DNA from: Aeromicrobium marinum DSM 15272
Lineage (GTDB): Bacteria; Actinomycetota; Actinomycetes; Propionibacteriales; Nocardioidaceae
Assembly (NCBI RefSeq): GCF_000160775.2
Contig: NZ_CM001024.1
Span: 1 to 64,000 of the forward strand
Length of the DNA stretch: 64,000 nucleotides
Reading direction: 5' to 3'
The notes under the pieces were generated by a model. The model saw only the letters and a program-made list of their open reading frames with translations, made no database searches and had not been told where the DNA came from. Both the position numbers and the translations under genes were made by a program. Below, piece by piece: positions 1 to 64,000 of this stretch (positions are counted from its first letter, which is position 1; each line of letters starts with the position of its first letter).

Positions 1-839
1 GCCCGGTCGCCGAGGCCGAGGCGCGCGCCGACCTGACGGCCGCGTGGGGCGTGGACCGGCTGCCCTCCACGACCGGTCGCAGCACCTCGCAGATCTTCGA
101 GGCCGTGTTCGGCCGCGACCTCACGGCGCTCGTCGTCGGAGGGGTCGAGGTGGCGGACCTGCCGGAGCCGGCCCTCGCGCGGCACGCGCTGAAGGCCGCC
201 GACTTCGTGGTGAGCCTGGAGGTCAGGCACAGCGAGGTCACCGCGCTGGCCGACGTCGTGCTCCCGGTGGCGCCGGTGGTCGAGAAGCCCGGCACGTTCG
301 TCAGCTGGGAGGGTCGTCACCGCTCGTTCGAGGCCGTCCTGCACGAGCCGAACTCGCTGACCGACACCCGCATCCTGGCCGGCATCGCCGAGGAGCTGGG
401 TCGCCCGATCGGCTTCCGGACCATCGCCGGTGCCCGGGCCGACCTCGCCGCACTGGGACCGTGGGACGGCCGTCGCACCGAGCTGCCCGAGGCCCCGGAG
501 CCCGGCCGGTCCAGCGGCTTCACGCTGGCCACCTGGCGCCAGCTGATCGACGACGGGCGGGGCCAGGACGGCCAGCCCGACTACCGCGCCACGGCCCGTC
601 CGGCGGTCCTGCTCGCCAACGCGACGACCTGGGCCGCTGCCGACGTCGAGCCGGGTCAGCACGCCACGATCGGCACACCGGCCGGCACGGCGAGCTTCCC
701 GACCGCCGTCGCCGACCTGCCGGACGGTGTCGTGTGGGCGCCGGGCAACAACGGCACCAACCTGCGCGAGATCGGTGCCGGCCACGGCAGCACCATCACC
801 GTGGGCCCCGCTGCGACCGACCTGGAGGCCCCCGCATGA
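1..839 (+). CDS. nuoG: NADH-quinone oxidoreductase subunit G, C-terminal part
   Basis: This is the last ~279 residues of the large Fe-S/molybdopterin-like subunit of the peripheral arm of complex I, which passes electrons from NADH towards menaquinone. The frame is open from base 3 and ends in TGA at 837-839, so the gene starts before the window. A local GTG at 51 is not the true start. The segment [24 protein letters not shown] is typical of the C-terminal molybdopterin-oxidoreductase-like domain, which is structural and no longer catalytic in NuoG. The stop overlaps the nuoH start by 4 bp (ATGA), and the order nuoG-H-I-J-K-L-M-N supports the call. Confidence 0.93.
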
Positions 840-2101
840 GCGAGCTGTTCGGCAACGAGCCGTTCTGGGTGGTCGCCCTCAAGGCGGTCCTGATCTTCGT
901 CGTGCTGGTGCTCTACACGTTGTTCAACATCTGGTTCGAGCGGCGGGTCGTCGCCCGCATGCAGCACCGCGTCGGCCCCAACGTGCACGGTCCGTTCGGG
1001 CTGCTGCAGAGTCTCGCCGACGGCGTCAAGCTGGCGCTCAAGGAGGACCTGGTCGTCACGGCGGCGCACAAGACGGTCTACATCCTGGCGCCGATCCTCG
1101 CGGTCGTGCCCGCCTTCCTGGCGTGGGCCGTCATCCCGTTCGGGCCCGAGGTCACCATCCCGTTCACCGACACGGTCACCCCGTTGCAGCTCACCGACCT
1201 GCCGGTGGCGGTGCTGTACATCCTGGCCGTCACCTCGATCGGCGTGTACGGCATCGTGCTGGCGGGCTGGTCGTCCGGCTCCACCTACGCGCTGCTGGGC
1301 GGACTGCGGTCGAGCGCCCAGGTCATCTCCTACGAGGTGGCGATGGGCCTCAGCTTCGTGACGGTGTTCCTGTACGCCGGCACCATGTCGACGTCGGAGA
1401 TCGTGGCCGCCCAGACCGACCTCTGGTACTTCATCCCCTTGTTCCCCTCGTTCGTCATCTACGTGATCTCGATGGTGGGCGAGACCAACCGCGCACCGTT
1501 CGACCTGCCCGAGGCGGAGGGCGAGCTGGTCGGCGGGTTCCACACCGAGTACTCGTCGCTGAAGTTCGCCCTGTTCTTCCTCGCGGAGTACATCAACATG
1601 GTCACCGTCTCCGCCCTGGCGACCACGCTGTTCCTCGGCGGGTGGCGGGCGCCGTTCGGCATCGCCCAGGTGTGGGAGGGCGCGAATGAGGGCTTCTGGC
1701 CGGTGCTGTGGTTCCTCGGCAAGACGCTGGGCTTCATCTTCTTCTTCATCTGGCTGCGGGGCACGCTCCCGCGGATGCGGTACGACCAGTTCATGGCGCT
1801 GGGCTGGCGCTGGCTGATCCCGATCTCCCTGGTCTGGATCGTCGCGGTCGTGTTCATCCGCAAGCTGCAGAACGAGGACATGCTCGACCAGCAGACGCTG
1901 TTCTGGATCGCCGGCATCGCCTCGCTCGTCATCATCGCGACCCTGTTCCTGCCCGAGCGCAAGCGGCCCGAGCCCGAGCCGGTCGACACCGGCGAGCCCG
2001 ACGCGTTCGCCGGCGGCTACCCCGTGCCGCCCATGCCGGCGCAACGGGACGCCGCCACCCCCTCCACCTCCCCTGAACCGAGAGGAGGAGCCGAACGATG
2101 A
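836..2101 (+). CDS. nuoH: NADH-quinone oxidoreductase subunit H
   Basis: A 421-aa polytopic membrane subunit that sits where the peripheral arm meets the membrane arm and helps form the quinone-binding chamber. The start ATG at 836 lies inside the nuoG stop (ATGA). Family hallmarks are visible: [15 protein letters not shown] near residue 31, the acidic loop [27 protein letters not shown], and about eight hydrophobic helices. The tail of about 40 residues after the last helix (roughly 380-421) is proline- and acid-rich, a common actinobacterial extension. A longer in-frame upstream reading exists but crosses nuoG and is not the gene. Confidence 0.96.
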
Positions 2102-2661
2102 GCTCCGCCAGTGAGTCCAAGGAGTCGATGTGGGACCCGGTCGCCGGTTTCGGCGTCACGTTCCGCACGATGTTCAAGAAGGTCGTCACCGAGCAGTACC
2201 CGTTCGAGAAGCTGCCGACCGCCCCGCGGTTCCACGGCCGGCACCAGCTGAACCGCTGGCCCGACGGGCTGGAGAAGTGCATCGGCTGCGAGCTGTGCGC
2301 GTGGGCCTGCCCGGCCGACGCCATCTACGTCGAGGGGGCGTCCAACGACGACTCCGACGGCGGTGACGGTCGGTACAGCCCCGGTGAGCGGTACGGCCGG
2401 GTCTACCAGATCAACTACCTGCGCTGCATCCTGTGCGGGCTGTGCATCGAGGCCTGCCCCACCCGCGCCCTCACGATGACCAATGAGTACGAGCTGGCCG
2501 ACGACAACCGGGCCGACCTCATCTACACCAAGTCCGACCTGCTGGCGCCGCTGCTGCCCGGCATGGTGCAGCCCCCGCACGAGCAGATGATCAGCGACGA
2601 CCACCAGGACTACTACCGCGGCAAGCTCTTGCCGATCACGCCGGTGGACGGTGACGCATGA
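2098..2661 (+). CDS. nuoI: NADH-quinone oxidoreductase subunit I (two 4Fe-4S clusters)
   Basis: A 187-aa ferredoxin-like subunit carrying clusters N6a and N6b, which pass electrons to N2 near the quinone site. Two complete 4Fe-4S motifs are visible: [12 protein letters not shown] (Cys 61, 64, 67, 71) and [12 protein letters not shown] (Cys 110, 113, 116, 120). The ATG at 2098 overlaps the nuoH stop and follows a GAGGAG ribosome site. The last codons and stop (from 2644) belong to a 22-bp segment that is repeated exactly at 2709-2730, see the insertion element between nuoI and nuoJ. Confidence 0.97.
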
Positions 2662-2730
2662 CGACGCGGTCGGTGGTCGAGGTGCGAGCCTGCGAGCCTC
2701 GAGACCACGTGGACGGTGACGCATGACGAC
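2644..2730. repeat. Palindromic insertion between nuoI and nuoJ with 22-bp direct repeats
   Basis: Two exact 22-bp copies (2644-2665 and 2709-2730) flank a 43-bp segment (2666-2708). The segment holds an imperfect palindrome: left arm GTGGTCGAGG, right arm CCTCGAGACCAC, and in between a tandem TGCGAGCC TGCGAGCC. The flanking copies contain the end of nuoI and the start of nuoJ respectively. This looks like a REP-type or miniature palindromic element whose insertion duplicated its target. Removing one repeat and the insert would restore a direct ATGA overlap of nuoI and nuoJ. The direct repeats and palindrome are seen directly; the insertion history is inferred. Confidence 0.8.
2658..2726 (+). 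other. 22-codon linking ORF between nuoI and nuoJ
   Basis: An ATG at 2658 overlaps the nuoI stop as ATGA. The frame runs 22 codons through the palindromic insert and ends in TGA at 2724-2726, which overlaps the nuoJ ATG at 2723, again as ATGA. A ribosome could pass from nuoI to nuoJ by two stop/start couplings. The peptide itself (begins [16 protein letters not shown]) is probably only a by-product of the insertion. There is no evidence that it functions as a protein. Confidence 0.45.
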
Positions 2731-3490
2731 CTTCTGGATCCTCGCGCCGATCATGGTGCTGGCCGCTCTCGGCCTGGTGTTCTCCCGCAAGGCCGTCCAC
2801 GCGGCCCTGTGGCTCGCCGTCGTGATGATCAGCCTCGCGGTCCTCTACGCCGTGCAGGGCGCCCCGTTCCTGTTCGCGGTGCAGATTATCGTGTACACCG
2901 GCGCGATCATGATGCTGTTCCTCTTCGTGGTGATGCTCGTCGGTGTCGAGTCCGACCTGTCGCTCACCGAGACCATCAAGGGTCAGCGCGCCGGGGCGAT
3001 CGTCGTCGGCCTGCTGTTCGGGGTGCTGCTGGTCATCGGCGTCGGGCAGGTGTCGGTCGGTCCGGTCACCGGGCTCGACGAGGCCAACGCCAACGGCAAC
3101 GTCTACGGGCTCGCGGCGCTGATGTTCGGCCCGTTCGTGCTGGCCTTCCAGTTCACGGCGGCCCTGCTGGTCACCGCGGTGCTCGGGGCCATGGTCCTGG
3201 CGCACCGGGAGCGACTGACCCCCCGCCTCACCCAGGCCGACCTCGCCGCCCGGCGCATGCGCGACTACGCCGAGACCGGCCGGCACCCGGGCAACGCCCC
3301 CACCCCGGGCGTGTTCGCCCGCCACAACGCGGTCGACTCCCCGGCGCTGCTGCCCGACGGGTCCCCGGTCCCGGACTCGGTCTCGCCGAGCCTCACCGCG
3401 CGCGGTCAGGTGCTGCCCGTCGACGCGAGCGACGTCGAGGAGACCACCCGCCGACTCGGGCCCGAGACCGACGGCGAGGACGACAAGTGA
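2723..3490 (+). CDS. nuoJ: NADH-quinone oxidoreductase subunit J
   Basis: A 255-aa membrane-arm subunit with five predicted helices in the first ~165 residues, including [24 protein letters not shown], which contains the conserved TM3 that forms a pi-bulge in complex I. The remaining ~90 residues form a hydrophilic tail rich in Pro, Arg and Asp, longer than in enterobacterial NuoJ but usual in actinobacteria. The start ATG lies in the second copy of the 22-bp repeat. The stop overlaps the nuoK GTG by 4 bp. Confidence 0.95.
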
Positions 3491-3780
3491 ACGAGTACCT
3501 GTCGCTGTCCCTGATCCTGTTCACGATCGGTGCGGTCGGCGTGCTGGTGCGCCGCAACGCGATCGTCGTGTTCATGTGCATCGAGCTGATGCTCAACGCG
3601 ACCAACCTGGCGTTCGTGAGCTTCTCGCGCCAGCACGGCAACCTCGACGGCCAGCTCGCGGCGTTCTTCGTCATGGTCGTCGCGGCGGCCGAGGTCGTCG
3701 TCGGTCTCGCGATCATCGTGTCCATCTATCGCGCCCGTCGGACCGCTTCGGTCGACGAGGCCCACCTGCTGAAGCTCTAG
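3487..3780 (+). CDS. nuoK: NADH-quinone oxidoreductase subunit K
   Basis: A 97-aa subunit of the membrane arm (MrpC/NuoK family) with three helices. The conserved glutamates of the proton channel are in [14 protein letters not shown] and in [17 protein letters not shown]. The start is GTG at 3487, overlapping the nuoJ stop as GTGA. An apparent longer ORF from 2716 is an out-of-frame read-through of nuoJ and was discarded. Seven bases separate its stop from nuoL. Confidence 0.96.
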
Positions 3781-3787
3781 GAGAGCC

Positions 3788-5665
3788 GTGTTCGACTACG
3801 TGTGGCTCCTCGTGGCCATCCCGCTGGCCGGCGCCGCCCTGCTCCTGACCTGGGGCAAGGAGAGCGACCGGTTCGGCCACCTCATCGGCACCGTCGCCTC
3901 CGCGGCCTCCTTCGGGTGGGGCGTCGTGCTGTTCGTCGGCCTGCTCGGCCGCGACGGCGATGACCGCAGCATCACCGACTCGCTGTTCACCTGGTTCTCG
4001 TCCGGGACGTTCACGGTCGAGATGTCGCTGGTGTACGACCCGCTGTCGGCGCTGTTCGTGCTGCTCATCACCGGCGTCGGCACGCTGATCCACGTCTACT
4101 CGATCGGCTACATGGCGCACGACGAACGCCGCCGCCGGTTCTTCGCCTTCCTCAACCTGTTCATCGCCGCGATGCTCACGCTGGTGCTCGCCGGCGACTA
4201 CCTCGTGCTGTTCCTCGGCTGGGAGGGCGTCGGTCTGGCGTCCTACCTGCTGATCGGCTTCTGGCAGCACAAGCCGTCGGCGGCCGCCGCGGCCAAGAAG
4301 GCCTTCGTGCTCAACCGGGTCGGCGACCTCGGTCTGGCGCTCGCGATCATGCTGATGTTCGCGCAGTTCGGCACCACCTCGATCGCCCTGGTCAACGGCG
4401 CGATCGACGGTGCCTCGCCGACGATCGCCACGGCACTGGGCCTGCTGCTGCTGCTGGGAGCGTGCGGCAAGTCCGCCCAGGTGCCGCTGCAGGCCTGGCT
4501 GCTGGACGCCATGGAGGGCCCGACCCCCGTGTCGGCCCTCATCCACGCGGCCACCATGGTCACCGCGGGCGTGTACCTCGTGGTGCGCAGCAACGGCATC
4601 TACGACGCCTCCGACGCCGCCCGCACCGCCGTGATCATCGTGGGTCTGGTCACCCTCCTGGTCGGCGCCTACATCGGCTGCGCCAAGGACGACATCAAGA
4701 AGGCGCTCGCCGGGTCGACGATGAGCCAGATCGGCTACATGATGCTCGCGGCCGGCCTCGGGCCCTACGGGTACGCCTTCGCGATCTTCCACCTCATCAC
4801 CCACGGCTTCTTCAAGGCCAACATGTTCCTCGGTGCCGGCTCGGTCATGCACGGCATGGACGACGACGTGAACATGCGGCACTACGGCGGGCTGCGCAAG
4901 GCCATGCCGGTCACCTTCGCGACGTTCGGGCTCGGGTACCTGGCGATCATCGGGTTCCCCGGCTTCTCGGGGTTCTTCTCCAAGGACCTCATCATCGAGT
5001 CGGCGTTCGGCGAGCACTGGTTCTACGGCCTCGCCGCCCTCATCGGTGCCGGCGTGACGGCGTTCTACATGACGCGCCTGATGCTCATGACCTTCTTCGG
5101 GGAGTCCCGCTGGAAGGACGACGTGCACCCGCACGAGTCGCCCGGGGTCATGACGCTGCCGCTCGTGGTGCTCGCCGCCGCCTCGGTCCTCGGCGGCGTG
5201 CTGATCCTCGGGGAGTGGATCCCCGAGTGGCTCGAGCCGGTCGTGGGACCGACCCTGCACCACGAGCTGCCGGTCGCCCCGATCGTCATCACCATCGTGA
5301 TCACGGCGGTCGTCGCGGTCGGTGTGCTGCTGGCCTGGCTCACCTACGGCAAGCGTGAGATCGCCGGTGAGACCCCCGCTGACGCCGACGTCACCCTGTT
5401 CACCCGCGCCGGGCGCGCCGACCTGTACGGAGACACCATCAACGATCGCCTGGCCGTGCGTCCCGTGCGGCACCTGACCCGCGTCCTCGTCTGGTTCGAC
5501 GGCAAGGGCGTCGACGGGTTCGTCACCGGGCTCGCCGATCGTCTCGGTGAGGTGTCGCAGGCCCTGCGGGCGCCCCAGAACGGCTTCGTCCGCAGCTACG
5601 CCCTGGCGATCCTGCTGGGCGCGCTGCTGCTCAGCGCGGCCTTCCTCGCGGTGGCGGTCGCATGA
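3788..5665 (+). CDS. nuoL: NADH-quinone oxidoreductase subunit L (antiporter-like)
   Basis: A 625-aa distal proton-pumping subunit of the membrane arm, homologous to Mrp antiporters. The core motif [19 protein letters not shown] and the channel stretch [39 protein letters not shown] are intact, as is [21 protein letters not shown]. The C-terminal lateral helix and last TM segment are present, so the protein is full length. GTG start at 3788, preceded by GGAGAG. The stop overlaps nuoM by 4 bp. Confidence 0.97.
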
Positions 5666-7203
5666 TGCTGTCGCTGCTCATCGCCACCCCGATCCTGGGT
5701 GCCCTGCTGGTCACGGCCATGCCGCGCGGCACCGAGGCCGCCCAGCGCAACGCCAAGTACACGGCGTTCGCCGTCACGCTCGTCACGCTGGGCCTGTCCC
5801 TCGCCGTGCTCGCGCGCTACGACACCGACGCCGGCGGCTACCAGCTGACCGAGCAGCACGAGTGGATCGGCCCGTTGGGTGCCTTCTACTCCGTCGGGCT
5901 CAACGGCATCGGCCTGACGCTCGTGCTGCTCACGACGGTGCTGGTGCCGATCGTCGTGCTGGCATCGTTCGGCGACAAGCTGCCCACCCGTCGCAGTGCC
6001 AACTCGTACTTCGCCTGGATGCTGGTGCTCGAGGGTCTGGCGCTCGGCGTGTTCATGGCCACCGACGTGTTCTTGTTCTACGTCCTGTTCGAGGCCACCC
6101 TCGTGCCGATCTACTTCCTGATCGGCAGCTACGGCGGGCCCCAGCGCAGCTATGCGGCGGTCAAGTTCCTCATCTACAACCTGGTCGGCGGCCTGCTGAT
6201 GCTCGCCGCGATCGTCGGCCTGTACGTCGTGTCCTCGCGCGCCGGTGAGGCCAGCTTCCTGCTCAGCGACCTGCAGAACCTGGAGATCGACGGCACCACC
6301 GAGCGGCTGCTGTTCGTCGGCTTCTTCATCGCGTTCGCGATCAAGGCGCCGCTGTGGCCCTTCCACACGTGGCTGCCCGACGCGGCGGCCTCGGCGACCC
6401 CCGGCACCTCGGTGCTGATGGTCAGTGTCATCGACAAGGTCGGCACGTTCGGCATGATCCGCTGGTGCCTGGAGATCTTCCCCGGCGCCTCGGAGTGGGC
6501 CTCGCCGGTCGTGCTCGTGCTGGCCGTCATCAGCATCGTCTACGGGGCGCTGCTGGCCGTGGGTCAGGACGACATCCGCCGGCTCGTGGCCTACACATCG
6601 GTGTCGCACTTCGGCTTCATCATCCTGGGCATCTTCGTGTTCACGACGACGTCGACCGCCGGGTCCGTGCTCTACATGTTCAACCACGGGTTGTCGACGG
6701 CCGCGCTGTTCCTCGTCACGGGCATCATGGTCGCGCGTCGCGGGTCGGCGAGCATCGCCGACTTCGGTGGGGTGCAGAAGATCGCCCCCGTGATGTCCGG
6801 TGTGCTGCTGATCGCCGGCCTGTCGAGCCTGTCGCTGCCAGGGCTCGCGCCGTTCGTGTCGGAGTTCATGGTGCTCGTCGGTACGTTCACCCGGTCGATC
6901 CCGCTCGCGGTCGTCGCGACGCTCGGCATGGTGCTCGCGGCGCTCTACATCCTGATCATGTACCAGCGCACCATGACCGGCCCGTTGGCCGCGGGCGCCG
7001 AGGGCGTCACCGACCTCACCACCCGGGAGGTCGCGGCGCTGACCCCGACGCTCGTGCTGATCATCGGCCTGGGATTCTTCCCGCAGCCGGTGCTCGACGT
7101 CATCAACCCGGCGGCACGTGACGTCGTCACCACGGTCGGGGTGGGCGACCCACCACCCGAGACGGGCATCCCGCTCGGGTCGGACGAGGGAGGCAACGAA
7201 TGA
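5662..7203 (+). CDS. nuoM: NADH-quinone oxidoreductase subunit M (antiporter-like)
   Basis: A 513-aa antiporter-like proton-pumping subunit. Visible signatures are [21 protein letters not shown] (conserved Glu of TM5), [40 protein letters not shown] and [19 protein letters not shown]. Two adjacent ATG codons lie at 5662 and 5665; the first overlaps the nuoL stop and is chosen. The length matches actinobacterial NuoM. Confidence 0.97.
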
Positions 7204-8801
7204 ACGACGACCTCCCCCAGATCCCGATCCCGGACATCGACTGGACGGCCATCTCGCCGATCCTCATCGTCGCGGGCGTCGCCCTCGTCGGCGTGCTGGT
7301 CGAGGCGTTCTGCCCCCGGGCACCCCGGTTCGTGGTGCAGACCGTCCTCGCGGCGGCCGGGACCGTGGCGGCCGGCGTCGCAGCGATCTGGGTCTACACC
7401 GACCTCGAGGAGCTGGCCGGCCCCGTCGCCGGTCTGGGTGGTCCCACGGGCGACGACGCCATCGCGGTCGACGGCCCGGGCGTGATCACCTGGATCATGC
7501 TGACGCTGTTCGCGCTGCTGAGCATCGGACTGTTCGCCGACCGGCGGCTGGAGGCCGGCGTCAGCGCCTTCACCGGCCGGGCCGCGGACGCCCCCGGGTC
7601 GGCCGGCGAGGCCGAGGCCAACCGCCTGAAGGTCGAGCACACCGAGGTCTACCCCCTCGCGATGTTCGCGCTGTTCGGCATGATGATCTTCGCCACCAGC
7701 AACGACCTGCTGACGATGTTCATCGCCCTCGAGGTGCTCAGCCTCCCGCTCTACCTGCTGTGCGGTCTGGCCCGACGCCGTCGCCTGCTCAGCCAGGAGG
7801 CCGCGCTCAAGTACTTCCTCCTCGGCGCGTTCAGCTCGGTGTTCTTCCTCTACGGCGCCGCGCTCGCGTACGGCTACGCCGGCACCTTCTCGCTGGCCGG
7901 CATCGACCAGGCCGTCACGTCGCGCGGTAGCGCCGAGCCGCTGCTGCTCGCGGCGATCGCCCTGATGGCGGTGGGGCTGCTGTTCAAGATCGGCGCCGTG
8001 CCGTTCCACGCGTGGACCCCCGACGTCTACCAGGGCGCGCCGACCCCGGTCACCGCGTTCATGGCGGCCGGCACCAAGGCGGCCGCGTTCATCGCCCTCA
8101 TGCGCGTGCTGTTCGTCGCCTTCGGCGGGGCGTCGTGGGACTGGCGTCCGTCGATCTGGGTGGTCGCCGCGATCACGATGATCTTCGGTTCGCTCGTGGC
8201 GATCGCCCAGACCGACGTCAAGCGCATGCTGGCGTACTCGTCGGTCGCCCACGCCGGGTTCCTCCTGGTCGGCGTCAGCGGCGGGTTCGTCTCCGGCGAC
8301 GGTGAACGGCTCGACTCGCTGTCCAGCGTGCTGTTCTACCTCGTGGCCTACGGTCTGGCCTCGATCGGCGCGTTCGCCGTGGTGATGCTCGTGCGCGACG
8401 CCGGCGGCGAGGCCACCCACCTCTCGCGGTGGGCCGGGTTGGGCAAGGAGTCGCCGTTCCTGGCCGGGTCTTTCGCGATCTTCATGCTGTCGTTCGCCGG
8501 GATCCCCCTGACCGCCGGGTTCGTCGGCAAGCTCAGCGTGTTCACGGCAGCCTTCTCCGGCGGGTTCTGGCCCCTGGTGGTCGTCGGCGTCCTCACGAGC
8601 GCCGTCGCGGCGTACTTCTACGTGCGGGTGATCGTGCTGATGTTCTTCACCGAGGCTGCTTCCGACGGGCCGACCGTCGCCGTCGGCGGCACCATGACTA
8701 CCGTGGTCATCGTGATCGCGGCCGTGGGCACCGTTGCCCTCGGCATCCTGCCGGGCCCCCTGCTCGAGCTGGTGCAGAACGCCGGCGCCTTCGTGCGCTG
8801 A
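7200..8801 (+). CDS. nuoN: NADH-quinone oxidoreductase subunit N (antiporter-like)
   Basis: A 533-aa third antiporter-like subunit, last gene of the nuo operon. Motifs: FIALEVLSLPLYLLCGLARR, LLFKIGAVPFHAWTPDVYQGAPTPVTAFMAAGTKAAAF and QTDVKRMLAYSSVAHAGFLLVG. The loop at residues ~115-145 is longer and more acidic than in E. coli NuoN, as in other actinobacteria. The start ATG overlaps the nuoM stop (ATGA). Only 35 bases separate it from the polyprenyl synthase, so co-transcription is likely. Confidence 0.97.
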   Translation: MNDDLPQIPIPDIDWTAISPILIVAGVALVGVLVEAFCPRAPRFVVQTVLAAAGTVAAGVAAIWVYTDLEELAGPVAGLGGPTGDDAIAVDGPGVITWIMLTLFALLSIGLFADRRLEAGVSAFTGRAADAPGSAGEAEANRLKVEHTEVYPLAMFALFGMMIFATSNDLLTMFIALEVLSLPLYLLCGLARRRRLLSQEAALKYFLLGAFSSVFFLYGAALAYGYAGTFSLAGIDQAVTSRGSAEPLLLAAIALMAVGLLFKIGAVPFHAWTPDVYQGAPTPVTAFMAAGTKAAAFIALMRVLFVAFGGASWDWRPSIWVVAAITMIFGSLVAIAQTDVKRMLAYSSVAHAGFLLVGVSGGFVSGDGERLDSLSSVLFYLVAYGLASIGAFAVVMLVRDAGGEATHLSRWAGLGKESPFLAGSFAIFMLSFAGIPLTAGFVGKLSVFTAAFSGGFWPLVVVGVLTSAVAAYFYVRVIVLMFFTEAASDGPTVAVGGTMTTVVIVIAAVGTVALGILPGPLLELVQNAGAFVR

Positions 8802-8836
8802 CACCGGTGGGTTCTTGACGCAGTGAAGGAGTACGC

Positions 8837-9835
8837 GTGTCCGGTCTGGGTGTCTCGTTCGATGATCCGGTGCTCGAGGCGCGCATCCTGGCCGGGGTCG
8901 ACGAGGTCGAGCGTCAGCTCGCCGCCGCCGTCGACAGCCCGGAGGCCTTCGTCGCCGAGGCCGCCGCGCACCTGCTGAACGCCGGAGGCAAGCGGTTCCG
9001 GCCGCTGGTCGTGGCGCTGTGTGCCGAGTTCGGCGACCCGGCCGCCCCGGGGGTCGTGCCGTCGGCGGTGGTGGTGGAGCTGACCCACCTCGCCACCCTG
9101 TACCACGACGACGTCATGGACGAGGCCGACAAGCGGCGTGGTGCCCTGAGCGCCAATGCTCGGTGGGACAACACCCTCGCGATCCTGGTGGGCGACTACC
9201 TGTTCGCCCAGGCCTCCGACATCGTCTCGACGCTCGGGCCCGAGGCGGTGCGCATCCAGGCCCGCACGTTCTCGCGGCTGGTGCGGGGTCAGATCCGCGA
9301 GACCATCGGCCCCGGCGACGGTGACCCGTTGCAGCACTACCTGGGCGTGGTGGCCGACAAGACCGGCTCGTTGATCGCCACCTCGGCGCGTTTCGGCGCG
9401 ATGATGTCGGCCGCGCCGGTCGAGGTCGAGCACGCGTTGACCGAGTTCGGTGAGCGGATCGGTGCCGCGTTCCAGCTGCGCGACGACATCATCGACGTCG
9501 CCAGCGAGACGGGGGAGTCGGGCAAGACGCCCGGCACCGACCTCCGCGAGGGGGTGCCGACCCTGCCGGTGCTGCTGGTGCAGCAGATGTCGGCGGGCTC
9601 CACCGATCCGGCCGAGGTGCGGCTGCTGGACCTGTTGGGCCGGCCGCTGACCGACGACGCCGAGCACGCCGAGGCCCTCGAGGCCCTGCGGCGCCATCCG
9701 GCGATGGACGAGGCGCGCTCCTACGTGCAGAGCGAGGCCGACGCGGCCCGCCGGTTGCTGGAGAAGCTGCCCGACGTCCCCGCACGCGCCGCCCTCGCAG
9801 CCCTCTGCGACACCGTCGCCACCCGCCTCGGCTGA
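8837..9835 (+). CDS. Polyprenyl (long-chain) diphosphate synthase
   Basis: A 332-aa trans-isoprenyl synthase that condenses isopentenyl diphosphate onto an allylic primer. The first aspartate-rich motif DDVMD is at 91-95 and the second DDIID at 216-220, with GKRFRP at 51-56 and the KTGSLI stretch. The GTG start follows GAAGGAG at a good distance. Its place directly after nuoN suggests it makes the menaquinone side chain used by complex I. Chain length (hepta, octa or nona) cannot be read from the sequence. Confidence 0.9.
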   Translation: MSGLGVSFDDPVLEARILAGVDEVERQLAAAVDSPEAFVAEAAAHLLNAGGKRFRPLVVALCAEFGDPAAPGVVPSAVVVELTHLATLYHDDVMDEADKRRGALSANARWDNTLAILVGDYLFAQASDIVSTLGPEAVRIQARTFSRLVRGQIRETIGPGDGDPLQHYLGVVADKTGSLIATSARFGAMMSAAPVEVEHALTEFGERIGAAFQLRDDIIDVASETGESGKTPGTDLREGVPTLPVLLVQQMSAGSTDPAEVRLLDLLGRPLTDDAEHAEALEALRRHPAMDEARSYVQSEADAARRLLEKLPDVPARAALAALCDTVATRLG

Positions 9836-9844
9836 CCTCACCTC

Positions 9845-9911
9845 CGCGCTGGCAGTGACGTTTCGGCCCTCGGATCGGTGAATCCGGGGCGCAAACGTCA
9901 CTGCCAGCGCG
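9845..9911. terminator. Dispersed hairpin A between convergent genes
   Basis: A perfect 19-bp inverted repeat (9845-9863 and 9893-9911; arm begins CGCGCTGGCAGTGACGTTT) with a 29-nt loop. It lies between the convergent polyprenyl synthase and rarD-like genes. Its left 25 bases are identical to those of hairpin B at 25799. It probably serves as a bidirectional terminator, but the shared sequence marks it as a repeated genomic element. Confidence 0.75.
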
Positions 9912-9923
9912 AAGGGGATGTGT

Positions 9924-10862
9924 TCAGAGGGCGAGGGACTCGGCCGACTGGCGCAGGACGCGTCGGCGGTTCGCCAAAGCGTCCGTCGTGAAGACGACCA
10001 GCGCCAGCCACACCAGGACGAACCCGGCCCAGCGCGCCGGCGTCATCGCCTCGCCGAACACCACCAGACCGAGGATGAACTGCAGGACGGGGCCCAGGTA
10101 CTGCAGCAGGCCGATCGTCGACAGCGACAGCCGGGTGGCCGCCGCCCCGAACAGCAGCAGCGGGATCGCGGTGATCACTCCGGTGCCGGCGAGCAGCAGG
10201 GCGTTCCCGGTCCCCTCGTGCCCGAAGGCCAGCCCACCGGACACCTGCAGCCACGCCAGGTACGACAGGGCGATCGGCGCGAGGATCATGGTCTCGAGTC
10301 CGAGCCCCTCGACGGTGCCGAGCGCGACCTTCTTCTTCACGAACCCGTAGACGGCGAAGGAACCTGCGACCGTGAGGGCGATGACCGGCACGTGGCCGTA
10401 GTCGACGGTCAGCACCACGACGGCCACCGTGCCGAGACCCACGGCGGTCCACTGCCACCGCCTGAGGTTCTCGCCCAGCACCAGCACGCCGAGCAGCACC
10501 GTGACGAGCGGGTTGATGAAGTACCCGAGCGACGTCTCGATGACGCGGTCGGTCGTGACGCCGTAGATGAACGCACCCCAGTTGACGGCGATCACGACGG
10601 ACGCCACGGCCAGCAGGGCCACGGCCCGCCGGTCACGGGCGATCTGTCGCAGGCGTCCCCACCGGTGGGTCAACGTCAGGAGTCCCGCGACGAACACCAG
10701 TGACCACACCACGCGGTGCGCGAGGGCCTCGAGGGGGGTGGCCGGGTCCAGCAGCGGCCAGTAGAGGGGGAAGAAGCCCCAGCACAGGTAGGCGCCGGTG
10801 CCGAAGGCCACCCCGCCGTTGCGGCCCTCGCCGCGATCGTCCGTCACAGGGGCAGTCAACAC
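9924..10862 (-). CDS. rarD: RarD-type EamA transporter
   Basis: About 312 aa with ten hydrophobic helices in two EamA-like halves, a drug/metabolite transporter superfamily protein. The opening GTGAYLCWGFFPLYWPLLDPATPLEALAHRVVWSLVF and the central NWGAFIYGVTTDRVIETSLGYFINPLVTVLLGVLVLGENL are typical of RarD (linked to chloramphenicol resistance in name only; the natural substrate is unknown). The start is uncertain: GTG at 10862 is given, GTG at 10847 or GTG at about 10811 are alternatives, and none has a strong ribosome site. The gene follows the SDR gene on the same strand and is probably co-transcribed with it. Confidence 0.82.
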   Translation of the reverse strand: MLTAPVTDDRGEGRNGGVAFGTGAYLCWGFFPLYWPLLDPATPLEALAHRVVWSLVFVAGLLTLTHRWGRLRQIARDRRAVALLAVASVVIAVNWGAFIYGVTTDRVIETSLGYFINPLVTVLLGVLVLGENLRRWQWTAVGLGTVAVVVLTVDYGHVPVIALTVAGSFAVYGFVKKKVALGTVEGLGLETMILAPIALSYLAWLQVSGGLAFGHEGTGNALLLAGTGVITAIPLLLFGAAATRLSLSTIGLLQYLGPVLQFILGLVVFGEAMTPARWAGFVLVWLALVVFTTDALANRRRVLRQSAESLAL

Positions 10863-10893
10863 CCACGGGGGCGCACGCGCCGCGACGCCCCGG

Positions 10894-11637
10894 TCAGGAG
10901 GTGCGGTGCACCTTGGTGTTGCTCGCCTGCGCGAGCGGACGCACCACCAGCAGGTCGACGTTGACGTGCTGGGGACAGCCGGCGACCCAGGCGACCACGT
11001 CCGCGATGTCGCCGGCCAGCAGCGGCTCCTCGACCCCGGCGTAGACCGCCGCGGCACGGCCCTCGTCGCCCAGCCGGTTGAGGCTGAACTCCTCGGTACG
11101 GACCATGCCCGGAGCGATCTCGGTGACCCGGACGGGGCGACCGTTCAGCTCCAGACGCAACGTCTCGGTGAGGGCGGCCACGGCGTGCTTGGCCGCGACG
11201 TAGCCGCCCCCGCCCTCGTAGGGCCAGTGGCCCGCCGTGGAGCCGATGTTGATGACGGTGCCCGCGCCGCTCGCCTCGAGGGCGGGCAGCAGCGCCTGGG
11301 TCACCTGCACGGTGCCGACCACGTTGATCTCGTACATGCGACGCCAGTTCTCGACGTCGCTCGTCGCGACCGGGTCGACCCCGAGGGCGCCGCCGGCGTT
11401 GTTGACCAGCAGGTCGAGCGTGGGTCCGACCGCCCGCGCGAGGGCGGCGACGTCGGCCGCGGAGGTGACGTCGCAGGCCACCGCCGTGCCGCCGATCTCG
11501 TCGGCGAGCACGGTGAGGCGGTCGATCCGGCGGGCCGTGCAGACGACGTGGAAGCCGTCGGCGGCGAGCTGCCGGGCCGTGGCGTCACCGATGCCGCTGC
11601 TGGCCCCGGTGACGACGGCGGTGCGTGGGGTGGTCAT
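10894..11637 (-). CDS. SDR family NAD(P)-dependent oxidoreductase
   Basis: A 247-aa classical short-chain dehydrogenase. The cofactor motif TGASSGIG is at 10-17, NNAG at 79-82, and the catalytic Ser133, Tyr146 and Lys150 are in place. The C-terminal part ...EEPLLAGDIADVVAWVAGCPQHVNVDLLVVRPLAQAS resembles YdfG-like 3-hydroxy acid/serine dehydrogenases. CTARR after beta-2 suggests NADP(H). The true substrate is unknown. Confidence 0.88.
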   Translation of the reverse strand: MTTPRTAVVTGASSGIGDATARQLAADGFHVVCTARRIDRLTVLADEIGGTAVACDVTSAADVAALARAVGPTLDLLVNNAGGALGVDPVATSDVENWRRMYEINVVGTVQVTQALLPALEASGAGTVINIGSTAGHWPYEGGGGYVAAKHAVAALTETLRLELNGRPVRVTEIAPGMVRTEEFSLNRLGDEGRAAAVYAGVEEPLLAGDIADVVAWVAGCPQHVNVDLLVVRPLAQASNTKVHRTS

Positions 11638-11678
11638 GGGTCAATGCTGCCACCCCACGCAGTGCCGTGGGTGGGTCG

Positions 11679-12179
11679 TTACTCCGCGATCCCGGCGAGG
11701 GACCCGGTCGTCTTGGTGGTCTGGTCCCCGACGAGGCACGACACCACGCGGTCGCCCTGCTCCCACGACTCGGCGGTGGGGTAGAAGGAGAGGTAGTCCA
11801 GGCGCGAGGACTCGAAGTCCAGGCCCACGAAGGTGGCGAACTCCCCGATGCAGGCCTCGTCGCCCTGCGCGGTCACGGCGGCCTCGCCCGGGTAGTCACC
11901 GTCGTCCAGCACGATCTCGTGGTAGACCTCGAGGTCGTGCGGGTCGCCGCAGGGGATCGCGGGGAGGGTCTCGACGGCCTCGGTCTCCGAGGGCACGTCG
12001 TAGCAGTCGCCGATCTCCATCTCGAAGACGCTGGCGTTCTCGTTGGCCTCGGCGATGGCGCCGGACTCGTCGCGGGTGGTCTCCTCGGCGGACGAGCAGG
12101 CCGAGAGGCCGATGCCCACCACGAGAAGGGTCAGAAGGGGGGCGAGGTGTCGCCGGCCCGAGAGGGTTCGTGAGTTCAT
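11679..12179 (-). CDS. Septum_form-domain lipoprotein
   Basis: A 166-aa secreted lipoprotein. The signal peptide MNSRTLSGRRHLAPLLTLLVVGIGLSAC ends in an LSAC lipobox. The mature part begins with a Ser/Glu-rich linker and then GDCYDV..PAIPCGDPHDLEVYHEI, the arrangement of conserved Cys and His seen in the actinobacterial Septum_form family; the remaining Cys residues (ACIGEF, VSCLVG) complete two likely disulfides. ATG 12179 is chosen over an upstream ATG at 12326 because it gives a clean signal peptide and sits six bases after a TACTGT -10 box, implying a leaderless mRNA. Function unknown, likely cell envelope. Confidence 0.8.
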   Translation of the reverse strand: MNSRTLSGRRHLAPLLTLLVVGIGLSACSSAEETTRDESGAIAEANENASVFEMEIGDCYDVPSETEAVETLPAIPCGDPHDLEVYHEIVLDDGDYPGEAAVTAQGDEACIGEFATFVGLDFESSRLDYLSFYPTAESWEQGDRVVSCLVGDQTTKTTGSLAGIAE

Positions 12180-12185
12180 GGAGGG

Positions 12186-12191
12186 ACAGTA
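12186..12191 (-). promoter_or_regulatory. Leaderless -10 box of the Septum_form lipoprotein gene
   Basis: TACTGT on the minus strand lies six bases before ATG 12179. This fits the TANNNT-N6/7-start arrangement of actinobacterial leaderless transcripts. Confidence 0.55.
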
Positions 12192-12291
12192 ATCCACGGG
12201 GGTGCCAAGCCGGGGGGCATTCGGCCCGCGGATGCGTTTCGGGTGGCGCGGGACATACTGGCGGGGAGACGTTCCGGGTGAGGAGGTGCCG

Positions 12292-13548
12292 ATGATCCGT
12301 CGAGTGGCGATGCTCTCGGCGCACACGTCGCCCCTGGCCCAGCCCGGTCACGGCGACGCGGGCGGCATGAACGTGTACGTGCTGGAGCTGGCCCGCCAGC
12401 TCGCGCGTCGCGACGTGGCGGTGGAGATCTTCACCCGCGCCACCTCGCGTCACCAGCCGGACGTGGTCGAGACCGAGCCGGGAATCCTCGTCCGGCACGT
12501 GCCGGCCGGCCCGTTCGAGGGCCTGCAGAAGAACGACCTGCCGTCGCAGATGTGCTCCTTCGTGCGCGACGTCCTGCGCACCGAGGTCGAACAGGGCCCC
12601 CAGTGGTTCGACGTGGTCCACTCGCACTACTGGTTGTCGGGCCAGGTCGGCACGGTCGCGAGCGAGCGCTGGTCGGTGCCGCTGGTGCACACGATGCACA
12701 CGATGGCCAAGGTCAAGAACGCCCTGCTGGCCGACGGCGACGTCGCGGAGCCGTCGGGCCGGATCGCCGGCGAGGAGGAGATCGTGCGCCTCGCCGACCG
12801 CCTGATCGCCAACACCGCCGACGAGCGCGACCAGCTGGTCGAGCTGTACGAGGCCGACCCTTCGCTCGTCGAGGTGGTGGCCCCCGGCGTCGACCTGCAG
12901 GTCTTCCGGGCGGGCCGCCGCGAGGAGGCACGCGCGGCTCTCGGCCTGCCGCCCGATGCCGCCGTGCTGCTGTTCGCCGGACGCATCCAACCGCTCAAGG
13001 CGCCCGACGTCGTGCTCCACGCGGCGGCTCGCCTGCTCGCCGACGACCCCACTCTCCGTGACCGTCTGGTGGTGCCCGTGATCGGCGGCGAGTCCGGCAC
13101 CGGCATGGACCGGCCCGGGGAGCTGGCCCGCCTCACCGCCGAGCTGGGCCTCGACGACGTCGTCCGGCTCGTGCCCACCCTGCCCCAGGCCGAGCTGGCC
13201 CGGTGGTACGCCGCCGCCTCGGTGGTGTGCGTGCCGTCGTACAACGAGTCGTTCGGTCTCGTCGCGATCGAGGCGCAGGCCTGCGGCACCCCCGTCGTGG
13301 CGGCCCGCGTCGGCGGCCTGCGCACCGCCGTGTCCGACGGCGTCAGCGGGATCCTCGTCGACGGCCACGACCCGGCCGACTACGCGGCCGCCCTGGGCCC
13401 CCTGCTCACCGACGACGCGCTGCGCGACGAGATGGGCGCCAAGGCCGTCGTCCACGCCGAGGGATTCGGATGGGACGCCACCGCCGAGCGGACGCTCGCG
13501 GTCTACGAGGCCGCCATCGCGGCAAGGAGGATGCATGGACCCCCGTGA
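12292..13548 (+). CDS. mshA: D-inositol-3-phosphate glycosyltransferase (mycothiol step 1)
   Basis: A 418-aa GT-B retaining glycosyltransferase (GT4) that transfers GlcNAc from UDP-GlcNAc to 1D-myo-inositol 3-phosphate, the first step of mycothiol synthesis. The N-terminal [22 protein letters not shown] loop is an MshA signature; [14 protein letters not shown] and [29 protein letters not shown] (EX7E motif) form the donor site. ATG at 12292 is chosen because GAGGAGG precedes it; an upstream in-frame ATG at 12202 would add a non-conserved extension overlapping the divergent promoter. Followed by a YbjN-like gene and gpmA, as in mycobacteria. Confidence 0.95.
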
Positions 13549-14011
13549 CGTCATCTACCAGGTCCTCGTCGACGGGGAGCTGGAGTTCGCCGAGCACCGC
13601 CGGGGCGTCTTCGACGTCGACCTGCCCGGGGAGCGCAAGCTCAAGACGACATGTCGACTCGAGGTGGGTCGCCATGCACTGAGCCTGCACGCCTTCGTCG
13701 CTCGCAACCCCGACGAGAACCACGAGGCCGTCTACCGGTGGCTGCTGGAGAAGAACCTCAAGCTGTTCGGGGTGTCCTTCGCCGTCGACTCCGCCGGCGA
13801 CATCTACCTCGACGGCCGGCTGCCGTTGCACGCGGTGACGGCCGAGGAGGTCGACCGGCTGCTCGGCGCCGTCCTCACCTACTCCGACGAGTCGTTCAAC
13901 ACGATCCTCGAGCTCGGGTTCGCCAGCTCGATCCGCAAGGAGTGGCAGTGGCGCGAGTCGCGGGGCGAGTCCACGCAGAACCTCGCCGCCTTCACGCACC
14001 TGCGCCCCTGA
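13535..14011 (+). CDS. YbjN domain-containing protein
   Basis: A 158-aa protein of the YbjN/type III secretion chaperone-like fold, homologous in position and sequence to the gene after mshA in mycobacteria. Visible features are the [48 protein letters not shown] segment and no signal peptide or membrane helix. Its start ATG overlaps the mshA 3' end by 14 bp after AAGGAGG, so the two are translationally coupled. The role is unknown. Confidence 0.85.
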
Positions 14012-14047
14012 CCGGCGACCCCGCCCGGCCCCACTGGCCCCGGCCGG

Positions 14048-14053
14048 TAGCGT
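14048..14053 (+). promoter_or_regulatory. Leaderless -10 box before the DsbA-fold gene
   Basis: TAGCGT lies seven bases before GTG 14061. It is the basis for choosing that start over GTG 14052, which lies inside the box. Confidence 0.5.
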
Positions 14054-14060
14054 GGGTGAC

Positions 14061-14732
14061 GTGAAGGCGACGGTGTTCGTGGACGTGACCGACCCGTGGT
14101 CCTACATCGGGGCCACGCGGTTCACCCGTGCCGCCGCGACGTTCACGATCCTCACCGGCGAACCCGTCCGCACGACGCTGCGGGCGCACCTGCTGGAGCC
14201 GGACGCGCCGTCCTCGGGCCGCCCGCTGATGGAGGCCCTCGCCGAGCGGCTCGGTGGTGCCGACAAGGCCGAGCTGCTCAACATCCGGGTGCGGGGAGCC
14301 GCCCGGATCACCGGCATCGACCTGAACTTCGAGGAGGCGGTGGAGGCCAACTCCTTCGACGCGTGGCGCCTCCTCACGTGGGCCGACGAGGCGGGTCCGG
14401 GCGTGCAGCACGACCTGGCCCAGCAGCTGTGGCGCGCGCACCTGCTCGAGGGTGCCGACATCGGCGACCACGGCGTGCTGGCCACCCGGGCCGCGCTGGT
14501 GGGGCTGGACCTCGAGACGGCCGAGGCGCTGCTGGCCAGCACCGAGTACGGCGACGCGGTGAGGTCGCAGCACGAGACGTCGCTCGAGCTGGGCATCGAC
14601 CAGCTGCCGGCCATCGTCGTCGAGGACGAGTGGTCGATCACGGGGGTGCACTCCCAGCACGACTACGTCGAGTCGCTCGACCGGGTGCGGCACGAACGCG
14701 ACCGCGGGGGCGACTGGTCCGAGTCCGGGTGA
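14061..14732 (+). CDS. DsbA-family thioredoxin-fold protein without cysteines
   Basis: About 223 aa. The sequence matches the FrnE/2-hydroxychromene-2-carboxylate isomerase branch of the DsbA family: VFVDVTDPWSYIGATRF at the N-terminus, a long helical insertion, and ELGIDQLPAIVVEDEWSITGVHSQHDYVESL with the cis-Pro loop near the end. The usual active-site CPWC is replaced by DPWSY, and the whole protein has no cysteine, so it cannot act as a thiol oxidase. A glutathione- or mycothiol-dependent isomerase-like or binding role is possible. GTG 14061 follows a TAGCGT -10 box by 7 bases. Confidence 0.72.
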   Translation: MKATVFVDVTDPWSYIGATRFTRAAATFTILTGEPVRTTLRAHLLEPDAPSSGRPLMEALAERLGGADKAELLNIRVRGAARITGIDLNFEEAVEANSFDAWRLLTWADEAGPGVQHDLAQQLWRAHLLEGADIGDHGVLATRAALVGLDLETAEALLASTEYGDAVRSQHETSLELGIDQLPAIVVEDEWSITGVHSQHDYVESLDRVRHERDRGGDWSESG

Positions 14733-14751
14733 GCCGCCCGCGCGGCTTCGC

Positions 14752-14757
14752 TAGGCT
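14752..14757 (+). promoter_or_regulatory. Leaderless -10 box of gpmA
   Basis: TAGGCT lies six bases before ATG 14764, so the transcript probably begins at or next to the start codon. No ribosome-binding site is present. Confidence 0.55.
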
Positions 14758-14763
14758 CGAATC

Positions 14764-15510
14764 ATGACTCCGACCCTGATCCTGCTGCGCCACGGCCACA
14801 GCGAGTGGAACGCCAAGAACCTGTTCACCGGCTGGGTCGACGTCGACCTCAACGAACAGGGGCTCACCGAGGCGGCCCGCGGCGCCGAGCTGCTGGCCGC
14901 GGCCGGCCTCGCGCCGGACGTCTCGCACACGTCATTGCTGCGGCGGGCCATCCGCACCTCGCAGATCGTGCTCGACGGCATCGATCGGCACTGGATCCCG
15001 GTCAAGCGCTCGTGGAGGCTCAACGAGCGGCACTACGGCGCGCTGCAGGGCAAGGACAAGAAGGCCACCCTCGCGGAGTACGGCGAGGAGCAGTTCATGA
15101 CGTGGCGCCGTTCGTACGACACCCCGCCGCCGCCGATCGCCGACGACGACGAGTTCAGCCAGGCAGCCGACGTCCGGTACGCCGCGCTCCCCGACGAGCT
15201 GCTGCCGCGCACGGAGTGCCTCGCCGACGTGCTGGACCGCATGCTGCCCTACTGGTACGACCAGATCGTCCCCGATCTGCTCGACGGCCGCACGGTGCTG
15301 GTGACCGCGCACGGCAACTCGCTGCGCGCGCTGGTCAAGCACCTCGACGGGCTCGGCGAGGACGAGGTCGTCGGGCTGAACATCCCCACGGGCATCCCGC
15401 TGGTGTACGAGCTCGACGCCGACCTGCGGCCCGTGGTCGCGGGCGGCACCTACCTCGATCCCGCCGCGGCCGAGGCGGCCATCGCCGCCGTCGCCAACCA
15501 GGGTCGCTGA
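14764..15510 (+). CDS. gpmA: 2,3-bisphosphoglycerate-dependent phosphoglycerate mutase
   Basis: A 248-aa glycolytic/gluconeogenic enzyme that interconverts 3- and 2-phosphoglycerate through a phosphohistidine. The catalytic RHG is at 9-11 (His10), Glu88 is in [11 protein letters not shown], and the second histidine His183 is in [23 protein letters not shown] near the C-terminus is typical of dPGM. The length is normal. Placement between mshA/YbjN and senX3-regX3 matches the mycobacterial locus. Confidence 0.96.
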
Positions 15511-15528
15511 CCGCCCCCTCCCCCTCCC

Positions 15529-15591
15529 CGCGATTCGTGCACGTGATGTTCGTTTCCACGTCGCGGACGAACGTCAACTGCACACATCGCG
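15529..15591. terminator. Dispersed hairpin C between gpmA and regX3
   Basis: An imperfect inverted repeat of 25 bases (15529-15553 against 15567-15591, 20 of 25 paired) with a 13-nt loop, located between convergent genes. The right arm carries AACGTCAACTGC, similar to AACGTCACTGCC in hairpin A. It is probably a bidirectional terminator from the same repeat family. Confidence 0.6.
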
Positions 15592-15610
15592 AGGAGATCG
15601 GAGGGGAAGG

Positions 15611-16291
15611 TCAGGCGTCGAACTTGTAGCCCAGGCCGCGCACCGTCGTCAGCGTGACGGGGTTCGCCGGATCGACCTCGATCTTGGCGCGCAGGCGCTT
15701 GACGTGGACGTCGAGGGTCTTGGTGTCCCCCACGTAGTCGGCGCCCCAGACCCGGTCGATCAGCTGGCCGCGGGTCAGCACCCGGCCCGGGTTGCGCAGG
15801 AAGAACTCCAGCAGCTCGAACTCCTTCAGCGGCAGCCGGGTCTCGGTGCCGTCGACGGTCACGAGGTGCCGGTCGACGTCCATCCGCACGCGGCCGGCCT
15901 CCAGCGACGCACCCTCGACGTCGTCCTCGGCGACCCCGCGACGCAGCACCGCACGGATGCGCGCCACGAGCTCGCGGGGGGAGTACGGCTTGGTCACGTA
16001 GTCGTCGGCGCCCAGCTCCAGGCCCACGACCTTGTCGACCTCGGTGTCCTTGGCGCTGACCATGATGATCGGCACCGACGAGGTCTGCCGCAGCTGGCGG
16101 CACACCTCGGTGCCCGAGAGGCCCGGCAGCATCAGGTCCAGCAGGACGATGTCGGCGCCGGCACGGTCGAACTCGAGCAGCGCGTCCGGACCGGTCTCGG
16201 CGATCGCGACGTCGAACCCCTCCTTGCGCAGCACGTACGACAGCGCTTCGCTGTAGCTGGATTCGTCCTCGACGACCAACACTCGAGTCAC
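15611..16291 (-). CDS. regX3: Phosphate-response regulator RegX3/PhoP
   Basis: A 226-aa OmpR/PhoB-type response regulator. The receiver domain has the acidic pair at 8-9, phospho-acceptor Asp52 in LLDLMLPG and Lys101 in VTKPYSP; the winged-helix domain (130-226) has LTRGQLIDRVWGADYVGDTKTLDVHVKRLRAKIE. The start is GTG at 16291, overlapping the senX3 stop (GTGA), so the kinase and regulator are coupled. Expected to bind PHO-box repeats such as those upstream of phoU. Confidence 0.94.
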   Translation of the reverse strand: MTRVLVVEDESSYSEALSYVLRKEGFDVAIAETGPDALLEFDRAGADIVLLDLMLPGLSGTEVCRQLRQTSSVPIIMVSAKDTEVDKVVGLELGADDYVTKPYSPRELVARIRAVLRRGVAEDDVEGASLEAGRVRMDVDRHLVTVDGTETRLPLKEFELLEFFLRNPGRVLTRGQLIDRVWGADYVGDTKTLDVHVKRLRAKIEVDPANPVTLTTVRGLGYKFDA

Positions 16292-17430
16292 GGGGTCTCC
16301 TCATCGAGGTCATGGGTGTGGGCTGGAAGCACGAGGGTGAACGACGAACCGAGTCCCGGCTCGCTCCACACCTCGACGGTGCCGCCGTTGCTGGCGGCCA
16401 CGTGCTTGACGATGGACAGGCCGAGGCCCGTGCCACCGGTCGAGCGGGCCCGGGCCGGGTCGACCCGGTAGAACCGCTCGAAGATCCGGTCGAGCTCCGA
16501 GCTCGGGATGCCGATGCCGTTGTCGGCCACGGTGATCTTGACGTCCTCGCCGTCGCGGGCAGCCGTCACCGCCACCCGGGCGCCCTCGGGGGAGTAGGTC
16601 ACGGCGTTCTCGACCAGGTTGCTCACCGCGGCGTGCAGCTGGGCCCGGTCCCCGAGGATCGACAGGTCGGGCTCCGTGGTCGACCGCAGGTCGATGCCCT
16701 TGGCCTCGGCATCGGTCATCGAGTGCTCGCAGGCCTCCGACACCAGCTCGCCGACCTTGATGACGGCCGCCTCGTCGCTGAACACGTCGTTCTGGAGCCG
16801 GGACAGGTCGATCACCTGCTGCACGAGCCGGGTGAGCCGGTCGCCCTCGGCGATCATCCGCGAGGAGAACCGCTCCACCGCTGCCGGGTCGTCCCGGGCC
16901 TCCGAGACCGCCTCGGCGAGCAGCTTGATCGCCCCGATGGGCGTCTTCAGCTCGTGGCTGACGTTGGCCACGAAGTCGCGCCGGATGGTCTCGACCCGTT
17001 GCGCCTGGGTGCGGTCCTCGGCCAGGACCAGGATCAGGCGCGAGGTCAGGGGCGCCACCCGGGCATGCACGTGCAGGGGAGCCGACCGTCGGACCGGCAC
17101 GAGGACGTCCGCCTCGCGGGCCTCGCCGTCGCGGCGGACCTGGCGGACCAGGGTGAGCAGCTCCTCGGGGTGCAGGGTGTCGCCCCGGACGATGCCCATC
17201 GCGACGGCCGGGGCCGACGCCCGCAGCACCTCGTCGGACGCGTCGACCACGACGGCCGACGACGCGAGGGCCGACAGCACGGCCTCGGTGCCCGGAGGGA
17301 CGTCGGGAGCGGCCGGCGGCTCCACCGGCCGGCTCTGTCGCTGCTCGTCGAACCTCCACAGGAAGGTGATCAGCGCCCCGGCGACGACGCCGACCGCTCC
17401 GGCGAGCAGCCAGCCAGCTTCCATGTCCAC
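16288..17430 (-). CDS. senX3: Phosphate sensor histidine kinase SenX3/PhoR
   Basis: A 380-aa membrane histidine kinase. One N-terminal helix (about 5-25) anchors it; a degenerate PAS-like region (50-140) follows; the H-box FVANVSHELKTPIG has His159; N and G boxes are NLVENAVTYSPEG, VADNGIGIP and GGTGLGLSIVKH. Short, single-helix SenX3 forms sense phosphate through the Pst/PhoU system. ATG at 17430 is followed by no obvious alternative. Divergent from phoU across a region with PHO-box-like repeats. Confidence 0.93.
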   Translation of the reverse strand: MDMEAGWLLAGAVGVVAGALITFLWRFDEQRQSRPVEPPAAPDVPPGTEAVLSALASSAVVVDASDEVLRASAPAVAMGIVRGDTLHPEELLTLVRQVRRDGEAREADVLVPVRRSAPLHVHARVAPLTSRLILVLAEDRTQAQRVETIRRDFVANVSHELKTPIGAIKLLAEAVSEARDDPAAVERFSSRMIAEGDRLTRLVQQVIDLSRLQNDVFSDEAAVIKVGELVSEACEHSMTDAEAKGIDLRSTTEPDLSILGDRAQLHAAVSNLVENAVTYSPEGARVAVTAARDGEDVKITVADNGIGIPSSELDRIFERFYRVDPARARSTGGTGLGLSIVKHVAASNGGTVEVWSEPGLGSSFTLVLPAHTHDLDEETP

Positions 17431-17449
17431 CTCTTGATGGTAGGGCGCT

Positions 17450-17540
17450 GTTCACCCAGACCTTGCCCCAGAACGCCCCGGAACGTGCTTCTTTCCGCGC
17501 CCGTTCACGCGCCGTTCACCGCAGGTCGCCGATCGTTCAC
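17450..17540. promoter_or_regulatory. PHO-box-like direct repeats between senX3 and phoU
   Basis: GTTCAC occurs at 17450, 17503, 17514 and 17535. The copies at 17503 and 17514 are exactly 11 bp apart and the next is 21 bp further, matching the 11-bp direct-repeat units (GTTCACC) of actinobacterial PhoP/RegX3 binding sites. The region separates the divergent kinase and phoU genes, so it probably autoregulates both. Confidence 0.72.
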
Positions 17541-17550
17541 CGCTTCTGCC

Positions 17551-17556
17551 TAGGGT
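17551..17556 (+). promoter_or_regulatory. Leaderless -10 box of phoU
   Basis: TAGGGT lies six bases before ATG 17563 and just downstream of the PHO-box-like repeats, so a bound regulator would sit in the -35 region. Confidence 0.55.
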
Positions 17557-17562
17557 GTCGTC

Positions 17563-18213
17563 ATGCGCAACCTGTACCACGAGCAGCTCGACGCCATCGT
17601 CGACGACCTGGTCACCCTCACCGGGACCGTCCGTCGCGCCGTCGCTGCCTCCACCGCCGCCCTGCTCAACGCCGACGCCCCGCTCGCCGAGAAGGTGATC
17701 GACGGGGACAAGCTCGTGGACGAGACCATCGAGAACATCGAGGAGCGTGCGCTGCTGCTGCTGGCCACCCAGCAGCCCGTCGCCACCGACCTGCGCCAGC
17801 TGGTCGCGACCCTCCGCATGCTGACCGACCTCGAGCGCATGGGCCAGCTCGCCGTGCACGTCTCCAAGGTCGCCCGCCTGCGCATGCCCGAGGTCGCGGT
17901 CCCGACCGGCCTGCAGCCGACCATCATGGCGATGGCCTCGGTCGCCGACCAGATGATCCACGCCGCCTCGCGCATCGTCTCGGACCGCGACGTCATCGCG
18001 GCCGGCAAGCTCGAGGACACCGACGACGAGATGGACAAGCTGCGCCAGCAGCTGTTCCGCACGCTGCTGTCCGACAACTGGACGCACGGCGTCGAGCCGG
18101 CGATCGACCTGGCCCTGCTCGGCCGCTACTACGAGCGCATCGGCGACCACGCCGTGTCGATGGCCCGCCGGGTCGTCTACCTCGTCACCGGCGAGATCCC
18201 GTCCCCCAGCTGA
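17563..18213 (+). CDS. phoU: Phosphate signalling protein PhoU
   Basis: A 216-aa all-helical protein with two PhoU repeats (about 10-100 and 115-205), including the metal-binding stretches DETIENIEERALLLLATQQPVATDLR and LGRYYERIGDHAVSMARRVVYLVTGE. It links the Pst phosphate transporter to the sensor kinase and represses the regulon under phosphate excess. No pst genes are in the window. Leaderless promoter at 17551 and a strong terminator 3 bases after the stop. Confidence 0.95.
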   Translation: MRNLYHEQLDAIVDDLVTLTGTVRRAVAASTAALLNADAPLAEKVIDGDKLVDETIENIEERALLLLATQQPVATDLRQLVATLRMLTDLERMGQLAVHVSKVARLRMPEVAVPTGLQPTIMAMASVADQMIHAASRIVSDRDVIAAGKLEDTDDEMDKLRQQLFRTLLSDNWTHGVEPAIDLALLGRYYERIGDHAVSMARRVVYLVTGEIPSPS

Positions 18214-18215
18214 CT

Positions 18216-18267
18216 CCTGCACGACGAAGGGCCCCGACCACGTGGTCGGGGCCCTTCGTCGTGCAGG
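18216..18267. terminator. Perfect 26-bp hairpin between phoU and a lipoprotein gene
   Basis: A palindrome centred on 18241/18242, with 24 uninterrupted pairs (18218-18241 and 18242-18265) extended to 26. It ends two convergent genes. The core reads CCGACCACGTGGTCGG. No T-tract follows, which is common for actinobacterial terminators. Confidence 0.85.
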
Positions 18268-18279
18268 GAGCGGGGGCCG

Positions 18280-18789
18280 TCAGGCGGCCGGCGCGGTCAA
18301 CGGGGTGACGACCGTCGAGTAGATGTCGTTGCGCGTGACCGCGGGCACCCGGATCTCGACGTCGGCGGCGCCGTCGAAGCTCAACGTGATCGTGTAGTAG
18401 CGGCCGGCCTCGACGTCCTCGGCGAAGAACACCTTGCTGTCCTCGATGCCCAGCTGGACGGCCCGGCGCACCGGCAGGCTGAGGTCGCCGCCGTCGGAGG
18501 AGACCTCGAGCTCGGTGCCCTCGCCGTCGGTGACGGTGAACCCGGTCAGGTCCTGCACGCGCTCGGTGGTGTTGAGCAGGGTCCCGCTGAAGGTGCCGGA
18601 GCCGTCGAAGTTCTCGACGAACAGTGCGCCGAGGACCTGCACGTCGGTCGCCCGCAGGTCTGCGCCGATCCCGGCCTGGTACGGCTGGTTGACCTGCGCG
18701 TCGAAGCTGGTGCCGCACGCGCCGAGCGTGGTGAGGGCGAGGGCGGTCGCAGCGGCTGCCGAGGATCGGCGGAGGCGTTCGTGGCGCAC
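18280..18789 (-). CDS. Small secreted lipoprotein
   Basis: A 169-aa predicted lipoprotein: the signal RHERLRRSSAAAATALALTTLGAC ends in an LGAC lipobox. The mature part is a single beta-rich domain with FSGTLLNTTERVQDLTGFTVTDG and GRYYTITLSFDGAADVEIRVP, resembling copper-chaperone/DUF-type extracellular beta-sandwich lipoproteins found widely in actinobacteria. GTG 18789 is chosen because it starts the signal peptide and follows GAAAGG; an upstream ATG at 18891 would add 34 residues with no signal features. The role is unknown. Confidence 0.7.
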   Translation of the reverse strand: MRHERLRRSSAAAATALALTTLGACGTSFDAQVNQPYQAGIGADLRATDVQVLGALFVENFDGSGTFSGTLLNTTERVQDLTGFTVTDGEGTELEVSSDGGDLSLPVRRAVQLGIEDSKVFFAEDVEAGRYYTITLSFDGAADVEIRVPAVTRNDIYSTVVTPLTAPAA

Positions 18790-18930
18790 GGGTGGGGCCT
18801 TTCGCAAGGAGCGGTCGTCGGGGCTGATCGTACCGAAGCCCGGCCACCGCGGGCCCACGGCCCACGATCCCGGGCCGTGCTCGCCGTGCACACCTGAAAA
18901 ACGCCCAAGAAGTCGCTCAACGCAACGTGT

Positions 18931-18952
18931 TATCCTTGCCTTCTAGGAAAGG
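18931..18952 (+). promoter_or_regulatory. carD promoter and ribosome-binding site
   Basis: TATCCT at 18931-18936 is a good -10 hexamer. GGAAAGG at 18946-18952 is the ribosome site 10 bases before ATG 18963. No clear -35 is seen, as is usual for genes that depend on CarD/RbpA-stabilised promoters. Confidence 0.5.
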
Positions 18953-18962
18953 TGCTTTCTCT

Positions 18963-19448
18963 ATGGCTTTTACTGTCGGCGAAACCGTTGTGTATCCCAA
19001 TCACGGTGCTGCAGTCATCGAAGACATCGAAACGAGAAAGATCAAGGGGGAAGAGCGCGACTACCTCGTGCTGAGGATCATCGCGCAGAACGACCTGGTC
19101 GTCCGTGTGCCGGCCTGCAACCTCGATCTGGTCGGCGTCCGTGACGTCGTCGACGCCGACGGTCTGGAGCGCGTGTTCAGCGTCCTGCGTGCCGAGCACG
19201 TCGAGGAGCCGACCAACTGGTCGCGCCGCTACAAGGCGAACCTCGAGAAGCTGCACTCCGGTGACGTGCTCAAGGTCGCCGAGGTCGTGCGCGACCTCTG
19301 GCGCCGTGACCACGAGCGTGGTCTGTCGGCCGGCGAGAAGCGCATGCTGGCCAAGGCCCGTCAGATCCTCGTCTCCGAGCTCGCGCTCGCCGAGAACACC
19401 AACGAGGACAAGGCCGAGCTCCGGCTCGACGAGGTTCTCGCCAGCTAG
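18963..19448 (+). CDS. carD: CarD-type RNA polymerase-binding transcription regulator
   Basis: A 161-aa global regulator that binds the RNA polymerase beta subunit and stabilises open complexes. The N-terminal Tudor-like RID ([33 protein letters not shown]) is followed by the helical DNA-binding domain containing [13 protein letters not shown] and [27 protein letters not shown] 18963 fits the family start and the ribosome site; an in-frame ATG at 18927 lies upstream of the -10 box and is not used. Confidence 0.95.
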
Positions 19449-19454
19449 ACCCCT

Positions 19455-19512
19455 CCGGGCGGTGGATTCTCGACCGAATAGCACCTCATTCGGTCGCGAA
19501 GCCACCCGCCGG
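19455..19512. terminator. Hairpin between carD and ispF
   Basis: An imperfect inverted repeat (19455-19479 against 19488-19512, inner GACCGAAT/ATTCGGTC perfect) with an 8-nt loop between convergent genes. A likely bidirectional terminator. Confidence 0.65.
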
Positions 19513-19526
19513 GCGGCGAGGGCGGC

Positions 19527-19988
19527 TCAGGTCAGCAGGGCCGTGGCGATGGCGGCGATGCCCTCGCCCCTGCCGGTCAGCCCGAGTCCGTCGGTCGTGG
19601 TGCCGGCCACGCTCACAGGCGCACCGACGGCGGCCGACAGCGCCTGCTGGGCCTCGTCCCGGCGGCTGCCGATGCGGGGACTGTTGCCGATCACCTGCAC
19701 CGCGACGTTGGCGATCTCGTGGCCCTCGGCGCGCACCATGCGGGCGGTCTCGGCCAGGAAGCCCACACCGGAACCGCCGGCCCACCGGGGGTCCGCCGTG
19801 CCGAAGACCGTGCCGATGTCGCCCAGGCCGGCGGCGCTGAGCAGGGCGTCGACCATCGCGTGGGCGGCGCAGTCGCCGTCGGAGTGACCGTCCAGGCCCG
19901 CCGGTGCGTCGGGCCAGTGCAGCCCCACGAGCCACAGGTCCGTGCCCGGCGTCAGGCGGTGGACGTCGGTGCCGATCCCTGTTCTCAT
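19527..19988 (-). CDS. ispF: 2-C-methyl-D-erythritol 2,4-cyclodiphosphate synthase
   Basis: A 153-aa MEP-pathway enzyme that cyclises CDP-ME 2-phosphate to MEcPP and releases CMP, supplying isoprenoids such as the menaquinone tail. The metal ligands Asp8, His10 (GTDVHRL) and His43 ([13 protein letters not shown]) are present, as are GHSDGD and the C-terminal [17 protein letters not shown]. It is transcribed against carD. The usual partner ispD, next to carD and ispF in mycobacteria, is absent here. Confidence 0.94.
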
Positions 19989-20065
19989 CGTTCGAGCCCC
20001 ATGGGTCGATCATGCCGTAACAGGTTGGTCATGCTCGCAACCGTGCACCCGGCACCGATGCCGAC

Positions 20066-20071
20066 GACACT
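20066..20071 (+). promoter_or_regulatory. Possible leaderless -10 box of the molybdoenzyme gene
   Basis: GACACT lies six bases before GTG 20078. It matches the spacing of the other leaderless promoters but has G instead of T at the first position, so it is weaker. Confidence 0.35.
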
Positions 20072-20077
20072 GGACGG

Positions 20078-21583
20078 GTGAATCCTCGTGCCTCCGCTGC
20101 CACCGGGGTGTTGGCCGTGGGCGCGGCCCTCACCGTCAGCGAGCTGCTGGCCGCCGTCTTCGACGTGCCGGAGTCCCCTCTGCTGGCGGTGGCCCAGCAC
20201 GCGGTCGACCTGACCCCGGCACCGTTGATCAAGCCGATCATCGACCTGGTGGGCACGGCCGACAAGCCTCTGGCCGTGGCGGTCACGGTGGTCGTGCTGC
20301 TGGCACTCGGAGCCGTGGCGGGGCGGGCCTGGATCGAGCGCAGGCAGGTGTCGCTCACGCTGGTCGGCGGCTTCACGGCTCTCGGCACGCTCGCCGTGCT
20401 GACCCGTCCCGAGCCCTCGGCCGCCGCCGTGGTGGCCACGGTGGCCGGTGCCGCGGCCGCGCTCGCGGTCCTGCACCTGCTGCAGGACCGCCTGGCCGAG
20501 GACGCCCCCGACGGAACGCGGCGCAGCTTCCTGGTGGGCGCAGCGGTCGTGCTGGTCGGCATCGTCGCCTCCGGCGTGGGCGGTCAGCTGCTCGCCGAAC
20601 GGCGCCGGCGCCGGGCCGAGCTGGAACGGGCGCGCGCCTCCCTCGACCTGCCGCTGGAGCCGACCAGCACCCCCGCGGGCGCCGATCTGGGCATCGACGG
20701 CCAGCGACCGTGGACCACCCCCAACCGCGACTTCTACCGCATCGACACGGCGCTCAGTCCGCCCCTGCTGGACGCGTCCGAGTGGAGCCTGCGGATCCAC
20801 GGCCTGGTCGACCGCGAGATCACCGTGACGTACGACGACCTCGTGGCGCGCGGTCTGACCGAGGCATGGGTGACCCTCTGCTGCGTCTCCAACGAGGTCG
20901 GCGGCGACCTGATCGGCAACGCCAACTGGTCCGGCGTCCCGATGGCCGACCTGCTCGCCGAGGCCGGCGTGCAGGACGGCGCGGACTGCCTGCTGTCGAC
21001 CTCGGTCGACGGGTGGACGTGCGGCACGCCGCTGGAGGCCGTGACGGACGGCCGCAACGCCCTGCTCGCGGTGGGGATGAACGGCGAGCCGCTACCCGTC
21101 CGGCACGGGTTCCCCGTCCGTCAGGTGATCCCCGGGCTGTACGGGTACGTCTCGGCGACCAAGTGGGTGGTCGACTGGGAGGTCACCCGGTTCGCCGAGG
21201 TCGAGGCGTACTGGACGCAACGGGGCTGGGGCGAACGCGGCCCGATCAAGACCCAGTCGCGCATCGACCTGCCGGCGCCGAACAGCACCGTGCGGGCCGG
21301 GCAGCAGGTCATCGCCGGGGTCGCGTGGCACCAGCACACCGGCATCAGCGCCGTGGAGGTCCGCGTCGACGAGGGTGACTGGGTCGGGGCCACGATCGGC
21401 GAGGTCGACACCGTCGACACGTGGGTGCAGTGGTCGGTGCCGTGGGACGCGACCCCCGGCCGGCACACCATCGAGGTGCGGGCCACCGACGCCGACGGGC
21501 GCGTGCAGACGCAGGAGCGGGCCGACGTGCTGCCCGACGGCGCGACCGGCTGGCACAGCGTCGACGTCGCCGCCCAGGCGTAG
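20078..21583 (+). CDS. Membrane-anchored sulfite-oxidase-family molybdopterin oxidoreductase
   Basis: A 501-aa protein. The first ~170 residues hold about four or five hydrophobic helices; an arginine-rich linker leads to an extracytoplasmic Moco domain (about 205-390) and an Ig-like dimerisation domain (395-495). The molybdenum-ligand cysteine is probably Cys269 in TLCCVSNEVGGDLIGNANW. LPVRHGFPVRQVIPGLYGYVSATKWV is the typical substrate-site region. No heme domain and no partner cytochrome gene are adjacent, so electron acceptor and substrate are unknown. GTG start with no ribosome site. Confidence 0.85.
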   Translation: MNPRASAATGVLAVGAALTVSELLAAVFDVPESPLLAVAQHAVDLTPAPLIKPIIDLVGTADKPLAVAVTVVVLLALGAVAGRAWIERRQVSLTLVGGFTALGTLAVLTRPEPSAAAVVATVAGAAAALAVLHLLQDRLAEDAPDGTRRSFLVGAAVVLVGIVASGVGGQLLAERRRRRAELERARASLDLPLEPTSTPAGADLGIDGQRPWTTPNRDFYRIDTALSPPLLDASEWSLRIHGLVDREITVTYDDLVARGLTEAWVTLCCVSNEVGGDLIGNANWSGVPMADLLAEAGVQDGADCLLSTSVDGWTCGTPLEAVTDGRNALLAVGMNGEPLPVRHGFPVRQVIPGLYGYVSATKWVVDWEVTRFAEVEAYWTQRGWGERGPIKTQSRIDLPAPNSTVRAGQQVIAGVAWHQHTGISAVEVRVDEGDWVGATIGEVDTVDTWVQWSVPWDATPGRHTIEVRATDADGRVQTQERADVLPDGATGWHSVDVAAQA

Positions 21584-21609
21584 CGGCGGGAGCGGGCGTC
21601 CGGGGCCGA

Positions 21610-21615
21610 TAGGCT
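21610..21615 (+). promoter_or_regulatory. Leaderless -10 box of cysS
   Basis: TAGGCT lies seven bases before GTG 21623. Identical hexamer to the one before gpmA. Confidence 0.55.
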
Positions 21616-21622
21616 GGGGGGT

Positions 21623-23029
21623 GTGAGCCTGCACCTGTACGACACCGCGACCCGGCGGACCGCCGCGTTCGTTCCCGTGACCCCGGGGCAGGTCAGCATC
21701 TACCACTGCGGCCTCACGGTGCAGGGCCCCCCGCACATCGGGCACATCCGCAAGGAGGTCGTGTTCGACGTCCTGCGGCGGTGGCTGGAGCGCTCCGGTC
21801 TGGAGGTCACGATCGTGGCCAACGTGACCGACATCGACGACAAGATCATTGCGAAGGGCCGCGAGCAGGGCCGTCCGTGGTTCGCCGTGGCCTACGCCAA
21901 CGAGCGCGCGCTGCACGCGGCCTACGAGGTGCTGGGCTGCCAGCCGCCCACCTACGAGCCCCGGGCCACCGGTCACGTGCCCGAGATGGTCGAGATGATC
22001 GCGACCCTGATCGAGCGCGGCCACGCCTACCCGGCCACCGACGACTCCGGCGACGTGTACTTCGACGTGCGGTCCTGGCCGGAGTACGGCGCGCTGTCGC
22101 GACAGTCGGTCGACGACATGCAGCCCGCCGAGGACGCCCCGCCCGCCGGCAAGCGTGACGCCCGCGACTTCGCGCTCTGGAAGGGCCACAAGGCCGGCGA
22201 CCCCGACTCCGCGTCGTGGACCACCCCGTGGGGGCGCGGCCGCCCCGGCTGGCACCTGGAGTGCTCGGCGATGGCGGGCAAGTACCTGGGTCACGAGTTC
22301 GACATCCACGGCGGTGGCCTCGACCTGCGGTTCCCGCACCACGAGAACGAGCTGGCGCAGTCGCGCGCCGCCGGGCAGCGGTTCGCGCGCATCTGGATGC
22401 ACAACGCGATGCTCAACCTCGGCGGCTCCAAGATGGCCAAGAGCGTCGGCAACACGCTGATGGTCAGCGAGGTCGTCCGCCGGGTGCCGCCGATCGCCCT
22501 GCGGTACTACCTGCTGGCCGCGCACTACCGGTCGGTCATCGAGTTCAGCGAGGAGTCGCTCGCGGAGGCGGCCACCGCCTTCGAGCGCATCGCGGGCTTC
22601 GTCACCCGCGCCGCCGAGCTGGTGGGCCCGGGCGAGCCGGGTGACCCCACGGCCGAGTTCGTCGCGGCGATGGACGACGACCTCTCGGTGCCCGCCGCGC
22701 TGGCCGCCCTGCACGCCACGATCGGCGACGGCCAGCGGCTGCTCGCCGCCGGCAGCTCGCCCGAGCTGCGCGAGGTGCTCGCGTCCGTGCGGGCCATGCT
22801 CGACGTGCTCGGCGTCGACCCCCTGTCGCCGGTGTGGTCCGGTGCCACCGACGACTCCACCGACCAGGCGCTCGACACCCTCGTGGGGGCGCTGCTGGAG
22901 CAGCGCACCGAGGCTCGTGCCGCCCAGGACTTCCAGACGGCCGACCGGGTGCGCGACCAGCTCACTGCCGCCGGCGTCGAGATCGAGGACACGCCGCACG
23001 GCCCGCGGTGGTCCGTGAAGGGACGCTGA
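21623..23029 (+). CDS. cysS: Cysteine--tRNA ligase
   Basis: A 468-aa class I aminoacyl-tRNA synthetase. The zinc ligand Cys29 and HIGH (38-41, PPHIGHIRK) open the catalytic domain; [15 protein letters not shown] and [11 protein letters not shown] supply further zinc-site residues; the KMSKS loop reads SKMAKSVGN. The C-terminal anticodon-binding helices are complete. CysS rather than the mycothiol ligase MshC, because of length, the DALR-type tail and the neighbouring rlmB. Confidence 0.95.
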
Positions 23030-23030
23030 G

Positions 23031-23975
23031 ATGCCCGGCAACAGCCAACGCCGAGGGGCGATCAAGAAGTCCGGCAAGGGAAACCCGACCGCCGGATCCG
23101 GAGGACGCCGGCGCAAGGGTCTGGAGGGCAAGGGCCCGACCCCGCGCGCCGAGGAGCGACCGAACCACAAGGTCTACAAGATGAAGAACGCCGCCACCAA
23201 GCGGGAGGCCGCGCGGCCCCGCCGCAAGACCGGTGACGTCGCGGAGTGGGTGGCCGGACGCAACTCGGTGCTGGAGCTGCTCAAGGCGACCGTGCCGATC
23301 CACGGGCTCTACGTCGCCGAGGGCACCGAGCGCGACGAGCGCATGCGCGAGATCTTCAAGCTCGCCGCCGACCAGCACGTCAGCCTGCTCGAGATCGGCC
23401 GGGTCGAGCTCGACAAGCTCACCGGGGGCGCGGTCCACCAGGGCATCGCCGCCAAGCTCAACGCCTACGACTACGCCGATCCGCGCGACCTGCTGGCGCT
23501 CGCGGCCGAGCGCGGCGAACCGGCCCTCATCGTGATGCTCGACGGCGTGACCGACCCGCGCAACCTCGGTGCCGTCATCCGGTCGGCCTCCGGTTTCGGG
23601 GCCCACGGTGTCGTCATCCCGGAGCGCCGGGCCGCGCAGATCACCGCGGCGGCGTGGAAGACCTCGGCCGGCGCCGCGGCCCGGGTGCCCGTCGCGCGCG
23701 TCACCAACCTCACCCGCACGCTCAAGGAGCTGCAGGAGGAGGGCCTCATGGTGATCGGTCTGGCGGCCGACGGCGACGTCGAGCTGCCGTCGTCGCAGAT
23801 GCTCGACGGCCCGGTCGTCGTCGTCATCGGCAGCGAGGGCAAGGGGCTGTCGCGGCTGGTGGGCGAGACCTGCGACGAGCTCGTCTCGATCCCGATGTCG
23901 ACGGGGCTGGAGAGCCTCAACGCCGGCGTCGCCGCGGGCATCGCGCTCTACGCCATCGCCCGGCAGCGCGGCTGA
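23031..23975 (+). CDS. rlmB: 23S rRNA 2'-O-ribose methyltransferase RlmB family
   Basis: A 314-aa SPOUT (TrmH) methyltransferase, expected to methylate G2251 of 23S rRNA. The first ~70 residues are a basic, low-complexity extension ([12 protein letters not shown]), typical of actinobacterial homologues. A substrate-binding domain (about 75-150) is followed by motif 1 NLGAVIRSA, motif 2 IGSEGKGLS and motif 3 [14 protein letters not shown], which form the knot that binds SAM. It starts one base after the cysS stop. Confidence 0.93.
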
Positions 23976-23982
23976 ACCGCCG

Positions 23983-24458
23983 GTGACCTGGTTCGAGACC
24001 AGCACGGCCTCCGAGGCCGTGATCGACGCCGACCGTGCCGACGTGTGGTCGGTCCTGACCGACGCCGACGTCGTCGCGGAGCTGACCCCGTTCGTGCAGC
24101 GGATCACCGTCGACGGCGACCACTGGCACTGGGAGCTCGACGAGGTGCCCGGGCTGGGCGTCAGCCTGGCTCCGGCCTTCACGGTGCGGATGCGGCTGGA
24201 CGACGGCGAGCGGATCACCTTCGAGCACGACCCGCCCGAGGGTGAGCGGGAGCGGGCGGCGGTCGAGGGCGTGTACGAGCTGGCCGACGCGTCCGACGGG
24301 GGACCCGGCTGGCGATCGACCTGACCGTCCGGGTCGACCTCCCGCTGGCCAAGCTCACCGGGCCCGCGGTGCGCACGACGATGAAGGGCGTGCTGGCCAC
24401 CATCGGCACCAGGTTCTCGGCCAACCTGCTGGATCACCTGGGCGCCGCGGAGGAGTGA
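23983..24458 (+). pseudogene. SRPBCC (polyketide cyclase-like) gene with a -1 frameshift
   Basis: The first frame (GTG 23983) encodes 113 aa: SRPBCC features DADRADVWSVLTDADVVAELTPFVQRI and WHWELDEVPGLGVSLAPAF, ending abruptly at ADASDGGPGWRST. A second frame from about 24301 continues the family C-terminus (IDLTVRVDLPLAKLTGPAVR..FSANLLDHLG) to TGA at 24456. Adding one base near the G5 run at 24298-24302 would join them into a normal ~158-aa protein. Either a recent mutation or a sequencing error. The family binds hydrophobic ligands; this member's role is unknown. Confidence 0.78.
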
Positions 24459-24477
24459 ACCACCCGGCCTGATGAGT

Positions 24478-24494
24478 TTGACAATCATTGTCAA
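24478..24494. promoter_or_regulatory. Zur-like operator upstream of aztD
   Basis: A perfect palindrome TTGACAATCATTGTCAA (8-bp arms around C24486) 20 bases before ATG 24515. It resembles actinobacterial Zur boxes (AAAATCATTTT-like core). The first six bases also read as a -35 TTGACA, so binding would block transcription when zinc is sufficient. Confidence 0.68.
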
Positions 24495-24514
24495 CAAGGT
24501 GTGGGATGTGCGTC

Positions 24515-25777
24515 ATGAATCCACGCACCCAGAATCCCCGACCTGTCCACCTCTGGACCTCCGCTCCCGCCCGGCTGACCGCCGGGACCCTGTTGGCCGC
24601 TGCCCTGCTCGCTGCCTGCGGTGAGGCTGACCCCGCCGGCTCCACCTCGGACGCGGTGACCGGCCCGACCGAGACCGACCAGCCGGTGCCCCGCGTCCTG
24701 GTCGCCTCCGACGAGCAGGTCACGGTGCTCGACGCCGACTCGCTCGACACCGTCGAGACGTTCGACGTCGACGCGCGGCCGATCCTGTCCGTCGCGGGTG
24801 ACGGCCGGCACGTGTACACGCTGGAGTCCGACGCCGACCGCATCGGCGTGATCGACGCCGGCAGCTGGACCGAGGCGCACGGCGAGCACGGCCACTCGTT
24901 CACCGCCGATCCGGCGCGCCTGGACTCCGTCGTCGAGGGCCCGACCGCCTACCACGCGGTCAGCGACGACGAGCGCACCGTCGTGTGGTTCGACGGCGAC
25001 GGCTCCTTCGTCACCTTCGACCACGGGGGCCTCGAGGGTGACCGGATTGGTGAGCGTCGCATCGAGACCGGCGCGCCCCACCACGGGGTGGCCGTGCCGA
25101 CCGCGGAAGGCGGGTTCCTGGCGTCGATCGCGGTCGGTGACGCCCCGGTCGGTCTGGCCCTGTTGGACGAGACCGGCGCCGAGACCACCCGGTTCGAGAC
25201 CTGCGAGGGCCTGCACGGTGAGACCCACGTGGGCGAGACGGGCTACGCCTTCGGCTGCGCCGACGGCATCATCGTCGTGGCGGACGGCAGCGCCACCAAC
25301 ATCGCCGCGCCGCTGCCGGGCGCCGGCACCGGATCACTCGTCGAGGTCCACGACTCCTCGGTGGTGGTGGGCAGTCTGTACAGCGAGACCGACGACAGTG
25401 CCTCGACGTCGCTGGCGCTGTACGACACCGCCGCGGGCACGGCGACCCTGGTCGACCTGGGCGTGGAGTTCAGCAACCTCGCGTCCGTCGACGGTCACGC
25501 GGTGGTCCTGGGCACCGACGGCGCCCTCCACCTCGTCGACGTGGCGACCGGCGAGGTGACCTCGATCGACGTGATGGACGGCTGGGACAAGCCCGAGAGC
25601 TTCCGTGACCCGCGTCCGGTGCTGGCCGCGGCCGGCGACCGGGCGTGGATCACCGATCCGGGCGCCGGGACGCTCGCCCTGGTCGACCTGGAGTCCGGCG
25701 AGACGGTGCAGCGGACCGAGCTCGACGCGACGCCGACGTCGCTGACCGTCGTCAACGCCGCCACCCACGCACACTGA
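24515..25777 (+). CDS. aztD: AztD-like zinc metallochaperone lipoprotein
   Basis: A 420-aa predicted lipoprotein (lipobox LAAC after MNPRTQNPRP..LLAAALLA) with a seven-bladed beta-propeller made of repeated V..D.DS..T.....V blades. The His-rich loop EAHGEHGHSF near residue 125 and the paired cysteines (ETCEGLHGETHVG, FGCADG) match AztD, which hands zinc to the AztC solute-binding protein. The Zur-like palindrome upstream supports a zinc role. ATG 24515 is preferred; an upstream TTG at 24488 lies inside the palindrome. The transporter genes aztABC are not adjacent. Confidence 0.78.
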   Translation: MNPRTQNPRPVHLWTSAPARLTAGTLLAAALLAACGEADPAGSTSDAVTGPTETDQPVPRVLVASDEQVTVLDADSLDTVETFDVDARPILSVAGDGRHVYTLESDADRIGVIDAGSWTEAHGEHGHSFTADPARLDSVVEGPTAYHAVSDDERTVVWFDGDGSFVTFDHGGLEGDRIGERRIETGAPHHGVAVPTAEGGFLASIAVGDAPVGLALLDETGAETTRFETCEGLHGETHVGETGYAFGCADGIIVVADGSATNIAAPLPGAGTGSLVEVHDSSVVVGSLYSETDDSASTSLALYDTAAGTATLVDLGVEFSNLASVDGHAVVLGTDGALHLVDVATGEVTSIDVMDGWDKPESFRDPRPVLAAAGDRAWITDPGAGTLALVDLESGETVQRTELDATPTSLTVVNAATHAH

Positions 25778-25798
25778 CCGACCGCTCCGCCTCCCCTT

Positions 25799-25863
25799 CG
25801 CGCTGGCAGTGACGTTTCGGCCCCGGAATCGGCGGTTTCAGGGCCGAAACGTCACGGCCAGCG
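25799..25863. terminator. Dispersed hairpin B between convergent genes
   Basis: A 23-bp inverted repeat with one mismatch (25801-25823 and 25841-25863) and a 17-nt loop. Its left arm is identical over 25 bases to hairpin A at 9845 (begins CGCGCTGGCAGTGACGTTT). It separates aztD from the FAD oxidase gene. Confidence 0.75.
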
Positions 25864-25868
25864 GGGAC

Positions 25869-25924
25869 GGGCCGATGGGGGCGGGCCGATGGGGGCGGGC
25901 CGATGGGGGCGGGCCGATGGGGGC
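25869..25924. repeat. Four tandem copies of a 14-bp unit
   Basis: The unit GGGCCGATGGGGGC is repeated four times without change (starts 25869, 25883, 25897, 25911). It lies between hairpin B and the stop codon of the FAD oxidase gene, so copy-number change would not alter a protein. It may vary between strains. Confidence 0.9.
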
Positions 25925-25926
25925 GG

Positions 25927-27219
25927 TCAGCCGAGGACGTGGTCGAGGTACGCGTTGGTGAACCGGCGGTCCGGGTCCACCTCGTCGCGGATCGCGACGA
26001 AGTCCCCGAACCGGCTGTACCGCTCGGCGAAGTAGTCGGCGCCGAGGGTGTGCATCTTGCCCCAGTGCGGTCGGCCCTCGTGAGCGGTGAAGATCGCCTC
26101 AGCCGCGGCGAAGTAGGCCGTCGGGTCGGTGCGGCGGTACTGGTGCACCGCGACGTAGCAGTTGTCGCGCTCGTGCCCGGTCGACATCCACACGTCGTCG
26201 GCGGCGGTGAACCGGACCTCGATCGGGAACGACACCGCCTCGTGGCCGGCGTCGAACCAGCGACCGAGCTCGTCGAGCACGTGCGACAGGGCCTCACGCG
26301 GCAGCGCGAACTCCGACTCGCGGAACCGCACCGTGCGGGGCGAGACGAACACCTCGTAGGAGTGGTCGACGTACTCGCGGGCACCCAGCATCGAGGCGGC
26401 GAGTGCGTTGGCGCGCGGGATCCAGCCGGGTCGCCGCGTCAGCACCCGGTTGATGCCCTCGAAGGCGGTGTTGCTGAGGAACTCGTCGTCCCACCAGTGC
26501 CGCAACCGGCCGACCGGCTGCCGCTCCGTGCCGTCTGCCACCCGGTTGTTGCGCTTGATCGAGGTCTTCGTCGTGTGCGGGAACCAGTAGAACTCGAAGT
26601 GGTCGTTGTCGTCGACGAGCTCGTCGAGCCGGCCCATCACCTCGGCGAGCGGCATCGGCTCCTCGCGGGCGTGCAGACAGAACGCCGGCACGCACTGCAG
26701 GGTGACCTCGGTGATGATGCCCAGCGCGCCGAGGCTGACGCGGGCCGCGCCGAACCAGGGGTGCTGCTCGTCGATCTCGAGGACGTCGCCCGCAGCTGTG
26801 ACCAGCTGCACCGCGACGACCGCGGCCGAGATGCCGTGCAGGCGGCCGCCGGTGCCGTGGGTGCCGGTGGAGATGGCGCCGGCCACCGACTGCGGGTCGA
26901 CGTCGCCGAGATTCGGCAGCGCCAGCCCCAACGCCCCGAGTCGGGGGTTGAGTCCGTGCAGCGAGATGCCGGCCTGCACCCGCACCCGTCCGGTGGACGC
27001 GTCGTGCCCGACGATCGCGGACATCCGGTCGAGGTGCAGCAGGATGCCGTCGGTCCGACCGATCGGCGTGAACGAGTGACCGGCGCCGACGGCCTTGACC
27101 GTGAGGCCGTCGGCGGCGGCCCGTCGCACGAGGTCCTGCACGTCGGCGGTGGAGCCGGGGTGGGCCACAGCGGCCGGGGTGCTGGTGACGTTGCCGGCCC
27201 AGTTGGTCCAGGTGGTCAT
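25927..27219 (-). CDS. FAD-linked oxidoreductase, D-arabinono-1,4-lactone oxidase family
   Basis: A 430-aa VAO/PCMH flavoprotein with a C-terminal ALO domain. The FAD domain opens PGSTADVQDLVRRAAADGLTVKAVGAGHSF; His48 in GAGHSF is the position of covalent 8-alpha-histidyl FAD in alditol and gulonolactone oxidases. VAGAISTGTHGTG and LGALGIITEVTLQ are the second FAD motif. The C-terminal GRPHWGKMHTL and DPDRRFTNAYLDHVLG are typical of ALO. Substrate is probably a sugar lactone or polyol. The ATG overlaps the stop of the PLP gene (ATGA), so the two are one operon. Confidence 0.88.
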   Translation of the reverse strand: MTTWTNWAGNVTSTPAAVAHPGSTADVQDLVRRAAADGLTVKAVGAGHSFTPIGRTDGILLHLDRMSAIVGHDASTGRVRVQAGISLHGLNPRLGALGLALPNLGDVDPQSVAGAISTGTHGTGGRLHGISAAVVAVQLVTAAGDVLEIDEQHPWFGAARVSLGALGIITEVTLQCVPAFCLHAREEPMPLAEVMGRLDELVDDNDHFEFYWFPHTTKTSIKRNNRVADGTERQPVGRLRHWWDDEFLSNTAFEGINRVLTRRPGWIPRANALAASMLGAREYVDHSYEVFVSPRTVRFRESEFALPREALSHVLDELGRWFDAGHEAVSFPIEVRFTAADDVWMSTGHERDNCYVAVHQYRRTDPTAYFAAAEAIFTAHEGRPHWGKMHTLGADYFAERYSRFGDFVAIRDEVDPDRRFTNAYLDHVLG

Positions 27220-28376
27220 CCGAAGTTCTTCCCCTCGCCGCGGTAGGTGGGCAGGGACCGGACGGTCCCGTCGGCGTCGACGAGATGGACGGCGTCGAAC
27301 CGCTCGCACATCTCGCCGGCCTTCGCGTGGCGGAACAGCACCCGGTCGCCGGGCGCGAGGTTCCGTGCCGCCCGCCCGCGGACCGGGGTCTGCACCTCGC
27401 CGGCTCCCTCGGTCCCGATCAGGTCGAGCCCCGGCGGGTGCACCGGCGTCGGTCGGCGGGCGTCGCCGGTGGGACCGGAGGCGATGTAACCGCCGCTGAA
27501 ACAGGTCGCGACGTCGCGGGCCGGACGACGGACGACGTCGAGCGCGAAGTACGCGGCCGGTCGCGCCGCGAAGGCGTCGTAGGAGTCGAACAGGGTCGGG
27601 GTGAACAGCCCGGAGCCGGCCGTCAGCTCGGTGACGCAGGGATCGTCCCCGGTGACCTCGAGGCTGCCCGTGCCCCCGGCGTTGACGAGCCGGAGGTCGG
27701 CCACGCCCCGCACGGCGTCGACCACCCGGGCCCGGCGGTCGGCCAGCTCGGCGGCGGAGCGACTCTTGACCAGCCGGACCGCGGGGGAGGTGTCCGGCAG
27801 GCCGGCGATCTGGGCGTCGTAGAACATCACGCCGACGAGGTCGAAGCCCGGGCGTCGGACGATCGCCTCGGCGGCGCGGCGGGCCTGGCGCACCGAGTGC
27901 ACCGGCGAGCGGCGGACCCCCAGGTGGACGGGGCCGATCTTGTAGGAGGCGTCGACGTCGAGGCAGACCTGCAGGTCGGGGTGGCGCGGGCCCAGCACCC
28001 GGTCGATCGCGTCGAGCGCGGGCAGGCCGTCGACCATGAGGGTGATGGCGCGGCGGTGCCGGTCATCGGCAGCCAGGCGGCGCAGGGCCGCGGCGTCGAC
28101 GGTGGGGTAGGCCAGCAGGACGTCGTCGATCCCGTGCTCGACCAGCCAGAGGGACTCGGCCAGCGAGTACGACATGACCCCGGCGAATCCCGGTCGCGCC
28201 AGGGTCTCGGCGACGACTCCGCGCACCCGGACGGACTTGCTGGCCACCCGGATCGGCACCCCTCCGGCCCGCCGCACGAGGTCGTCGGCGTTGGCGGCGA
28301 GCGCGGGCTCGTCGACGACCGCCAACGGTGCCGGCAGGTCACGGGTGGCGGAGAGCAGGTCGTCGAGGCGGGTCAT
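27216..28376 (-). CDS. PLP-dependent D-amino-acid deaminase/aldolase family protein
   Basis: A 386-aa fold-III PLP enzyme (alanine-racemase N-terminal barrel plus D-serine-dehydratase-like C-terminal domain). Lys47 in IRVASKSVR is the expected PLP lysine; LRLVNAGGTGSLE holds phosphate-binding glycines; the C-terminal half ends with DRVLFRHAKAGEMCERFDAVHLVD, where His and Cys resemble the zinc ligands of D-serine/D-threonine dehydratases. A CATACT box with GGAG just before the ATG could be the promoter and ribosome site. Paired with the FAD lactone oxidase, as in many actinobacteria; the shared pathway is not known. Confidence 0.84.
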   Translation of the reverse strand: MTRLDDLLSATRDLPAPLAVVDEPALAANADDLVRRAGGVPIRVASKSVRVRGVVAETLARPGFAGVMSYSLAESLWLVEHGIDDVLLAYPTVDAAALRRLAADDRHRRAITLMVDGLPALDAIDRVLGPRHPDLQVCLDVDASYKIGPVHLGVRRSPVHSVRQARRAAEAIVRRPGFDLVGVMFYDAQIAGLPDTSPAVRLVKSRSAAELADRRARVVDAVRGVADLRLVNAGGTGSLEVTGDDPCVTELTAGSGLFTPTLFDSYDAFAARPAAYFALDVVRRPARDVATCFSGGYIASGPTGDARRPTPVHPPGLDLIGTEGAGEVQTPVRGRAARNLAPGDRVLFRHAKAGEMCERFDAVHLVDADGTVRSLPTYRGEGKNFG

Positions 28377-28454
28377 CGGCTCCAGTATGGCCGAGGCGGT
28401 GGGGGTGCCGGGGTCGTTACGATGGGACGTCGCACCGGGACTCTCCCGGCGCGC

Positions 28455-28530
28455 GCCCCTGTAGCTCAGTTGGTAGAGCGCCTCACTTGTAATGAGGATG
28501 TCGCGGGTTCGACTCCTGTCGGGGGCTCCA
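28455..28530 (+). tRNA. tRNA-Thr (anticodon UGU)
   Basis: A full cloverleaf: acceptor GCCCCTG (28455-28461) pairs with CGGGGGC (28520-28526); D arm GCTCAGTTGGTAGAGC; anticodon stem CCTCA/TGAGG with loop CTTGTAA and anticodon TGT at 28488-28490; T arm with GGGTTCGACTCC; discriminator U28527 and encoded CCA at 28528-28530. It reads ACA codons. Prophage genes begin immediately downstream, so the 3' half is the probable attachment site. Confidence 0.97.
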
Positions 28531-28643
28531 GAACGACAGCGTTATCGAGTCGCCCACGCCTAGTGACTGTACCCGTTTGTGCACCCATCCGAACGGCGGC
28601 AACTGTGCGCATCGGTGTGCACTTGGTTATCTCACCCAGGGGC

Positions 28644-28649
28644 TAGTTT
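28644..28649 (+). promoter_or_regulatory. Leaderless -10 box of the excisionase-like gene
   Basis: TAGTTT lies six bases before ATG 28656, with no ribosome site. The phage gene uses the same leaderless layout as the host genes. Confidence 0.5.
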
Positions 28650-28655
28650 CTCCCC

Positions 28656-28847
28656 ATGACAGCGATGGACGCCTTCGAGGGCCGCACATGGTTCAGCACC
28701 GCCCAGGCTGCCCAGCACAGCGGCTGGTCCAGCAAGACCGTGCTCCGCGCCCTCCGTGACGGCACTCTGGCTGGCAGCCAGCGCATGGCCGGGGGGCGCT
28801 GGAGGATCCACCGGGACGACCTGGACGCATGGCTGCGCGGCGAATGA
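28656..28847 (+). CDS. Excisionase-like helix-turn-helix protein
   Basis: A 63-aa MerR/excisionase-type winged helix: WFSTAQAAQHSGWSSKTVLRALRDGTLAGSQRMAGGRWRIHRDDLDAWLRG shows the HTH (17-36), the wing with GGRWRI and the closing helix. Directly beside the tRNA attachment site, so it may act in excision or in control of the lysogenic end. Its stop overlaps the next ATG (ATGA). Confidence 0.8.
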   Translation: MTAMDAFEGRTWFSTAQAAQHSGWSSKTVLRALRDGTLAGSQRMAGGRWRIHRDDLDAWLRGE

Positions 28848-29095
28848 TGGCACTCACCGATGACGAGCGAGCGATGCTCGAGCTGGAGCGCCAGTGGTTC
28901 GCCCACCGTGGGTCGAAGGAGGGCCGCATCCTCGAGCGGTTCGGCCTGTCCCCGACTAGGTACCACCAGGTGCTGCTGCGGCTGATCGACCGGGAGGACG
29001 CTCTCGCCCACGACCCGATCCTGGTGAAGCGGCTCCGCCGGCTGCGGACAAAGCGCGCCGCCTCCCGCACAGCCCGCCGGGTGGGCGATGAGTGA
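28844..29095 (+). CDS. DUF3263 family protein
   Basis: An 83-aa protein with the DUF3263 pattern: LTDDERAMLELERQWFAHRGSKEGRILERFGLSPTRYHQVLLRLIDREDALAHDPILVKRLRRLR. The helical RFGLSPTRYHQVL stretch looks like a DNA-recognition helix, so a small transcription factor is likely. ATG 28844 is chosen because it overlaps the previous stop; ATG 28829 is a less likely start inside the upstream gene. Homologues are common in actinobacteria and their phages. Confidence 0.82.
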   Translation: MMALTDDERAMLELERQWFAHRGSKEGRILERFGLSPTRYHQVLLRLIDREDALAHDPILVKRLRRLRTKRAASRTARRVGDE

Positions 29096-29261
29096 CGACG
29101 ACCGCAACGAGGGCGACGGTCCCGGCGAGTGCCTCGAGCACGCTTGGAAGCTGAAGGGCGTGACGATCGCGATGGACGGCGCCCACGAGGACTACGCCTG
29201 CCTGCGCTGTGGTGCGGTGTCGATGCGCGAGTCCGGTGCGGGCTGGCATCCGGGGTTCTAG
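29088..29261 (+). CDS. Small Zn-ribbon-like prophage protein
   Basis: A 57-aa protein starting at ATG 29088, overlapping the DUF3263 gene by 8 bp. CLEHAWKLKGVT..DYACLRCGAV holds three cysteines and one histidine placed like a zinc-binding knuckle. Function unknown. Confidence 0.6.
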   Translation: MSDDDRNEGDGPGECLEHAWKLKGVTIAMDGAHEDYACLRCGAVSMRESGAGWHPGF

Positions 29262-29339
29262 TCGGCGAGCCGCACATCCCAGGGGTCGTCCCTGGGGTAA
29301 CGTAGAACCTCCGACCGAATCCACTACTCGGGGTCGCCC

Positions 29340-30104
29340 ATGGCTTCTAACCAGCGAACTGGCCGCGCTGCCCGCAGCGGCAGCGTGCAGACGCCTACGT
29401 TCTGGATCGACGAGAGCGGATCGAAGAACACCGCGAGTCGATGCTTCGTCGTCGCCGGGATCAAGACCCGCCACCCCGATGATCTCCTCCGGGCGATCCA
29501 CTCGATCCGGGAGCGTCACTCGTATGCGCACGAGTTCAAGTTCGGCCGGATCAACAAGCGGAACGCGCCGTACATGGTGGAGTTGGTCGACCTCCTCGCA
29601 GACAGTGACGCCCATCTGATCGCCTCGGTGGTCGGTCCTGACCACAACCCCTTCAAGGGCAAGGCGGCGTGGGAGGCGCAGGCTGACCTGATCTCACGGC
29701 TCATCGTGGGGAGCCTCAACAAGAACGAGGTCGCTGCGGCGTTCATGGACGGGATCTCGACTCCGCCCGACAGGTCGCTGGGTAGAGCTGTGAAGCGGGG
29801 GGTCAACGGCCGGCTGCAGGGTACGCCCTTGGTGACCGCGGTCTCCCTCAACTCGAAGACCAACGATCTGCTTCAGGCGGCTGACCTCGTCGCTGGCGCG
29901 ATCCGCCACCAGCGCATGTCCGATGGACCGCTGCAGGGCGTCGGCGTCGAGAAGGCCAAGGTGGCAGATCGCCTGGCGACAGCCTTCGGCACCAAGGACC
30001 TGTCAGATCAGCGCGAGACCAGGGTCAACATCGCCACGGTTCGGGGCCGCGGTACCGCGGGGCGACGACTCCGACCCGTTCGTGACGAATCTCACGCCTC
30101 TTGA
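29340..30104 (+). CDS. DUF3800 domain-containing protein
   Basis: A 254-aa protein of the DUF3800 family, an RNase H-like fold. The first acidic motif TFWIDESGSKN (about 21-31), the central HEFKFGRIN and the last motif TNDLLQAADLVAGAIRHQ contain the acidic residues expected of a metal-dependent nuclease site. A possible -10 TAACGT is at 29298. In phages such genes are accessory; a nuclease or defence role has been suggested for the family but not for this member. Its base composition is lower in GC than the structural genes. Confidence 0.75.
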   Translation: MASNQRTGRAARSGSVQTPTFWIDESGSKNTASRCFVVAGIKTRHPDDLLRAIHSIRERHSYAHEFKFGRINKRNAPYMVELVDLLADSDAHLIASVVGPDHNPFKGKAAWEAQADLISRLIVGSLNKNEVAAAFMDGISTPPDRSLGRAVKRGVNGRLQGTPLVTAVSLNSKTNDLLQAADLVAGAIRHQRMSDGPLQGVGVEKAKVADRLATAFGTKDLSDQRETRVNIATVRGRGTAGRRLRPVRDESHAS

Positions 30105-30125
30105 TCTCATTGCCTCATTGCGCGC

Positions 30126-30312
30126 TATGCTGTAGACATCGGTGCCAGAGCTCAGGGCTCATAGCGCCGAGATGGACCAGAGCTTAGGGCTCACAGTTCA
30201 GAATACAGCGGCACGGAGTGGTTTCCTGCTCGCTGACCACAAACGGGTTAGGCGGATTGTTCCCCTAAAGCCTGAACGGCCCCACTGCTCAGCAGTGGGG
30301 CCGTTCCTTTTC
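30126..30312 (+). ncRNA. Possible small RNA or long 3' UTR with direct repeats and terminator
   Basis: This 332-bp stretch between genes (30105-30436) has no convincing ORF. TATGCT at 30126-30131 could be a -10 box (TTGATC 19 bp upstream is a weak -35). Two 20-bp near-identical repeats follow at 30145-30164 and 30177-30196 (18 of 20 match), and a strong terminator at 30274 ends the unit. Either an independent RNA of ~175 nt or the 3' UTR of the DUF3800 gene. Confidence 0.35.
30274..30312 (+). terminator. Intrinsic terminator
   Basis: Perfect 16-bp arms (30274-30289 and 30291-30306, GAACGGCCCCACTGCT and complement) around one central base, followed by a CTTTT tract. One of the few hairpins here with a T-run, so it ends plus-strand transcription. 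Confidence 0.88.
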
Positions 30313-30436
30313 CCTCGCATGGTCTAGCCATCCTTGCCGTGCTCGGCCTAGGCTGGCGGAACCCATCCCCCGATGGTGTAGACGCCCTGGCCGGAGCCGC
30401 AGGTTCCACAGCTGGGGCGTCGTCCAGTTCGGCTGG

Positions 30437-30754
30437 TCACGTGCCCTGTCTGTGGCTGTACCCGCCCCGTGTCGCGGCGTCTCGCGCACGGTCGAACGCC
30501 TCGACCATCGGCCCGGTCTCGGGCACGCCGATGGCCACGGCGAGCAGATGCGCGGTCGCCAGGGCTTCGGCATAGATCGGCCTCGCGAGGTAGCCACCGA
30601 GGATCGCCCCGAGCTCGGACGTGAGCAGGTCGGTCCGGTCGCCGGCGAGTGTGCGCATCTGCGTGACGGCCTGATCCTGGGGGACGGCGGTGGTGGCGAG
30701 GCGGCGGGCGGTGCCGCCGATCTTCGCGGCGAGGATCCGGTCACGGTCAGGCAT
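30437..30754 (-). CDS. Hypothetical prophage protein
   Basis: A 105-aa mostly helical protein (MPDRDRILAAKIGGTARRLATTAVPQ..) with no membrane segment. No family recognised. ATG 30754 is chosen as the first methionine before a globular sequence; an upstream ATG at 30835 is possible. It is a lone minus-strand gene between the terminator and the plus-strand operon, so an opposing regulator is conceivable, but nothing in the sequence shows DNA binding. Confidence 0.5.
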   Translation of the reverse strand: MPDRDRILAAKIGGTARRLATTAVPQDQAVTQMRTLAGDRTDLLTSELGAILGGYLARPIYAEALATAHLLAVAIGVPETGPMVEAFDRARDAATRGGYSHRQGT

Positions 30755-30872
30755 GAGCGGGATGGTGCCACCGAGAAGGGACACAACCGGCAGATAGCCA
30801 AACTCGACTCGGCGAAAGGCTGCTCCGGCTACCACGGTCTGACCCGCTGTTGTGGGACTCTCGTTCTAAGAG

Positions 30873-30902
30873 TTGTTCGGCGGTTGCGCTACCCGATAGG
30901 AT
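30873..30902 (+). promoter_or_regulatory. Candidate promoter of the three-gene accessory operon
   Basis: TTGTTC at 30873-30878 and TAGGAT at 30897-30902, spaced by 18 bp, 42 bases before ATG 30945. The region is AT-richer than its surroundings. Confidence 0.4.
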
Positions 30903-30944
30903 AGTAAAGTGCTTGACACCATCCGAAAGAACTGGTAAGCGCCC

Positions 30945-31559
30945 ATGAGGGGTGTGGTCACCATTCCTGCGCAGCACCGTGAGGCGTTGCGCTCCATTGC
31001 TCAGATGGACTCGAAGTTGTGCGATCAACTCGTCGACGCCATTCGCGCAGCCCGCGTCTCCGAAAGCGGGCTGAGGGCGGCGGTGAACTCCGTGGCACTG
31101 GACCCGGTCGCATTCGATGCCCTCATGTCGTCGGCGGTGTTCCGCAGCAGTCACGGGCTCTCGCCGGTCGCTGCAGCTGAGCAGTTTGCCGAAGTGCTTG
31201 GACTGGGAGATGCAGCGACGCAGCTTGCGAAGGTGCTGGCAGAGCCGAACCTGGTACTCGTCGCGAAAGCTCTCGATCTGCAGAGCACCTACGAACGTGT
31301 CCTTCACGTTTCCCGAATCATGACTGACCTCCGCCCCGTCTTCAGCGATGACGACACGGTGCCTCTGGCTGGGACTATTGCCCATCAACTTCAGGTCATC
31401 ACGTTCGAGCAGTCAGGCATCCACGACTTCTTCATTGCAATGGACGATGCAGACTTGAAGGTGCTCCGTGATCAGGTCGACAGGGCTCTGCAGAAGTCGG
31501 AAAACCTGCGCGAAGCTGTATCCGGAACTAGTTTGGCGGTCGTGAAGGAGGACGAGTAG
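30945..31559 (+). CDS. Accessory operon protein 1, helical, unknown function
   Basis: A 204-aa, cysteine-poor helical protein. The last third (LAGTIAHQLQVITFEQSGIHDFFIAMDDADLKVLRDQVDRALQKSENLRE) has the outline of a COMM-like C-terminal segment: a hydrophobic strand followed by a long amphipathic helix. I do not recognise the N-terminal part. First gene of a plus-strand operon with the winged-helix and membrane genes, transcribed against the phage late genes, with lower GC. Confidence 0.68.
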   Translation: MRGVVTIPAQHREALRSIAQMDSKLCDQLVDAIRAARVSESGLRAAVNSVALDPVAFDALMSSAVFRSSHGLSPVAAAEQFAEVLGLGDAATQLAKVLAEPNLVLVAKALDLQSTYERVLHVSRIMTDLRPVFSDDDTVPLAGTIAHQLQVITFEQSGIHDFFIAMDDADLKVLRDQVDRALQKSENLREAVSGTSLAVVKEDE

Positions 31560-31561
31560 CA

Positions 31562-31963
31562 ATGGCATGGTCAGTTGAACAGCCCCCGATGATCCGACAC
31601 ACGCCGCCCGGTGCTCTCCGACGTCGGGCGCTCGGTTCCGGAATCGTCGTGGAACTGCCGGAGCAATCGAACTCGACCCCCGTCATCATGACCATCCCGC
31701 CGACGGCCTACCTCCTCGAAGACCGCCTCGAACGCGCATTGGCAGCAAGTGACACCGACTGGAGGACGGTCGATTCGCTCGCAGGTGAACTTGGTGTTTC
31801 AGCCGCCGCGACCCGCGAGGCGATCAGGAGAATGGGGAGCAAGGTTCGTCGTCCCGCGCGAACGAAGAAGAGCGAGGAAGACTGGTACCGACTGTCTTCG
31901 CGCGGACTGACTTGGCAGGAGCGTCTCAGGATCCTCCTGGCGTTCGCTAGCCGGACGTCCTAG
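31562..31963 (+). CDS. Accessory operon protein 2, winged-helix-like
   Basis: A 133-aa protein starting 2 bases after the previous stop (GGAGGACGAG lies just before). Residues ~60-120 form a helix-turn-helix: RTVDSLAGELGVSAAATREAIRRMGSKVRRP followed by a possible wing (EDWYRLSSRGLTW). The N-terminal half (GSGIVVELPEQSNSTPVIMTIPPTAYLLEDRLE) is beta-rich. It may regulate the operon or act with protein 1. Confidence 0.65.
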   Translation: MAWSVEQPPMIRHTPPGALRRRALGSGIVVELPEQSNSTPVIMTIPPTAYLLEDRLERALAASDTDWRTVDSLAGELGVSAAATREAIRRMGSKVRRPARTKKSEEDWYRLSSRGLTWQERLRILLAFASRTS

Positions 31964-31971
31964 TTCCCAGC

Positions 31972-32268
31972 ATGGAGACGTGGGAGGTCGCGGCTTGGGC
32001 AGTTGCGGGAGGTATCGCTGCTGAGGTCTTGGCTATTGCTCCCTATCGGAGAATCCAGAAGGAGAACAAACCGGCTTGGATCTATTCGGTCAGCTACTGG
32101 GTGTGGGCGCCGATCTACGTCGGTCTCGGAGTTCTCGTCGCAGTCTTGAGCTTGGAGGCTGCCGATCCGACCAAGTGGATTGCGTTCCAAGCCGGACTGA
32201 CTGCTCCGCTGCTCGTGCAACGGCTGCTTGGCGCTGGGCCAGTGCCGGCGGCCGGGTCGGTCGGCTAG
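31972..32268 (+). CDS. Accessory operon protein 3, three-helix membrane protein
   Basis: A 98-aa membrane protein with three hydrophobic stretches (about 7-25, 42-61 and 70-88) and no signal peptide. Third gene of the operon, 8 bases after protein 2. No family recognised. A cytosolic pair plus a small membrane protein could form an exclusion or abortive-type module, but this is speculation from layout only. Confidence 0.62.
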   Translation: METWEVAAWAVAGGIAAEVLAIAPYRRIQKENKPAWIYSVSYWVWAPIYVGLGVLVAVLSLEAADPTKWIAFQAGLTAPLLVQRLLGAGPVPAAGSVG

Positions 32269-32349
32269 GTTCCCGAGCTGAGCCCATAGCTGCCAGCTGC
32301 TGGTCCCCGCGGCGACCCAACATGAAAGCCAGCTTCAGTTGAACGCAAG

Positions 32350-32384
32350 AACGCCCCCGCCTCCACAGTGGAGGCGGGGGCGTT
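32350..32384. terminator. Perfect 17-bp hairpin ending the accessory operon and late operon
   Basis: Arms 32350-32366 and 32368-32384 (AACGCCCCCGCCTCCAC and complement) around one base. It lies 16 bases beyond the last late gene on the minus strand and 82 bases beyond the plus-strand operon, so it probably insulates both. Confidence 0.85.
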
Positions 32385-32399
32385 ATGTGTGGTGCTGGG

Positions 32400-33104
32400 T
32401 CAGGCGATGCGCTGCTCGGAGGTGCCGTCGTACTCAAACACCGCGAGGGGCTGCTCGGTCGCGCCGTCCCACTCGGTCGCAGCCATAAGGTTGCCGGCGT
32501 GGTCGCGCAGTCCCGTGGCGGCGATGGCCATCAGTACGGACCGTGAGCCGGCGGTGGCGGAGAAGGTGCCTGAGATGCCGGAGATCGCACCACCGGGGTG
32601 GACCCGGTAGGCGAGGTGGATGCGCTGGGTCGCGGTGTCTGGCGTGACGCGGGTGTACCCGGAGGGCACGGTCACAGACCGTGACGGCGACGAGGCGACA
32701 GCCCAGACGAGCAGGGCCCCGACTCCGGGGTCGGCCATCGACAGCGACTCCGTCGCGGTCGTGCCGCCGATCAGGGTCCCACCGACGAGGTCGACCAGCC
32801 AGCCTCCAGGGTGTTCGCCGGTGGGCCGGAACGCGATCGACGCGAGGTTGTTCAGGAACGTGCCCGGGACCGTGTAGGTGCCGGACTCCGGCCCCGTGGC
32901 GGTCTTCGTCGCGACGAGCAGCGTCACGGTGGACGTCTCGTACAGCTCGGAGGTGAACCCGGTCGGGGTGGTCAGGCTGCTGCCGGAGACGTTGGCGGCG
33001 ATGACGACGACCCGGGAGTCTTCGACCACGCCGGCGGGGATTCCGGGGAAGGTGTTCGACTGGCCTGCGTGGTAGGCGCCGTCGACGAGTCCGATGGTGC
33101 TCAC
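32400..33104 (-). CDS. Putative minor tail protein
   Basis: A 234-aa beta-rich protein rich in Gly, Ser and Thr (GVVEDSRVVVIAANVSGSSLTTPTGFTSELYET.., SGTYTVPGTFLNNLASIAFRP), a jelly-roll-like composition common in phage tail tip decorations. The C-terminus ATEWDGATEQPLAVFEYDGTSEQRIA contains a short repeated WDG/YDGTxEQ motif, which may be an attachment peptide. GTG start overlaps the previous stop (GTGA). Last gene of the late operon. Confidence 0.6.
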   Translation of the reverse strand: MSTIGLVDGAYHAGQSNTFPGIPAGVVEDSRVVVIAANVSGSSLTTPTGFTSELYETSTVTLLVATKTATGPESGTYTVPGTFLNNLASIAFRPTGEHPGGWLVDLVGGTLIGGTTATESLSMADPGVGALLVWAVASSPSRSVTVPSGYTRVTPDTATQRIHLAYRVHPGGAISGISGTFSATAGSRSVLMAIAATGLRDHAGNLMAATEWDGATEQPLAVFEYDGTSEQRIA

Positions 33105-33265
33105 GGGAGCCGGCGGAGGATCACGTCACCGGCGACCGCGCCGCCGGGTGTCGCGTCGCCGGCGTCGATCGGACCCCAGGTCTTCGGTCCCCGGCCGTCG
33201 ACGTACTCCTTCGTCGCGGCGTCCTCGCCGTCCGTCGGCGCCGAGCCCAACTGCTTGCGGGCCAT
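33101..33265 (-). CDS. Small tail-fibre-linked protein
   Basis: A 54-aa protein: MARKQLGSAPTDGEDAATKEYVDGRGPKTWGPIDAGDATPGG. The DAATKEYVDGR segment is the short repeat that connects or decorates tail fibres in many siphophages. Its ATG overlaps the fibre stop by one base, so it is translated with it. Confidence 0.62.
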   Translation of the reverse strand: MARKQLGSAPTDGEDAATKEYVDGRGPKTWGPIDAGDATPGGAVAGDVILRRLP

Positions 33266-34053
33266 CAGCCGATCACCACGACCCGGAACTCCGCCGATGC
33301 CGGGGGGGACGCGAATCCCAGGGTGACGACGTTGCTCGAGCTGATCGTGACGTCGCACTCGACGACCTCGCCGGACGAGACCTCGTGGACCTGCACGAGC
33401 ACGTCGGTGGTGCCGAGGTTGTGGGTGATGGTCGCGGAGGTGGACCCGTCGGGGACGTTCGCGGAGTACCGCTTGATCAGGCCGGAAAAGTTCGGGTCGA
33501 TGCTGACGCCGGTGCCGTCGACGTCGATGCCGCCACCAGACTTCGGTGACACGTAGAACGTGGTGCCGGACAGGTCCAGGCCGTTGCCGGCGGTGTACGA
33601 GGAGCCGGAGCCGCCGAGGACCCCGAAGTCCAGCTCGGTGGTGCCGACGGTGACGGGTCCGTCGGTGGTCAGCACGAACGACTTGTCCCCGTTGGTGCTG
33701 CCCTGCCCGACGGACACAGCCACCCCATTGGCGAACTCGTCGGCCTCGTCGAGGTCGGTCGCGCGGGACCAGGCGCCGGCGGCGGCGACGTAGATGCCGT
33801 TGTTCTCGGCGTCGGTCTGGTCCTTGACGAGGACGCGGTCGGTTGCGACGACGGACACCCCGTCGATGGTCTGCGCACCGGTGAGGGTGATGTTCGTGGT
33901 CGTCGCGGCCTTGACCGGCGTCTTCCACACGAGGCCCTTGGAGAGAGCGTCGAGCTGGCCACGGTTGACGGCGTCCGATGGACTCGTGCCGTCGGCGACG
34001 TTCGTGGCCTTCTGGCCGTCGAGGTCGATGCCGGTGAGGAACTTGCGGGACAT
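33265..34053 (-). CDS. Tail fibre / receptor-binding-like protein
   Basis: A 262-aa protein with the phage-fibre module ATTTNITLTGAQTIDGVSVVATDRVLVKDQTDAENNGIYVAAAGAWSRATDLDEADEF (about 50-110), seen in many tail fibres, followed by a Gly-rich shaft and a C-terminal beta domain (DGSTSATITHNLGTTDVLVQVHEVSSGEVVECDVTISSSNVVTLGF). It may bind the host surface. Confidence 0.75.
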   Translation of the reverse strand: MSRKFLTGIDLDGQKATNVADGTSPSDAVNRGQLDALSKGLVWKTPVKAATTTNITLTGAQTIDGVSVVATDRVLVKDQTDAENNGIYVAAAGAWSRATDLDEADEFANGVAVSVGQGSTNGDKSFVLTTDGPVTVGTTELDFGVLGGSGSSYTAGNGLDLSGTTFYVSPKSGGGIDVDGTGVSIDPNFSGLIKRYSANVPDGSTSATITHNLGTTDVLVQVHEVSSGEVVECDVTISSSNVVTLGFASPPASAEFRVVVIG

Positions 34054-34061
34054 GGGGTCTC

Positions 34062-34391
34062 CTAGGACAGGACGGCGGTGCCGCTGGTGGGGTTGGTGAA
34101 CCGGATGGACACAGTCGTGGTGGTGACTTCGACGTCGGCCTCGACCTGCACGTCGTCGATGTAGACCGCGACGACCGGCAGGCGGCCGAGGTCGTGGCCG
34201 ATGGTCCAGGTGCCGGCTGCGACCGGCTGGTCGTGGATGACCGCGGAGTCCCCCGAGGTCCCGGCCGGCCCGACGGGGCCACGGACGGGCAGCGCGACGA
34301 CCCGGCCGGCCGCGGGCGACGGGATGACGACGATGCCGCCCGGGCGCGGCACGGTGACGGTGCGCGGTCCGCCCAGGACGACGTCAGGCAC
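34062..34391 (-). CDS. Putative minor tail protein with a collagen-like segment
   Basis: A 109-aa protein with GGIVVIPSPAAGRVVALPVRGPVGPAGTSGD, a short Gly-Pro-rich stretch, then HDLGRLPVVAVYIDDVQVEADVEVTTTTVSIRFTNPTSGTAVLS, which repeats the beta-domain pattern at the end of the tail fibre protein. The ATG overlaps the previous gene by 8 bp. Confidence 0.6.
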   Translation of the reverse strand: MPDVVLGGPRTVTVPRPGGIVVIPSPAAGRVVALPVRGPVGPAGTSGDSAVIHDQPVAAGTWTIGHDLGRLPVVAVYIDDVQVEADVEVTTTTVSIRFTNPTSGTAVLS

Positions 34392-34692
34392 AGATCACCA
34401 CGACCCCGCGGGCCCAGCACTCGTCGCTGGTGCCGTCCACGGCGAACAGGTCCACACGGGAGGGCTCGGCAGCGATGACGACCGCGACCTGCGCCTTGTC
34501 GACCGCCCAGACCAGGTCGGTGCCGTCGACCGTCGCCGCCCACGTCTGACCCGAGGAGAACCGCAGCTCGGCCGACAGGCTCTCAGGCCACGGCTCGCCG
34601 TCGTCAGCCTGGACGACCTGACGGAAGTCCGCCCCGGAGGTGAGGATCACCTTCAACGGCAGCGGGTCGGCACCGAACTGGACCTCAGGCAC
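34384..34692 (-). CDS. LtfC/gp6-like beta-sandwich protein
   Basis: A 102-aa protein resembling the LtfC/p132/Gp6 beta-sandwich family of actinophages: DPLPLKVILTSGADFRQVVQADDGEPWPESLSAELRFSSGQTWAATVDGTDLVWAVDKAQVAVV. It sits between lysis and fibre genes, as these proteins do elsewhere. Role unclear, probably structural. Confidence 0.55.
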   Translation of the reverse strand: MPEVQFGADPLPLKVILTSGADFRQVVQADDGEPWPESLSAELRFSSGQTWAATVDGTDLVWAVDKAQVAVVIAAEPSRVDLFAVDGTSDECWARGVVVICA

Positions 34693-34819
34693 GGCGCTTC
34701 TCCTTCTTGCGGTCGATCAGCTCGCAGCCGGCCGCTAGGACCGCGCCCGCCAGGGCAGCGCCGACGACGCCCCCGCAGAACAGCGTCAGGAGGACGAGGT
34801 TCGGGGTCGTGGTGAACAT
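34685..34819 (-). CDS. Single-helix membrane protein of the lysis module
   Basis: A 44-aa protein: one helix (residues 8-30) then a basic tail RKKEKRRA. Its ATG at 34819 touches the holin stop. A second holin-like or anti-holin protein is possible from position and size. Confidence 0.55.
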   Translation of the reverse strand: MFTTTPNLVLLTLFCGGVVGAALAGAVLAAGCELIDRKKEKRRA

Positions 34820-35046
34820 CAGGCGCTGCCGAGACGTGCAGTGTCGTCGCCGACCCTCGTGGCCACGACCGACTTGCAGATGGACGCGAGGGCCGCGAGG
34901 CCGGCGATCGACAGGGACCCCGTCCAGTCGACGTCCAGCCAGCCGGTCTGCCCGGCGACCCACGACGCGGGGAGGACCTCGGCGAACGTGGCGAGGGCCC
35001 GCTCCGCGGCGTCGCGGGCGAAGGCCCGGGAGAAGATCGTGCTCAC
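34819..35046 (-). CDS. Holin, phage r1t family
   Basis: A 75-aa holin. The pattern FARDAAERALATFAEVLPASWVA..LDVDWTGSLSIAGLAALASICKSVVATRVGD matches the r1t holin family: an amphipathic N-terminal helix, LDVDW turn, then a membrane helix. It opens the membrane for the endolysin. GTG 35046 overlaps the endolysin stop (GTGA). Confidence 0.83.
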   Translation of the reverse strand: MSTIFSRAFARDAAERALATFAEVLPASWVAGQTGWLDVDWTGSLSIAGLAALASICKSVVATRVGDDTARLGSA

Positions 35047-35909
35047 GACTTGCCTCCGATCCGGTCCGCCAAGAGCGCCAGGACCTTCTCCGCGAGGTCG
35101 TCGTCGAGCGACTCCACGACCTGCTGGGCGATCTCGTCGACGTCGGCGCCTTCGATGGCGGTGATCTGGTCGCCCAGGTTCCCCTCGATCTGCGCCAGGC
35201 GCTCCCACAGAGTCGGGCCGAGCTTCCAGTCCGCGCCGGCGCCCAGCGGCCTGATGTCGTACCGCAGCGCCCGGGCCAGGAAGTGCCTGAAGATCTCGTA
35301 CTGCTCTTCGGTGTTCTGCATGTCGTCGTCTCCTTGGGTCACTCCGGCCACGGCGGCGCGGAAGGCGTTCATGTCGATCAGGCGGCCGTTCACGCCGGGG
35401 TCCCACTTCCCGGAGGTGCTGATCTCCCCGTGCGCGGCCACCCGGGAGCGGGGCCACCCGTAGTGGTCGCACAGCGCGGCGCAGAGCCGGTGATACGCGC
35501 GGGATTGGGTGTCGGACCAGCCCTCGTAGGCGGAGTTCATGGCCTCGATGCCGATCGCCTGCGTGTTGCCGTCGCCGGCCGACACCCACCCACCCCAGGA
35601 GCGGACCTTGCCGGCGTGGTTGGCGCGCCCCGCGGCGATGACGTAGACGGTGCCGTCGCGACCGAGCCCGATCTGGCACAGCGGACCGGGGAGTTCGCGG
35701 TGACCGGTGGACAGTCCGATGCGGGCGTAGTCCTCCTCGCGGCGGGTCAGCTCCGCCCCCGAGTAGTGATCCGACAAGGTGTCGGCAGTGTGGTGCGCTG
35801 CGACGCCGCGGGGCGAGAACGTGCCAGGGCGGCCCTCGTGCTTCCAGCCCGGGACCTCCACGACTCGGAGGCCGGACTTCCTGCAGGCGTCGGCGAGGTC
35901 AGTCAGCAT
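35043..35909 (-). CDS. Endolysin, N-acetylmuramoyl-L-alanine amidase
   Basis: A 288-aa peptidoglycan amidase (PGRP/Amidase_2 domain, about 15-185). Zinc-ligand His39 or His40 in VAAHHTAD, His160 in VAAHGEIS and Asp170 in GKWDPG are in place. The C-terminal ~90 residues form acidic helices (TEEQYEIFRHFLARALRYDI..., ADVDEIAQQVVESLDDDLAEKVLALLADRI), perhaps a multimerisation or wall-binding region. No signal peptide, so it relies on the holin. Confidence 0.92.
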   Translation of the reverse strand: MLTDLADACRKSGLRVVEVPGWKHEGRPGTFSPRGVAAHHTADTLSDHYSGAELTRREEDYARIGLSTGHRELPGPLCQIGLGRDGTVYVIAAGRANHAGKVRSWGGWVSAGDGNTQAIGIEAMNSAYEGWSDTQSRAYHRLCAALCDHYGWPRSRVAAHGEISTSGKWDPGVNGRLIDMNAFRAAVAGVTQGDDDMQNTEEQYEIFRHFLARALRYDIRPLGAGADWKLGPTLWERLAQIEGNLGDQITAIEGADVDEIAQQVVESLDDDLAEKVLALLADRIGGKS

Positions 35910-35957
35910 GGCGGTCTCCGATGAAGTTGTGGGCTTGATTCGGTCGAGATGAAGCGA

Positions 35958-36671
35958 TCAGGGCTCGGGGGTCTCGGCCGGCGGCTCGAGGAGCGCGACC
36001 CGGCACGGGCCCGCGTCCTGGGCGGCACCGTCGGTGTAGGTCACGAGCCACCGGCCGTCGTCCTGGCACTGCAGCGAAGCGATCCCCCGACCGGCCGGTC
36101 CCGGATCTCCGGTAGCGCCAGGGGCGCCGGGGATCGGCTCGGGGATCAGGGGGCGGATCAGTGCCAGCAGTCGCTCGTTCGACGGCGTAGTGCCGTCGAG
36201 ACCGCGCTGCCCTCGGCACGCGTCGTTCGCGCAGAACGCGGCCACCTCGGCAGGCAGGAGGTCCTGCAGGGCCGGGGCGAGCACCGCGGGCAGCAGTCGC
36301 GCCACCGACACCGTGACCTGCGCCTGCGTGGCGCTCCGACCGTCCACGCCGTCGCGCCCCGGTCGGCCCTCCCGCGGCGGCTCGGTGACCTCATCCTCGA
36401 TCGCATCGCGAGTGTCCTCGGCGTCGTTGCACAGGCCGGCCTCGCGGACGGTCTCCCCGAACTCGTCCTCGACCGCGCACGCACGGATGACCTGCTCGGC
36501 CAGCTCGGTCCCGCGCTGGGCGGCGTCGGCGTTCGTGACGGCGGCTGCAGCGTTCTGCTGCGCCTCCTGGCGTTGGCCGGTGTAGGCGTTCCACCAGCCG
36601 GCTGTCGCGACGATCACGAGCACGGCGATGGCGATGCCCGCCCAACCGCCACGCATCCTGGGTCTACGCAT
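35958..36671 (-). CDS. Membrane-anchored protein with collagen-like stretches
   Basis: About 237 aa: one N-terminal helix (about 8-27 from MRRPRMRGGWAGIAIAVLVIVATAGWW), a coiled-coil-like region (QRQEAQQNAAAAVTNADAAQRGTEL), two short collagen-like segments (GRPGRDGVDGRS and GAPGATGDPGPAGRG) and paired cysteines (CANDAC, CQDDGRW..GPC). ATG 36671 is chosen because it overlaps the previous stop; an ATG at 36728 is possible. Located in the lysis module; could span the envelope. Not a recognised family. Confidence 0.55.
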   Translation of the reverse strand: MRRPRMRGGWAGIAIAVLVIVATAGWWNAYTGQRQEAQQNAAAAVTNADAAQRGTELAEQVIRACAVEDEFGETVREAGLCNDAEDTRDAIEDEVTEPPREGRPGRDGVDGRSATQAQVTVSVARLLPAVLAPALQDLLPAEVAAFCANDACRGQRGLDGTTPSNERLLALIRPLIPEPIPGAPGATGDPGPAGRGIASLQCQDDGRWLVTYTDGAAQDAGPCRVALLEPPAETPEP

Positions 36672-36849
36672 CTGGGGTCCCCCCGAGGGTCTCAACCTGC
36701 TTGCGGAGTCTGGCGATCGTGTGGTCACGGTCGCGGATGGTGGCGTCCCGTTCAGCGAGCTGCCGGACGGCGGGACGCCAGGTGGTGATCAGTGCGACGA
36801 GTACGGAGCCGAGTGACGCGATGAGCGCGACCTGCACGGACGGTTCCAC
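36664..36849 (-). CDS. Small membrane protein with coiled coil
   Basis: A 61-aa protein from GTG 36849: a TM helix (about 6-24), then RQLAERDATIRDRDHTIARLRKQVETLGG, a clear heptad-like coiled coil. Size and design recall i-spanin-like or holin-associated proteins, but actinophages rarely encode classic spanins, so the role is open. Confidence 0.55.
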   Translation of the reverse strand: MEPSVQVALIASLGSVLVALITTWRPAVRQLAERDATIRDRDHTIARLRKQVETLGGTPDA

Positions 36850-36851
36850 GG

Positions 36852-37124
36852 CTACTTCCCCCTGTGCTCGGACTCCCGGACGATCGTGATGGCCATGAAC
36901 CCGTTCAGGACCGCCATGGCGGTCAGACCGCCCCACGACACGAGATCGAACGGCACCGCGTAGTCGTAGGCCTTGGCCTGCCCGGCGAGGACGTACAGCA
37001 GGACGCCGCCGAGGCCGACGAACACGCCGCGGATGTACCAGGGGCGCATCTGCCAGAGCGTGGCGGCGAACGGCGCCCAGAGCAGCACAGCGACGATCGC
37101 GTGGACGAACAGGACCAGGCGCAC
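36852..37124 (-). CDS. Three-helix membrane protein, possible holin
   Basis: A 90-aa protein with three hydrophobic helices (about 4-24, 32-50 and 62-82) and a charged tail ESEHRGK. It precedes the lysis genes; holin-like features make it a second holin candidate beside the r1t-type one. GTG start. Confidence 0.55.
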   Translation of the reverse strand: MRLVLFVHAIVAVLLWAPFAATLWQMRPWYIRGVFVGLGGVLLYVLAGQAKAYDYAVPFDLVSWGGLTAMAVLNGFMAITIVRESEHRGK

Positions 37125-37126
37125 GA

Positions 37127-38725
37127 CTACCTCCGTGTCCTTGCGTTGGTGAGCTGGACGAGCAACCGGTCCTGGTTGAGGAACGGTGCGTCGAGCTCCA
37201 GGACGGCCGCCGCGCTGCCGCTGTCGAACGACGTGTCCACGATCCGCGCGACCGTGACCCCGTCAGGGCTGGTCGCGTTCAGGGAATCGGGGGTGGACTG
37301 CACGCCGCGGATCCGCACGAGCTCGCGGGGGCGGATCTCCCACGGCATCGCCGGCCGGCCCTCGACGTGGTCCCAGATCGGGCGGGCGACGGTCAGGCGG
37401 CCGGCGTTCGGCGGGACCAGGTGGTCGGCGAGGAACGCCTCCCCGAACTGTGTGGCCTGGGCGCTCGTGCCGACTTCAGTGCCGGCGTCGATCGTGGCGG
37501 TCCGCTCGATGCCGGCCGCGGCGAGCACGTCGGACTCCTGCGTCACCGTGGTGGTCTGTTCGTCGCCGGCGGCGTCACGCCACCTGACGACCACGGTGGT
37601 GTAGATCTCCGAGCCCGGGGAGGGGGAGTCGAACCCGTCGACCACCGACGCCTCGTACCGGACCTCGGTGGGCAGGGCCTTGAACTCGGTGCGCCAGCGG
37701 CCGTTCGGCTGCCGCTCCCACACCGCCCACGTGAACCCTGACTCCGCCTCGAGCACGTCGTCCATGACCCCTCGGGGGGTGATGCCGGACAGCCAGGCGA
37801 GCTGGGTGAACTCGAACGAGGCCGGGTCGATGTCGGCGTTCTCGATGTCCAGGCGCGGGCAGAACCGGGCGACGACGTCGACGAAGGCCCGGTCGGCGGT
37901 GAGGAACGATGCCGAGTACACGCTCGTGTTGAGCGGTTCCCGGTCCTGGCCGAGCAGGCGGGCGTACACGATCGCCGCGCGCAAGGTTGACCAGGAGGTG
38001 TCTCCGACGGGCCCGGCGGCGTTGTACCGCCATGCGAGCTTCGGGACGGTGGTGTTGGGCCAGTCGGCCTGCGCGAACGCCACGAACACCGTCGACAGCG
38101 ACCCCAGCCACGGGTAGGAGGCGTGGAGTGTCGATGCGGCCAGGGGGGTGACGCCGGACCGGAGGTCGATGAACCTGGAACCGGTCTCGCCGGAGATGTG
38201 GGTGAAGCCGATCGCGCCGAGCAGCTGCCCGCAGTTGAACAGGTTCCGGTACCAGGCGAACGTGACGTCACCGATGGCGACGGTCCCGCGGGCGGTGAAC
38301 GTGTACCCGGGCTCGGAGTTGTTCGGGCTGGACCCGATGGCGACGGACTGCTCCTTGCGGGACGACTGCTGCTCGTCCCACGAGGAGAGGCTGGAGTCGA
38401 CCAGCATGTAGGGGCGGTTCGTGTCGGTCATCGACGCGATGCCCTCACCGATCGCCGCGAGCTCGGCGACCTGGCCGGCACGGTCCGCGGTGCGTCCCGG
38501 CTCCAGCAGCCGTCCGTCCCACACCACGTTGCCGGTGGAGCCGTCGAACACCGTCAGCTGCGAGAACGGTTCGACCTCGCTCTCACGGATCGGACGGGCG
38601 AGGCGGACGGTGCAGGTGGCGTACCCGCCGACGGCCTTGGCGCTGAACCGCAGGTCGGACACCTGTCGGGTGATCATCCGCTCCCCGGTCGACTGCGACA
38701 GCCGCACCGTCAGCGGGACTCTCAC
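37127..38725 (-). CDS. Minor tail protein (tail hub/baseplate-like)
   Basis: A 532-aa protein starting with a beta-rich ring domain (PLTVRLSQSTGERMITRQVSDLRFSAKAVGGYATCTVRLARP) typical of gp27/Tal-like hub proteins in actinophage tails, then a large helical and beta middle region. The ATG overlaps the previous gene by 4 bp. The order tape measure, Dit-like, hub-like is the standard tail-tip order. Confidence 0.7.
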   Translation of the reverse strand: MRVPLTVRLSQSTGERMITRQVSDLRFSAKAVGGYATCTVRLARPIRESEVEPFSQLTVFDGSTGNVVWDGRLLEPGRTADRAGQVAELAAIGEGIASMTDTNRPYMLVDSSLSSWDEQQSSRKEQSVAIGSSPNNSEPGYTFTARGTVAIGDVTFAWYRNLFNCGQLLGAIGFTHISGETGSRFIDLRSGVTPLAASTLHASYPWLGSLSTVFVAFAQADWPNTTVPKLAWRYNAAGPVGDTSWSTLRAAIVYARLLGQDREPLNTSVYSASFLTADRAFVDVVARFCPRLDIENADIDPASFEFTQLAWLSGITPRGVMDDVLEAESGFTWAVWERQPNGRWRTEFKALPTEVRYEASVVDGFDSPSPGSEIYTTVVVRWRDAAGDEQTTTVTQESDVLAAAGIERTATIDAGTEVGTSAQATQFGEAFLADHLVPPNAGRLTVARPIWDHVEGRPAMPWEIRPRELVRIRGVQSTPDSLNATSPDGVTVARIVDTSFDSGSAAAVLELDAPFLNQDRLLVQLTNARTRR

Positions 38726-40158
38726 TCGACACCGCGCAGGTACAGGTACCGGGGGAAGTAGGACCAGGACACCACCGTGGTGGTGTTGAGCGGGTCGGGG
38801 ATCTCCGCGTTCTGCCCGGACTCATTGCCGGTGCCGTTGTTCTCGAACGCCACGACCGGCAGGAACGACAGCTTCGTCGGCCCACCGGGGCGAACGGTCG
38901 GTAGGTCGCCCTCGAGGCCGCCCATGTACCGGTTCTGGTCACCAACGGCTGCGGACCAGGAAGCGTAGCGGCGGTCGTTGATGCCGTCGAGGATCGCCAT
39001 GGTCGGGTCGGAGTAGTTGCCCGGGTCGGTCGGGTAGGTCGACTGGGTGGCGTACCGGCAGTCGGGGCCGACGGGGATGAACATCAGCAGGTCGATGTCG
39101 ATCGTGGCGCCGGTGGTGTCCAGGAACTGGATCAGCAGTGACATGTCCTGGGTGTCGACCGGGGGGCTCAGGTTGAACGGGTCGCTGTCCTCCACCGATG
39201 CGGTCGGCAGGCGGGTGACGCCCAGGTCGAACCACTCCGGACCCACAGCCGTCCCCCGGAGGAGCCGCGCGAACGCGTTGCCGACCTTCGCTGAGACCCG
39301 GCCACCGCTGAGCTTCGCGCGCAGGAACACCCGGTAGTCGCGTGCGCCGGCCACCGGGGTCACAGTGATCGGAAGGATGCGGCTGGCGTTGATGGACGAC
39401 GTCGTGACCCGGTACCGGTTGCCGGTCGTCATGGTCGCATCCGCCGTGAACGTCGCGGTGGTGCCGCCGCCGACACCAGTCCCGGTGGGGGCCGCGGTGA
39501 TCGGGTCCGGCACCCCGATGCCGTTCGGGATGTGCCACGACGACACCACTGACCGGTACTTCGCCTCGTTGAACGCCACCGCCGGCGGGTACTTCGCCGG
39601 GGTCTGGAACGCCAACCACAGCGGCGACTCCACGTCGCCCTTCGCCCACGGCACCTCCGCGCCCATCGGGTTGTCGACCGAGTCACCCAAGGCGTTGTTC
39701 AGGATCTCCACGACCCCGGACACGTTCAGACCGAACGCGAACGGGTGCGCCGGGATCGCCAGCGACACCTCACGCTGTGGGGCCGCCGTCAGCATCATGT
39801 CGACCACCGACGTGTCCGCCCGCTTCGTGCGGAAGAACACCGGATCGTCCGTCGCCGTCGGCTGCCACATCAGCCACGACTCATCCCGGTCCAGGATCCG
39901 CAACAGGGTCTGCAGGTCCGTCGCGTGCTCCATCGGGGACCCGTCGTACTTCCCCAGCTCGATCACGATCTGCCGGTCCTCATACGTCGACGACGCCTCC
40001 CACGACCCGTCAGCGAACGACGACACCTGAGACTGACGCCGCAACCTCGGAGGAGAGAACGACGTCCCTACCCGCGGACCCCACTCACCGGCGAAGTCGA
40101 ACAGGACGGTCGGGCTCGGGTCGATCCTGTCGACGAACCGCAGAATGCAGTCAGACAC
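38722..40158 (-). CDS. Distal tail (Dit-like) protein
   Basis: A 478-aa protein. The first ~160 residues (SFADGSWEASSTYEDRQIVIELGKYDGSPMEHATDLQTLLRILDRDESWLMWQP...) resemble the ring-forming N-terminal domain of Dit proteins; the centre (about 210-320) is a likely carbohydrate-binding-type beta insertion (TATFTADATMTTGNRYRVTTSS). It follows the tape measure directly. Confidence 0.72.
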   Translation of the reverse strand: MSDCILRFVDRIDPSPTVLFDFAGEWGPRVGTSFSPPRLRRQSQVSSFADGSWEASSTYEDRQIVIELGKYDGSPMEHATDLQTLLRILDRDESWLMWQPTATDDPVFFRTKRADTSVVDMMLTAAPQREVSLAIPAHPFAFGLNVSGVVEILNNALGDSVDNPMGAEVPWAKGDVESPLWLAFQTPAKYPPAVAFNEAKYRSVVSSWHIPNGIGVPDPITAAPTGTGVGGGTTATFTADATMTTGNRYRVTTSSINASRILPITVTPVAGARDYRVFLRAKLSGGRVSAKVGNAFARLLRGTAVGPEWFDLGVTRLPTASVEDSDPFNLSPPVDTQDMSLLIQFLDTTGATIDIDLLMFIPVGPDCRYATQSTYPTDPGNYSDPTMAILDGINDRRYASWSAAVGDQNRYMGGLEGDLPTVRPGGPTKLSFLPVVAFENNGTGNESGQNAEIPDPLNTTTVVSWSYFPRYLYLRGVE

Positions 40159-40161
40159 CGT

Positions 40162-42753
40162 TCAGCCTCCCTGGAGGATCACGCGCATGTCACCGCGCTG
40201 GTCAGCACGCCACGACGCGTTCGAAAGAGCCCGCGCAACCTCAGAACCGATCGCACGAGCAAGGTCACGAGGGAACGGATCAGCCGTCCCGCCGCTGGGC
40301 GACACCGCGCCCTGCGCGTAGGAGTTCACACCGAGGCGCTTGCCGGTCTCGGCCCAGATCTCCAACGACCGCTGACGCTTCGACCGGGCATGCGGGATGT
40401 ACGACTCGCCCTCGGTCTCCGGCTCGGCCCAGACCCGCCACGCGCCAGCAGGAGCCATCTGCGCCACATGGTTCTCCCGCATCCCACCGTCGCGGTAGAA
40501 GTCCAAGACGGCACCGTTGCGCTCCGGGATGGCGAGCATTTCAGCGACCGATCGTGAAGAACGGTTTCCGGTCTGGGCGTACCGCGACTCGTACACCGAG
40601 ACGATTCGTGTGGTTACGACGCGCCCGTCGATCGAGTTGAGCGCGTCGCGGGCAGTCGCGGCGGCCGGTGACACTTGATCGAATGCGCGCAGGAGGGTGT
40701 CGACCTGCTCGGGTGTCAGGTTGTACGTCGCGATCAGCTGGTCGATCTGCGCCTGAGTCGGGTCATAGTTCAGGTTGGCCAGTTCGACCTTGACCTCTTC
40801 TGGGAGGCCAGAGAGTGCCTCATCCCACGTTGCGATCGCGGCCGACGCGACGAGCGCCTTCTTCTCCGCCTCGGTGAACTCGTCGCCGACGATGCCGAGG
40901 GCAGTCGACAGTTCGTTGAGGGCGGTGACACGGGATCCGTTGGCCAGTTCGATCCTGGTGGCGCCGGCACCGCTGGCGAACAGCTCCTGTTCACGCTGCA
41001 AGGCCGCGTTCACCCGATCTCGGGCGTCGGCCTCTCCGAGGACGTACCCGACCAAGTCACGCGACGCGATGCCGAGCTTCTCGGCCGCCTGCAGTGCATT
41101 GGTCTGCGCGAGCCCGTCGAACACCAGCGCCCGAGTCGCCTCCGTCGCCGACGCGGTGATCCCGTCCAGAGATGCCGCGTACTCGTCGACCGATGGGCGG
41201 CCGGTGTCGAATGCCTCCGACGCGTCACGGGTCGAGGCAGCCATCGCAGCGATCGTGCCGGCGCCGGCTCCCAGCGCTCCTCCGATCGGACCGCCGACAG
41301 CGAACCCCAGGAGCGCACCGGATGCAACTGTTCCGAGCACTCCGAGTCCCTCGTTCACCTCGCCGAGTTCGGACGCGGTGGCGGCGAGACCGAGCCCAGC
41401 GAACATGGCACCACCGCGAGCGAACAGCGCACCTCTGGTCAGCGCGTCGCCGTTGGTGGTGAGCGCGCTCAGGGTGTTTGCCAGGCTCGTGAATCCAGTG
41501 ATGGCTCGTGACACGGCGAACCCGCTGCCGCCGAGAGCGGCAGTCAGCGCGAGGAACTTCAGCGTCGACTGCTGGACTCCGTCAGGGAGGTCCGAGAACC
41601 AGCCCGTGAGGTCCGCGACCGCCTCGCTGAGATCCTTGACCATCGGCAACGCCGCCGCACCAACGTCGATCAGGTTGTCCTTGATCCCGTTCCACGCGAT
41701 CTGCACCTGAGCAGCCGCTGTGCCGGTGCGCTTCTCGTACTCCTCCGACAGTGCGGTGTTCTCGGCCCACGCTTCGGCGCCGAGATCCAGAGACTTGGTC
41801 AGCAGATCGCCCGAGGACGCCATGCCGAGCAGCGCGCGCGTGACGCGGATGTCGGACTGTCCCAAGTTGTCCAGCAGCGTGAAGACGTCGCCGCCTGCGT
41901 CATTGATTCGTCCGAGGCCCTGGGTGAACGCATCGAACGCACGCGCAGGGGACTCCTCGAAGGCGCGCGAGAAGTCGCCAATGGATTGACCGGCGACGTC
42001 GGCCCAGATCTGCAGGTCGTCGGAGCCGGTCTTCACGGCCTTCGCCATGTCCATGAGGATCCGTGAGACCGATGAGCCGCCGGCCTCAGCCTCGATGCCC
42101 ACGGACGCGAGCGCGTTCGCCAGTGCCAGGACTTCGGACTCGGCCAGGCCGACGGTCTGGCCGGCACCGGCGAGGTTCTGGGCCATCTGGATGATGTCCC
42201 GCTCAGTAGAGGCGCCGTTGTTGCCGAGCGACACGAGTGCAGCACCGAGGTTGTCCACGTCCTCAGGGGCGGTCTGCATGACGTTCATCAGCTGAGCGAT
42301 CGACGTCGCTGCTTCGTCGGCGCTGAGGTTGGTCGTCTCGCCGAGCTGAAGCATGATTCGGCTGAAATCAGCAACATCAGCTGTGGCCACACCCAACTGT
42401 CCAGCGGCCTCAGCAACCGCGGCGATCTCCGCGTGGGTCGACGGCATCGTTCTAGCCATCTCCCGCAGTTCGTCCTCGAGCGCCGCCAGTTCCTCGGTGG
42501 TGCCGTTGACGGTCTTCTGCACCCCAGCCCACGCAGACTCCCAGTCGACCGCGGCCTTGACGGACAGCCCTACGGCGCCGGCTGCAGCGAGACCCATCAC
42601 CCCGAACGCAGTGCCCAGTTCGTTGATCGCTTGCCGGCGTTCGGCAGACTGCTGCAGCGCCTTGTCGAACTGCGAGACCGAGACCTGCGCCTTCGCGAGG
42701 CCCGACTGAAGGCCTTCGGTACGAGCCCCGATCTTGATCCACAGTTCGCGCAT
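40162..42753 (-). CDS. Tail tape measure protein
   Basis: An 863-aa protein of the TP901-type tape measure family. It begins with the coiled MRELWIKIGARTEGLQSGLAKAQVSVSQFDKAL, includes the conserved block MARTMPSTHAEIAAVAEAAGQLGVATADVADFSRIMLQLGETTNLSADEAATSIAQLMNV, and hydrophobic stretches around 380-500 that may insert in the host membrane. At roughly 0.15 nm per residue the tail would be about 130 nm. It follows the frameshifted chaperone pair, as expected. Confidence 0.92.
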   Translation of the reverse strand: MRELWIKIGARTEGLQSGLAKAQVSVSQFDKALQQSAERRQAINELGTAFGVMGLAAAGAVGLSVKAAVDWESAWAGVQKTVNGTTEELAALEDELREMARTMPSTHAEIAAVAEAAGQLGVATADVADFSRIMLQLGETTNLSADEAATSIAQLMNVMQTAPEDVDNLGAALVSLGNNGASTERDIIQMAQNLAGAGQTVGLAESEVLALANALASVGIEAEAGGSSVSRILMDMAKAVKTGSDDLQIWADVAGQSIGDFSRAFEESPARAFDAFTQGLGRINDAGGDVFTLLDNLGQSDIRVTRALLGMASSGDLLTKSLDLGAEAWAENTALSEEYEKRTGTAAAQVQIAWNGIKDNLIDVGAAALPMVKDLSEAVADLTGWFSDLPDGVQQSTLKFLALTAALGGSGFAVSRAITGFTSLANTLSALTTNGDALTRGALFARGGAMFAGLGLAATASELGEVNEGLGVLGTVASGALLGFAVGGPIGGALGAGAGTIAAMAASTRDASEAFDTGRPSVDEYAASLDGITASATEATRALVFDGLAQTNALQAAEKLGIASRDLVGYVLGEADARDRVNAALQREQELFASGAGATRIELANGSRVTALNELSTALGIVGDEFTEAEKKALVASAAIATWDEALSGLPEEVKVELANLNYDPTQAQIDQLIATYNLTPEQVDTLLRAFDQVSPAAATARDALNSIDGRVVTTRIVSVYESRYAQTGNRSSRSVAEMLAIPERNGAVLDFYRDGGMRENHVAQMAPAGAWRVWAEPETEGESYIPHARSKRQRSLEIWAETGKRLGVNSYAQGAVSPSGGTADPFPRDLARAIGSEVARALSNASWRADQRGDMRVILQGG

Positions 42754-42807
42754 GAGTCCTCCGGACGTGTGGTTTTGCGATGCGAGTGGCTGTTGTCTAC
42801 GTGCTGC

Positions 42808-43299
42808 TCACCGCGGAGGTGCCGCTGGTGGATCTCCGCGGGTCGTGAACGGTCCCGGCAGGAGATCGTCAGGAATGGGCTCGTGTCGGTCGACCCAGAA
42901 GACTTGGTGACGGCAGTCGCACGTGCCGTCGTCCTTGTGCCGGTGCGACTTCATCCACTGCGCGCGGCGAGCGTCTTCGGCCTCGCAGTCAAGACACGCC
43001 ACGCGGGCGTTCTCGACCATGCGGACCTTCGTGGCGTCCATCCCGGTGGACGGATGGTGGCCACGCTGACACTTCATGTGCTCATAGGCTGCGTAGGCCA
43101 AGACCTTCCTGCGCGCCTCGTCGTCCCACTCGGGCTCGCGGGTGACGATCGTCCGGCCCGTGAACGTGCCGTCCTGGTCGAAGTGCTCGTGGACCTCTTC
43201 GGGTTCCCAGCCCTCAAACCGACGCGGCGATACCCCGGCGGCAAGGGCGACAGCTACGCGCTCGCGCTGCCCGCGAGAATCAGCGAGAGGTGTTCCGCT
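42808..43299 (-). CDS. Tail assembly chaperone, frameshift extension (gpT-like)
   Basis: Read only by -1 frameshifting from the gpG-like frame; adds 163 residues beginning SGTPLADSRGQRERVAVALAAGVSPRRFEGW. The region has Cys/His pairs (CQRGHH, CLDCEAED, CDCRH) that could bind zinc. Together with the first 177 residues the fusion is about 340 aa. The extension is open from 43359 in its own frame, but no start codon with a ribosome site supports separate translation. It ends 54 bases before the tape measure gene. Confidence 0.86.
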   Translation of the reverse strand, partial: SGTPLADSRGQRERVAVALAAGVSPRRFEGWEPEEVHEHFDQDGTFTGRTIVTREPEWDDEARRKVLAYAAYEHMKCQRGHHPSTGMDATKVRMVENARVACLDCEAEDARRAQWMKSHRHKDDGTCDCRHQVFWVDRHEPIPDDLLPGPFTTRGDPPAAPPR

Positions 43300-43829
43300 T
43301 TTGGGACAGCGCGCACACCCTCGTTCAGGTGCCAGATTGTCGACGCCAGCCGCTTCCACTCGCCACTGGAGAGAATCTCGTCGCAGAAGGCGAGCATCTC
43401 GTCGTCCGGCTCCGGGTCGACGAGAGCCAGACGGAGAGCAGCCGGCGGGAAGGTGTCCATGTTGTAGCGGCCAGCGTCCTGGGGCTTGCTGTCGCGCGGA
43501 GCGTGCTTGCTGAGCAGGAGGTTCCAGTCAGACCGCTTCGACTGCTGGAGCACGAACTCGTGGAAGGAATCAGGGTTCTCGTCGACCAGCGCGGCCATCT
43601 GCTTCAGCAGGTTCACCGAGGCCGGATCACCAGCAATCCGTCCCGTCGGCTTCGGCTTCTCCGGGTTGCGGTTCGCGGCCCGGGCCTCCTCGCTGCGCCG
43701 CGCCTCCATGTACTCGAGCCCGAGCGCCTGGTACTCCTCAGCCAGATCAGGCGAGAAGCACACCTGCTCGGTAGTACGTCGGCGTCCGTTCTTCTCCGAC
43801 GCCATGACGTCAGCGAATGACTTGCTCAT
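43254..43829 (-). CDS. Tail assembly chaperone (gpG-like)
   Basis: A 191-aa protein from ATG 43829: acidic and helical (SFADVMASEKNGRRRTTEQVCFSP..., LVDENPDSFHEFVLQQSKRSDW). Position between the major tail protein and the tape measure, and the -1 shift site in its 3' end, identify it as the short chaperone. ATG 43829 is used; an upstream ATG at 43907 would lie inside the post-tail-protein hairpin. Confidence 0.86.
   Translation of the reverse strand: MSKSFADVMASEKNGRRRTTEQVCFSPDLAEEYQALGLEYMEARRSEEARAANRNPEKPKPTGRIAGDPASVNLLKQMAALVDENPDSFHEFVLQQSKRSDWNLLLSKHAPRDSKPQDAGRYNMDTFPPAALRLALVDPEPDDEMLAFCDEILSSGEWKRLASTIWHLNEGVRAVPKAEHLSLILAGSASA
43299..43305 (-). promoter_or_regulatory. CCCAAAA slippery site for -1 frameshifting
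   Basis: In the chaperone frame the codons read GTC CCA AAA, so the heptamer is C CCA AAA (X XXY YYZ). Slipping back one base gives AGC GGA ACA, the start of the extension. The two frames overlap by 106 bases around it. Confidence 0.88.
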
Positions 43830-43882
43830 GATTCCTCCACGGTGGGCAGTGCGGGCAGTTTTTTGGGCAGGAGGGGTCAGGT

Positions 43883-43923
43883 CACCGGTTCCGTCGCCGC
43901 TGCCCACGACGACGGAACCGGTG
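43883..43923 (-). terminator. Hairpin after the major tail protein gene
   Basis: Perfect 14-bp arms (43883-43896 and 43910-43923; CACCGGTTCCGTCG) with a 13-nt loop, five bases beyond the major tail protein stop. Likely a partial terminator that lowers expression of the chaperone and tape measure genes. Confidence 0.72.
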
Positions 43924-43927
43924 TCTG

Positions 43928-44467
43928 TCAGGCGACGAGCGCGACCTTGCGGGTCGGCGCACCGGTGCCGGCGGCGACGAGCGCCTGCCGGATCCAGAAC
44001 TCGCCGAACTCGTCGGTCAGGTCGTACTCGTCCATCTGCTCACCGAGGTTCACCGGCCACAGGTTCACGAACTGACCGACCGCCCAGTCCGTGTCGATCG
44101 AGTCGAGCGCGAGACGCTCCACGATGATCCCGGACGTGTTCGGGACGAGCTTCTCCGCGGCCTTCACCCCGTCCGACGCGGCAGCACCCTGCGGGTTGTT
44201 GGAGTACAGCAGGTCCGACAGCTCGTACATGGTCTCGCCGAGGATCTTCCGGCCAGCCTTGGAGCAGATGCGGCGCTTCGCGTCGCCCTTGTTCTGCGTG
44301 ATCGACGGCTTCCAGCCGGCGTCCGCGAGCATGCAGGAGATGTCGAGCGACGACACCGCGGTGATCTCCGCGAGGCTCGGCGCGTCCAGGTCCGCGATGG
44401 TCGTGACGAACTGGAGCTTGACGTTCCCTCGGGACGTGATGCCCGCCGGGAAGATGGGTTCTGCCAT
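43928..44467 (-). CDS. Major tail tube protein
   Basis: A 179-aa protein whose place (between tail terminator genes and the chaperones) and composition fit the major tail protein: VKLQFVTTIADLDAPSLAEITAVSSLDISCMLADAGWKPSITQNKGDAKRR and ALDSIDTDWAVGQFVNLWPVNLGEQMDEYDLTDEFGEFWIRQALV. It starts MAEPIFPAGITSRGN after AGGAGG and is followed by a hairpin, as expected for a highly expressed gene. Confidence 0.82.
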   Translation of the reverse strand: MAEPIFPAGITSRGNVKLQFVTTIADLDAPSLAEITAVSSLDISCMLADAGWKPSITQNKGDAKRRICSKAGRKILGETMYELSDLLYSNNPQGAAASDGVKAAEKLVPNTSGIIVERLALDSIDTDWAVGQFVNLWPVNLGEQMDEYDLTDEFGEFWIRQALVAAGTGAPTRKVALVA

Positions 44468-44478
44468 TGCTTCTCCTC

Positions 44479-44754
44479 CTAAGGAGTGGCCGTGGGGCCG
44501 TCAGGCGTAGCCGGGGCGGCTGCGCTGTTCTTGCCGGCGGCCGAGGACTCGGACCGACGTCGGGTACGCGGCTTGGAGGCCGCGGTCTTCTTCGCAGGGG
44601 CCTTCGGGCGAACGTGGGGTTTCGCGGGCAGCGGCCGGCCGATCTGGTCCACCGCGGGCTTGTCCAGCACCTTCAACCCGCTGGCGTCGGCGTTCGCACG
44701 CGACGTGGTGAACTCGCCGTTCGTGTCACGGACTCGGACGTATTCGATGGTCAT
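44479..44754 (-). CDS. Hypothetical Lys/Ala-rich phage protein
   Basis: A 91-aa protein from ATG 44754. The N-terminus MTIEYVRVRDTNGEFTTSRANADASGLKVLDKPAVDQIGRPLPAKP resembles small actinophage head or tail proteins; the C-terminal half is a basic Ala/Lys/Pro-rich tail. Between tail terminator and tail tube genes. Role unknown. Confidence 0.6.
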   Translation of the reverse strand: MTIEYVRVRDTNGEFTTSRANADASGLKVLDKPAVDQIGRPLPAKPHVRPKAPAKKTAASKPRTRRRSESSAAGKNSAAAPATPDGPTATP

Positions 44755-44762
44755 GGGACTCC

Positions 44763-45188
44763 TCAGGTGATCGCGAACCGCCACACGTCCGTGGCGATGT
44801 ACTTGGGGTCGTCGTACCGGGTGCCGGACCCGGAGCTCTTGCGGATCGGACTGCACCGCCGACCAGGAACGACAGGACGCCGGCGGGTCAGCGCGGCGTC
44901 GATGCGGTCAGCGACCCACGCGGCTTCGTTCGGGGTCCGACCGACGGCCATCGTGGCGAGGGTGTAGACGCCGGCACCGGAGTCACCGGACACACGGTCG
45001 TTGTCGACCCTGGGGGTGCTGAGCGTGAACGTGCCGTAGATGTCGGGTTCGTTGGCGCCTGCTGTCGCGAGCCCCAGGAACACCGGCGCCCCGGACGTGG
45101 GCTGTGCGGCACCGCGTTGGATGACGTGCAGGTCAGGGTGGGCGTCGAGCAGCGTCGACACGGCCGCGGTGACTGCGACGATGCTCAC
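44763..45188 (-). CDS. Tail terminator-like protein
   Basis: A 141-aa protein from GTG 45188, which overlaps the upstream stop (GTGA). TAAVSTLLDAHPDLHVIQRGAAQPTSGAPVFLGLATAGANEPDIYGTF and ATMAVGRTPNEAAWVADRIDAAL fit the small alpha/beta tail-terminator fold. Order (after the HK97 gp10-like gene and before the tail tube) agrees. Confidence 0.66.
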   Translation of the reverse strand: MSIVAVTAAVSTLLDAHPDLHVIQRGAAQPTSGAPVFLGLATAGANEPDIYGTFTLSTPRVDNDRVSGDSGAGVYTLATMAVGRTPNEAAWVADRIDAALTRRRPVVPGRRCSPIRKSSGSGTRYDDPKYIATDVWRFAIT

Positions 45189-45550
45189 CAGTCCACGACC
45201 GCAGTCTCGATGCGCCGTTCGATGCGCCGCGCCCACTCGTCCAACGCCATCTGACCGCTCAGGTGAGCGGTCTGGTTCCTGGACCCGTGCTCGAACGACA
45301 TGCCCGCCTGCTTCATGCCCTCACGGGGTCCGATCTGCGACGTCAACGGGCCGACCATCCGCGAACGGATCGACGACGGGTACCAGCTGCCGTGGGCGCC
45401 GGACGTCTCCCGGGCGTTCTCCTGCCACGTGTCGCGCACGTCGATGCCGGACTGGTCGATCACGGACGACAACCGGCGGGTCGCCTGCATGCCGATCTTC
45501 CCGAGGTCGACCGACACCTGGGCGGCGTTGGACGTCACACTGACGGTCAC
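45185..45550 (-). CDS. HK97 gp10-like tail component
   Basis: A 121-aa protein: VDLGKIGMQATRRLSSVIDQSGIDVRDTWQENARETSGAHGSWYPSSIRSRM and SFEHGSRNQTAHLSGQMALDEWARRIERRIETAVV show the helical, basic pattern of gp10/neck-type proteins. It overlaps its neighbours by 4 bp on each side. Confidence 0.66.
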   Translation of the reverse strand: MTVSVTSNAAQVSVDLGKIGMQATRRLSSVIDQSGIDVRDTWQENARETSGAHGSWYPSSIRSRMVGPLTSQIGPREGMKQAGMSFEHGSRNQTAHLSGQMALDEWARRIERRIETAVVDW

Positions 45551-45951
45551 GGTGCCTCCTTCACGACCAGTCGCGTCGCGGTCGCGTCGGACAGGTCATG
45601 GTCGGTGCCGATGATGAAGACCTTCCCGAGATGCCTGTCCGCGGTTCCCGGCCCGATTCCGGTGATCCGGATCCGCTGATCGGCCGACACGTCAGGGCAG
45701 TCCCATGGCAGGTGGATCTCGGTGGTCCCGTCGGTCTGCCGCTGGTTCCCGATGGTCCGGTCAGAGTCCGCGAACCCCCGGTCCTTGATGCGGCACCGGG
45801 ACGCGAACAGCACAGCCCACGCCTCCACCTCACGCCCAGTGTCGGGGTCCTGCTCAGCCCGGCCGGTGCTGTACTCCACGACGCACTGGTCCTCCATGCG
45901 AGCGCCGGCGGACTGCCGCAGCACCGGCAGACCCGAACGGAAGATGTTCAC
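45547..45951 (-). CDS. Head-tail connector protein, DUF6093-like
   Basis: A 134-aa small beta protein (CVVEYSTGRAEQDPDTGREVEAWAVLFASRCRIKDRG... and FIIGTDHDLSDATATRLVVKE) like the DUF6093 proteins found between connector and tail-terminator genes in actinophages. Probably part of the neck (head-closure type). Confidence 0.66.
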   Translation of the reverse strand: MNIFRSGLPVLRQSAGARMEDQCVVEYSTGRAEQDPDTGREVEAWAVLFASRCRIKDRGFADSDRTIGNQRQTDGTTEIHLPWDCPDVSADQRIRITGIGPGTADRHLGKVFIIGTDHDLSDATATRLVVKEAP

Positions 45952-46352
45952 CCGCCCAGGCCGATCACGTAGGCGCCTCCGAGGGCCACGCTCGGCTGCA
46001 ACCGGTTGACCTCGTCCGGTTCGAACCGCAAGATCCCCGACGACAGGGCCTGGTCGCGCGTGTAGGAGCCGTCGTCGATGGAAAGCTGCCGGATCCCGTC
46101 AGGGTTCCGCAGCACGCGGATCACCGGCGCACACACCGTGGCCGTCGCGAGCTCGACGAAGTCTGCTGCCGTCTCGTCGGCCGGGTCTTCGACCAGGGCC
46201 GCCTGCGCCGCGGTGAACCGCTCCCGCAACGCGACGACCTTCGACGCGAGGTCGGCCTCAGCAACACGCAGCAGCCGGGAAGCGACGGTGGTCTCCTCGA
46301 CGGTGAGGGACCGGAACATCGCTACGACGTCAGCGGTGGTTGCGATGCTCAC
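45948..46352 (-). CDS. Head-tail connector (adaptor) protein
   Basis: A 134-aa helical protein resembling the Gp19/Gp15/Gp42 adaptor family: ATTADVVAMFRSLTVEETTVASRLLRVAEADLASKVVALRERF and the C-terminal IRQLSIDDGSYTRDQALSSGILRFEPDEVNRLQP. First neck gene after the capsid cluster. Confidence 0.7.
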   Translation of the reverse strand: MSIATTADVVAMFRSLTVEETTVASRLLRVAEADLASKVVALRERFTAAQAALVEDPADETAADFVELATATVCAPVIRVLRNPDGIRQLSIDDGSYTRDQALSSGILRFEPDEVNRLQPSVALGGAYVIGLGG

Positions 46353-46372
46353 GATCCCTCACCGCCTTCCGG

Positions 46373-46810
46373 TCAGAGGACCGACGTGGAGCCGGTGTCG
46401 ATGTTGTGCTCGACGGTCGCCTTGGTCCCGTCGGGGCGCTCCACCTGGTACGTCTCGACCCGGTGACCGGTCGCCTTGGGCGCCTTGGGAACCTCTCCGG
46501 TCTTCACGACCGCGTTCACCGTCCCGTGGCCGGCCTTGGCCGCTGCAGCCTTGTCCGGGGTGGCACTGGACGCGACCTCGGCCGGGTCGGTGGTGTCGGC
46601 GGGACCGTCACCGGGTGCGGTGGTCGACGGGCCGTTCAGGTGGGAGTCCAGGGTCGTCGTGTCCGGGTTGTCGCCGGTACTGGGGGCCCCGGTGCTGCCC
46701 TCGTCGTGCGCGGCGACCGCTGCACGCTTCTCGTCGGCCGTGCCAGTGTCGGGCAGGCCGCGGTCCTTCAGCGCCTGCTCGAGGTCCTTGCCGGTGAGCT
46801 TCTCGCTCAT
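46373..46810 (-). CDS. Hypothetical head-region protein with HeH/SAP-like start
   Basis: A 145-aa protein. Residues 1-35 (LTGKDLEQALKDRGLPDTGTADEKRAAVAAHDE) have the helix-extended-helix shape of HeH/SAP domains that bind nucleic acid or capsid; the middle is a Thr/Pro/Asp-rich linker; the last 40 residues include GHRVETYQVERPDGTKATVEHNIDTGSTSVL. Such genes often follow the capsid gene. Confidence 0.55.
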   Translation of the reverse strand: MSEKLTGKDLEQALKDRGLPDTGTADEKRAAVAAHDEGSTGAPSTGDNPDTTTLDSHLNGPSTTAPGDGPADTTDPAEVASSATPDKAAAAKAGHGTVNAVVKTGEVPKAPKATGHRVETYQVERPDGTKATVEHNIDTGSTSVL

Positions 46811-46847
46811 GATGTCTCCTTCGTCAGGTGGTTCGGTGGGGGTCGGC

Positions 46848-46883
46848 GGTTCGGGGGCAGCCCACGTGGGCTGCCCCCGAACC
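46848..46883 (-). terminator. Perfect palindrome after the major capsid gene
   Basis: 18-bp arms (46848-46865 and 46866-46883; GGTTCGGGGGCAGCCCAC) with no loop bases, nine bases beyond the capsid stop. Together with the hairpin after the tail tube gene it marks the two most expressed structural genes. Confidence 0.8.
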
Positions 46884-46891
46884 TGTGTCGA

Positions 46892-47836
46892 TCAGGAGTT
46901 CAGGACTCCGCGGATCCGCGCGGCGGCCTTGCCCGAGAACGTCGCGAGACCGCAGTAGAACTCCAGGCGGTGCCGGAACGCCGGCTTCTCCTGCAGCTGC
47001 CCGAGGTCCTCGACGTCGACGCCACCGTTCGTCAGGCCGGTGACACCCTGGTCGCCCTCGTCCTCACCGAACTTCACGATGTAGATGCTCGACGCGAGAT
47101 CGGAGGTCCCCTGGGTCTCGGTCTGCGGCAGGATCGCCGCACCCGCGGCGGTGTTCCCGATGTCCAGGACCGGGATGCCGTTGTAGACCAGGACCCGCTT
47201 GCCGGTCAGGTCCTCCTTGAAGATGTCGGTGCCACCGAGACGACGTCCCGACGACCGGATCCGACCGAGGATGGAGCTGTTGGCGTAGATCGCACCGTTC
47301 GCCCCGTTGATCCCCGGGACGGCAGCGACGCCAGCGTCGAGGACGTCGAAGAAGTCGTGACCGGCGGTGATCACACCCATGCCGTTGGTGTCGGCGTCGA
47401 TGACCTGACCACCGGTGAGGCGCTTCTTCAGCCCGTCGAATCCCTTCGGGTCCACGGCGACGTCACCGTTGACGAAGTGATCCTGGAACTTGTACGACGC
47501 GGCCTTGATCTTCATGCCGAGCTGCACGGCACGCTGGTCGTTGAGGTTGCCGCGGGTCCGGACGATGAACCGGTCCACGTCGGCGTCGCCGCCGAGGATC
47601 GACAGGGTCTCGGTCTTCTGGACCACGACGCCGGTCGACTCGGTGTACGCCTCGTTGACGGACCGGAACGCGACACCCGGGAGCGTCGCCTCCTCGTTGT
47701 ACGCGTAGGCGTTGCCCTCGATGTCCAGCAGGGGGATCCGGTCCAGGACCGGGGACTCCTGCACGAAGGTCTCGAGCACGCCGCGCTGCAGATCGTCCTG
47801 CGAGAGCACGGCTGCCTGGGCGAGAGTTACTGCCAT
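46892..47836 (-). CDS. Major capsid protein (HK97 fold)
   Basis: A 314-aa capsid protein of the phage-capsid/gp5 type without a propeptide: AVLSQDDLQRGVLETFVQESPVLDRIPLLDIEGNAYAYNEEATLPGVAFRSVNEAYTES (N-arm and E-loop) and VLVYNGIPVLDIGN..., EFYCGLATFSGKAAARIRGVL (A-domain and P-domain end). The separate upstream scaffold gene fits the missing delta domain. Confidence 0.87.
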   Translation of the reverse strand: MAVTLAQAAVLSQDDLQRGVLETFVQESPVLDRIPLLDIEGNAYAYNEEATLPGVAFRSVNEAYTESTGVVVQKTETLSILGGDADVDRFIVRTRGNLNDQRAVQLGMKIKAASYKFQDHFVNGDVAVDPKGFDGLKKRLTGGQVIDADTNGMGVITAGHDFFDVLDAGVAAVPGINGANGAIYANSSILGRIRSSGRRLGGTDIFKEDLTGKRVLVYNGIPVLDIGNTAAGAAILPQTETQGTSDLASSIYIVKFGEDEGDQGVTGLTNGGVDVEDLGQLQEKPAFRHRLEFYCGLATFSGKAAARIRGVLNS

Positions 47837-47889
47837 TTCTGGTTCTCCTTGTCAGGTGCGCACAGCAGAACGGTTCTGCACGTGCGGGA

Positions 47890-48579
47890 CTACTTCTTGG
47901 TGGATGCGTCGATCGCCGACTTGATGCGTGCCCGACCGGGCGCGACGACGGGCTTGTCGTTGCCTCCGCCGGTTCCGCCGATGCCGGCGTCGCGGTGGGA
48001 GGTGGAGCTGGTGCCGTCGTCGAACAGGTAGGGCTTGTTCGTCTTGAGGTCGTCGAGCAGCTTCTGCAGCTGCCCGGAGTCGACCTCACCGTCTTCGACC
48101 TTCACCTCGGTGAGGTCAGCCGACAGTTGAGCGATCGCATCGCGCGGATCGCGCATCTTCGCCGCGGCTGCGAGAGCTCGCAGTTCGGCGTTGACCAGAC
48201 GTGCGTTGTTGACCTGGTCGGCCTCGGCTCGCCCCGCCTTCTTGGCGTCGTCGATCGCCTTCTCGGCCTCGGTCTTGTCCTTGTTGCGGAGGTTCTCCAG
48301 CTCACGCTCGGCCGCGTCAGCGCGCCGCTTCTCAGCCTTGCGCGCTTCCCGCTCCTCCTGGATGGCCTTCTTCCCGGCGTCGCCGAGGTCACCGTCGTCG
48401 GTGGTCTTCTTCCCGGCGTCGCCGCCGTCGCCACCATCACCGCCAGCACCGGCTCCGTCCTCGGACGCACCACCGATCGGGTAGATCGGCTGCAAGCCAA
48501 CCTCCCCGGGGCGGGGGTTGCGGTACCCGACGGGTCGGAACGGGGTGCCGGTGAACGGGTGGGACAGGTGCTTCTTCAT
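47890..48579 (-). CDS. Scaffolding protein
   Basis: A 229-aa protein with a Gly/Asp-rich start (GASEDGAGAGGDGGDGGDAGKK), a long charged coiled coil (IQEEREARKAEKRRADAAERELENLRNKDKTEAEKAIDDAKKAGRAEAD) and a basic C-terminus (GRARIKSAIDASTKK) like other scaffolds that bind capsid protein by their tail. Immediately upstream of the capsid gene. Confidence 0.83.
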   Translation of the reverse strand: MKKHLSHPFTGTPFRPVGYRNPRPGEVGLQPIYPIGGASEDGAGAGGDGGDGGDAGKKTTDDGDLGDAGKKAIQEEREARKAEKRRADAAERELENLRNKDKTEAEKAIDDAKKAGRAEADQVNNARLVNAELRALAAAAKMRDPRDAIAQLSADLTEVKVEDGEVDSGQLQKLLDDLKTNKPYLFDDGTSSTSHRDAGIGGTGGGNDKPVVAPGRARIKSAIDASTKK

Positions 48580-48635
48580 GGGTCCTCCATCGCGGGGGAT
48601 CAGCCGGCGGCCTCGCGCTGCCGGACGTGTGGGGT

Positions 48636-49952
48636 TCAGCGGTCGAAGATCTGACCGCCGGTCGCGAGGTAGGCGCGGTACTCGCGCTCAGCCATCGCCA
48701 GTTCTGTGGGGGTGACGGGAACGAACCGGGTGCCACCACGGTTCAGTCCGAGACCCATCGGGTCTGGTGTGTTGCCGAACCCGGGGGACGAGTACGGGCT
48801 CCGACCGGACAACGCCACCTCGTACCGGCGGCGCGCATCGTTCAAGCGCCGCTCGGCTGCCGTCATCGTGTACCGGCTCCGCGGGTCCCGAACACCGGTC
48901 CGACGGGCTTCCTCGATCGCTTCGCGGGCCGCCCGCCGGCGCCCACCGGACCCGAGCTGCCCGAACCCTTCACGTTGTCCGCGTAGCGCCCCGGTGGGGA
49001 TCTGCCCGGCCGGAAGGATGTACCCGTGTTCGCGCAGACGTTCCACGGCCCACTGCCGATCTCGGCCGAACCGCTCCGCCTGCTCGTAGATGCCCTCAGG
49101 TGTCAGCCGACGTTGCCCTGCCCGCAGACCAGTCCGGGCGTTGCCGAACCGTGTGGTGCCTTCAGTCGTGAACAGCCCGTTCGGGGTCATCCCGCGCCGC
49201 GAGTTCACCACCTGGGAGATGTCCGCCCCTTCGCGGATCGCCTTGGCCCCGGCTTTGGTGTAGATCCGGTCCTGCTGTGTCTCCGACAGTTCCGAGAACG
49301 CCTGGTAGGGGTCGTCGATGAGGCCCTTGGTGATCGCCTCAGCCTGGCTGGTGATCGATGTGCCGACGTGGGAGCAGTTGCAGTTCGGGTGCCGGAGGAA
49401 CCCCTTGTTCCACCGGTAGAACCTTCCCGCGAGGACGGTGCACCGCGAACATGCACCGACGCTGACCACCCTCACGTAGCCGGCCCCGGGACGGCTCGCG
49501 ATGTCCGCGCCAGCTGCCTGACGAGCGGCGTCTGCGACCTGCGTCTCCAGGATCCGGTCCAGCACGCTGCGGCCGACCAGGAGCGCGTCACGGACGGCCA
49601 TCCCTTGACTCATCCGGGACCCCGCCGCGGCGGCGGGGGCGGTCAGCAGCGACACCATGGTCCGACCGTCCGACGCGTACCCGACGAACGCGTTCGGATC
49701 GACGAACTCCGACGGAGGAAGGTAGGTGCCCTGCTCGGCGATCGTCATGGCCGAGTACGTCGCCCCAGACACCGCACTGCGCTGCTGGATCGCGGTCACC
49801 ACCGGGTACAGCAACGCGATCTGCTCATCCCACGACCGCCCCACCGCCCGACCGTCCAACCGGTCCCACGCACGGCGACCGGACCCGACCGCCAGAAGCT
49901 GGAGGCGTTGGATCAGCCGGTAGTGGCGCTGCGCAGCATCAGGAATCGACGC
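48636..49952 (-). CDS. MuF-like minor capsid protein
   Basis: A 438-aa protein. The central VGACSRCTVLAGRFYRWNKGFLRHPNCNCSH (about 175-205), with its CxxC and CxC cysteines, is characteristic of phage Mu gpF / SPP1 gp7-type head morphogenesis proteins found next to portals. The C-terminal ~150 residues are basic and low in complexity. ATG 49952 overlaps the portal 3' end by 14 bp; an upstream start would run in another frame of the portal. Confidence 0.82.
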   Translation of the reverse strand, partial: ASIPDAAQRHYRLIQRLQLLAVGSGRRAWDRLDGRAVGRSWDEQIALLYPVVTAIQQRSAVSGATYSAMTIAEQGTYLPPSEFVDPNAFVGYASDGRTMVSLLTAPAAAAGSRMSQGMAVRDALLVGRSVLDRILETQVADAARQAAGADIASRPGAGYVRVVSVGACSRCTVLAGRFYRWNKGFLRHPNCNCSHVGTSITSQAEAITKGLIDDPYQAFSELSETQQDRIYTKAGAKAIREGADISQVVNSRRGMTPNGLFTTEGTTRFGNARTGLRAGQRRLTPEGIYEQAERFGRDRQWAVERLREHGYILPAGQIPTGALRGQREGFGQLGSGGRRRAAREAIEEARRTGVRDPRSRYTMTAAERRLNDARRRYEVALSGRSPYSSPGFGNTPDPMGLGLNRGGTRFVPVTPTELAMAEREYRAYLATGGQIFDR

Positions 49953-51396
49953 CATCGGACATCCTGAGGTCGCGCGCCATCCGCTCGAACGTCGGATCGA
50001 CTGCCTCCGCCTCAGCCTGGTCCATCCACGCGTCGACCTTGACCTGCGTGGCACCGGGGATCATCTCGAACGCCGCACGCCTCGGGAACCCGATGCTGAT
50101 CAGCTTCACCACCGCGTCGACAGTCTGAGCGAACGACCGGACCTCACCGTCACCCCAGATGACCTCCGACGCGACGTCCTCACTGTCGGCGCCGGCGGCA
50201 CGTGAAGCGAGGATCGCCATCTGCTCGTGCGACTCGCCGGTGGCCTGCTGGATGTCCGCGATCAGTGCCTGCAGGGTCGACTCCGCCCCGGACATCGCGT
50301 CGCCGGACAGGTTCGCCATCTTGTTCAACTGGTACTGCGGTGGGATGTGACCGGTCGCGAAGAACGTGGTCAGGAACGCGTCGAACACCTCGATGTAGTT
50401 CTTCAGGTTCGACTCGGCGAGGTCGAAGACCTTCGTCTCAGTCCCGGGGAACACCAACGCCCGGTCCACCCCGATCCGGCCGGGAGTGTTCAACAGCGGC
50501 TGCGGCTGGCCTTGCGCGTCCAGCGCCAAGGAACCGTCGCTGTTCTTGCGCCACTGGATCTGACCGTTCGCGTCCTTGATGACGGGGTCGTAGCCGGTGA
50601 AGACCCGCTGCCGGAACGCTGAGAACTGCATGGCCAGCAGCGTGTTGAAACGGATCGTGTTGATCGCGTCCTGCTGCGGCATCAGCGGCTCGATCGACGG
50701 GTGCAGGTTCCCGTCAGCGTCATCGTTCAGGCAGTACGGCACGAACGGGACATCGGCCAGCGGGTGCTCTCCGTCGGCTTCGAACTTCCACATCCCCGAA
50801 CCGTTCTCACGGTAGAACCGAGCCCAGGACAGTTCGTCGTACACCCACGCGACTTCACGCTCGGTCACGACCGCAGCACCGTTCGGCAGCAGCAGCTGCG
50901 ACGGCTCACGCAGCCGCTCGGTGTACGTCTTGACCGCCCAGATGAACCGGGTCGGGTCCTGCGGGTCCCGTTCCAGGTGCACCCGGCGACCGTTCTCCAC
51001 CCGCACGATGGGCCGGCTCTTGTCACGGGTGTTCATCCACACGCCCACGACCCCGAAGTCGTGCACCATCATCGGCTCGTACAGCTTCCGCTGCTGACGG
51101 TCCATCCGGTTCGACTGCCACACGTCACGCCAGAAGTTCTTGTCCGGCTTCATGTCCTTGCCGTTGGTGAACCCGTCGACCGCGATCCGCTGGATCGGCG
51201 CCCGCATCGCGATCTCCAGGAAGTTCGCCATCGACATGTCCAGGAGCGCCTCGTACTCCTCGTTGACGCCCACCGGGGCGTAGGGACGGTCCTGGTCGCC
51301 GCGGAAGTACTGCTCCCGACGGTCCCAGCCCTTCCGCTTCTTCACGATCTCGGCGACACCGAGGTTGAGCCGGTCGAGGGCGGTGCTGAGGTCCAT
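49939..51396 (-). CDS. Portal protein
   Basis: A 485-aa SPP1 gp6-type portal: MDLSTALDRLNLGVAEIVKKRKGWDRREQYFRGDQDRPYAP at the start, a wing region, and the helical crown segment ESNLKNYIEVFDAFLTTFFATGHIPPQYQLNKMANLSGDAMSGAESTLQALIADIQQATG. It forms the ring through which DNA enters the head. ATG 51396 starts the conserved part. Confidence 0.88.
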   Translation of the reverse strand: MDLSTALDRLNLGVAEIVKKRKGWDRREQYFRGDQDRPYAPVGVNEEYEALLDMSMANFLEIAMRAPIQRIAVDGFTNGKDMKPDKNFWRDVWQSNRMDRQQRKLYEPMMVHDFGVVGVWMNTRDKSRPIVRVENGRRVHLERDPQDPTRFIWAVKTYTERLREPSQLLLPNGAAVVTEREVAWVYDELSWARFYRENGSGMWKFEADGEHPLADVPFVPYCLNDDADGNLHPSIEPLMPQQDAINTIRFNTLLAMQFSAFRQRVFTGYDPVIKDANGQIQWRKNSDGSLALDAQGQPQPLLNTPGRIGVDRALVFPGTETKVFDLAESNLKNYIEVFDAFLTTFFATGHIPPQYQLNKMANLSGDAMSGAESTLQALIADIQQATGESHEQMAILASRAAGADSEDVASEVIWGDGEVRSFAQTVDAVVKLISIGFPRRAAFEMIPGATQVKVDAWMDQAEAEAVDPTFERMARDLRMSDGVDS

Positions 51397-51415
51397 GCCG
51401 CCCCGCTTCCGTGGT

Positions 51416-52063
51416 CTAGGAGAATCCGTACATCTGGGTCGAGACGCCGGCCTTGGTCGAGTCCGGCCACCCCTCGGCGCGCGCATCGGACGCCGCCTCG
51501 TGTGCGATCACCGAGGTGACCGCGCTGTCGATCTTCTGAGTCGGTGCGGGCTTGCCGAGGATGTACCGGTCGGCGGACTTCGCGAGCTTGCGCGCGTTGC
51601 CCACATGGGTGGTCGTGATCGGGCACCCGTCGTGCTTCAGGCGCCCGTTCTTCAGGTCCGCGACGAACCGGGTCAACGCCGGGTACATCCGACCGATCTG
51701 GTTCGTCGGCCACGGGATGAACACGTCCTCGCCGTACTCGTTGGCCCACTCCTCGATCTCCGTCTCCCACGACACCTCGTCGTGGAAACCGGGATCGCAG
51801 TACACCCGCGAGAGCCCGTAGCGGCGGTTGATCTCGGCCCACGCCTCGTTGACCTCGTCGCGGGGGATCTGCCCGCCCCACTCCTCCGGCTTCCAGATCG
51901 TGGGCCTGCGATCTGGCCCGTACCTGGGCGTGAACAGCAGCCCAGCCCGGGTCTCCAGCTTGATCGCCGTGTGGTCGTCGTTCTCGGACCCGTCGAACCC
52001 GCCAGCGACTTGCGTCCCGTCGGGCGGGTTCGGCAGCCACAGCTTGCTGCTAGGCGCCGGCAT
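51416..52063 (-). CDS. Terminase large subunit, nuclease domain (separate gene)
   Basis: A 215-aa RNase H-like headful/cos nuclease domain of TerL. The three metal-binding acids are visible: Asp24 in GGFDGSENDDHT, Asp90 in VYCDPGFHDEV and Asp179 in QKIDSAVTSVIAHEA. It lacks the ATPase, which is encoded by the upstream gene in another frame. ATG 52063 lies inside the upstream gene 14 bases before its stop and follows GGGAGCGGG at ribosome-site distance, so re-initiation is likely. Confidence 0.87.
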   Translation of the reverse strand: MPAPSSKLWLPNPPDGTQVAGGFDGSENDDHTAIKLETRAGLLFTPRYGPDRRPTIWKPEEWGGQIPRDEVNEAWAEINRRYGLSRVYCDPGFHDEVSWETEIEEWANEYGEDVFIPWPTNQIGRMYPALTRFVADLKNGRLKHDGCPITTTHVGNARKLAKSADRYILGKPAPTQKIDSAVTSVIAHEAASDARAEGWPDSTKAGVSTQMYGFS

Positions 52064-53096
52064 ACGCCCGCTCCCACAGCAGCTCCTTCAACCACGCCCC
52101 GGATCCAGCGACGAGCCGGTTGCCGAAGAACCGTTCAGCCTGCGCCGCGTCACGAGCCAGCAGCTTGACCGCCAGAGCTTCGATCGACTCCAACGGCACG
52201 TGCCCGCCGTTCTCCTTCAGCACTTCCCCGTACACGTGCTGGTGGATCTTGCGCCGCTCCACCTTGTTCTTGTACGACCACTGCGGCGGCGGTTGACGGA
52301 ACTGCTTGTAGATGTCCTCGGACGGCGACTCATACGTCATCTGGGCGACGCTGTTCTCCGCCGGGTTCCACGCGTTGGTCGTCTGCGAGGACCGGCCGCC
52401 CATGCCGGCAAGACCACGCAGCTGGGTGTCGTTGACCGCGACCATCTTGTTCGACTTCAACCACAGGCCAGTCTCGTCGGCCGGTCGGAACGTGACCCGG
52501 GCGCCGAGCCGAGACGTAGCACTGGACGTCACGGTGTCGATCCGGCCCCCGCCGGGCAGCCGGATGAACTCCTCACCGGTCTTCGGGATCAGGTCCGCGA
52601 GCGGACCGAGCTCGATCATGGGACGCAGCGCGTCGTAGATGTTGTCGGTCTGCTCTTCGGACAGCGCGGTGATCTGGATCAGCGGCGTCGCCCACGGCAT
52701 CCCCATGGGTTCCCCGGGCGCGTAGGGGAACTCCCACCCGCAACCGCAACCCCAGTCCGAGCACGCGTACCCGTCGTCCTCACCGGCCCATCCGGCGAAC
52801 AGCGCCGGTCCGACGCCCTCGAGCGTGACGTGCGCAGCAGTACCGGGGCTCTTCCCCAGCTTCTGGGGACCGACCTGCAGTCCCTCCTGGTAGACGAAAG
52901 CCTCGCCGAGCATCGGGTTCGCCGGGTTCCACACTGCGTCACCACGGACGGTGTAGAACTTCGCCAGGTACTCGAATTGGAAGTCGTACAACCGCAGCGG
53001 CGCGCCGGCGGCGAACCGGTCGGGGACGACGCAGTGTTCCTCGATCCAGCCGAGCCCGACGGCGAGCGTCTGGTTCGGGCGCCTAGGCCTGTTCAT
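52050..53096 (-). CDS. Terminase large subunit, ATPase domain (separate gene)
   Basis: A 348-aa packaging motor domain. Walker A-like GPQKLGKS is at 76-83, the Walker B/catalytic pair Asp206-Glu207 in VTFRPADETGLW, and motif III-like NDTQLRGLAGMGGRSSQTTNAWNP follows. A Cys cluster CSDWGCGCGW (around 111-120) is present in the sequence. It ends GAWLKELLWERAYAGA, where fused TerL proteins continue into the nuclease. ATG 53096 overlaps the TerS stop by 14 bp. Confidence 0.87.
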   Translation of the reverse strand: MNRPRRPNQTLAVGLGWIEEHCVVPDRFAAGAPLRLYDFQFEYLAKFYTVRGDAVWNPANPMLGEAFVYQEGLQVGPQKLGKSPGTAAHVTLEGVGPALFAGWAGEDDGYACSDWGCGCGWEFPYAPGEPMGMPWATPLIQITALSEEQTDNIYDALRPMIELGPLADLIPKTGEEFIRLPGGGRIDTVTSSATSRLGARVTFRPADETGLWLKSNKMVAVNDTQLRGLAGMGGRSSQTTNAWNPAENSVAQMTYESPSEDIYKQFRQPPPQWSYKNKVERRKIHQHVYGEVLKENGGHVPLESIEALAVKLLARDAAQAERFFGNRLVAGSGAWLKELLWERAYAGA

Positions 53097-53637
53097 CGTC
53101 GGTGACTGCGCTGAGCCGCTTCCGCAGGTCACTTCCCCTTGCCGGCGGCTGTTCCCCAGTGGGCGCCGCCGCACGGCGGGCGCCGAGCTCGTCGACGGAG
53201 ATCCGCCAGCGAAGACGGAGCATCGCGACGGGGTTCAGACCGATCCGGTCCGACCACTGCCGCATCTCGCTCGCTGCCTTCATGTCGCCCAGTTCAGCTG
53301 CCGCGAGGTGCCGGATGTACAGGGCCACGTCGTGATGCCAGCCGAACTTCTCCCACGCCTCAGCCTGCGGCGTCTTCCACGCTTCGCGCCACAGCTGCAG
53401 CTCACGGTCGTCGAGGTCCTCGGCCCGGACGACGGTCAGCTTCGACCCGTCTGGATCGTCGCCGACGTCCTGCTCCGCTCGAGCCTTGTGCGGCAGCAGC
53501 GGGAATCTCGGGACACGCCCGCGGCGACCTTTCGCCGGGAGCGTCATCCAACCGTCCTTGTCCTTCGGTCGGTCACGCCGCAACGCGTTCGGGTCCGGTG
53601 GCGGACCGGAGTTGACGCGTGCTCCTCCCTTCGGCAT
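53083..53637 (-). CDS. Terminase small subunit-like protein
   Basis: A 184-aa protein: MPKGGARVNSGPPPDPNALRRDRPKDKDGWMTLPAKGRRGRVPRFPL is the phage small-terminase start found in many actinophages, followed by helical WRE..KTPQAEAWEKFGWHHDVALYIRHLAAAELGDMKAASEMRQWSDRIGLNPVAMLRLRWRI, which fits a DNA-binding/oligomerisation core. Directly upstream of TerL. Confidence 0.8.
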   Translation of the reverse strand: MPKGGARVNSGPPPDPNALRRDRPKDKDGWMTLPAKGRRGRVPRFPLLPHKARAEQDVGDDPDGSKLTVVRAEDLDDRELQLWREAWKTPQAEAWEKFGWHHDVALYIRHLAAAELGDMKAASEMRQWSDRIGLNPVAMLRLRWRISVDELGARRAAAPTGEQPPARGSDLRKRLSAVTDDEQA

Positions 53638-53811
53638 GACCGTTCTCCACATCTCGGCGTCGCGCCGATCGGGTGGCCACCGGCATCGCGCCGGCAGCAT
53701 CAGGCACCACCGTCAGGCGTGCCCGGAAATCCTTTGAACCTGACGGACCAGCGAAAGCCCTCCCCCGCGGTCCCCTCGGGGTGCCCTCGAAGGGGGTGCC
53801 CCCCACCCCTC
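53638..53811. other. Gene-free G/C-tract region before terS, candidate cos/pac
   Basis: A 174-bp gap in an otherwise packed operon, between the 56-aa gene and TerS. The plus strand holds long C and G runs and short repeats (CCCTCTCAGAGACCCCTCTCAG just at its edge, GGTGCCCT, GGGGTGCCCC). No ORF or promoter motif stands out. Packaging sites usually lie next to terS, which makes this the best candidate. Confidence 0.4.
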
Positions 53812-53982
53812 TCAGAGACCCCTCTCAGGCATGTCCACGTCGGTCGAGAAGCCCTGCGACTCGACGAACCCGACTTGGTAGCCAGTGTGGTCCTCGATGT
53901 GCTCAGGGCGGTCGTCCGCGGAGGCTGAGACACCGAGTCGCACGTCCAGTACGAGACCAAGGAGGTGGACCTGGAGTCTCAC
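53812..53982 (-). CDS. Small phage protein (56 aa)
   Basis: From GTG 53982, which follows a strong ribosome site (GGGAGG, 7 bases). The product VRLQVHLLGLVLDVRLGVSASADDRPEHIEDHTGYQVGFVESQGFSTDVDM has no membrane helix. It starts four bases after the HNH stop. No family recognised. Confidence 0.55.
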   Translation of the reverse strand: MRLQVHLLGLVLDVRLGVSASADDRPEHIEDHTGYQVGFVESQGFSTDVDMPERGL

Positions 53983-53986
53983 CCGG

Positions 53987-54298
53987 TCACCTCCCGGAGG
54001 TAGCGCGGTTGCATCCCAGGCACTCGGGTCCAGTGGGCGCATCACAGTCCGCGTCAGGGTGGCCCAGATCCCACGGCTCCAACGGACCCAGCAGCCGAAT
54101 GCAGCGTCGGCAGTGGACGACACCAGACTCGACCTTCGGGCGCCACGCTTCACGTTCGGCACGATGCGGTCGACCGTAGCCTCGGGCGTGGGCGGATCCT
54201 CGGTTTCGTTCGCGCTTCCGCTCGCACTCGACGCACCTGCTGGTGCCGGCTTCGACGAGTGTGGGGCAACCGGACTGGATGCAGACTCGCTTGGTCAT
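53987..54298 (-). CDS. HNH endonuclease-like protein
   Basis: A 103-aa protein from ATG 54298 with two Cys pairs (CIQSGCP, CVECERK) and an HNH region: VVHCRRCIRLLGPLEPWDLGHPDADCDAPTGPECLGCNRATSGR. The His-Pro-Asp and Asn placement suits an HNH/His-Me nuclease. HNH enzymes beside terminase genes often assist cos cleavage in HK97-like phages. Confidence 0.78.
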   Translation of the reverse strand: MTKRVCIQSGCPTLVEAGTSRCVECERKRERNRGSAHARGYGRPHRAEREAWRPKVESGVVHCRRCIRLLGPLEPWDLGHPDADCDAPTGPECLGCNRATSGR

Positions 54299-54401
54299 GA
54301 CTGGGATTCCAGTAGGTGAGGACCTGCCGCACTGGGTTTCGGGAACGCCAAGTAACGGAATTGGTCTGCAGTTGAAGTCTGCCACACGTTCGGTCGGGTT
54401 G

Positions 54402-55391
54402 TCACGATGCCCTCCGCGTGTCGTTGCCGGTCGCCTCGGGCTGTGCCGGGTCGGCGTTGCCGTTGGCCTGCTCCTGAGCCTTTCGCTGCTGCTCCGCGCG
54501 TCGTGCTGCTTGCCGCTTGAGTCGCATGGCCCGTTGGGTTGCACGCTCTCTGACGTCCGGCCACCAGACCAGGCGGCGCCCGGTGGGCATCTCGAACGCG
54601 CTGGCCACGTTCCGGCGAGCCATCCACGACACGAGGGTCTTCAGCGGCACCTCGCTTGCCGTGGCCGCCTCCGAGGGCATGAGGAACCGTGCTGCACCGC
54701 GGCTGTGCATGTTCTGTCGGCGGGCGTTGATGAACTGCTGGGGCGTGTATGTGGCCCCGCAGGCCGGGCACTTGTAGTGGTCCCACCGGACCTGCGCGGT
54801 CCAGAACTTCATGAGCCGCGGCTTGCTCTCGCAGGATTCGGCGATGCAGGTGACTCGTGCGAACTCGGCTCTGGTGCCGTCCTTCGTGGTGTTCTCCATC
54901 TGGGTGACACACGTTCGCAGGTCTCTGGCCATCTGGCCGACGGGCCCGAATGTGGGCCGGTTGTTGTGGTCCGGCTGGATCATCCAGTCGATCTTCCCGG
55001 CGATGTACTTCGCCGCTGAAGGGACGGTGCTGTCCAAGTCGGTTCGTTGGCCGTGCGCGTACCTGAGCTGGTCCTCCCACTCTGACAGCAGCAGCCGGGG
55101 GTGAAACTCGCCGACCTGATCCTCGGCGTACCCAATCGCTCGCTGGTGTGCTGCTTCGGTCTTGTACTCGCGGCCATCGATCGTCTCGTACTGGAACTCC
55201 CACGCCGTCAGGCTCGCGGCCGGCGCAGCCAGGTTCAGCGCTTCACCGCCCGGGAATAGAGACGACGAAGGGTTGTGTGCCGCTTCATCCGGCAGCGAGC
55301 CGTACAGCCGGACGATGTCTCTCAGGTCTCTGGTGATCGACAACCTCAACGCCTCGGGGCTCCAGGTCTCGCTGTTCTCTGCTTCGGTCAC
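54402..55391 (-). CDS. Zn-ribbon-containing phage protein, unknown function
   Basis: A 329-aa protein from GTG 55391, overlapping the HNH gene stop (GTGA). The central CIAESCESKPRL..HYKCPACGATYTPQQF is a zinc ribbon; VPLKTLVSWMARRNVASAFEMPTGRRLVWWPDVRERATQRAMRLKRQAARRAEQQRK looks like a helix-turn-helix followed by a basic coil. Gene position suggests DNA binding, perhaps a transcription factor for late genes. Not recognised with certainty. Confidence 0.55.
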   Translation of the reverse strand: MTEAENSETWSPEALRLSITRDLRDIVRLYGSLPDEAAHNPSSSLFPGGEALNLAAPAASLTAWEFQYETIDGREYKTEAAHQRAIGYAEDQVGEFHPRLLLSEWEDQLRYAHGQRTDLDSTVPSAAKYIAGKIDWMIQPDHNNRPTFGPVGQMARDLRTCVTQMENTTKDGTRAEFARVTCIAESCESKPRLMKFWTAQVRWDHYKCPACGATYTPQQFINARRQNMHSRGAARFLMPSEAATASEVPLKTLVSWMARRNVASAFEMPTGRRLVWWPDVRERATQRAMRLKRQAARRAEQQRKAQEQANGNADPAQPEATGNDTRRAS

Positions 55392-55750
55392 GTGGGCTCC
55401 TCGTGCTCGTACATGCCGTCGTCGGTCAGGTAGACCAGGCCGACGTGCAGTTGGACTGGGGTGGTGCGGGGGTTGTGGCCCTGGGGGACGAGGAGGCCGA
55501 GTTCGAGCGCCTCGGTGCGGTGGTTCTCGACCCACCGGTGGCACCCGCCCTGGCCGTCAGCGGCAGCCGGGCCATCACACAAGAGCACCCCGTTCGACGC
55601 TGCGTTCGTCTCCGGCCGGCGGCTCCCGCCCATGCCCCGCGGCCGGCGGTGGTGGATCGACCCGCCCCGGGCGTACCGGTAGCACCGCTCGCAGCATTGA
55701 CCAGCGCGCTCGATGATCAGCTCGCGGGTCATCGGTGAGAAGCCGCTCAC
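55388..55750 (-). CDS. HNH endonuclease
   Basis: A 120-aa HNH nuclease: CCERCYRYARGGSIHHRRPRGMGGSRRPETNAASNGVLLCDGPAAADGQGGCHRWVENHR contains the His-His, Asn and His residues and four zinc cysteines. Second HNH gene before the terminase; the two may have different targets. The ATG overlaps the previous stop (ATGA). Confidence 0.85.
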   Translation of the reverse strand: MSGFSPMTRELIIERAGQCCERCYRYARGGSIHHRRPRGMGGSRRPETNAASNGVLLCDGPAAADGQGGCHRWVENHRTEALELGLLVPQGHNPRTTPVQLHVGLVYLTDDGMYEHEEPT

Positions 55751-56007
55751 TCGCCACCACCGACGTGTGCATGGATCCGCTCAGCAGCCGCCCGGTACTT
55801 CCACGGCTCCCCAGCGTCGATCAGGACTGCGATCTCCTTCACCGCAGCCGAGGCCGTCCGCTCCCAGTGCTCCCGCACCGACGCGTCCACGTGCTCGAAG
55901 AACGCCTGCCCAGGAGGGAACAGCCGGCCGCAGTTCGCGCACGAGACCCCGTCCTGATCACGGACGAAGTCGATGTCGCCGCAGGCGCGGTCCTGGGCGT
56001 CACTCAT
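55747..56007 (-). CDS. Small phage protein with CxxC motif (86 aa)
   Basis: From ATG 56007: DGVSCANCGRLFPPGQAFFEHVDASVREHWERTASAAVKEIAVLIDAG. One CxxC pair and two histidines could hold a metal ion. Part of the coupled early operon. No family recognised. Confidence 0.55.
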   Translation of the reverse strand: MSDAQDRACGDIDFVRDQDGVSCANCGRLFPPGQAFFEHVDASVREHWERTASAAVKEIAVLIDAGEPWKYRAAAERIHAHVGGGE

Positions 56008-56293
56008 CGGTGGCATCCTTGGCGTCGAGGTAGGCCGCCCACTCCGCGAGCTGGGCAGCGTTCGGGAGGCCACGGGGTGCGCAGACCTCAGGGCAGTCGC
56101 AGAGCATGTCCCGGCAGCGGAGGTGCACCTCGTCCTCGAACTCCTGCTGGTCGGCGACGCAGTCCTCGGAGCAGTAGCGCCAGGCACCTGACACGTAGCC
56201 GCCACGGACCTCGCGGTGCAGCCACCCTCCGCACGTCAGGCACATGTCGACGGCCATCGAGTTGCCGCAGAGGATCACGGTCGGCTCACTCAT
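56000..56293 (-). CDS. Cys-rich small phage protein (97 aa)
   Basis: From ATG 56293. MCLTCGGWLHREVRGGYVSGAWRYCSEDCVADQQEFEDEVHLRCRDMLCDCPEVCAP has at least nine cysteines arranged like two zinc knuckles. Role unknown. Confidence 0.55.
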   Translation of the reverse strand: MSEPTVILCGNSMAVDMCLTCGGWLHREVRGGYVSGAWRYCSEDCVADQQEFEDEVHLRCRDMLCDCPEVCAPRGLPNAAQLAEWAAYLDAKDATDE

Positions 56294-56609
56294 CGCTCGG
56301 CTCCCATCGGGTGACGAGGCGGGAGCGGGGAACCTTGCGCTCGTCGCTGTTGTCGTCCCACGGCCATGACGGCACGTAGTCGTTCTCGTGGTTGCCGTCG
56401 TGGTCGCCGTTCTTGGTACAGCGGTGGTAGTAGCCCTCGCTGTCGCGGGCCTCTGATTCACACCAGTCGACCCACGCGTCCTCCACCAGACCCATCTCGG
56501 CCACGAGCGCGGCGATGACGGCGCGGGCCTCGGTGATCCAGTTCTCCGCGTCGCCTGCACCCGCCAGCGCCTCGGCCACCACCTCGGTCGCCCTGTCGAG
56601 GGCGCTCAC
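56286..56609 (-). CDS. Hypothetical phage protein (107 aa)
   Basis: From GTG 56609 (GTGA overlap). Helical start VSALDRATEVVAEALAGAGDAENWITEARAVIAALVAEMGLVEDAWVDWCESEARD, acidic Trp-rich tail. No family recognised. Confidence 0.5.
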   Translation of the reverse strand: MSALDRATEVVAEALAGAGDAENWITEARAVIAALVAEMGLVEDAWVDWCESEARDSEGYYHRCTKNGDHDGNHENDYVPSWPWDDNSDERKVPRSRLVTRWEPSDE

Positions 56610-56797
56610 GAGGACACCTCGGCGTGCTCGATGCGCCATGTCGGGTGACAGCGACACGTGACCTTCTCGCCGTCGAAGCGAACTCCGACGTACTGGCTGG
56701 GGAATGACACGACGAGGCCTGGCCTGCCGTTGACCGTGACCCGATCACCCCGCTTGAAGTCCACGCCGTAGGTGGACCTGACGTAGGCCGCGCTCAC
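56606..56797 (-). CDS. Hypothetical SH3-like phage protein (63 aa)
   Basis: From GTG 56797 (GTGA overlap). FKRGDRVTVNGRPGLVVSFPSQYVGVRFDGEKVTCRCHPTWRI looks like a small beta-barrel. Role unknown. Confidence 0.5.
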   Translation of the reverse strand: MSAAYVRSTYGVDFKRGDRVTVNGRPGLVVSFPSQYVGVRFDGEKVTCRCHPTWRIEHAEVSS

Positions 56798-57048
56798 TGT
56801 CCCGCCCCCTTGCCCGGTGCGCCCGGAACCGGGAAGCCGTCGCGCAGGTAGCCGTTCGCGTCGATCAGACCGTGCTGAGCCATCTGCCACGCGAGATCGG
56901 TCTTCCTCAACGAGCCGAGCCTGAGCCCGTGCGCCTTCGCGTGAGACCGCAGAGTGTTCCGGCGGAAGCGGGAGCACGCGAGCTCACCACGGCGGGCTGC
57001 GATGTGGACTCTCATGCACCCGTATCGGTCGTCGCTGTAGTCAGTCAT
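56794..57048 (-). CDS. Hypothetical basic phage protein (84 aa)
   Basis: From ATG 57048. RVHIAARRGELACSRFRRNTLRSHAKAHGLRLGSLRKTDLAWQMAQHGL is basic and helical, consistent with nucleic acid binding (SAP-like LGSLRKTDLAWQMAQHG). ATGA overlap with the upstream gene. Confidence 0.5.
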   Translation of the reverse strand: MTDYSDDRYGCMRVHIAARRGELACSRFRRNTLRSHAKAHGLRLGSLRKTDLAWQMAQHGLIDANGYLRDGFPVPGAPGKGAGQ

Positions 57049-57827
57049 CGTGGTGCTCCTCCGGTGGTGGGGTGGATGTCTCGGGGGTCTTCCGGTGCGC
57101 CGGCGACGCGAGTGCCGGGGTGGCCGACCGTGCTGCAGCCGCGCGGGCAACCGCGGCTCTGGACGTAGCAAGCCGACATCCCTCGGTGGCGGGCATGGAC
57201 GGACGGGCAGTCGCTGTCCTCGGCCCCGTGGCATTCGGCTGAGCCGTCTCCGTGCACGACGACGGTGCCCGCGCACTTCAGCGTCAGGAGCGATCGCTGT
57301 CGCCCAGGCCAGGCGACGACCCACTTCTCCTCGTACCTCGCCGCAGCGCTCCAGCACTTGCTCCGCAGGTGGAACCGGGGGCTCGGCTCCATCAGGGGGT
57401 TGAGCACGTACTCGCCGGGGAACTCGATGGACCGCTGCCGGGGTGTGATCGGCTCCTGGCAGCCAGGGCAGCAGCCCGGGAGGAGTCGCATCTCATGCTC
57501 GAGCTGCCTGGCCTGGTCGGCCGCGTACTGAGCCTGCTCGTGCCCGCGGCACGGGGCGAGCTCTCCGCAGGAGTGGCACACGGCGTAGTGCTCTGGCAGC
57601 TCCCACCACTGGCGGGCGGCGTGGGGCCGGACGGTGAAGCCGTAGTGCTGTTCGTCGTCGACCGGCTTCACGAACACCTCGTAGTCGATGTCAGCGTCGG
57701 GGTGGTCGCGGACCTCGAGGACTCGCCACGGCTTCCGGTTCACGGCGATGATCGAGTCGATCTCCGGTCGCTTCGACAGCGAGCTGGGGCCGAACGGCTT
57801 CAGGGCCGGTGTCCAGTACCGCGTCAT
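57045..57827 (-). CDS. Cys-rich phage protein (260 aa), unknown
   Basis: From ATG 57827. It has several Cys/His groups (CHSCGELAPCRGH, PGCCPGCQEPI, CAGTVVVHGDGSAECHGAEDSDCP), so multiple zinc ribbons are likely. N-terminal half is beta-rich (VNRKPWRVLEVRDHPDADIDYEVFVKPV). Between the replication initiator and small genes. Function unknown. Confidence 0.52.
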   Translation of the reverse strand: MTRYWTPALKPFGPSSLSKRPEIDSIIAVNRKPWRVLEVRDHPDADIDYEVFVKPVDDEQHYGFTVRPHAARQWWELPEHYAVCHSCGELAPCRGHEQAQYAADQARQLEHEMRLLPGCCPGCQEPITPRQRSIEFPGEYVLNPLMEPSPRFHLRSKCWSAAARYEEKWVVAWPGRQRSLLTLKCAGTVVVHGDGSAECHGAEDSDCPSVHARHRGMSACYVQSRGCPRGCSTVGHPGTRVAGAPEDPRDIHPTTGGAPR

Positions 57828-58618
57828 GACGCCTCCTGGAACTCGTGGTCGGCGTAGGCGGCAGCGTCGTGGCGGCGTTCGGTGGTGCCGCAGACGTCGC
57901 ACCGCGGCTCGTCAGCGGCCACCAATCGGGGGCCGGCGAGGTCCCTCCACGTGGGGATGAACGCCTGGACGAACGCTGCTGACCGGTGGGTGGCCTTCGC
58001 GGTCTCGAGGAGGCGGGTGTCGCCGTGGGTGGCGATGAGCTGGGAGATCTCCGCGACCTGGTCGGCCTTCAGCGATGACCAGGACACCTCGGCCAGTGCG
58101 GTCCACTCGCGGAACTTCGTGCGGAGCACGAGGAGGTCTCCGGGGAGGTCGACGCTGCCGCCGCGTGCTGCAGCAGCAGCATCTCCCTCTCTCTCTTTAT
58201 CTCCCCCTGTGACATCGCGTGACTCGTCCTGTGACATGTCACGTGACGTTCCACGGACGGTCTTGCGTTGCCGCTCGGACCTCTTCCGCTCCCGGTCGGC
58301 CTTCCGCCGCGACTCGATCTGGTCGAGCTGGTCCTGGTAGTGCGACCAGTTCCGCACCTGGTAGCCGGCCGCGACCTTGACCCACGGGCCCTCGAAGTCC
58401 CCGACGGGCTGACACAGCCGCTCGGCGACGCGCAGGGCCTGTGCCTGGGTGGTCTTGCGGGTCAGCTCGAGGACCTTCGACCGCAGGATCAGGCCACCCG
58501 TCGGCGTCCGGCCGCAGTACGCCAGACCCCGGGTGAACATCACCTCGTGCGCGTCCTCCAGGGACGCGAGGACGACGTCGTCGTAGTAGTGCACCGACAG
58601 CTTGATGAACATGCTCAT
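57824..58618 (-). CDS. Phage replication initiator-like protein
   Basis: A 264-aa protein. The N-terminus MSMFIKLSVHYYDDVVLASLEDAHEVMFTRGLAYCGRTPTGGLILRSKVLELT (residues 1-53) has the outline of phage replisome-organiser/replication-initiation proteins (winged-helix DNA-binding start with YY/DDV and a Gly turn). A charged linker with Ala and Asp repeats follows, then a helical C-terminal domain and CDVCGTTERRH zinc-like motif. Next to the DnaA-like gene, supporting a replication role. Confidence 0.68.
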   Translation of the reverse strand: MSMFIKLSVHYYDDVVLASLEDAHEVMFTRGLAYCGRTPTGGLILRSKVLELTRKTTQAQALRVAERLCQPVGDFEGPWVKVAAGYQVRNWSHYQDQLDQIESRRKADRERKRSERQRKTVRGTSRDMSQDESRDVTGGDKEREGDAAAAARGGSVDLPGDLLVLRTKFREWTALAEVSWSSLKADQVAEISQLIATHGDTRLLETAKATHRSAAFVQAFIPTWRDLAGPRLVAADEPRCDVCGTTERRHDAAAYADHEFQEAS

Positions 58619-59274
58619 GCGGTCCTTCCGAGGTTGTGGACGGACTGGTCGTTGTGGGTGTCCTGGGACTCCTGCACGAGCACCTCGGCGGGCACGTGGA
58701 CGGACCTGATGAGAGACCGTCGGACGTGCGGGTGGGCGTTGGAAGGGCTGCGAGACACCGGCGACTGTTCGGGGGTGTCGGGGGTGGTCATGGCGTCATC
58801 GTGTGACGGGACACCGACGAGGTCGGCGTGGATCTGCTCCGCACGGCGCAGCAGGGCGGGCGTGCGGGTGACCCTCTGGGCACCAGACGAGACGGTGGAG
58901 TGGTCGCGGTGCATGGCCCGGCCGATCGCCGTCACCGGTACGTCGAGGGCGCGGCAGATCCAGAACGCGATGTGTCGGGCGTCGACCAGGTCCAGGGTCT
59001 TGCGGGGCGAGTAGATGTCCGTCGACGGGATGCGCAGGGCGACCGCCACCGCGAGGACCACCTGGCCGACCTGCCCGGCCTCCGGGGGGACCTGGGGGCC
59101 GACGAGCAGCGGCAGCTCGGGGTCGACCGACGCCGCCAGCGTCACCGCGAGGGCGTGCAGCTCGGCCACCGTCAGCGACAGGAGGACGTCGTGGGCCTCC
59201 CGGGCGTCGCCCTCAGCGACAGCGCACACCAGGCGGGCAGCGTGGGGCACTGCGGCTTCGATCCGGTCGGTCAT
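58615..59274 (-). CDS. DnaA domain IV-like DNA-binding protein
   Basis: A 219-aa protein whose region ~92-135 (KTLDLVDARHIAFWICRALDVPVTAIGRAMHRDHSTVSSGAQRV) matches the DnaA C-terminal helix-turn-helix, including the signature HRDHSTV (122-128) that contacts DnaA boxes. No AAA+ domain is present. It could bind the phage origin or host DnaA boxes and steer initiation. ATG 59274 overlaps the previous stop. Confidence 0.76.
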   Translation of the reverse strand: MTDRIEAAVPHAARLVCAVAEGDAREAHDVLLSLTVAELHALAVTLAASVDPELPLLVGPQVPPEAGQVGQVVLAVAVALRIPSTDIYSPRKTLDLVDARHIAFWICRALDVPVTAIGRAMHRDHSTVSSGAQRVTRTPALLRRAEQIHADLVGVPSHDDAMTTPDTPEQSPVSRSPSNAHPHVRRSLIRSVHVPAEVLVQESQDTHNDQSVHNLGRTA

Positions 59275-59930
59275 GCTGTGGCCTCCAGAGGGTTGAGGAT
59301 CGGGGCCCACGCCTGTTCGGGCTTCACGGGTTGGGCTGAGGGGGAGTGGATGGTGGTCGACCGGCGGTAGCCGTAGTCGTTGCCCAGGAGGATCAGGACG
59401 TGCTCTCCCAGGGCGACGGTGACGGGGTGGCCGGTCTTCGACGGGTAGATCAGCACCGGCTGCCGGCACGCTCGGGCCGCTGCCCCGACCGCTGGCATGG
59501 ACGCGGCGGGGAGGCGGGCGGGTCCGTCGCCGGGGTGGTCGAACGCGGCCGCGATGGTCCGTGCGGGGTTGGGGAACTCCGACGGGTGCAGGCTCGCGAC
59601 CTCGAGCAGTTCGGTGTGCCCGGGGGCCTCGATCGTCACGTCCAGACGGTCCGCGCCCTGGGCCAGGTGGACCATCGTCGCTCTGGGGCGGTCCAGCAGC
59701 ATCCAGGCGGTCTCGGCTGGGATGAAGGCCTGCACACCCTCGGGAACCGTGTGGGGGAACCGTGCGCGGGAGTGGGCGATCTGCGACCCAGCGCCCACAA
59801 CCGTCGCGAACAGCTCACCACCGGTGGAGTGGATCCGCACGAACCCGTTGTAGAGGCGGTCGCCGTCCTCGTCAGCGAACGGCAGCACCGGACCCAGCAG
59901 GGACCGGAGATCGTCGAGGTGCAGTCTCAT
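59271..59930 (-). CDS. Possible sliding-clamp-like protein
   Basis: A 219-aa protein. Segments such as RLYNGFVRIHSTGGELFATVVGAGSQIAHSRARF and ARACRQPVLIYPSKTGHPVTVALGEHVLILLG recall the repeated domains of DNA polymerase III beta, but the protein is too short for a full three-domain clamp, so two domains or a divergent relative. The alternative is an unrelated beta-rich protein. Overlaps the DnaA-like gene by 4 bp. Confidence 0.45.
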   Translation of the reverse strand: MRLHLDDLRSLLGPVLPFADEDGDRLYNGFVRIHSTGGELFATVVGAGSQIAHSRARFPHTVPEGVQAFIPAETAWMLLDRPRATMVHLAQGADRLDVTIEAPGHTELLEVASLHPSEFPNPARTIAAAFDHPGDGPARLPAASMPAVGAAARACRQPVLIYPSKTGHPVTVALGEHVLILLGNDYGYRRSTTIHSPSAQPVKPEQAWAPILNPLEATA

Positions 59931-60064
59931 GACCTCACCGACCTGACGACCCAGCACAGCAGCGTGTGAGCCTGGTAGGTCACCTCGAGCAGCACCCCGT
60001 ACCGGTTGGTGGAAGCGCGGGCAGCACGGAACGCGTCGGACCGGGACCGGAAGCGGGCGCTCAT
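59927..60064 (-). CDS. Small basic protein (45 aa)
   Basis: From ATG 60064: MSARFRSRSDAFRAARASTN then RYGVLLEVTYQAHTLLCW. Stop and start overlap its neighbours by 4 bp (ATGA at both ends), and the frame is otherwise empty, so it is a real member of the coupled chain. No family recognised. Confidence 0.55.
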   Translation of the reverse strand: MSARFRSRSDAFRAARASTNRYGVLLEVTYQAHTLLCWVVRSVRS

Positions 60065-60306
60065 GCTGCGACCTGCTGCTGCTCGGGGCCCTTCGTCATG
60101 ATCAGCCAGTCCTTGAACGTGATCAGCGGGTGCTCGGCGACGTACTCGGCGTACTCCGTGGCGTAGCCGATCGACGCTTCGACCGCGGCGTCCTCCTGAC
60201 GGATCCGCTCAGCCTTGTACTCCTGCACGAGGCGGCGGTGGAGGCAGTCGGCCTTGCACCCGGGGTCAGTCTCGGTGCCCATCCGCATGCGGGGGAAGCA
60301 CGGCAT
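60061..60306 (-). CDS. Hypothetical phage protein (81 aa)
   Basis: From ATG 60306 (one base overlap). It has a Cys pair near the start (PGCKADCLHRRLVQEYKAERIRQED) and a C-terminal helix. No family recognised. Confidence 0.5.
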   Translation of the reverse strand: MPCFPRMRMGTETDPGCKADCLHRRLVQEYKAERIRQEDAAVEASIGYATEYAEYVAEHPLITFKDWLIMTKGPEQQQVAA

Positions 60307-60515
60307 CAGGACCACCCGCCGTGACCGAACAGGTCGTCGAGGAGCTGCTCACGCGACGGCCACGACTGGCGGGAGTGCAGGCCGCCGCGCTCGCGGTAGA
60401 TCCACCGACGCGACTTCAACCGGAGGGCCTGGCCGATGCGCTGACCGGAAACGATCACGTAGCCGTCGTCGGTCACCACCGGCTTGCCCGGGGTGTGAGT
60501 TGCGGAGGTCTTCAC
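60306..60515 (-). CDS. Hypothetical phage protein (69 aa)
   Basis: From GTG 60515 (GTGA overlap with the ParB-like gene). VVTDDGYVIVSGQRIGQALRLKSRRWIYRERGGLHSRQSWPSREQLLDDLFGHGGWS is beta then helix. Role unknown. Confidence 0.5.
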   Translation of the reverse strand: MKTSATHTPGKPVVTDDGYVIVSGQRIGQALRLKSRRWIYRERGGLHSRQSWPSREQLLDDLFGHGGWS

Positions 60516-61237
60516 GACTGGGTCCTCTCGTCGGTGCGGATGGCGTGCTCCCAGCACTGGCCGCAGGCGACATAGCCGACCTTCGGCCGGGTGGTGTGGC
60601 GGCAGGCCTTGCGGGCCGTGGCAGCGAGGGGGTGGCGTTTGGTGAGGTGCGGGGGGTCGAGGATGACCGGGCGTCCGCGGGTTGGGGTGCCGTCGCGGTC
60701 ACGTCGTGCCTGGCGGGCGGCGCGGACGGCCTTCGTGGCGTCGGCCGCGGTGATGTCGCCGGCCTCGACCGCCTCCGCTGCGTCGTCGTCGAGCTCCAGC
60801 AGCAGCGCGTAGGTGTTGACCGAGGAGGCGTGCATGCCGGTGGCGCGGGCGACCTCCGACTGGTTCATCCCGGACTCGAGGAGTCGGCCGATCGCGCGGG
60901 CACGCTCCAGGGGTGTGAGCTGTCGGCGCTGGGCGTTCTCGACGAGCATGATCGCGACGTGCTCCCGCTCGTCCGTCCCGAGGTCGTGGCGGATGATGCA
61001 CGGCACCCGGTCGAGGCCCGCCTTGATCGCGGCGGCGCGGCGGCGGTGGCCGGCGAGGAGCAGGAACGCCTTCGCGGTGGTGGGGTGCTCGGTCACGATG
61101 AGGGGCTGGAGGATCCCGTGCTCGCGGATCGACGCGGCCATCTCGGTGACGTCGCCGACGCTGTCGCGGACGTTGCTGCCGTGCTCGCGGATCGCGTCGA
61201 TCGGCAGGAAGGTGACGGACTGGCGTGTCCTGCTCAC
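60512..61237 (-). CDS. ParB-like protein
   Basis: A 241-aa protein with a ParB/Srx domain (about 10-105: IREHGSNVRDSVGDVTEMAASIREHGILQPLIVTEHP..AFLLLAGHRRRAAAIKAGLDRVPCIIR, containing the GHRR nucleotide-binding box) and a KorB-type HTH (ESGMNQSEVARATGMHASSVNTY). The C-terminus has Cys and His (CGQCWEHAIR). No ParA and no parS-like repeats are visible, so it may be a regulator or nuclease-like ParB of the kind common in phages. Confidence 0.84.
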   Translation of the reverse strand: MSRTRQSVTFLPIDAIREHGSNVRDSVGDVTEMAASIREHGILQPLIVTEHPTTAKAFLLLAGHRRRAAAIKAGLDRVPCIIRHDLGTDEREHVAIMLVENAQRRQLTPLERARAIGRLLESGMNQSEVARATGMHASSVNTYALLLELDDDAAEAVEAGDITAADATKAVRAARQARRDRDGTPTRGRPVILDPPHLTKRHPLAATARKACRHTTRPKVGYVACGQCWEHAIRTDERTQS

Positions 61238-61506
61238 AGCAGACCACCCACCGCGGGCGCCGTCTCGACGGTGCGGTCGGCGTACTGCACGACCAGGCCG
61301 GCGTCCGACGCCTCAGCGATCGCGGCATGGACGTCCTCGAGCAGGCCCACGACCTGCTCGGGCCGCGGCCCGGCACCCAGGGTGCGGTTCGCTCGCTTCG
61401 TCAGACGCTCGGCCGCCTCCTGGGCCTTGTCCCTGGTCGCCCAGTCTGCGTCGGACTCCATGCCCCGGAGCACCGCGAAGAAGTCGCCCGCCTCGCCGAT
61501 GTTCAT
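61234..61506 (-). CDS. Hypothetical helical phage protein (90 aa)
   Basis: Helical protein (DKAQEAAERLTKRANRTLGAGPRPEQVVGLLEDVHAAIAEASDAGLVVQYADRTVE), overlapping both neighbours by 4 bp. No family recognised; may work with the ParB-like protein. Confidence 0.5.
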   Translation of the reverse strand: MNIGEAGDFFAVLRGMESDADWATRDKAQEAAERLTKRANRTLGAGPRPEQVVGLLEDVHAAIAEASDAGLVVQYADRTVETAPAVGGLL

Positions 61507-62249
61507 GCGCTCCTCCTCAGCTGGCGGGCGACGTTCATGCCCGTGAGTCGTTCGATCTCGTTCCAGCCGCGGCCCTCGGCCATCAGCCGGTCGAACACCT
61601 CGGCGCGTTCAGGGCTGGTCAGGGTCAGGCGCTCACCGGCGAGCACGCGAGCGATGGCGACCTCGTCGACCTGTCCCGCGGTTGCATCAGCAGCGGCCGG
61701 GGTGGGGTCGGTGTCGATGTCGTCCCACGCCAGCGGCGGGACGTAGCCGCGGGCTGCGGCCCGTCGGCGGGTGACCTCCGACGGGCCGGGCGTCATGCAC
61801 AAATCCCGGTACATGTCGTCGATGCGCTGGTGGGTGGTGGCGGTGATCCACCGGCCCTGCTGGTGCATGGCCGTCGCGGTCACCACGCCCGCCCGCTTGG
61901 ACTGCTCCGCGTGGGACCAGCCGAGCGCGAGGAGCGCCTGGATGCGGCGCACAGCACCGACCTTCGGGACGAACGACTCGGTCGTGTCCTTGCAGGCGGC
62001 GGTGGTGACACCGGGGACGACCTGCAGGATCTTCGCGACCGTGACGGTGCGCGCACGCTCCTGTCCGCGGTGGATGTTGTGGACCGCGGTCGGGGCGACA
62101 CCAGCAGCCGCGGAGATAGCCCGGATGCTCATCCCCGCACCGAGGCAGGACGCGATGTGCAGGCGGGCTCGGGTCGTCTCGACGGTCCGCAGCCGCCCCT
62201 GGGCCCGCTCGTGCCGCCACAGCTTGTGGTACGCGTAGTCCTGGGGCAT
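61503..62249 (-). CDS. Helix-turn-helix phage protein
   Basis: A 248-aa protein from ATG 62249 with an HTH near the N-terminus (SIRAISAAAGVAPTAVHNIHRGQ), a second possible HTH-like segment (SHAEQSKRAGVVTATAMHQQ) and a third near the end (RGWNEIERLTGMNVARQL). Such multi-HTH proteins occur in many actinophages and probably regulate transcription. Confidence 0.68.
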   Translation of the reverse strand: MPQDYAYHKLWRHERAQGRLRTVETTRARLHIASCLGAGMSIRAISAAAGVAPTAVHNIHRGQERARTVTVAKILQVVPGVTTAACKDTTESFVPKVGAVRRIQALLALGWSHAEQSKRAGVVTATAMHQQGRWITATTHQRIDDMYRDLCMTPGPSEVTRRRAAARGYVPPLAWDDIDTDPTPAAADATAGQVDEVAIARVLAGERLTLTSPERAEVFDRLMAEGRGWNEIERLTGMNVARQLRRSA

Positions 62250-62464
62250 CACGACACCACCGGGACGAGGCGGGACAGGTGGGCGCTGCTGGACGAGGTG
62301 GGCTGGTCCGGCCGCTGCAGAGCGGCGTAGGAGAACGCGTCCCCGAAGAAGCCAGTGATCGCCCACGTCTGCCGGCCCTTGCCGACACGCACCAGGTCGC
62401 CCACGGCGAAGAAGTGGTCGTCGTGCTCTCGCATGTCAGGCGCGACAGCCTCGGTGTCGCTCAC
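62249..62464 (-). CDS. Small SH3-like phage protein (71 aa)
   Basis: From GTG 62464 (GTGA overlap): FFAVGDLVRVGKGRQTWAITGFFGDAFSYAALQR suggests a small beta barrel. Role unknown. Confidence 0.5.
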   Translation of the reverse strand: MSDTEAVAPDMREHDDHFFAVGDLVRVGKGRQTWAITGFFGDAFSYAALQRPDQPTSSSSAHLSRLVPVVS

Positions 62465-62712
62465 GAGGTCAGGTCCAGGTGCGTGCGGACCGTGACGCCG
62501 GCGGGGATCGTGGCGACCTTCCACCCGTTCTCCAGGGCGTAGTCCTTGGAATCCTCGCGGTCGGCCTTCCGGGTGCCGAACGCGGCGATGTCGACGAGGC
62601 GTCCATCGATGGCGAGGTACGCGATGTGCGTGGGCGGGGCGACCTGCGGCGTCCGGGGCTTCGGCTCCGCGGTCTCGTCGGCGGGGGTCTCGGTCTTCTT
62701 GGCAGTGGCCAT
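62461..62712 (-). CDS. Hypothetical phage protein (83 aa)
   Basis: Basic, Pro/Lys-rich start (MATAKKTETPADETAEPKPRTPQ) then a beta-rich part (THIAYLAIDGRLVDIAAFGTRKADR). A GGAGAA ribosome site precedes the ATG. No family recognised. Confidence 0.5.
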   Translation of the reverse strand: MATAKKTETPADETAEPKPRTPQVAPPTHIAYLAIDGRLVDIAAFGTRKADREDSKDYALENGWKVATIPAGVTVRTHLDLTS

Positions 62713-62714
62713 GT

Positions 62715-62903
62715 TCAGTTCTCCTTGGGGCAGTGGTTGTCGCGGATCTGGATCTCGTGGTCACGGACCACGAGCTGGTACGAGTCGCCGGTGTCGACGA
62801 CGAGGCCGGAGCCTTCGGTGGGCTTGCCGCACCGCAGGCACATGAGGGGCAGGGTGTGGACCACGTCGCGCTGGGGGACGGCAGTGAGGTGTCGGTCAGC
62901 CAC
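62715..62903 (-). CDS. Small Zn-finger-like phage protein (62 aa)
   Basis: CLRCGKPTEGSGLVVDTGDSYQLVVRDHEIQIRDNHCPKE contains three cysteines and two histidines near them. GTG start overlaps the previous gene. Role unknown. Confidence 0.5.
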   Translation of the reverse strand: MADRHLTAVPQRDVVHTLPLMCLRCGKPTEGSGLVVDTGDSYQLVVRDHEIQIRDNHCPKEN

Positions 62904-63015
62904 GGCGGGACTCCCGCCACGACACGGCCCCGTACAGCGCGAGCACGGCGAGCACCGGCCACACGTTCACGGCGATCTGGGCGAAGCCGGCGAGGACGAT
63001 CTGCAGGTCGCTCAT
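62896..63015 (-). CDS. Mini membrane protein 1 (39 aa)
   Basis: From ATG 63015: MSDLQIVLAGFAQIAVNVWP then VLAVLALYGAVSWRESRRG. One helix, basic tail. Overlaps the next gene by 8 bp. Confidence 0.5.
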   Translation of the reverse strand: MSDLQIVLAGFAQIAVNVWPVLAVLALYGAVSWRESRRG

Positions 63016-63089
63016 CGGCGGTACCCGTGCCAGACGCCGAGGCAGTAGCAGCCGAGGCCACCGAGGAGGACCACGAGGAGCTCGTTCAT
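63012..63089 (-). CDS. Mini membrane protein 2 (25 aa)
   Basis: From ATG 63089: MNELLVVLLGGLGCYCLGVW then HGYRR, a single helix with two cysteines and a basic end. ATGA overlaps at both ends show it is translated within the chain. Confidence 0.45.
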   Translation of the reverse strand: MNELLVVLLGGLGCYCLGVWHGYRR

Positions 63090-63178
63090 CGACGCCACCT
63101 CGCCGTGCGCCAGCAGAGGACCAGGAACAGCGCGACCAGCACGGCCCACATCGTGAGGCCGAGCCACAGGGCGGTCAC
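63086..63178 (-). CDS. Mini membrane protein 3 (30 aa)
   Basis: From GTG 63178: VTALWLGLTMWAVLVALFLV then LCWRTARWRR, a single helix and an Arg-rich end. GTGA overlap upstream and ATGA overlap downstream. Confidence 0.45.
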   Translation of the reverse strand: MTALWLGLTMWAVLVALFLVLCWRTARWRR

Positions 63179-63381
63179 AGCAGCGCCTTCTCGAGGGACC
63201 GGTCCACGAACCGCTCGGTGAACGACCGCAGCTCGTGCTCGCCAGCGACCGTCGGCAGGTACTCCGCCGCCGCACGGGCGTCACCCACGCGGACCGCCTC
63301 ACGGGCCAGGAGGAACAGGGAGACCACCGCGATGATGAACAGCAGGACACCGACGGCCGCCTGCGCGATCGCCGCGGTCAT
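63175..63381 (-). CDS. Membrane protein (68 aa)
   Basis: One helix (about 5-26) followed by a soluble helical tail (REAVRVGDARAAAEYLPTVAGEHELRSFTERFVDRSLEKALL). Overlaps the ASCH gene by 4 bp. Fourth membrane protein in a row. Confidence 0.55.
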   Translation of the reverse strand: MTAAIAQAAVGVLLFIIAVVSLFLLAREAVRVGDARAAAEYLPTVAGEHELRSFTERFVDRSLEKALL

Positions 63382-63941
63382 GCGAGCGCTCCTTGCATCT
63401 GGTCAATGACGCCAGCTGCAGGTCGCCACAGTCCAAGGCGTCCCGTCGCGGGTATGGGCTCGATAGGCCGAGGGTTCTCCAGCATCAGGTGGTGGTGTTC
63501 ATCCATGGCCCACGGCGAGCAGCGGCGCACACGCCCAATCAGTCCACCGCCACCCGCATCGGGGATCGCCTGGAACGCGGGGTGATCTTCGCGGGCGAGT
63601 TCGGCGAGGCGTCGGAGGTCCGCGTCGTAGCAGTCCTGTGAATCGTGCACCCCGATCAGGTCGACGACACCAATCACGGCACCGAACACGAAACGCTTGT
63701 CGTCGCGCTCGATCGAGTCGGCCGCCCAGGTCTGAGAATCGTCAGCCGGGTAGCCAAGTTCCGACGATTGGACGGCCGTGCGCATGGCCCAGCCCTGGCA
63801 GGCGTGCTCGCTCCAGCCACGGCCTGCGTGGATCGCCACGGGCCCGCGGTATGGACCCAGCGTCCGCACCCGGTTCTCGACGTCTTTGCCGCCGTGGATG
63901 ATCGCCCAGGCCCACGGCTGGCGCACGGTCAAGACCCTCAT
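63378..63941 (-). CDS. ASCH domain protein
   Basis: A 187-aa protein of the ASCH (PUA-like) superfamily: MRVLTVRQPWAWAIIHGGKDVENRVRTLGPYRGPVAIHAGRGW is the characteristic N-terminus, with FVFGAVIGVVDLIGVH later. ASCH domains bind RNA or modified nucleotides and may act in transcription control or in phage nucleotide recognition; the ligand here is unknown. GRVRRCSPWAMDEHHHLMLENPRPIEPIPATGRLGLWRP forms the closing beta part. Confidence 0.84.
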   Translation of the reverse strand: MRVLTVRQPWAWAIIHGGKDVENRVRTLGPYRGPVAIHAGRGWSEHACQGWAMRTAVQSSELGYPADDSQTWAADSIERDDKRFVFGAVIGVVDLIGVHDSQDCYDADLRRLAELAREDHPAFQAIPDAGGGGLIGRVRRCSPWAMDEHHHLMLENPRPIEPIPATGRLGLWRPAAGVIDQMQGALA

Positions 63942-64000
63942 GCCGCCACCTCGCAGGCATGGCTGGCGACGGCGGCGCGGTGGGCGTCGAACTGCTCCCG
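63938..64000 (-). CDS. C-terminal end of an unidentified prophage gene
   Basis: The last 20 residues (REQFDAHRAAVASHACEVAA) of a gene that begins beyond the window; its TGA overlaps the ASCH ATG. Too little to identify. Confidence 0.5.
   Translation of the reverse strand, partial: REQFDAHRAAVASHACEVAA

Follow-up and report, generated by a model that had tools for sequence, protein, structure and literature searches.

The window analysed here comprises 64,000 nucleotides of the genome of Aeromicrobium marinum DSM 15272, which has 3.08 Mb in a single contig. It carries a nuo operon whose genes (nuoH starts at 836) follow each other closely, with a 4-nt overlap at each of the H-I, J-K, L-M and M-N junctions and a 7-nt gap between nuoK and nuoL. 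The junction between nuoI and nuoJ is occupied by the features listed in Table 1.

Table 1. Features at the nuoI-nuoJ junction of A. marinum (positions in the window).
Feature	Position	Strand	Description	Source
nuoI	2098..2661	+	Intact; stop overlaps the start of the mini-ORF	ORF list, junction reading
Direct repeat of 22 bp, left copy	2644..2665	+	Final 18 nt of nuoI plus the next 4 nt	
Linking mini-ORF, 22 codons	2658..2726	+	ATGA overlap with the nuoI stop and the nuoJ start	
Segment of 43 bp between the repeat copies	2666..2708	+	Dispersed matches in the same genome	
REP-like imperfect palindrome	2672..2708	+	One of 69 exact-pattern copies in the genome; covariation of the arms	
Direct repeat of 22 bp, right copy	2709..2730	+	14-nt leader of nuoJ and its first 8 nt	
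nuoJ	2723..3490	+	Intact; overlaps the mini-ORF stop with its start codon	ORF list, junction reading

The initial annotation had described an exact repeat on both sides of a 43-bp segment, and this was borne out since the two copies are identical at 22/22 positions with a spacing of 65 nt, which far exceeds chance. Its reading of two whole genes joined by a 22-codon frame was also correct, as this frame shares 4 nt (ATGA) with nuoI and 4 nt with nuoJ. Both genes are whole and nuoJ keeps its 14-nt leader because the duplicated stretch carries the final 18 nt of nuoI, ATGA included, as well as the initial 8 nt of nuoJ. The former start of nuoJ now opens the mini-ORF, which ends over the new start of nuoJ, since the 65 bp leave a remainder of 2 modulo 3 and are free of in-frame stops.

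The annotation also held that without one repeat copy and the segment the two genes would overlap as ATGA, like most other junctions of the operon, and most of the relatives have such a site. From 48 genomes searched, two gave no match and one (G033) only weak matches, and the junction could be read in 44 of the remaining 45 loci, the other (L052) being without nuoJ. An empty 4-nt ATGA or GTGA overlap was found in 39 of these 44 same-genus relatives, thus the 65-bp unit is not universal, and a different insert was found in the other five. By eye, the insert of the window is absent from all 44, and it is a derived insertion. In a FastTree tree of the NuoI to NuoL proteins the closest branch to the window genome, its sister group, unites G017 and G042, which have no insert at this junction, and G040 and G030, which have other inserts. 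As the insert-bearing genomes are scattered on this tree, inserts between nuoI and nuoJ were likely gained several times within the genus. One of them, of 134 nt, appears by eye to be common to G040 and G031 (loci L046 and L048).

When 161 bp of the junction were compared with the genome of origin, dispersed matches to the 43 bp were obtained. The exact arm pattern occurs 69 times in this genome (22 and 47 on the two strands) and not once with the reversed control, hence the further copies that the annotation had proposed to look for do exist and the segment belongs to a dispersed repeat. The pattern is present in six of the 49 genomes of the genus, the window genome included. Among 66 distinct copies one position of the arms shows a paired change (T-A in 58, C-G in 5, T-G in 2 and C-A in 1). 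The stability of the hairpin is ordinary given its composition (z = -0.53, with an equally good fold in 58 of 200 shuffles) and was dropped as evidence, so the palindromic status rests on the many copies and on the paired change rather than on fold energy. According to a crude call of open frames, 30 of the 68 copies read in context lie between genes arranged tail to tail, and 7/68 were flagged inside an open frame. An array of eight copies in both orientations is placed between convergent frames at 271471-271929 (L002, L056), and at 812729-812860 (L067) there are four 24-bp pieces of the palindrome core with a regular spacing of 36 bp. We use the term REP-like because the REP-associated (RAYT, Y1) transposase is absent from the genome: the Y1 profile PF01797 gave no match in it, while the control search was positive in 5 of 14 named genomes.

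Scanning the 66 distinct copies for mini-ORFs running from DTGA to DTGA between open frames gave 17 rows under loose conditions, and only the copy of the window lies between two frames that look firmly coding, with a third-position GC of at least 0.95 in both neighbours (0.95 and 0.97 in the window). The remaining rows have a neighbour with low third-position GC or, for the copies at 139949 and 2574364, a neighbour which by eye is not a true gene frame. The copy at 139949 was considered as a second linked case, having a 55-codon frame that begins at the end of a ligase-like frame. It was not counted, as by eye the frame starting at its far end does not look like the true gene.

Linking frames are not restricted to the window. 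All five other inserts between nuoI and nuoJ in the genus contain an ORF overlapping each gene by 4 nt (6/6 with the window). The survey was extended to the nuoH-nuoN region of 80 named actinobacterial, 39 genus, 41 family and 5 shorter genus loci (165, or 163 after two duplicates were dropped); the 41 non-genus family loci were drawn from genomes with an interrupted or weak junction match, so they are enriched for inserts though not for linkage. Inserts were counted when they had at least 15 nt and were not scored as N-terminal extensions. Forty-one junctions were set aside as in-frame extensions (H-I 1, I-J 26, L-M 4, M-N 10), and apparent gaps between nuoI and nuoJ in distant genera, tried as inserts, were mostly extensions of this kind in nuoJ. 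An insert was taken as linked if it held an ORF whose start lay no more than 14 nt ahead of the upstream stop or 3 nt past it, and whose end lay 1-14 nt into the downstream start.

At the normally coupled junctions 34 inserts were obtained: 4 in 156 H-I junctions read, 9 in 161 I-J, 10 in 160 J-K, 10 in 141 L-M and 1 in 133 M-N. By script, 31 of the 34 hold a linking ORF, with a 4-nt overlap at both ends in 24 of these 31. Two others were missed by the script and are linked by eye, namely the I-J insert of L213, made of four tandem 71-nt units in which each ORF overlaps the next by ATGA, and the L-M insert of L211, which ends in TGA directly before a GTG start. The L-M insert of L117, where the upstream stop is TAG, is the only one of the 34 that is unlinked. 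The script also misscored a unit of repeat family (a), described below, at the H-I junction of L159 (G010) as a 4-nt gap and at that of L191 (G042) as an overlap, which leaves these outside the 34, and returned an impossible I-J value for L078. The inserts were seen mostly in Nocardioidaceae. The uncoupled nuoK-nuoL junction, in contrast, has 84 gaps of at least 15 nt among 147 junctions, none of the 44 genus junctions read being among them, and not one is linked (0/84). An in-frame start lies near the upstream stop in 67 of the 84; applying the same filter leaves 17, with 0/17 linked. Coupling thus looks like a filter on insertions, given 31/34 linked on one side and 0/84 on the other, and selection for a coupling-preserving form is supported by these sequences well beyond the case of the window.

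Other palindrome-like repeats, some with arms similar by eye to those of the window copy, occur at coupled nuo junctions in L188 (I-J, G030), L186 (J-K, G014), L184 (I-J, G046) and L211 (L-M, G059).

We consider it likely that a REP-like palindrome entered the nuoI-nuoJ junction at its ATGA overlap, accompanied by a 22-bp target duplication, that the resulting mini-ORF keeps the two genes coupled, and that selection retains almost only inserts of this kind. Starting from the observed empty site, repeat family, duplication and reading frame, and from the recurrence of the form at coupled junctions, the course of events can be proposed as follows. A copy of the palindrome resident in the genome would enter the four-base overlap, insertion and duplication perhaps being a single event or the duplication having come first, and this would leave a complete end of nuoI at the left and the leader and start of nuoJ at the right. 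As the arrangement suggests, ribosomes finishing nuoI would then reinitiate on the mini-ORF and, at its end, once more on nuoJ, and finishing and reinitiating at both overlaps would maintain coupling and an unbroken train of ribosomes. Selection would let inserts persist at coupled junctions almost only as linking ORFs. Translation of the mini-ORF, coupling through it and the selection step are what we infer from sequence. The proposal of the initial annotation that a small element can enter a coupled operon in a form that preserves coupling is supported by the empty site, by the dispersed repeat and by the recurrence of the form at other junctions.

The linking frame could be a matter of chance, a GC-rich insert of the right length being open by itself and nuoJ being translated from its own leader. 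When the window insert is shuffled a linking frame arises with a probability of 0.18, so that an open linking frame alone is not beyond chance, and the duplication does hand nuoJ its old 14-nt leader. Nevertheless we regard this explanation as unlikely, in view of the 6/6 linked inserts between nuoI and nuoJ in the genus and of the difference between coupled junctions and nuoK-nuoL. Depending on the event, an insert that is shuffled and given a random frame links with a probability of 0.09-0.35, from which 5.6 links would be expected among 24 events, and the product of the chances is about 10^-15.7, a value in which the copies of the two repeat families described below are not independent trials because they are pre-adapted units. 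These 24 events were picked by eye from the 31 linked inserts, seven being dropped as homologous or very short; a 4-nt overlap was required, which a few of them lack, and L117, L211 and L213 were left out (24/25 if L117 counts as a failure). The product is 1.2e-4 for the five genus inserts outside the two families, or about 7e-4 once the window case, from which the test arose, is removed. It can also be imagined that the palindrome is kept for a role in the mRNA, protecting or ending the transcript between the two genes, the open frame being incidental. The palindrome is able to form a hairpin, and the accessible text of PMC2817692 reports that REPs facilitate Rho-dependent termination. This role seems unlikely as well, because the fold energy is ordinary, Rfam gives no match in 2400-3000 at E up to 1, none of the 44 relatives read carries the insert and the open linking frame recurs in unrelated inserts.

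The least credible of the alternatives, to which we give very little weight, makes the repeat a regular target-site duplication of a mobile palindrome, produced by a transposase with a long staggered cut, and the linking ORF its by-product. The repeat is indeed exact and directly abuts the 43 bp on both sides. However, the duplications of 20-25 bp that the annotation expected at the edges of other copies were not found: in the 67 copies with sufficient flank, edge repeats reach 22 nt in the window and at most 9 nt in the other 66. In this test tandem arrays, which share flanks, bring shuffled flank pairs to 22 nt at the 99.9th percentile, and the contrast is therefore with the other real copies. 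A long duplication as a trait of the family was thus rejected (1/67), and the duplication belongs to the event in the window alone. Moreover, in the accessible text of PMC2817692 the IS200/IS605 elements, relatives of the REP transposases, are described as making no larger target duplications. Entry of the palindrome with a one-off duplication, followed by selection for coupling, is the reading we retain.

The closest known elements are the MIRUs of mycobacteria, which target DTGA sites and underlie VNTR typing. The overlap of the window ORF by 4 nt with both neighbouring genes is MIRU-like. As summarised in the accessible text of PMC12548453, which cites Supply et al. 1997 as the source, a MIRU is a short repeat at a coupled junction with an ORF coupled to the downstream gene at -4 nt, likely sparing expression; the entry of a short repeat into a coupled junction as a linking ORF is therefore already known from that system. 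In contrast to MIRUs, the window insert has a REP-like palindrome in its interior, most other copies of which are outside coupled junctions, and the linking form needed the one-off duplication. Dispersal of a unit at many coupled junctions is not seen for this palindrome, of which only the window copy, among 66 distinct ones, lies in a DTGA-to-DTGA mini-ORF between two frames that look firmly coding, whereas the two repeat families recur at several. With REP/BIME elements, as presented in the accessible text of PMC2817692, the palindrome shares its short imperfect form, dozens of copies mostly outside genes and arrays in alternating orientation, but the genome has no Y1 transposase gene and the window copy forms part of an ORF within a coupled junction. 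The ATGA overlap between co-directed genes is that of termination-reinitiation coupling (accessible text of PMC6728339), although here the mini-ORF adds a second overlap between nuoI and nuoJ. A literature search covering few subscription journals found nothing on an ordinary palindromic repeat reaching the linking-ORF form through a target duplication, nor on the consistency of the linking rule over unrelated inserts in one operon; likewise it found no MIRU-like families in Nocardioidaceae and no paper with both MIRU and Nocardioides.

Taken more broadly, the evidence inclines us slightly towards the view that unbroken ATGA coupling is nearly mandatory in the nuo operon of Nocardioidaceae. 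The operon would filter unrelated inserts (REP-like palindromes, two MIRU-like families and unclassified sequences), keeping almost all as linking mini-ORFs. MIRU-like elements would then be one solution that evolved under a general constraint, and a one-off target duplication could draft an ordinary palindromic repeat into the same form. Natural inserts at coupled junctions can be regarded as unplanned experiments on translational coupling. That nearly all survivors are linked, and none at the uncoupled junction of this operon, suggests strong selection on coupling and offers sites for direct tests.

The two repeat families, (a) and (b), recur at different junctions in loci of the genus Aeromicrobium and of Nocardioides and, like MIRUs, recur at many junctions and form tandem arrays. 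They resemble mycobacterial MIRUs as far as the published description allows the comparison, and may point to a MIRU-like way of life outside mycobacteria. Family (a) has matches, some of them short, in 34 of the 49 genomes of the genus, and its peptide is of the type MSERQRxN...YRxF. The motif itself demands a 5' TGA, so only the 3' end and the length count as evidence; the length is 80 or 83 nt in 33 of the 39 motif copies read, and for 35 of 43 mini-ORFs the open frames on either side each reach 40 codons or more. In the genome of A. marinum seven matches have E < 1e-4, and two of these form a tandem pair (3046489-3046652). The window insert was considered as a worn member of this family and rejected by eye, its interior being the palindrome. 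The flanks of 34 copies agree at 7.74/14 positions against 6.62 (sd 0.21), mostly through two bases before the ATGA and with a contribution of tandem copies, which is only suggestive of a short target duplication. Family (b) was found in Nocardioides records such as L100 and L103, with 8, 12, 8 and 0 matches in four genomes.

Units of family (a) run from ATGA to ATGA at gene overlaps in the genus, sometimes in tandem (L235-L264, L293-L299; in A. marinum at 153829-153912, 294072-294158 and the tandem pair, among others). Those of family (b) have CCCC/GGGG arms and stand at coupled junctions in L100, L103, L210, L215, L279 and L281, and in L213 (G146), where the four tandem units at 886-1169 give four mini-ORFs that join nuoI to nuoJ in an ATGA-linked chain. 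The nuoL-nuoM junctions of L128 and L148, both from Saccharopolyspora, hold linking ORFs of 48 and 47 codons that agree at their ends and differ in between.
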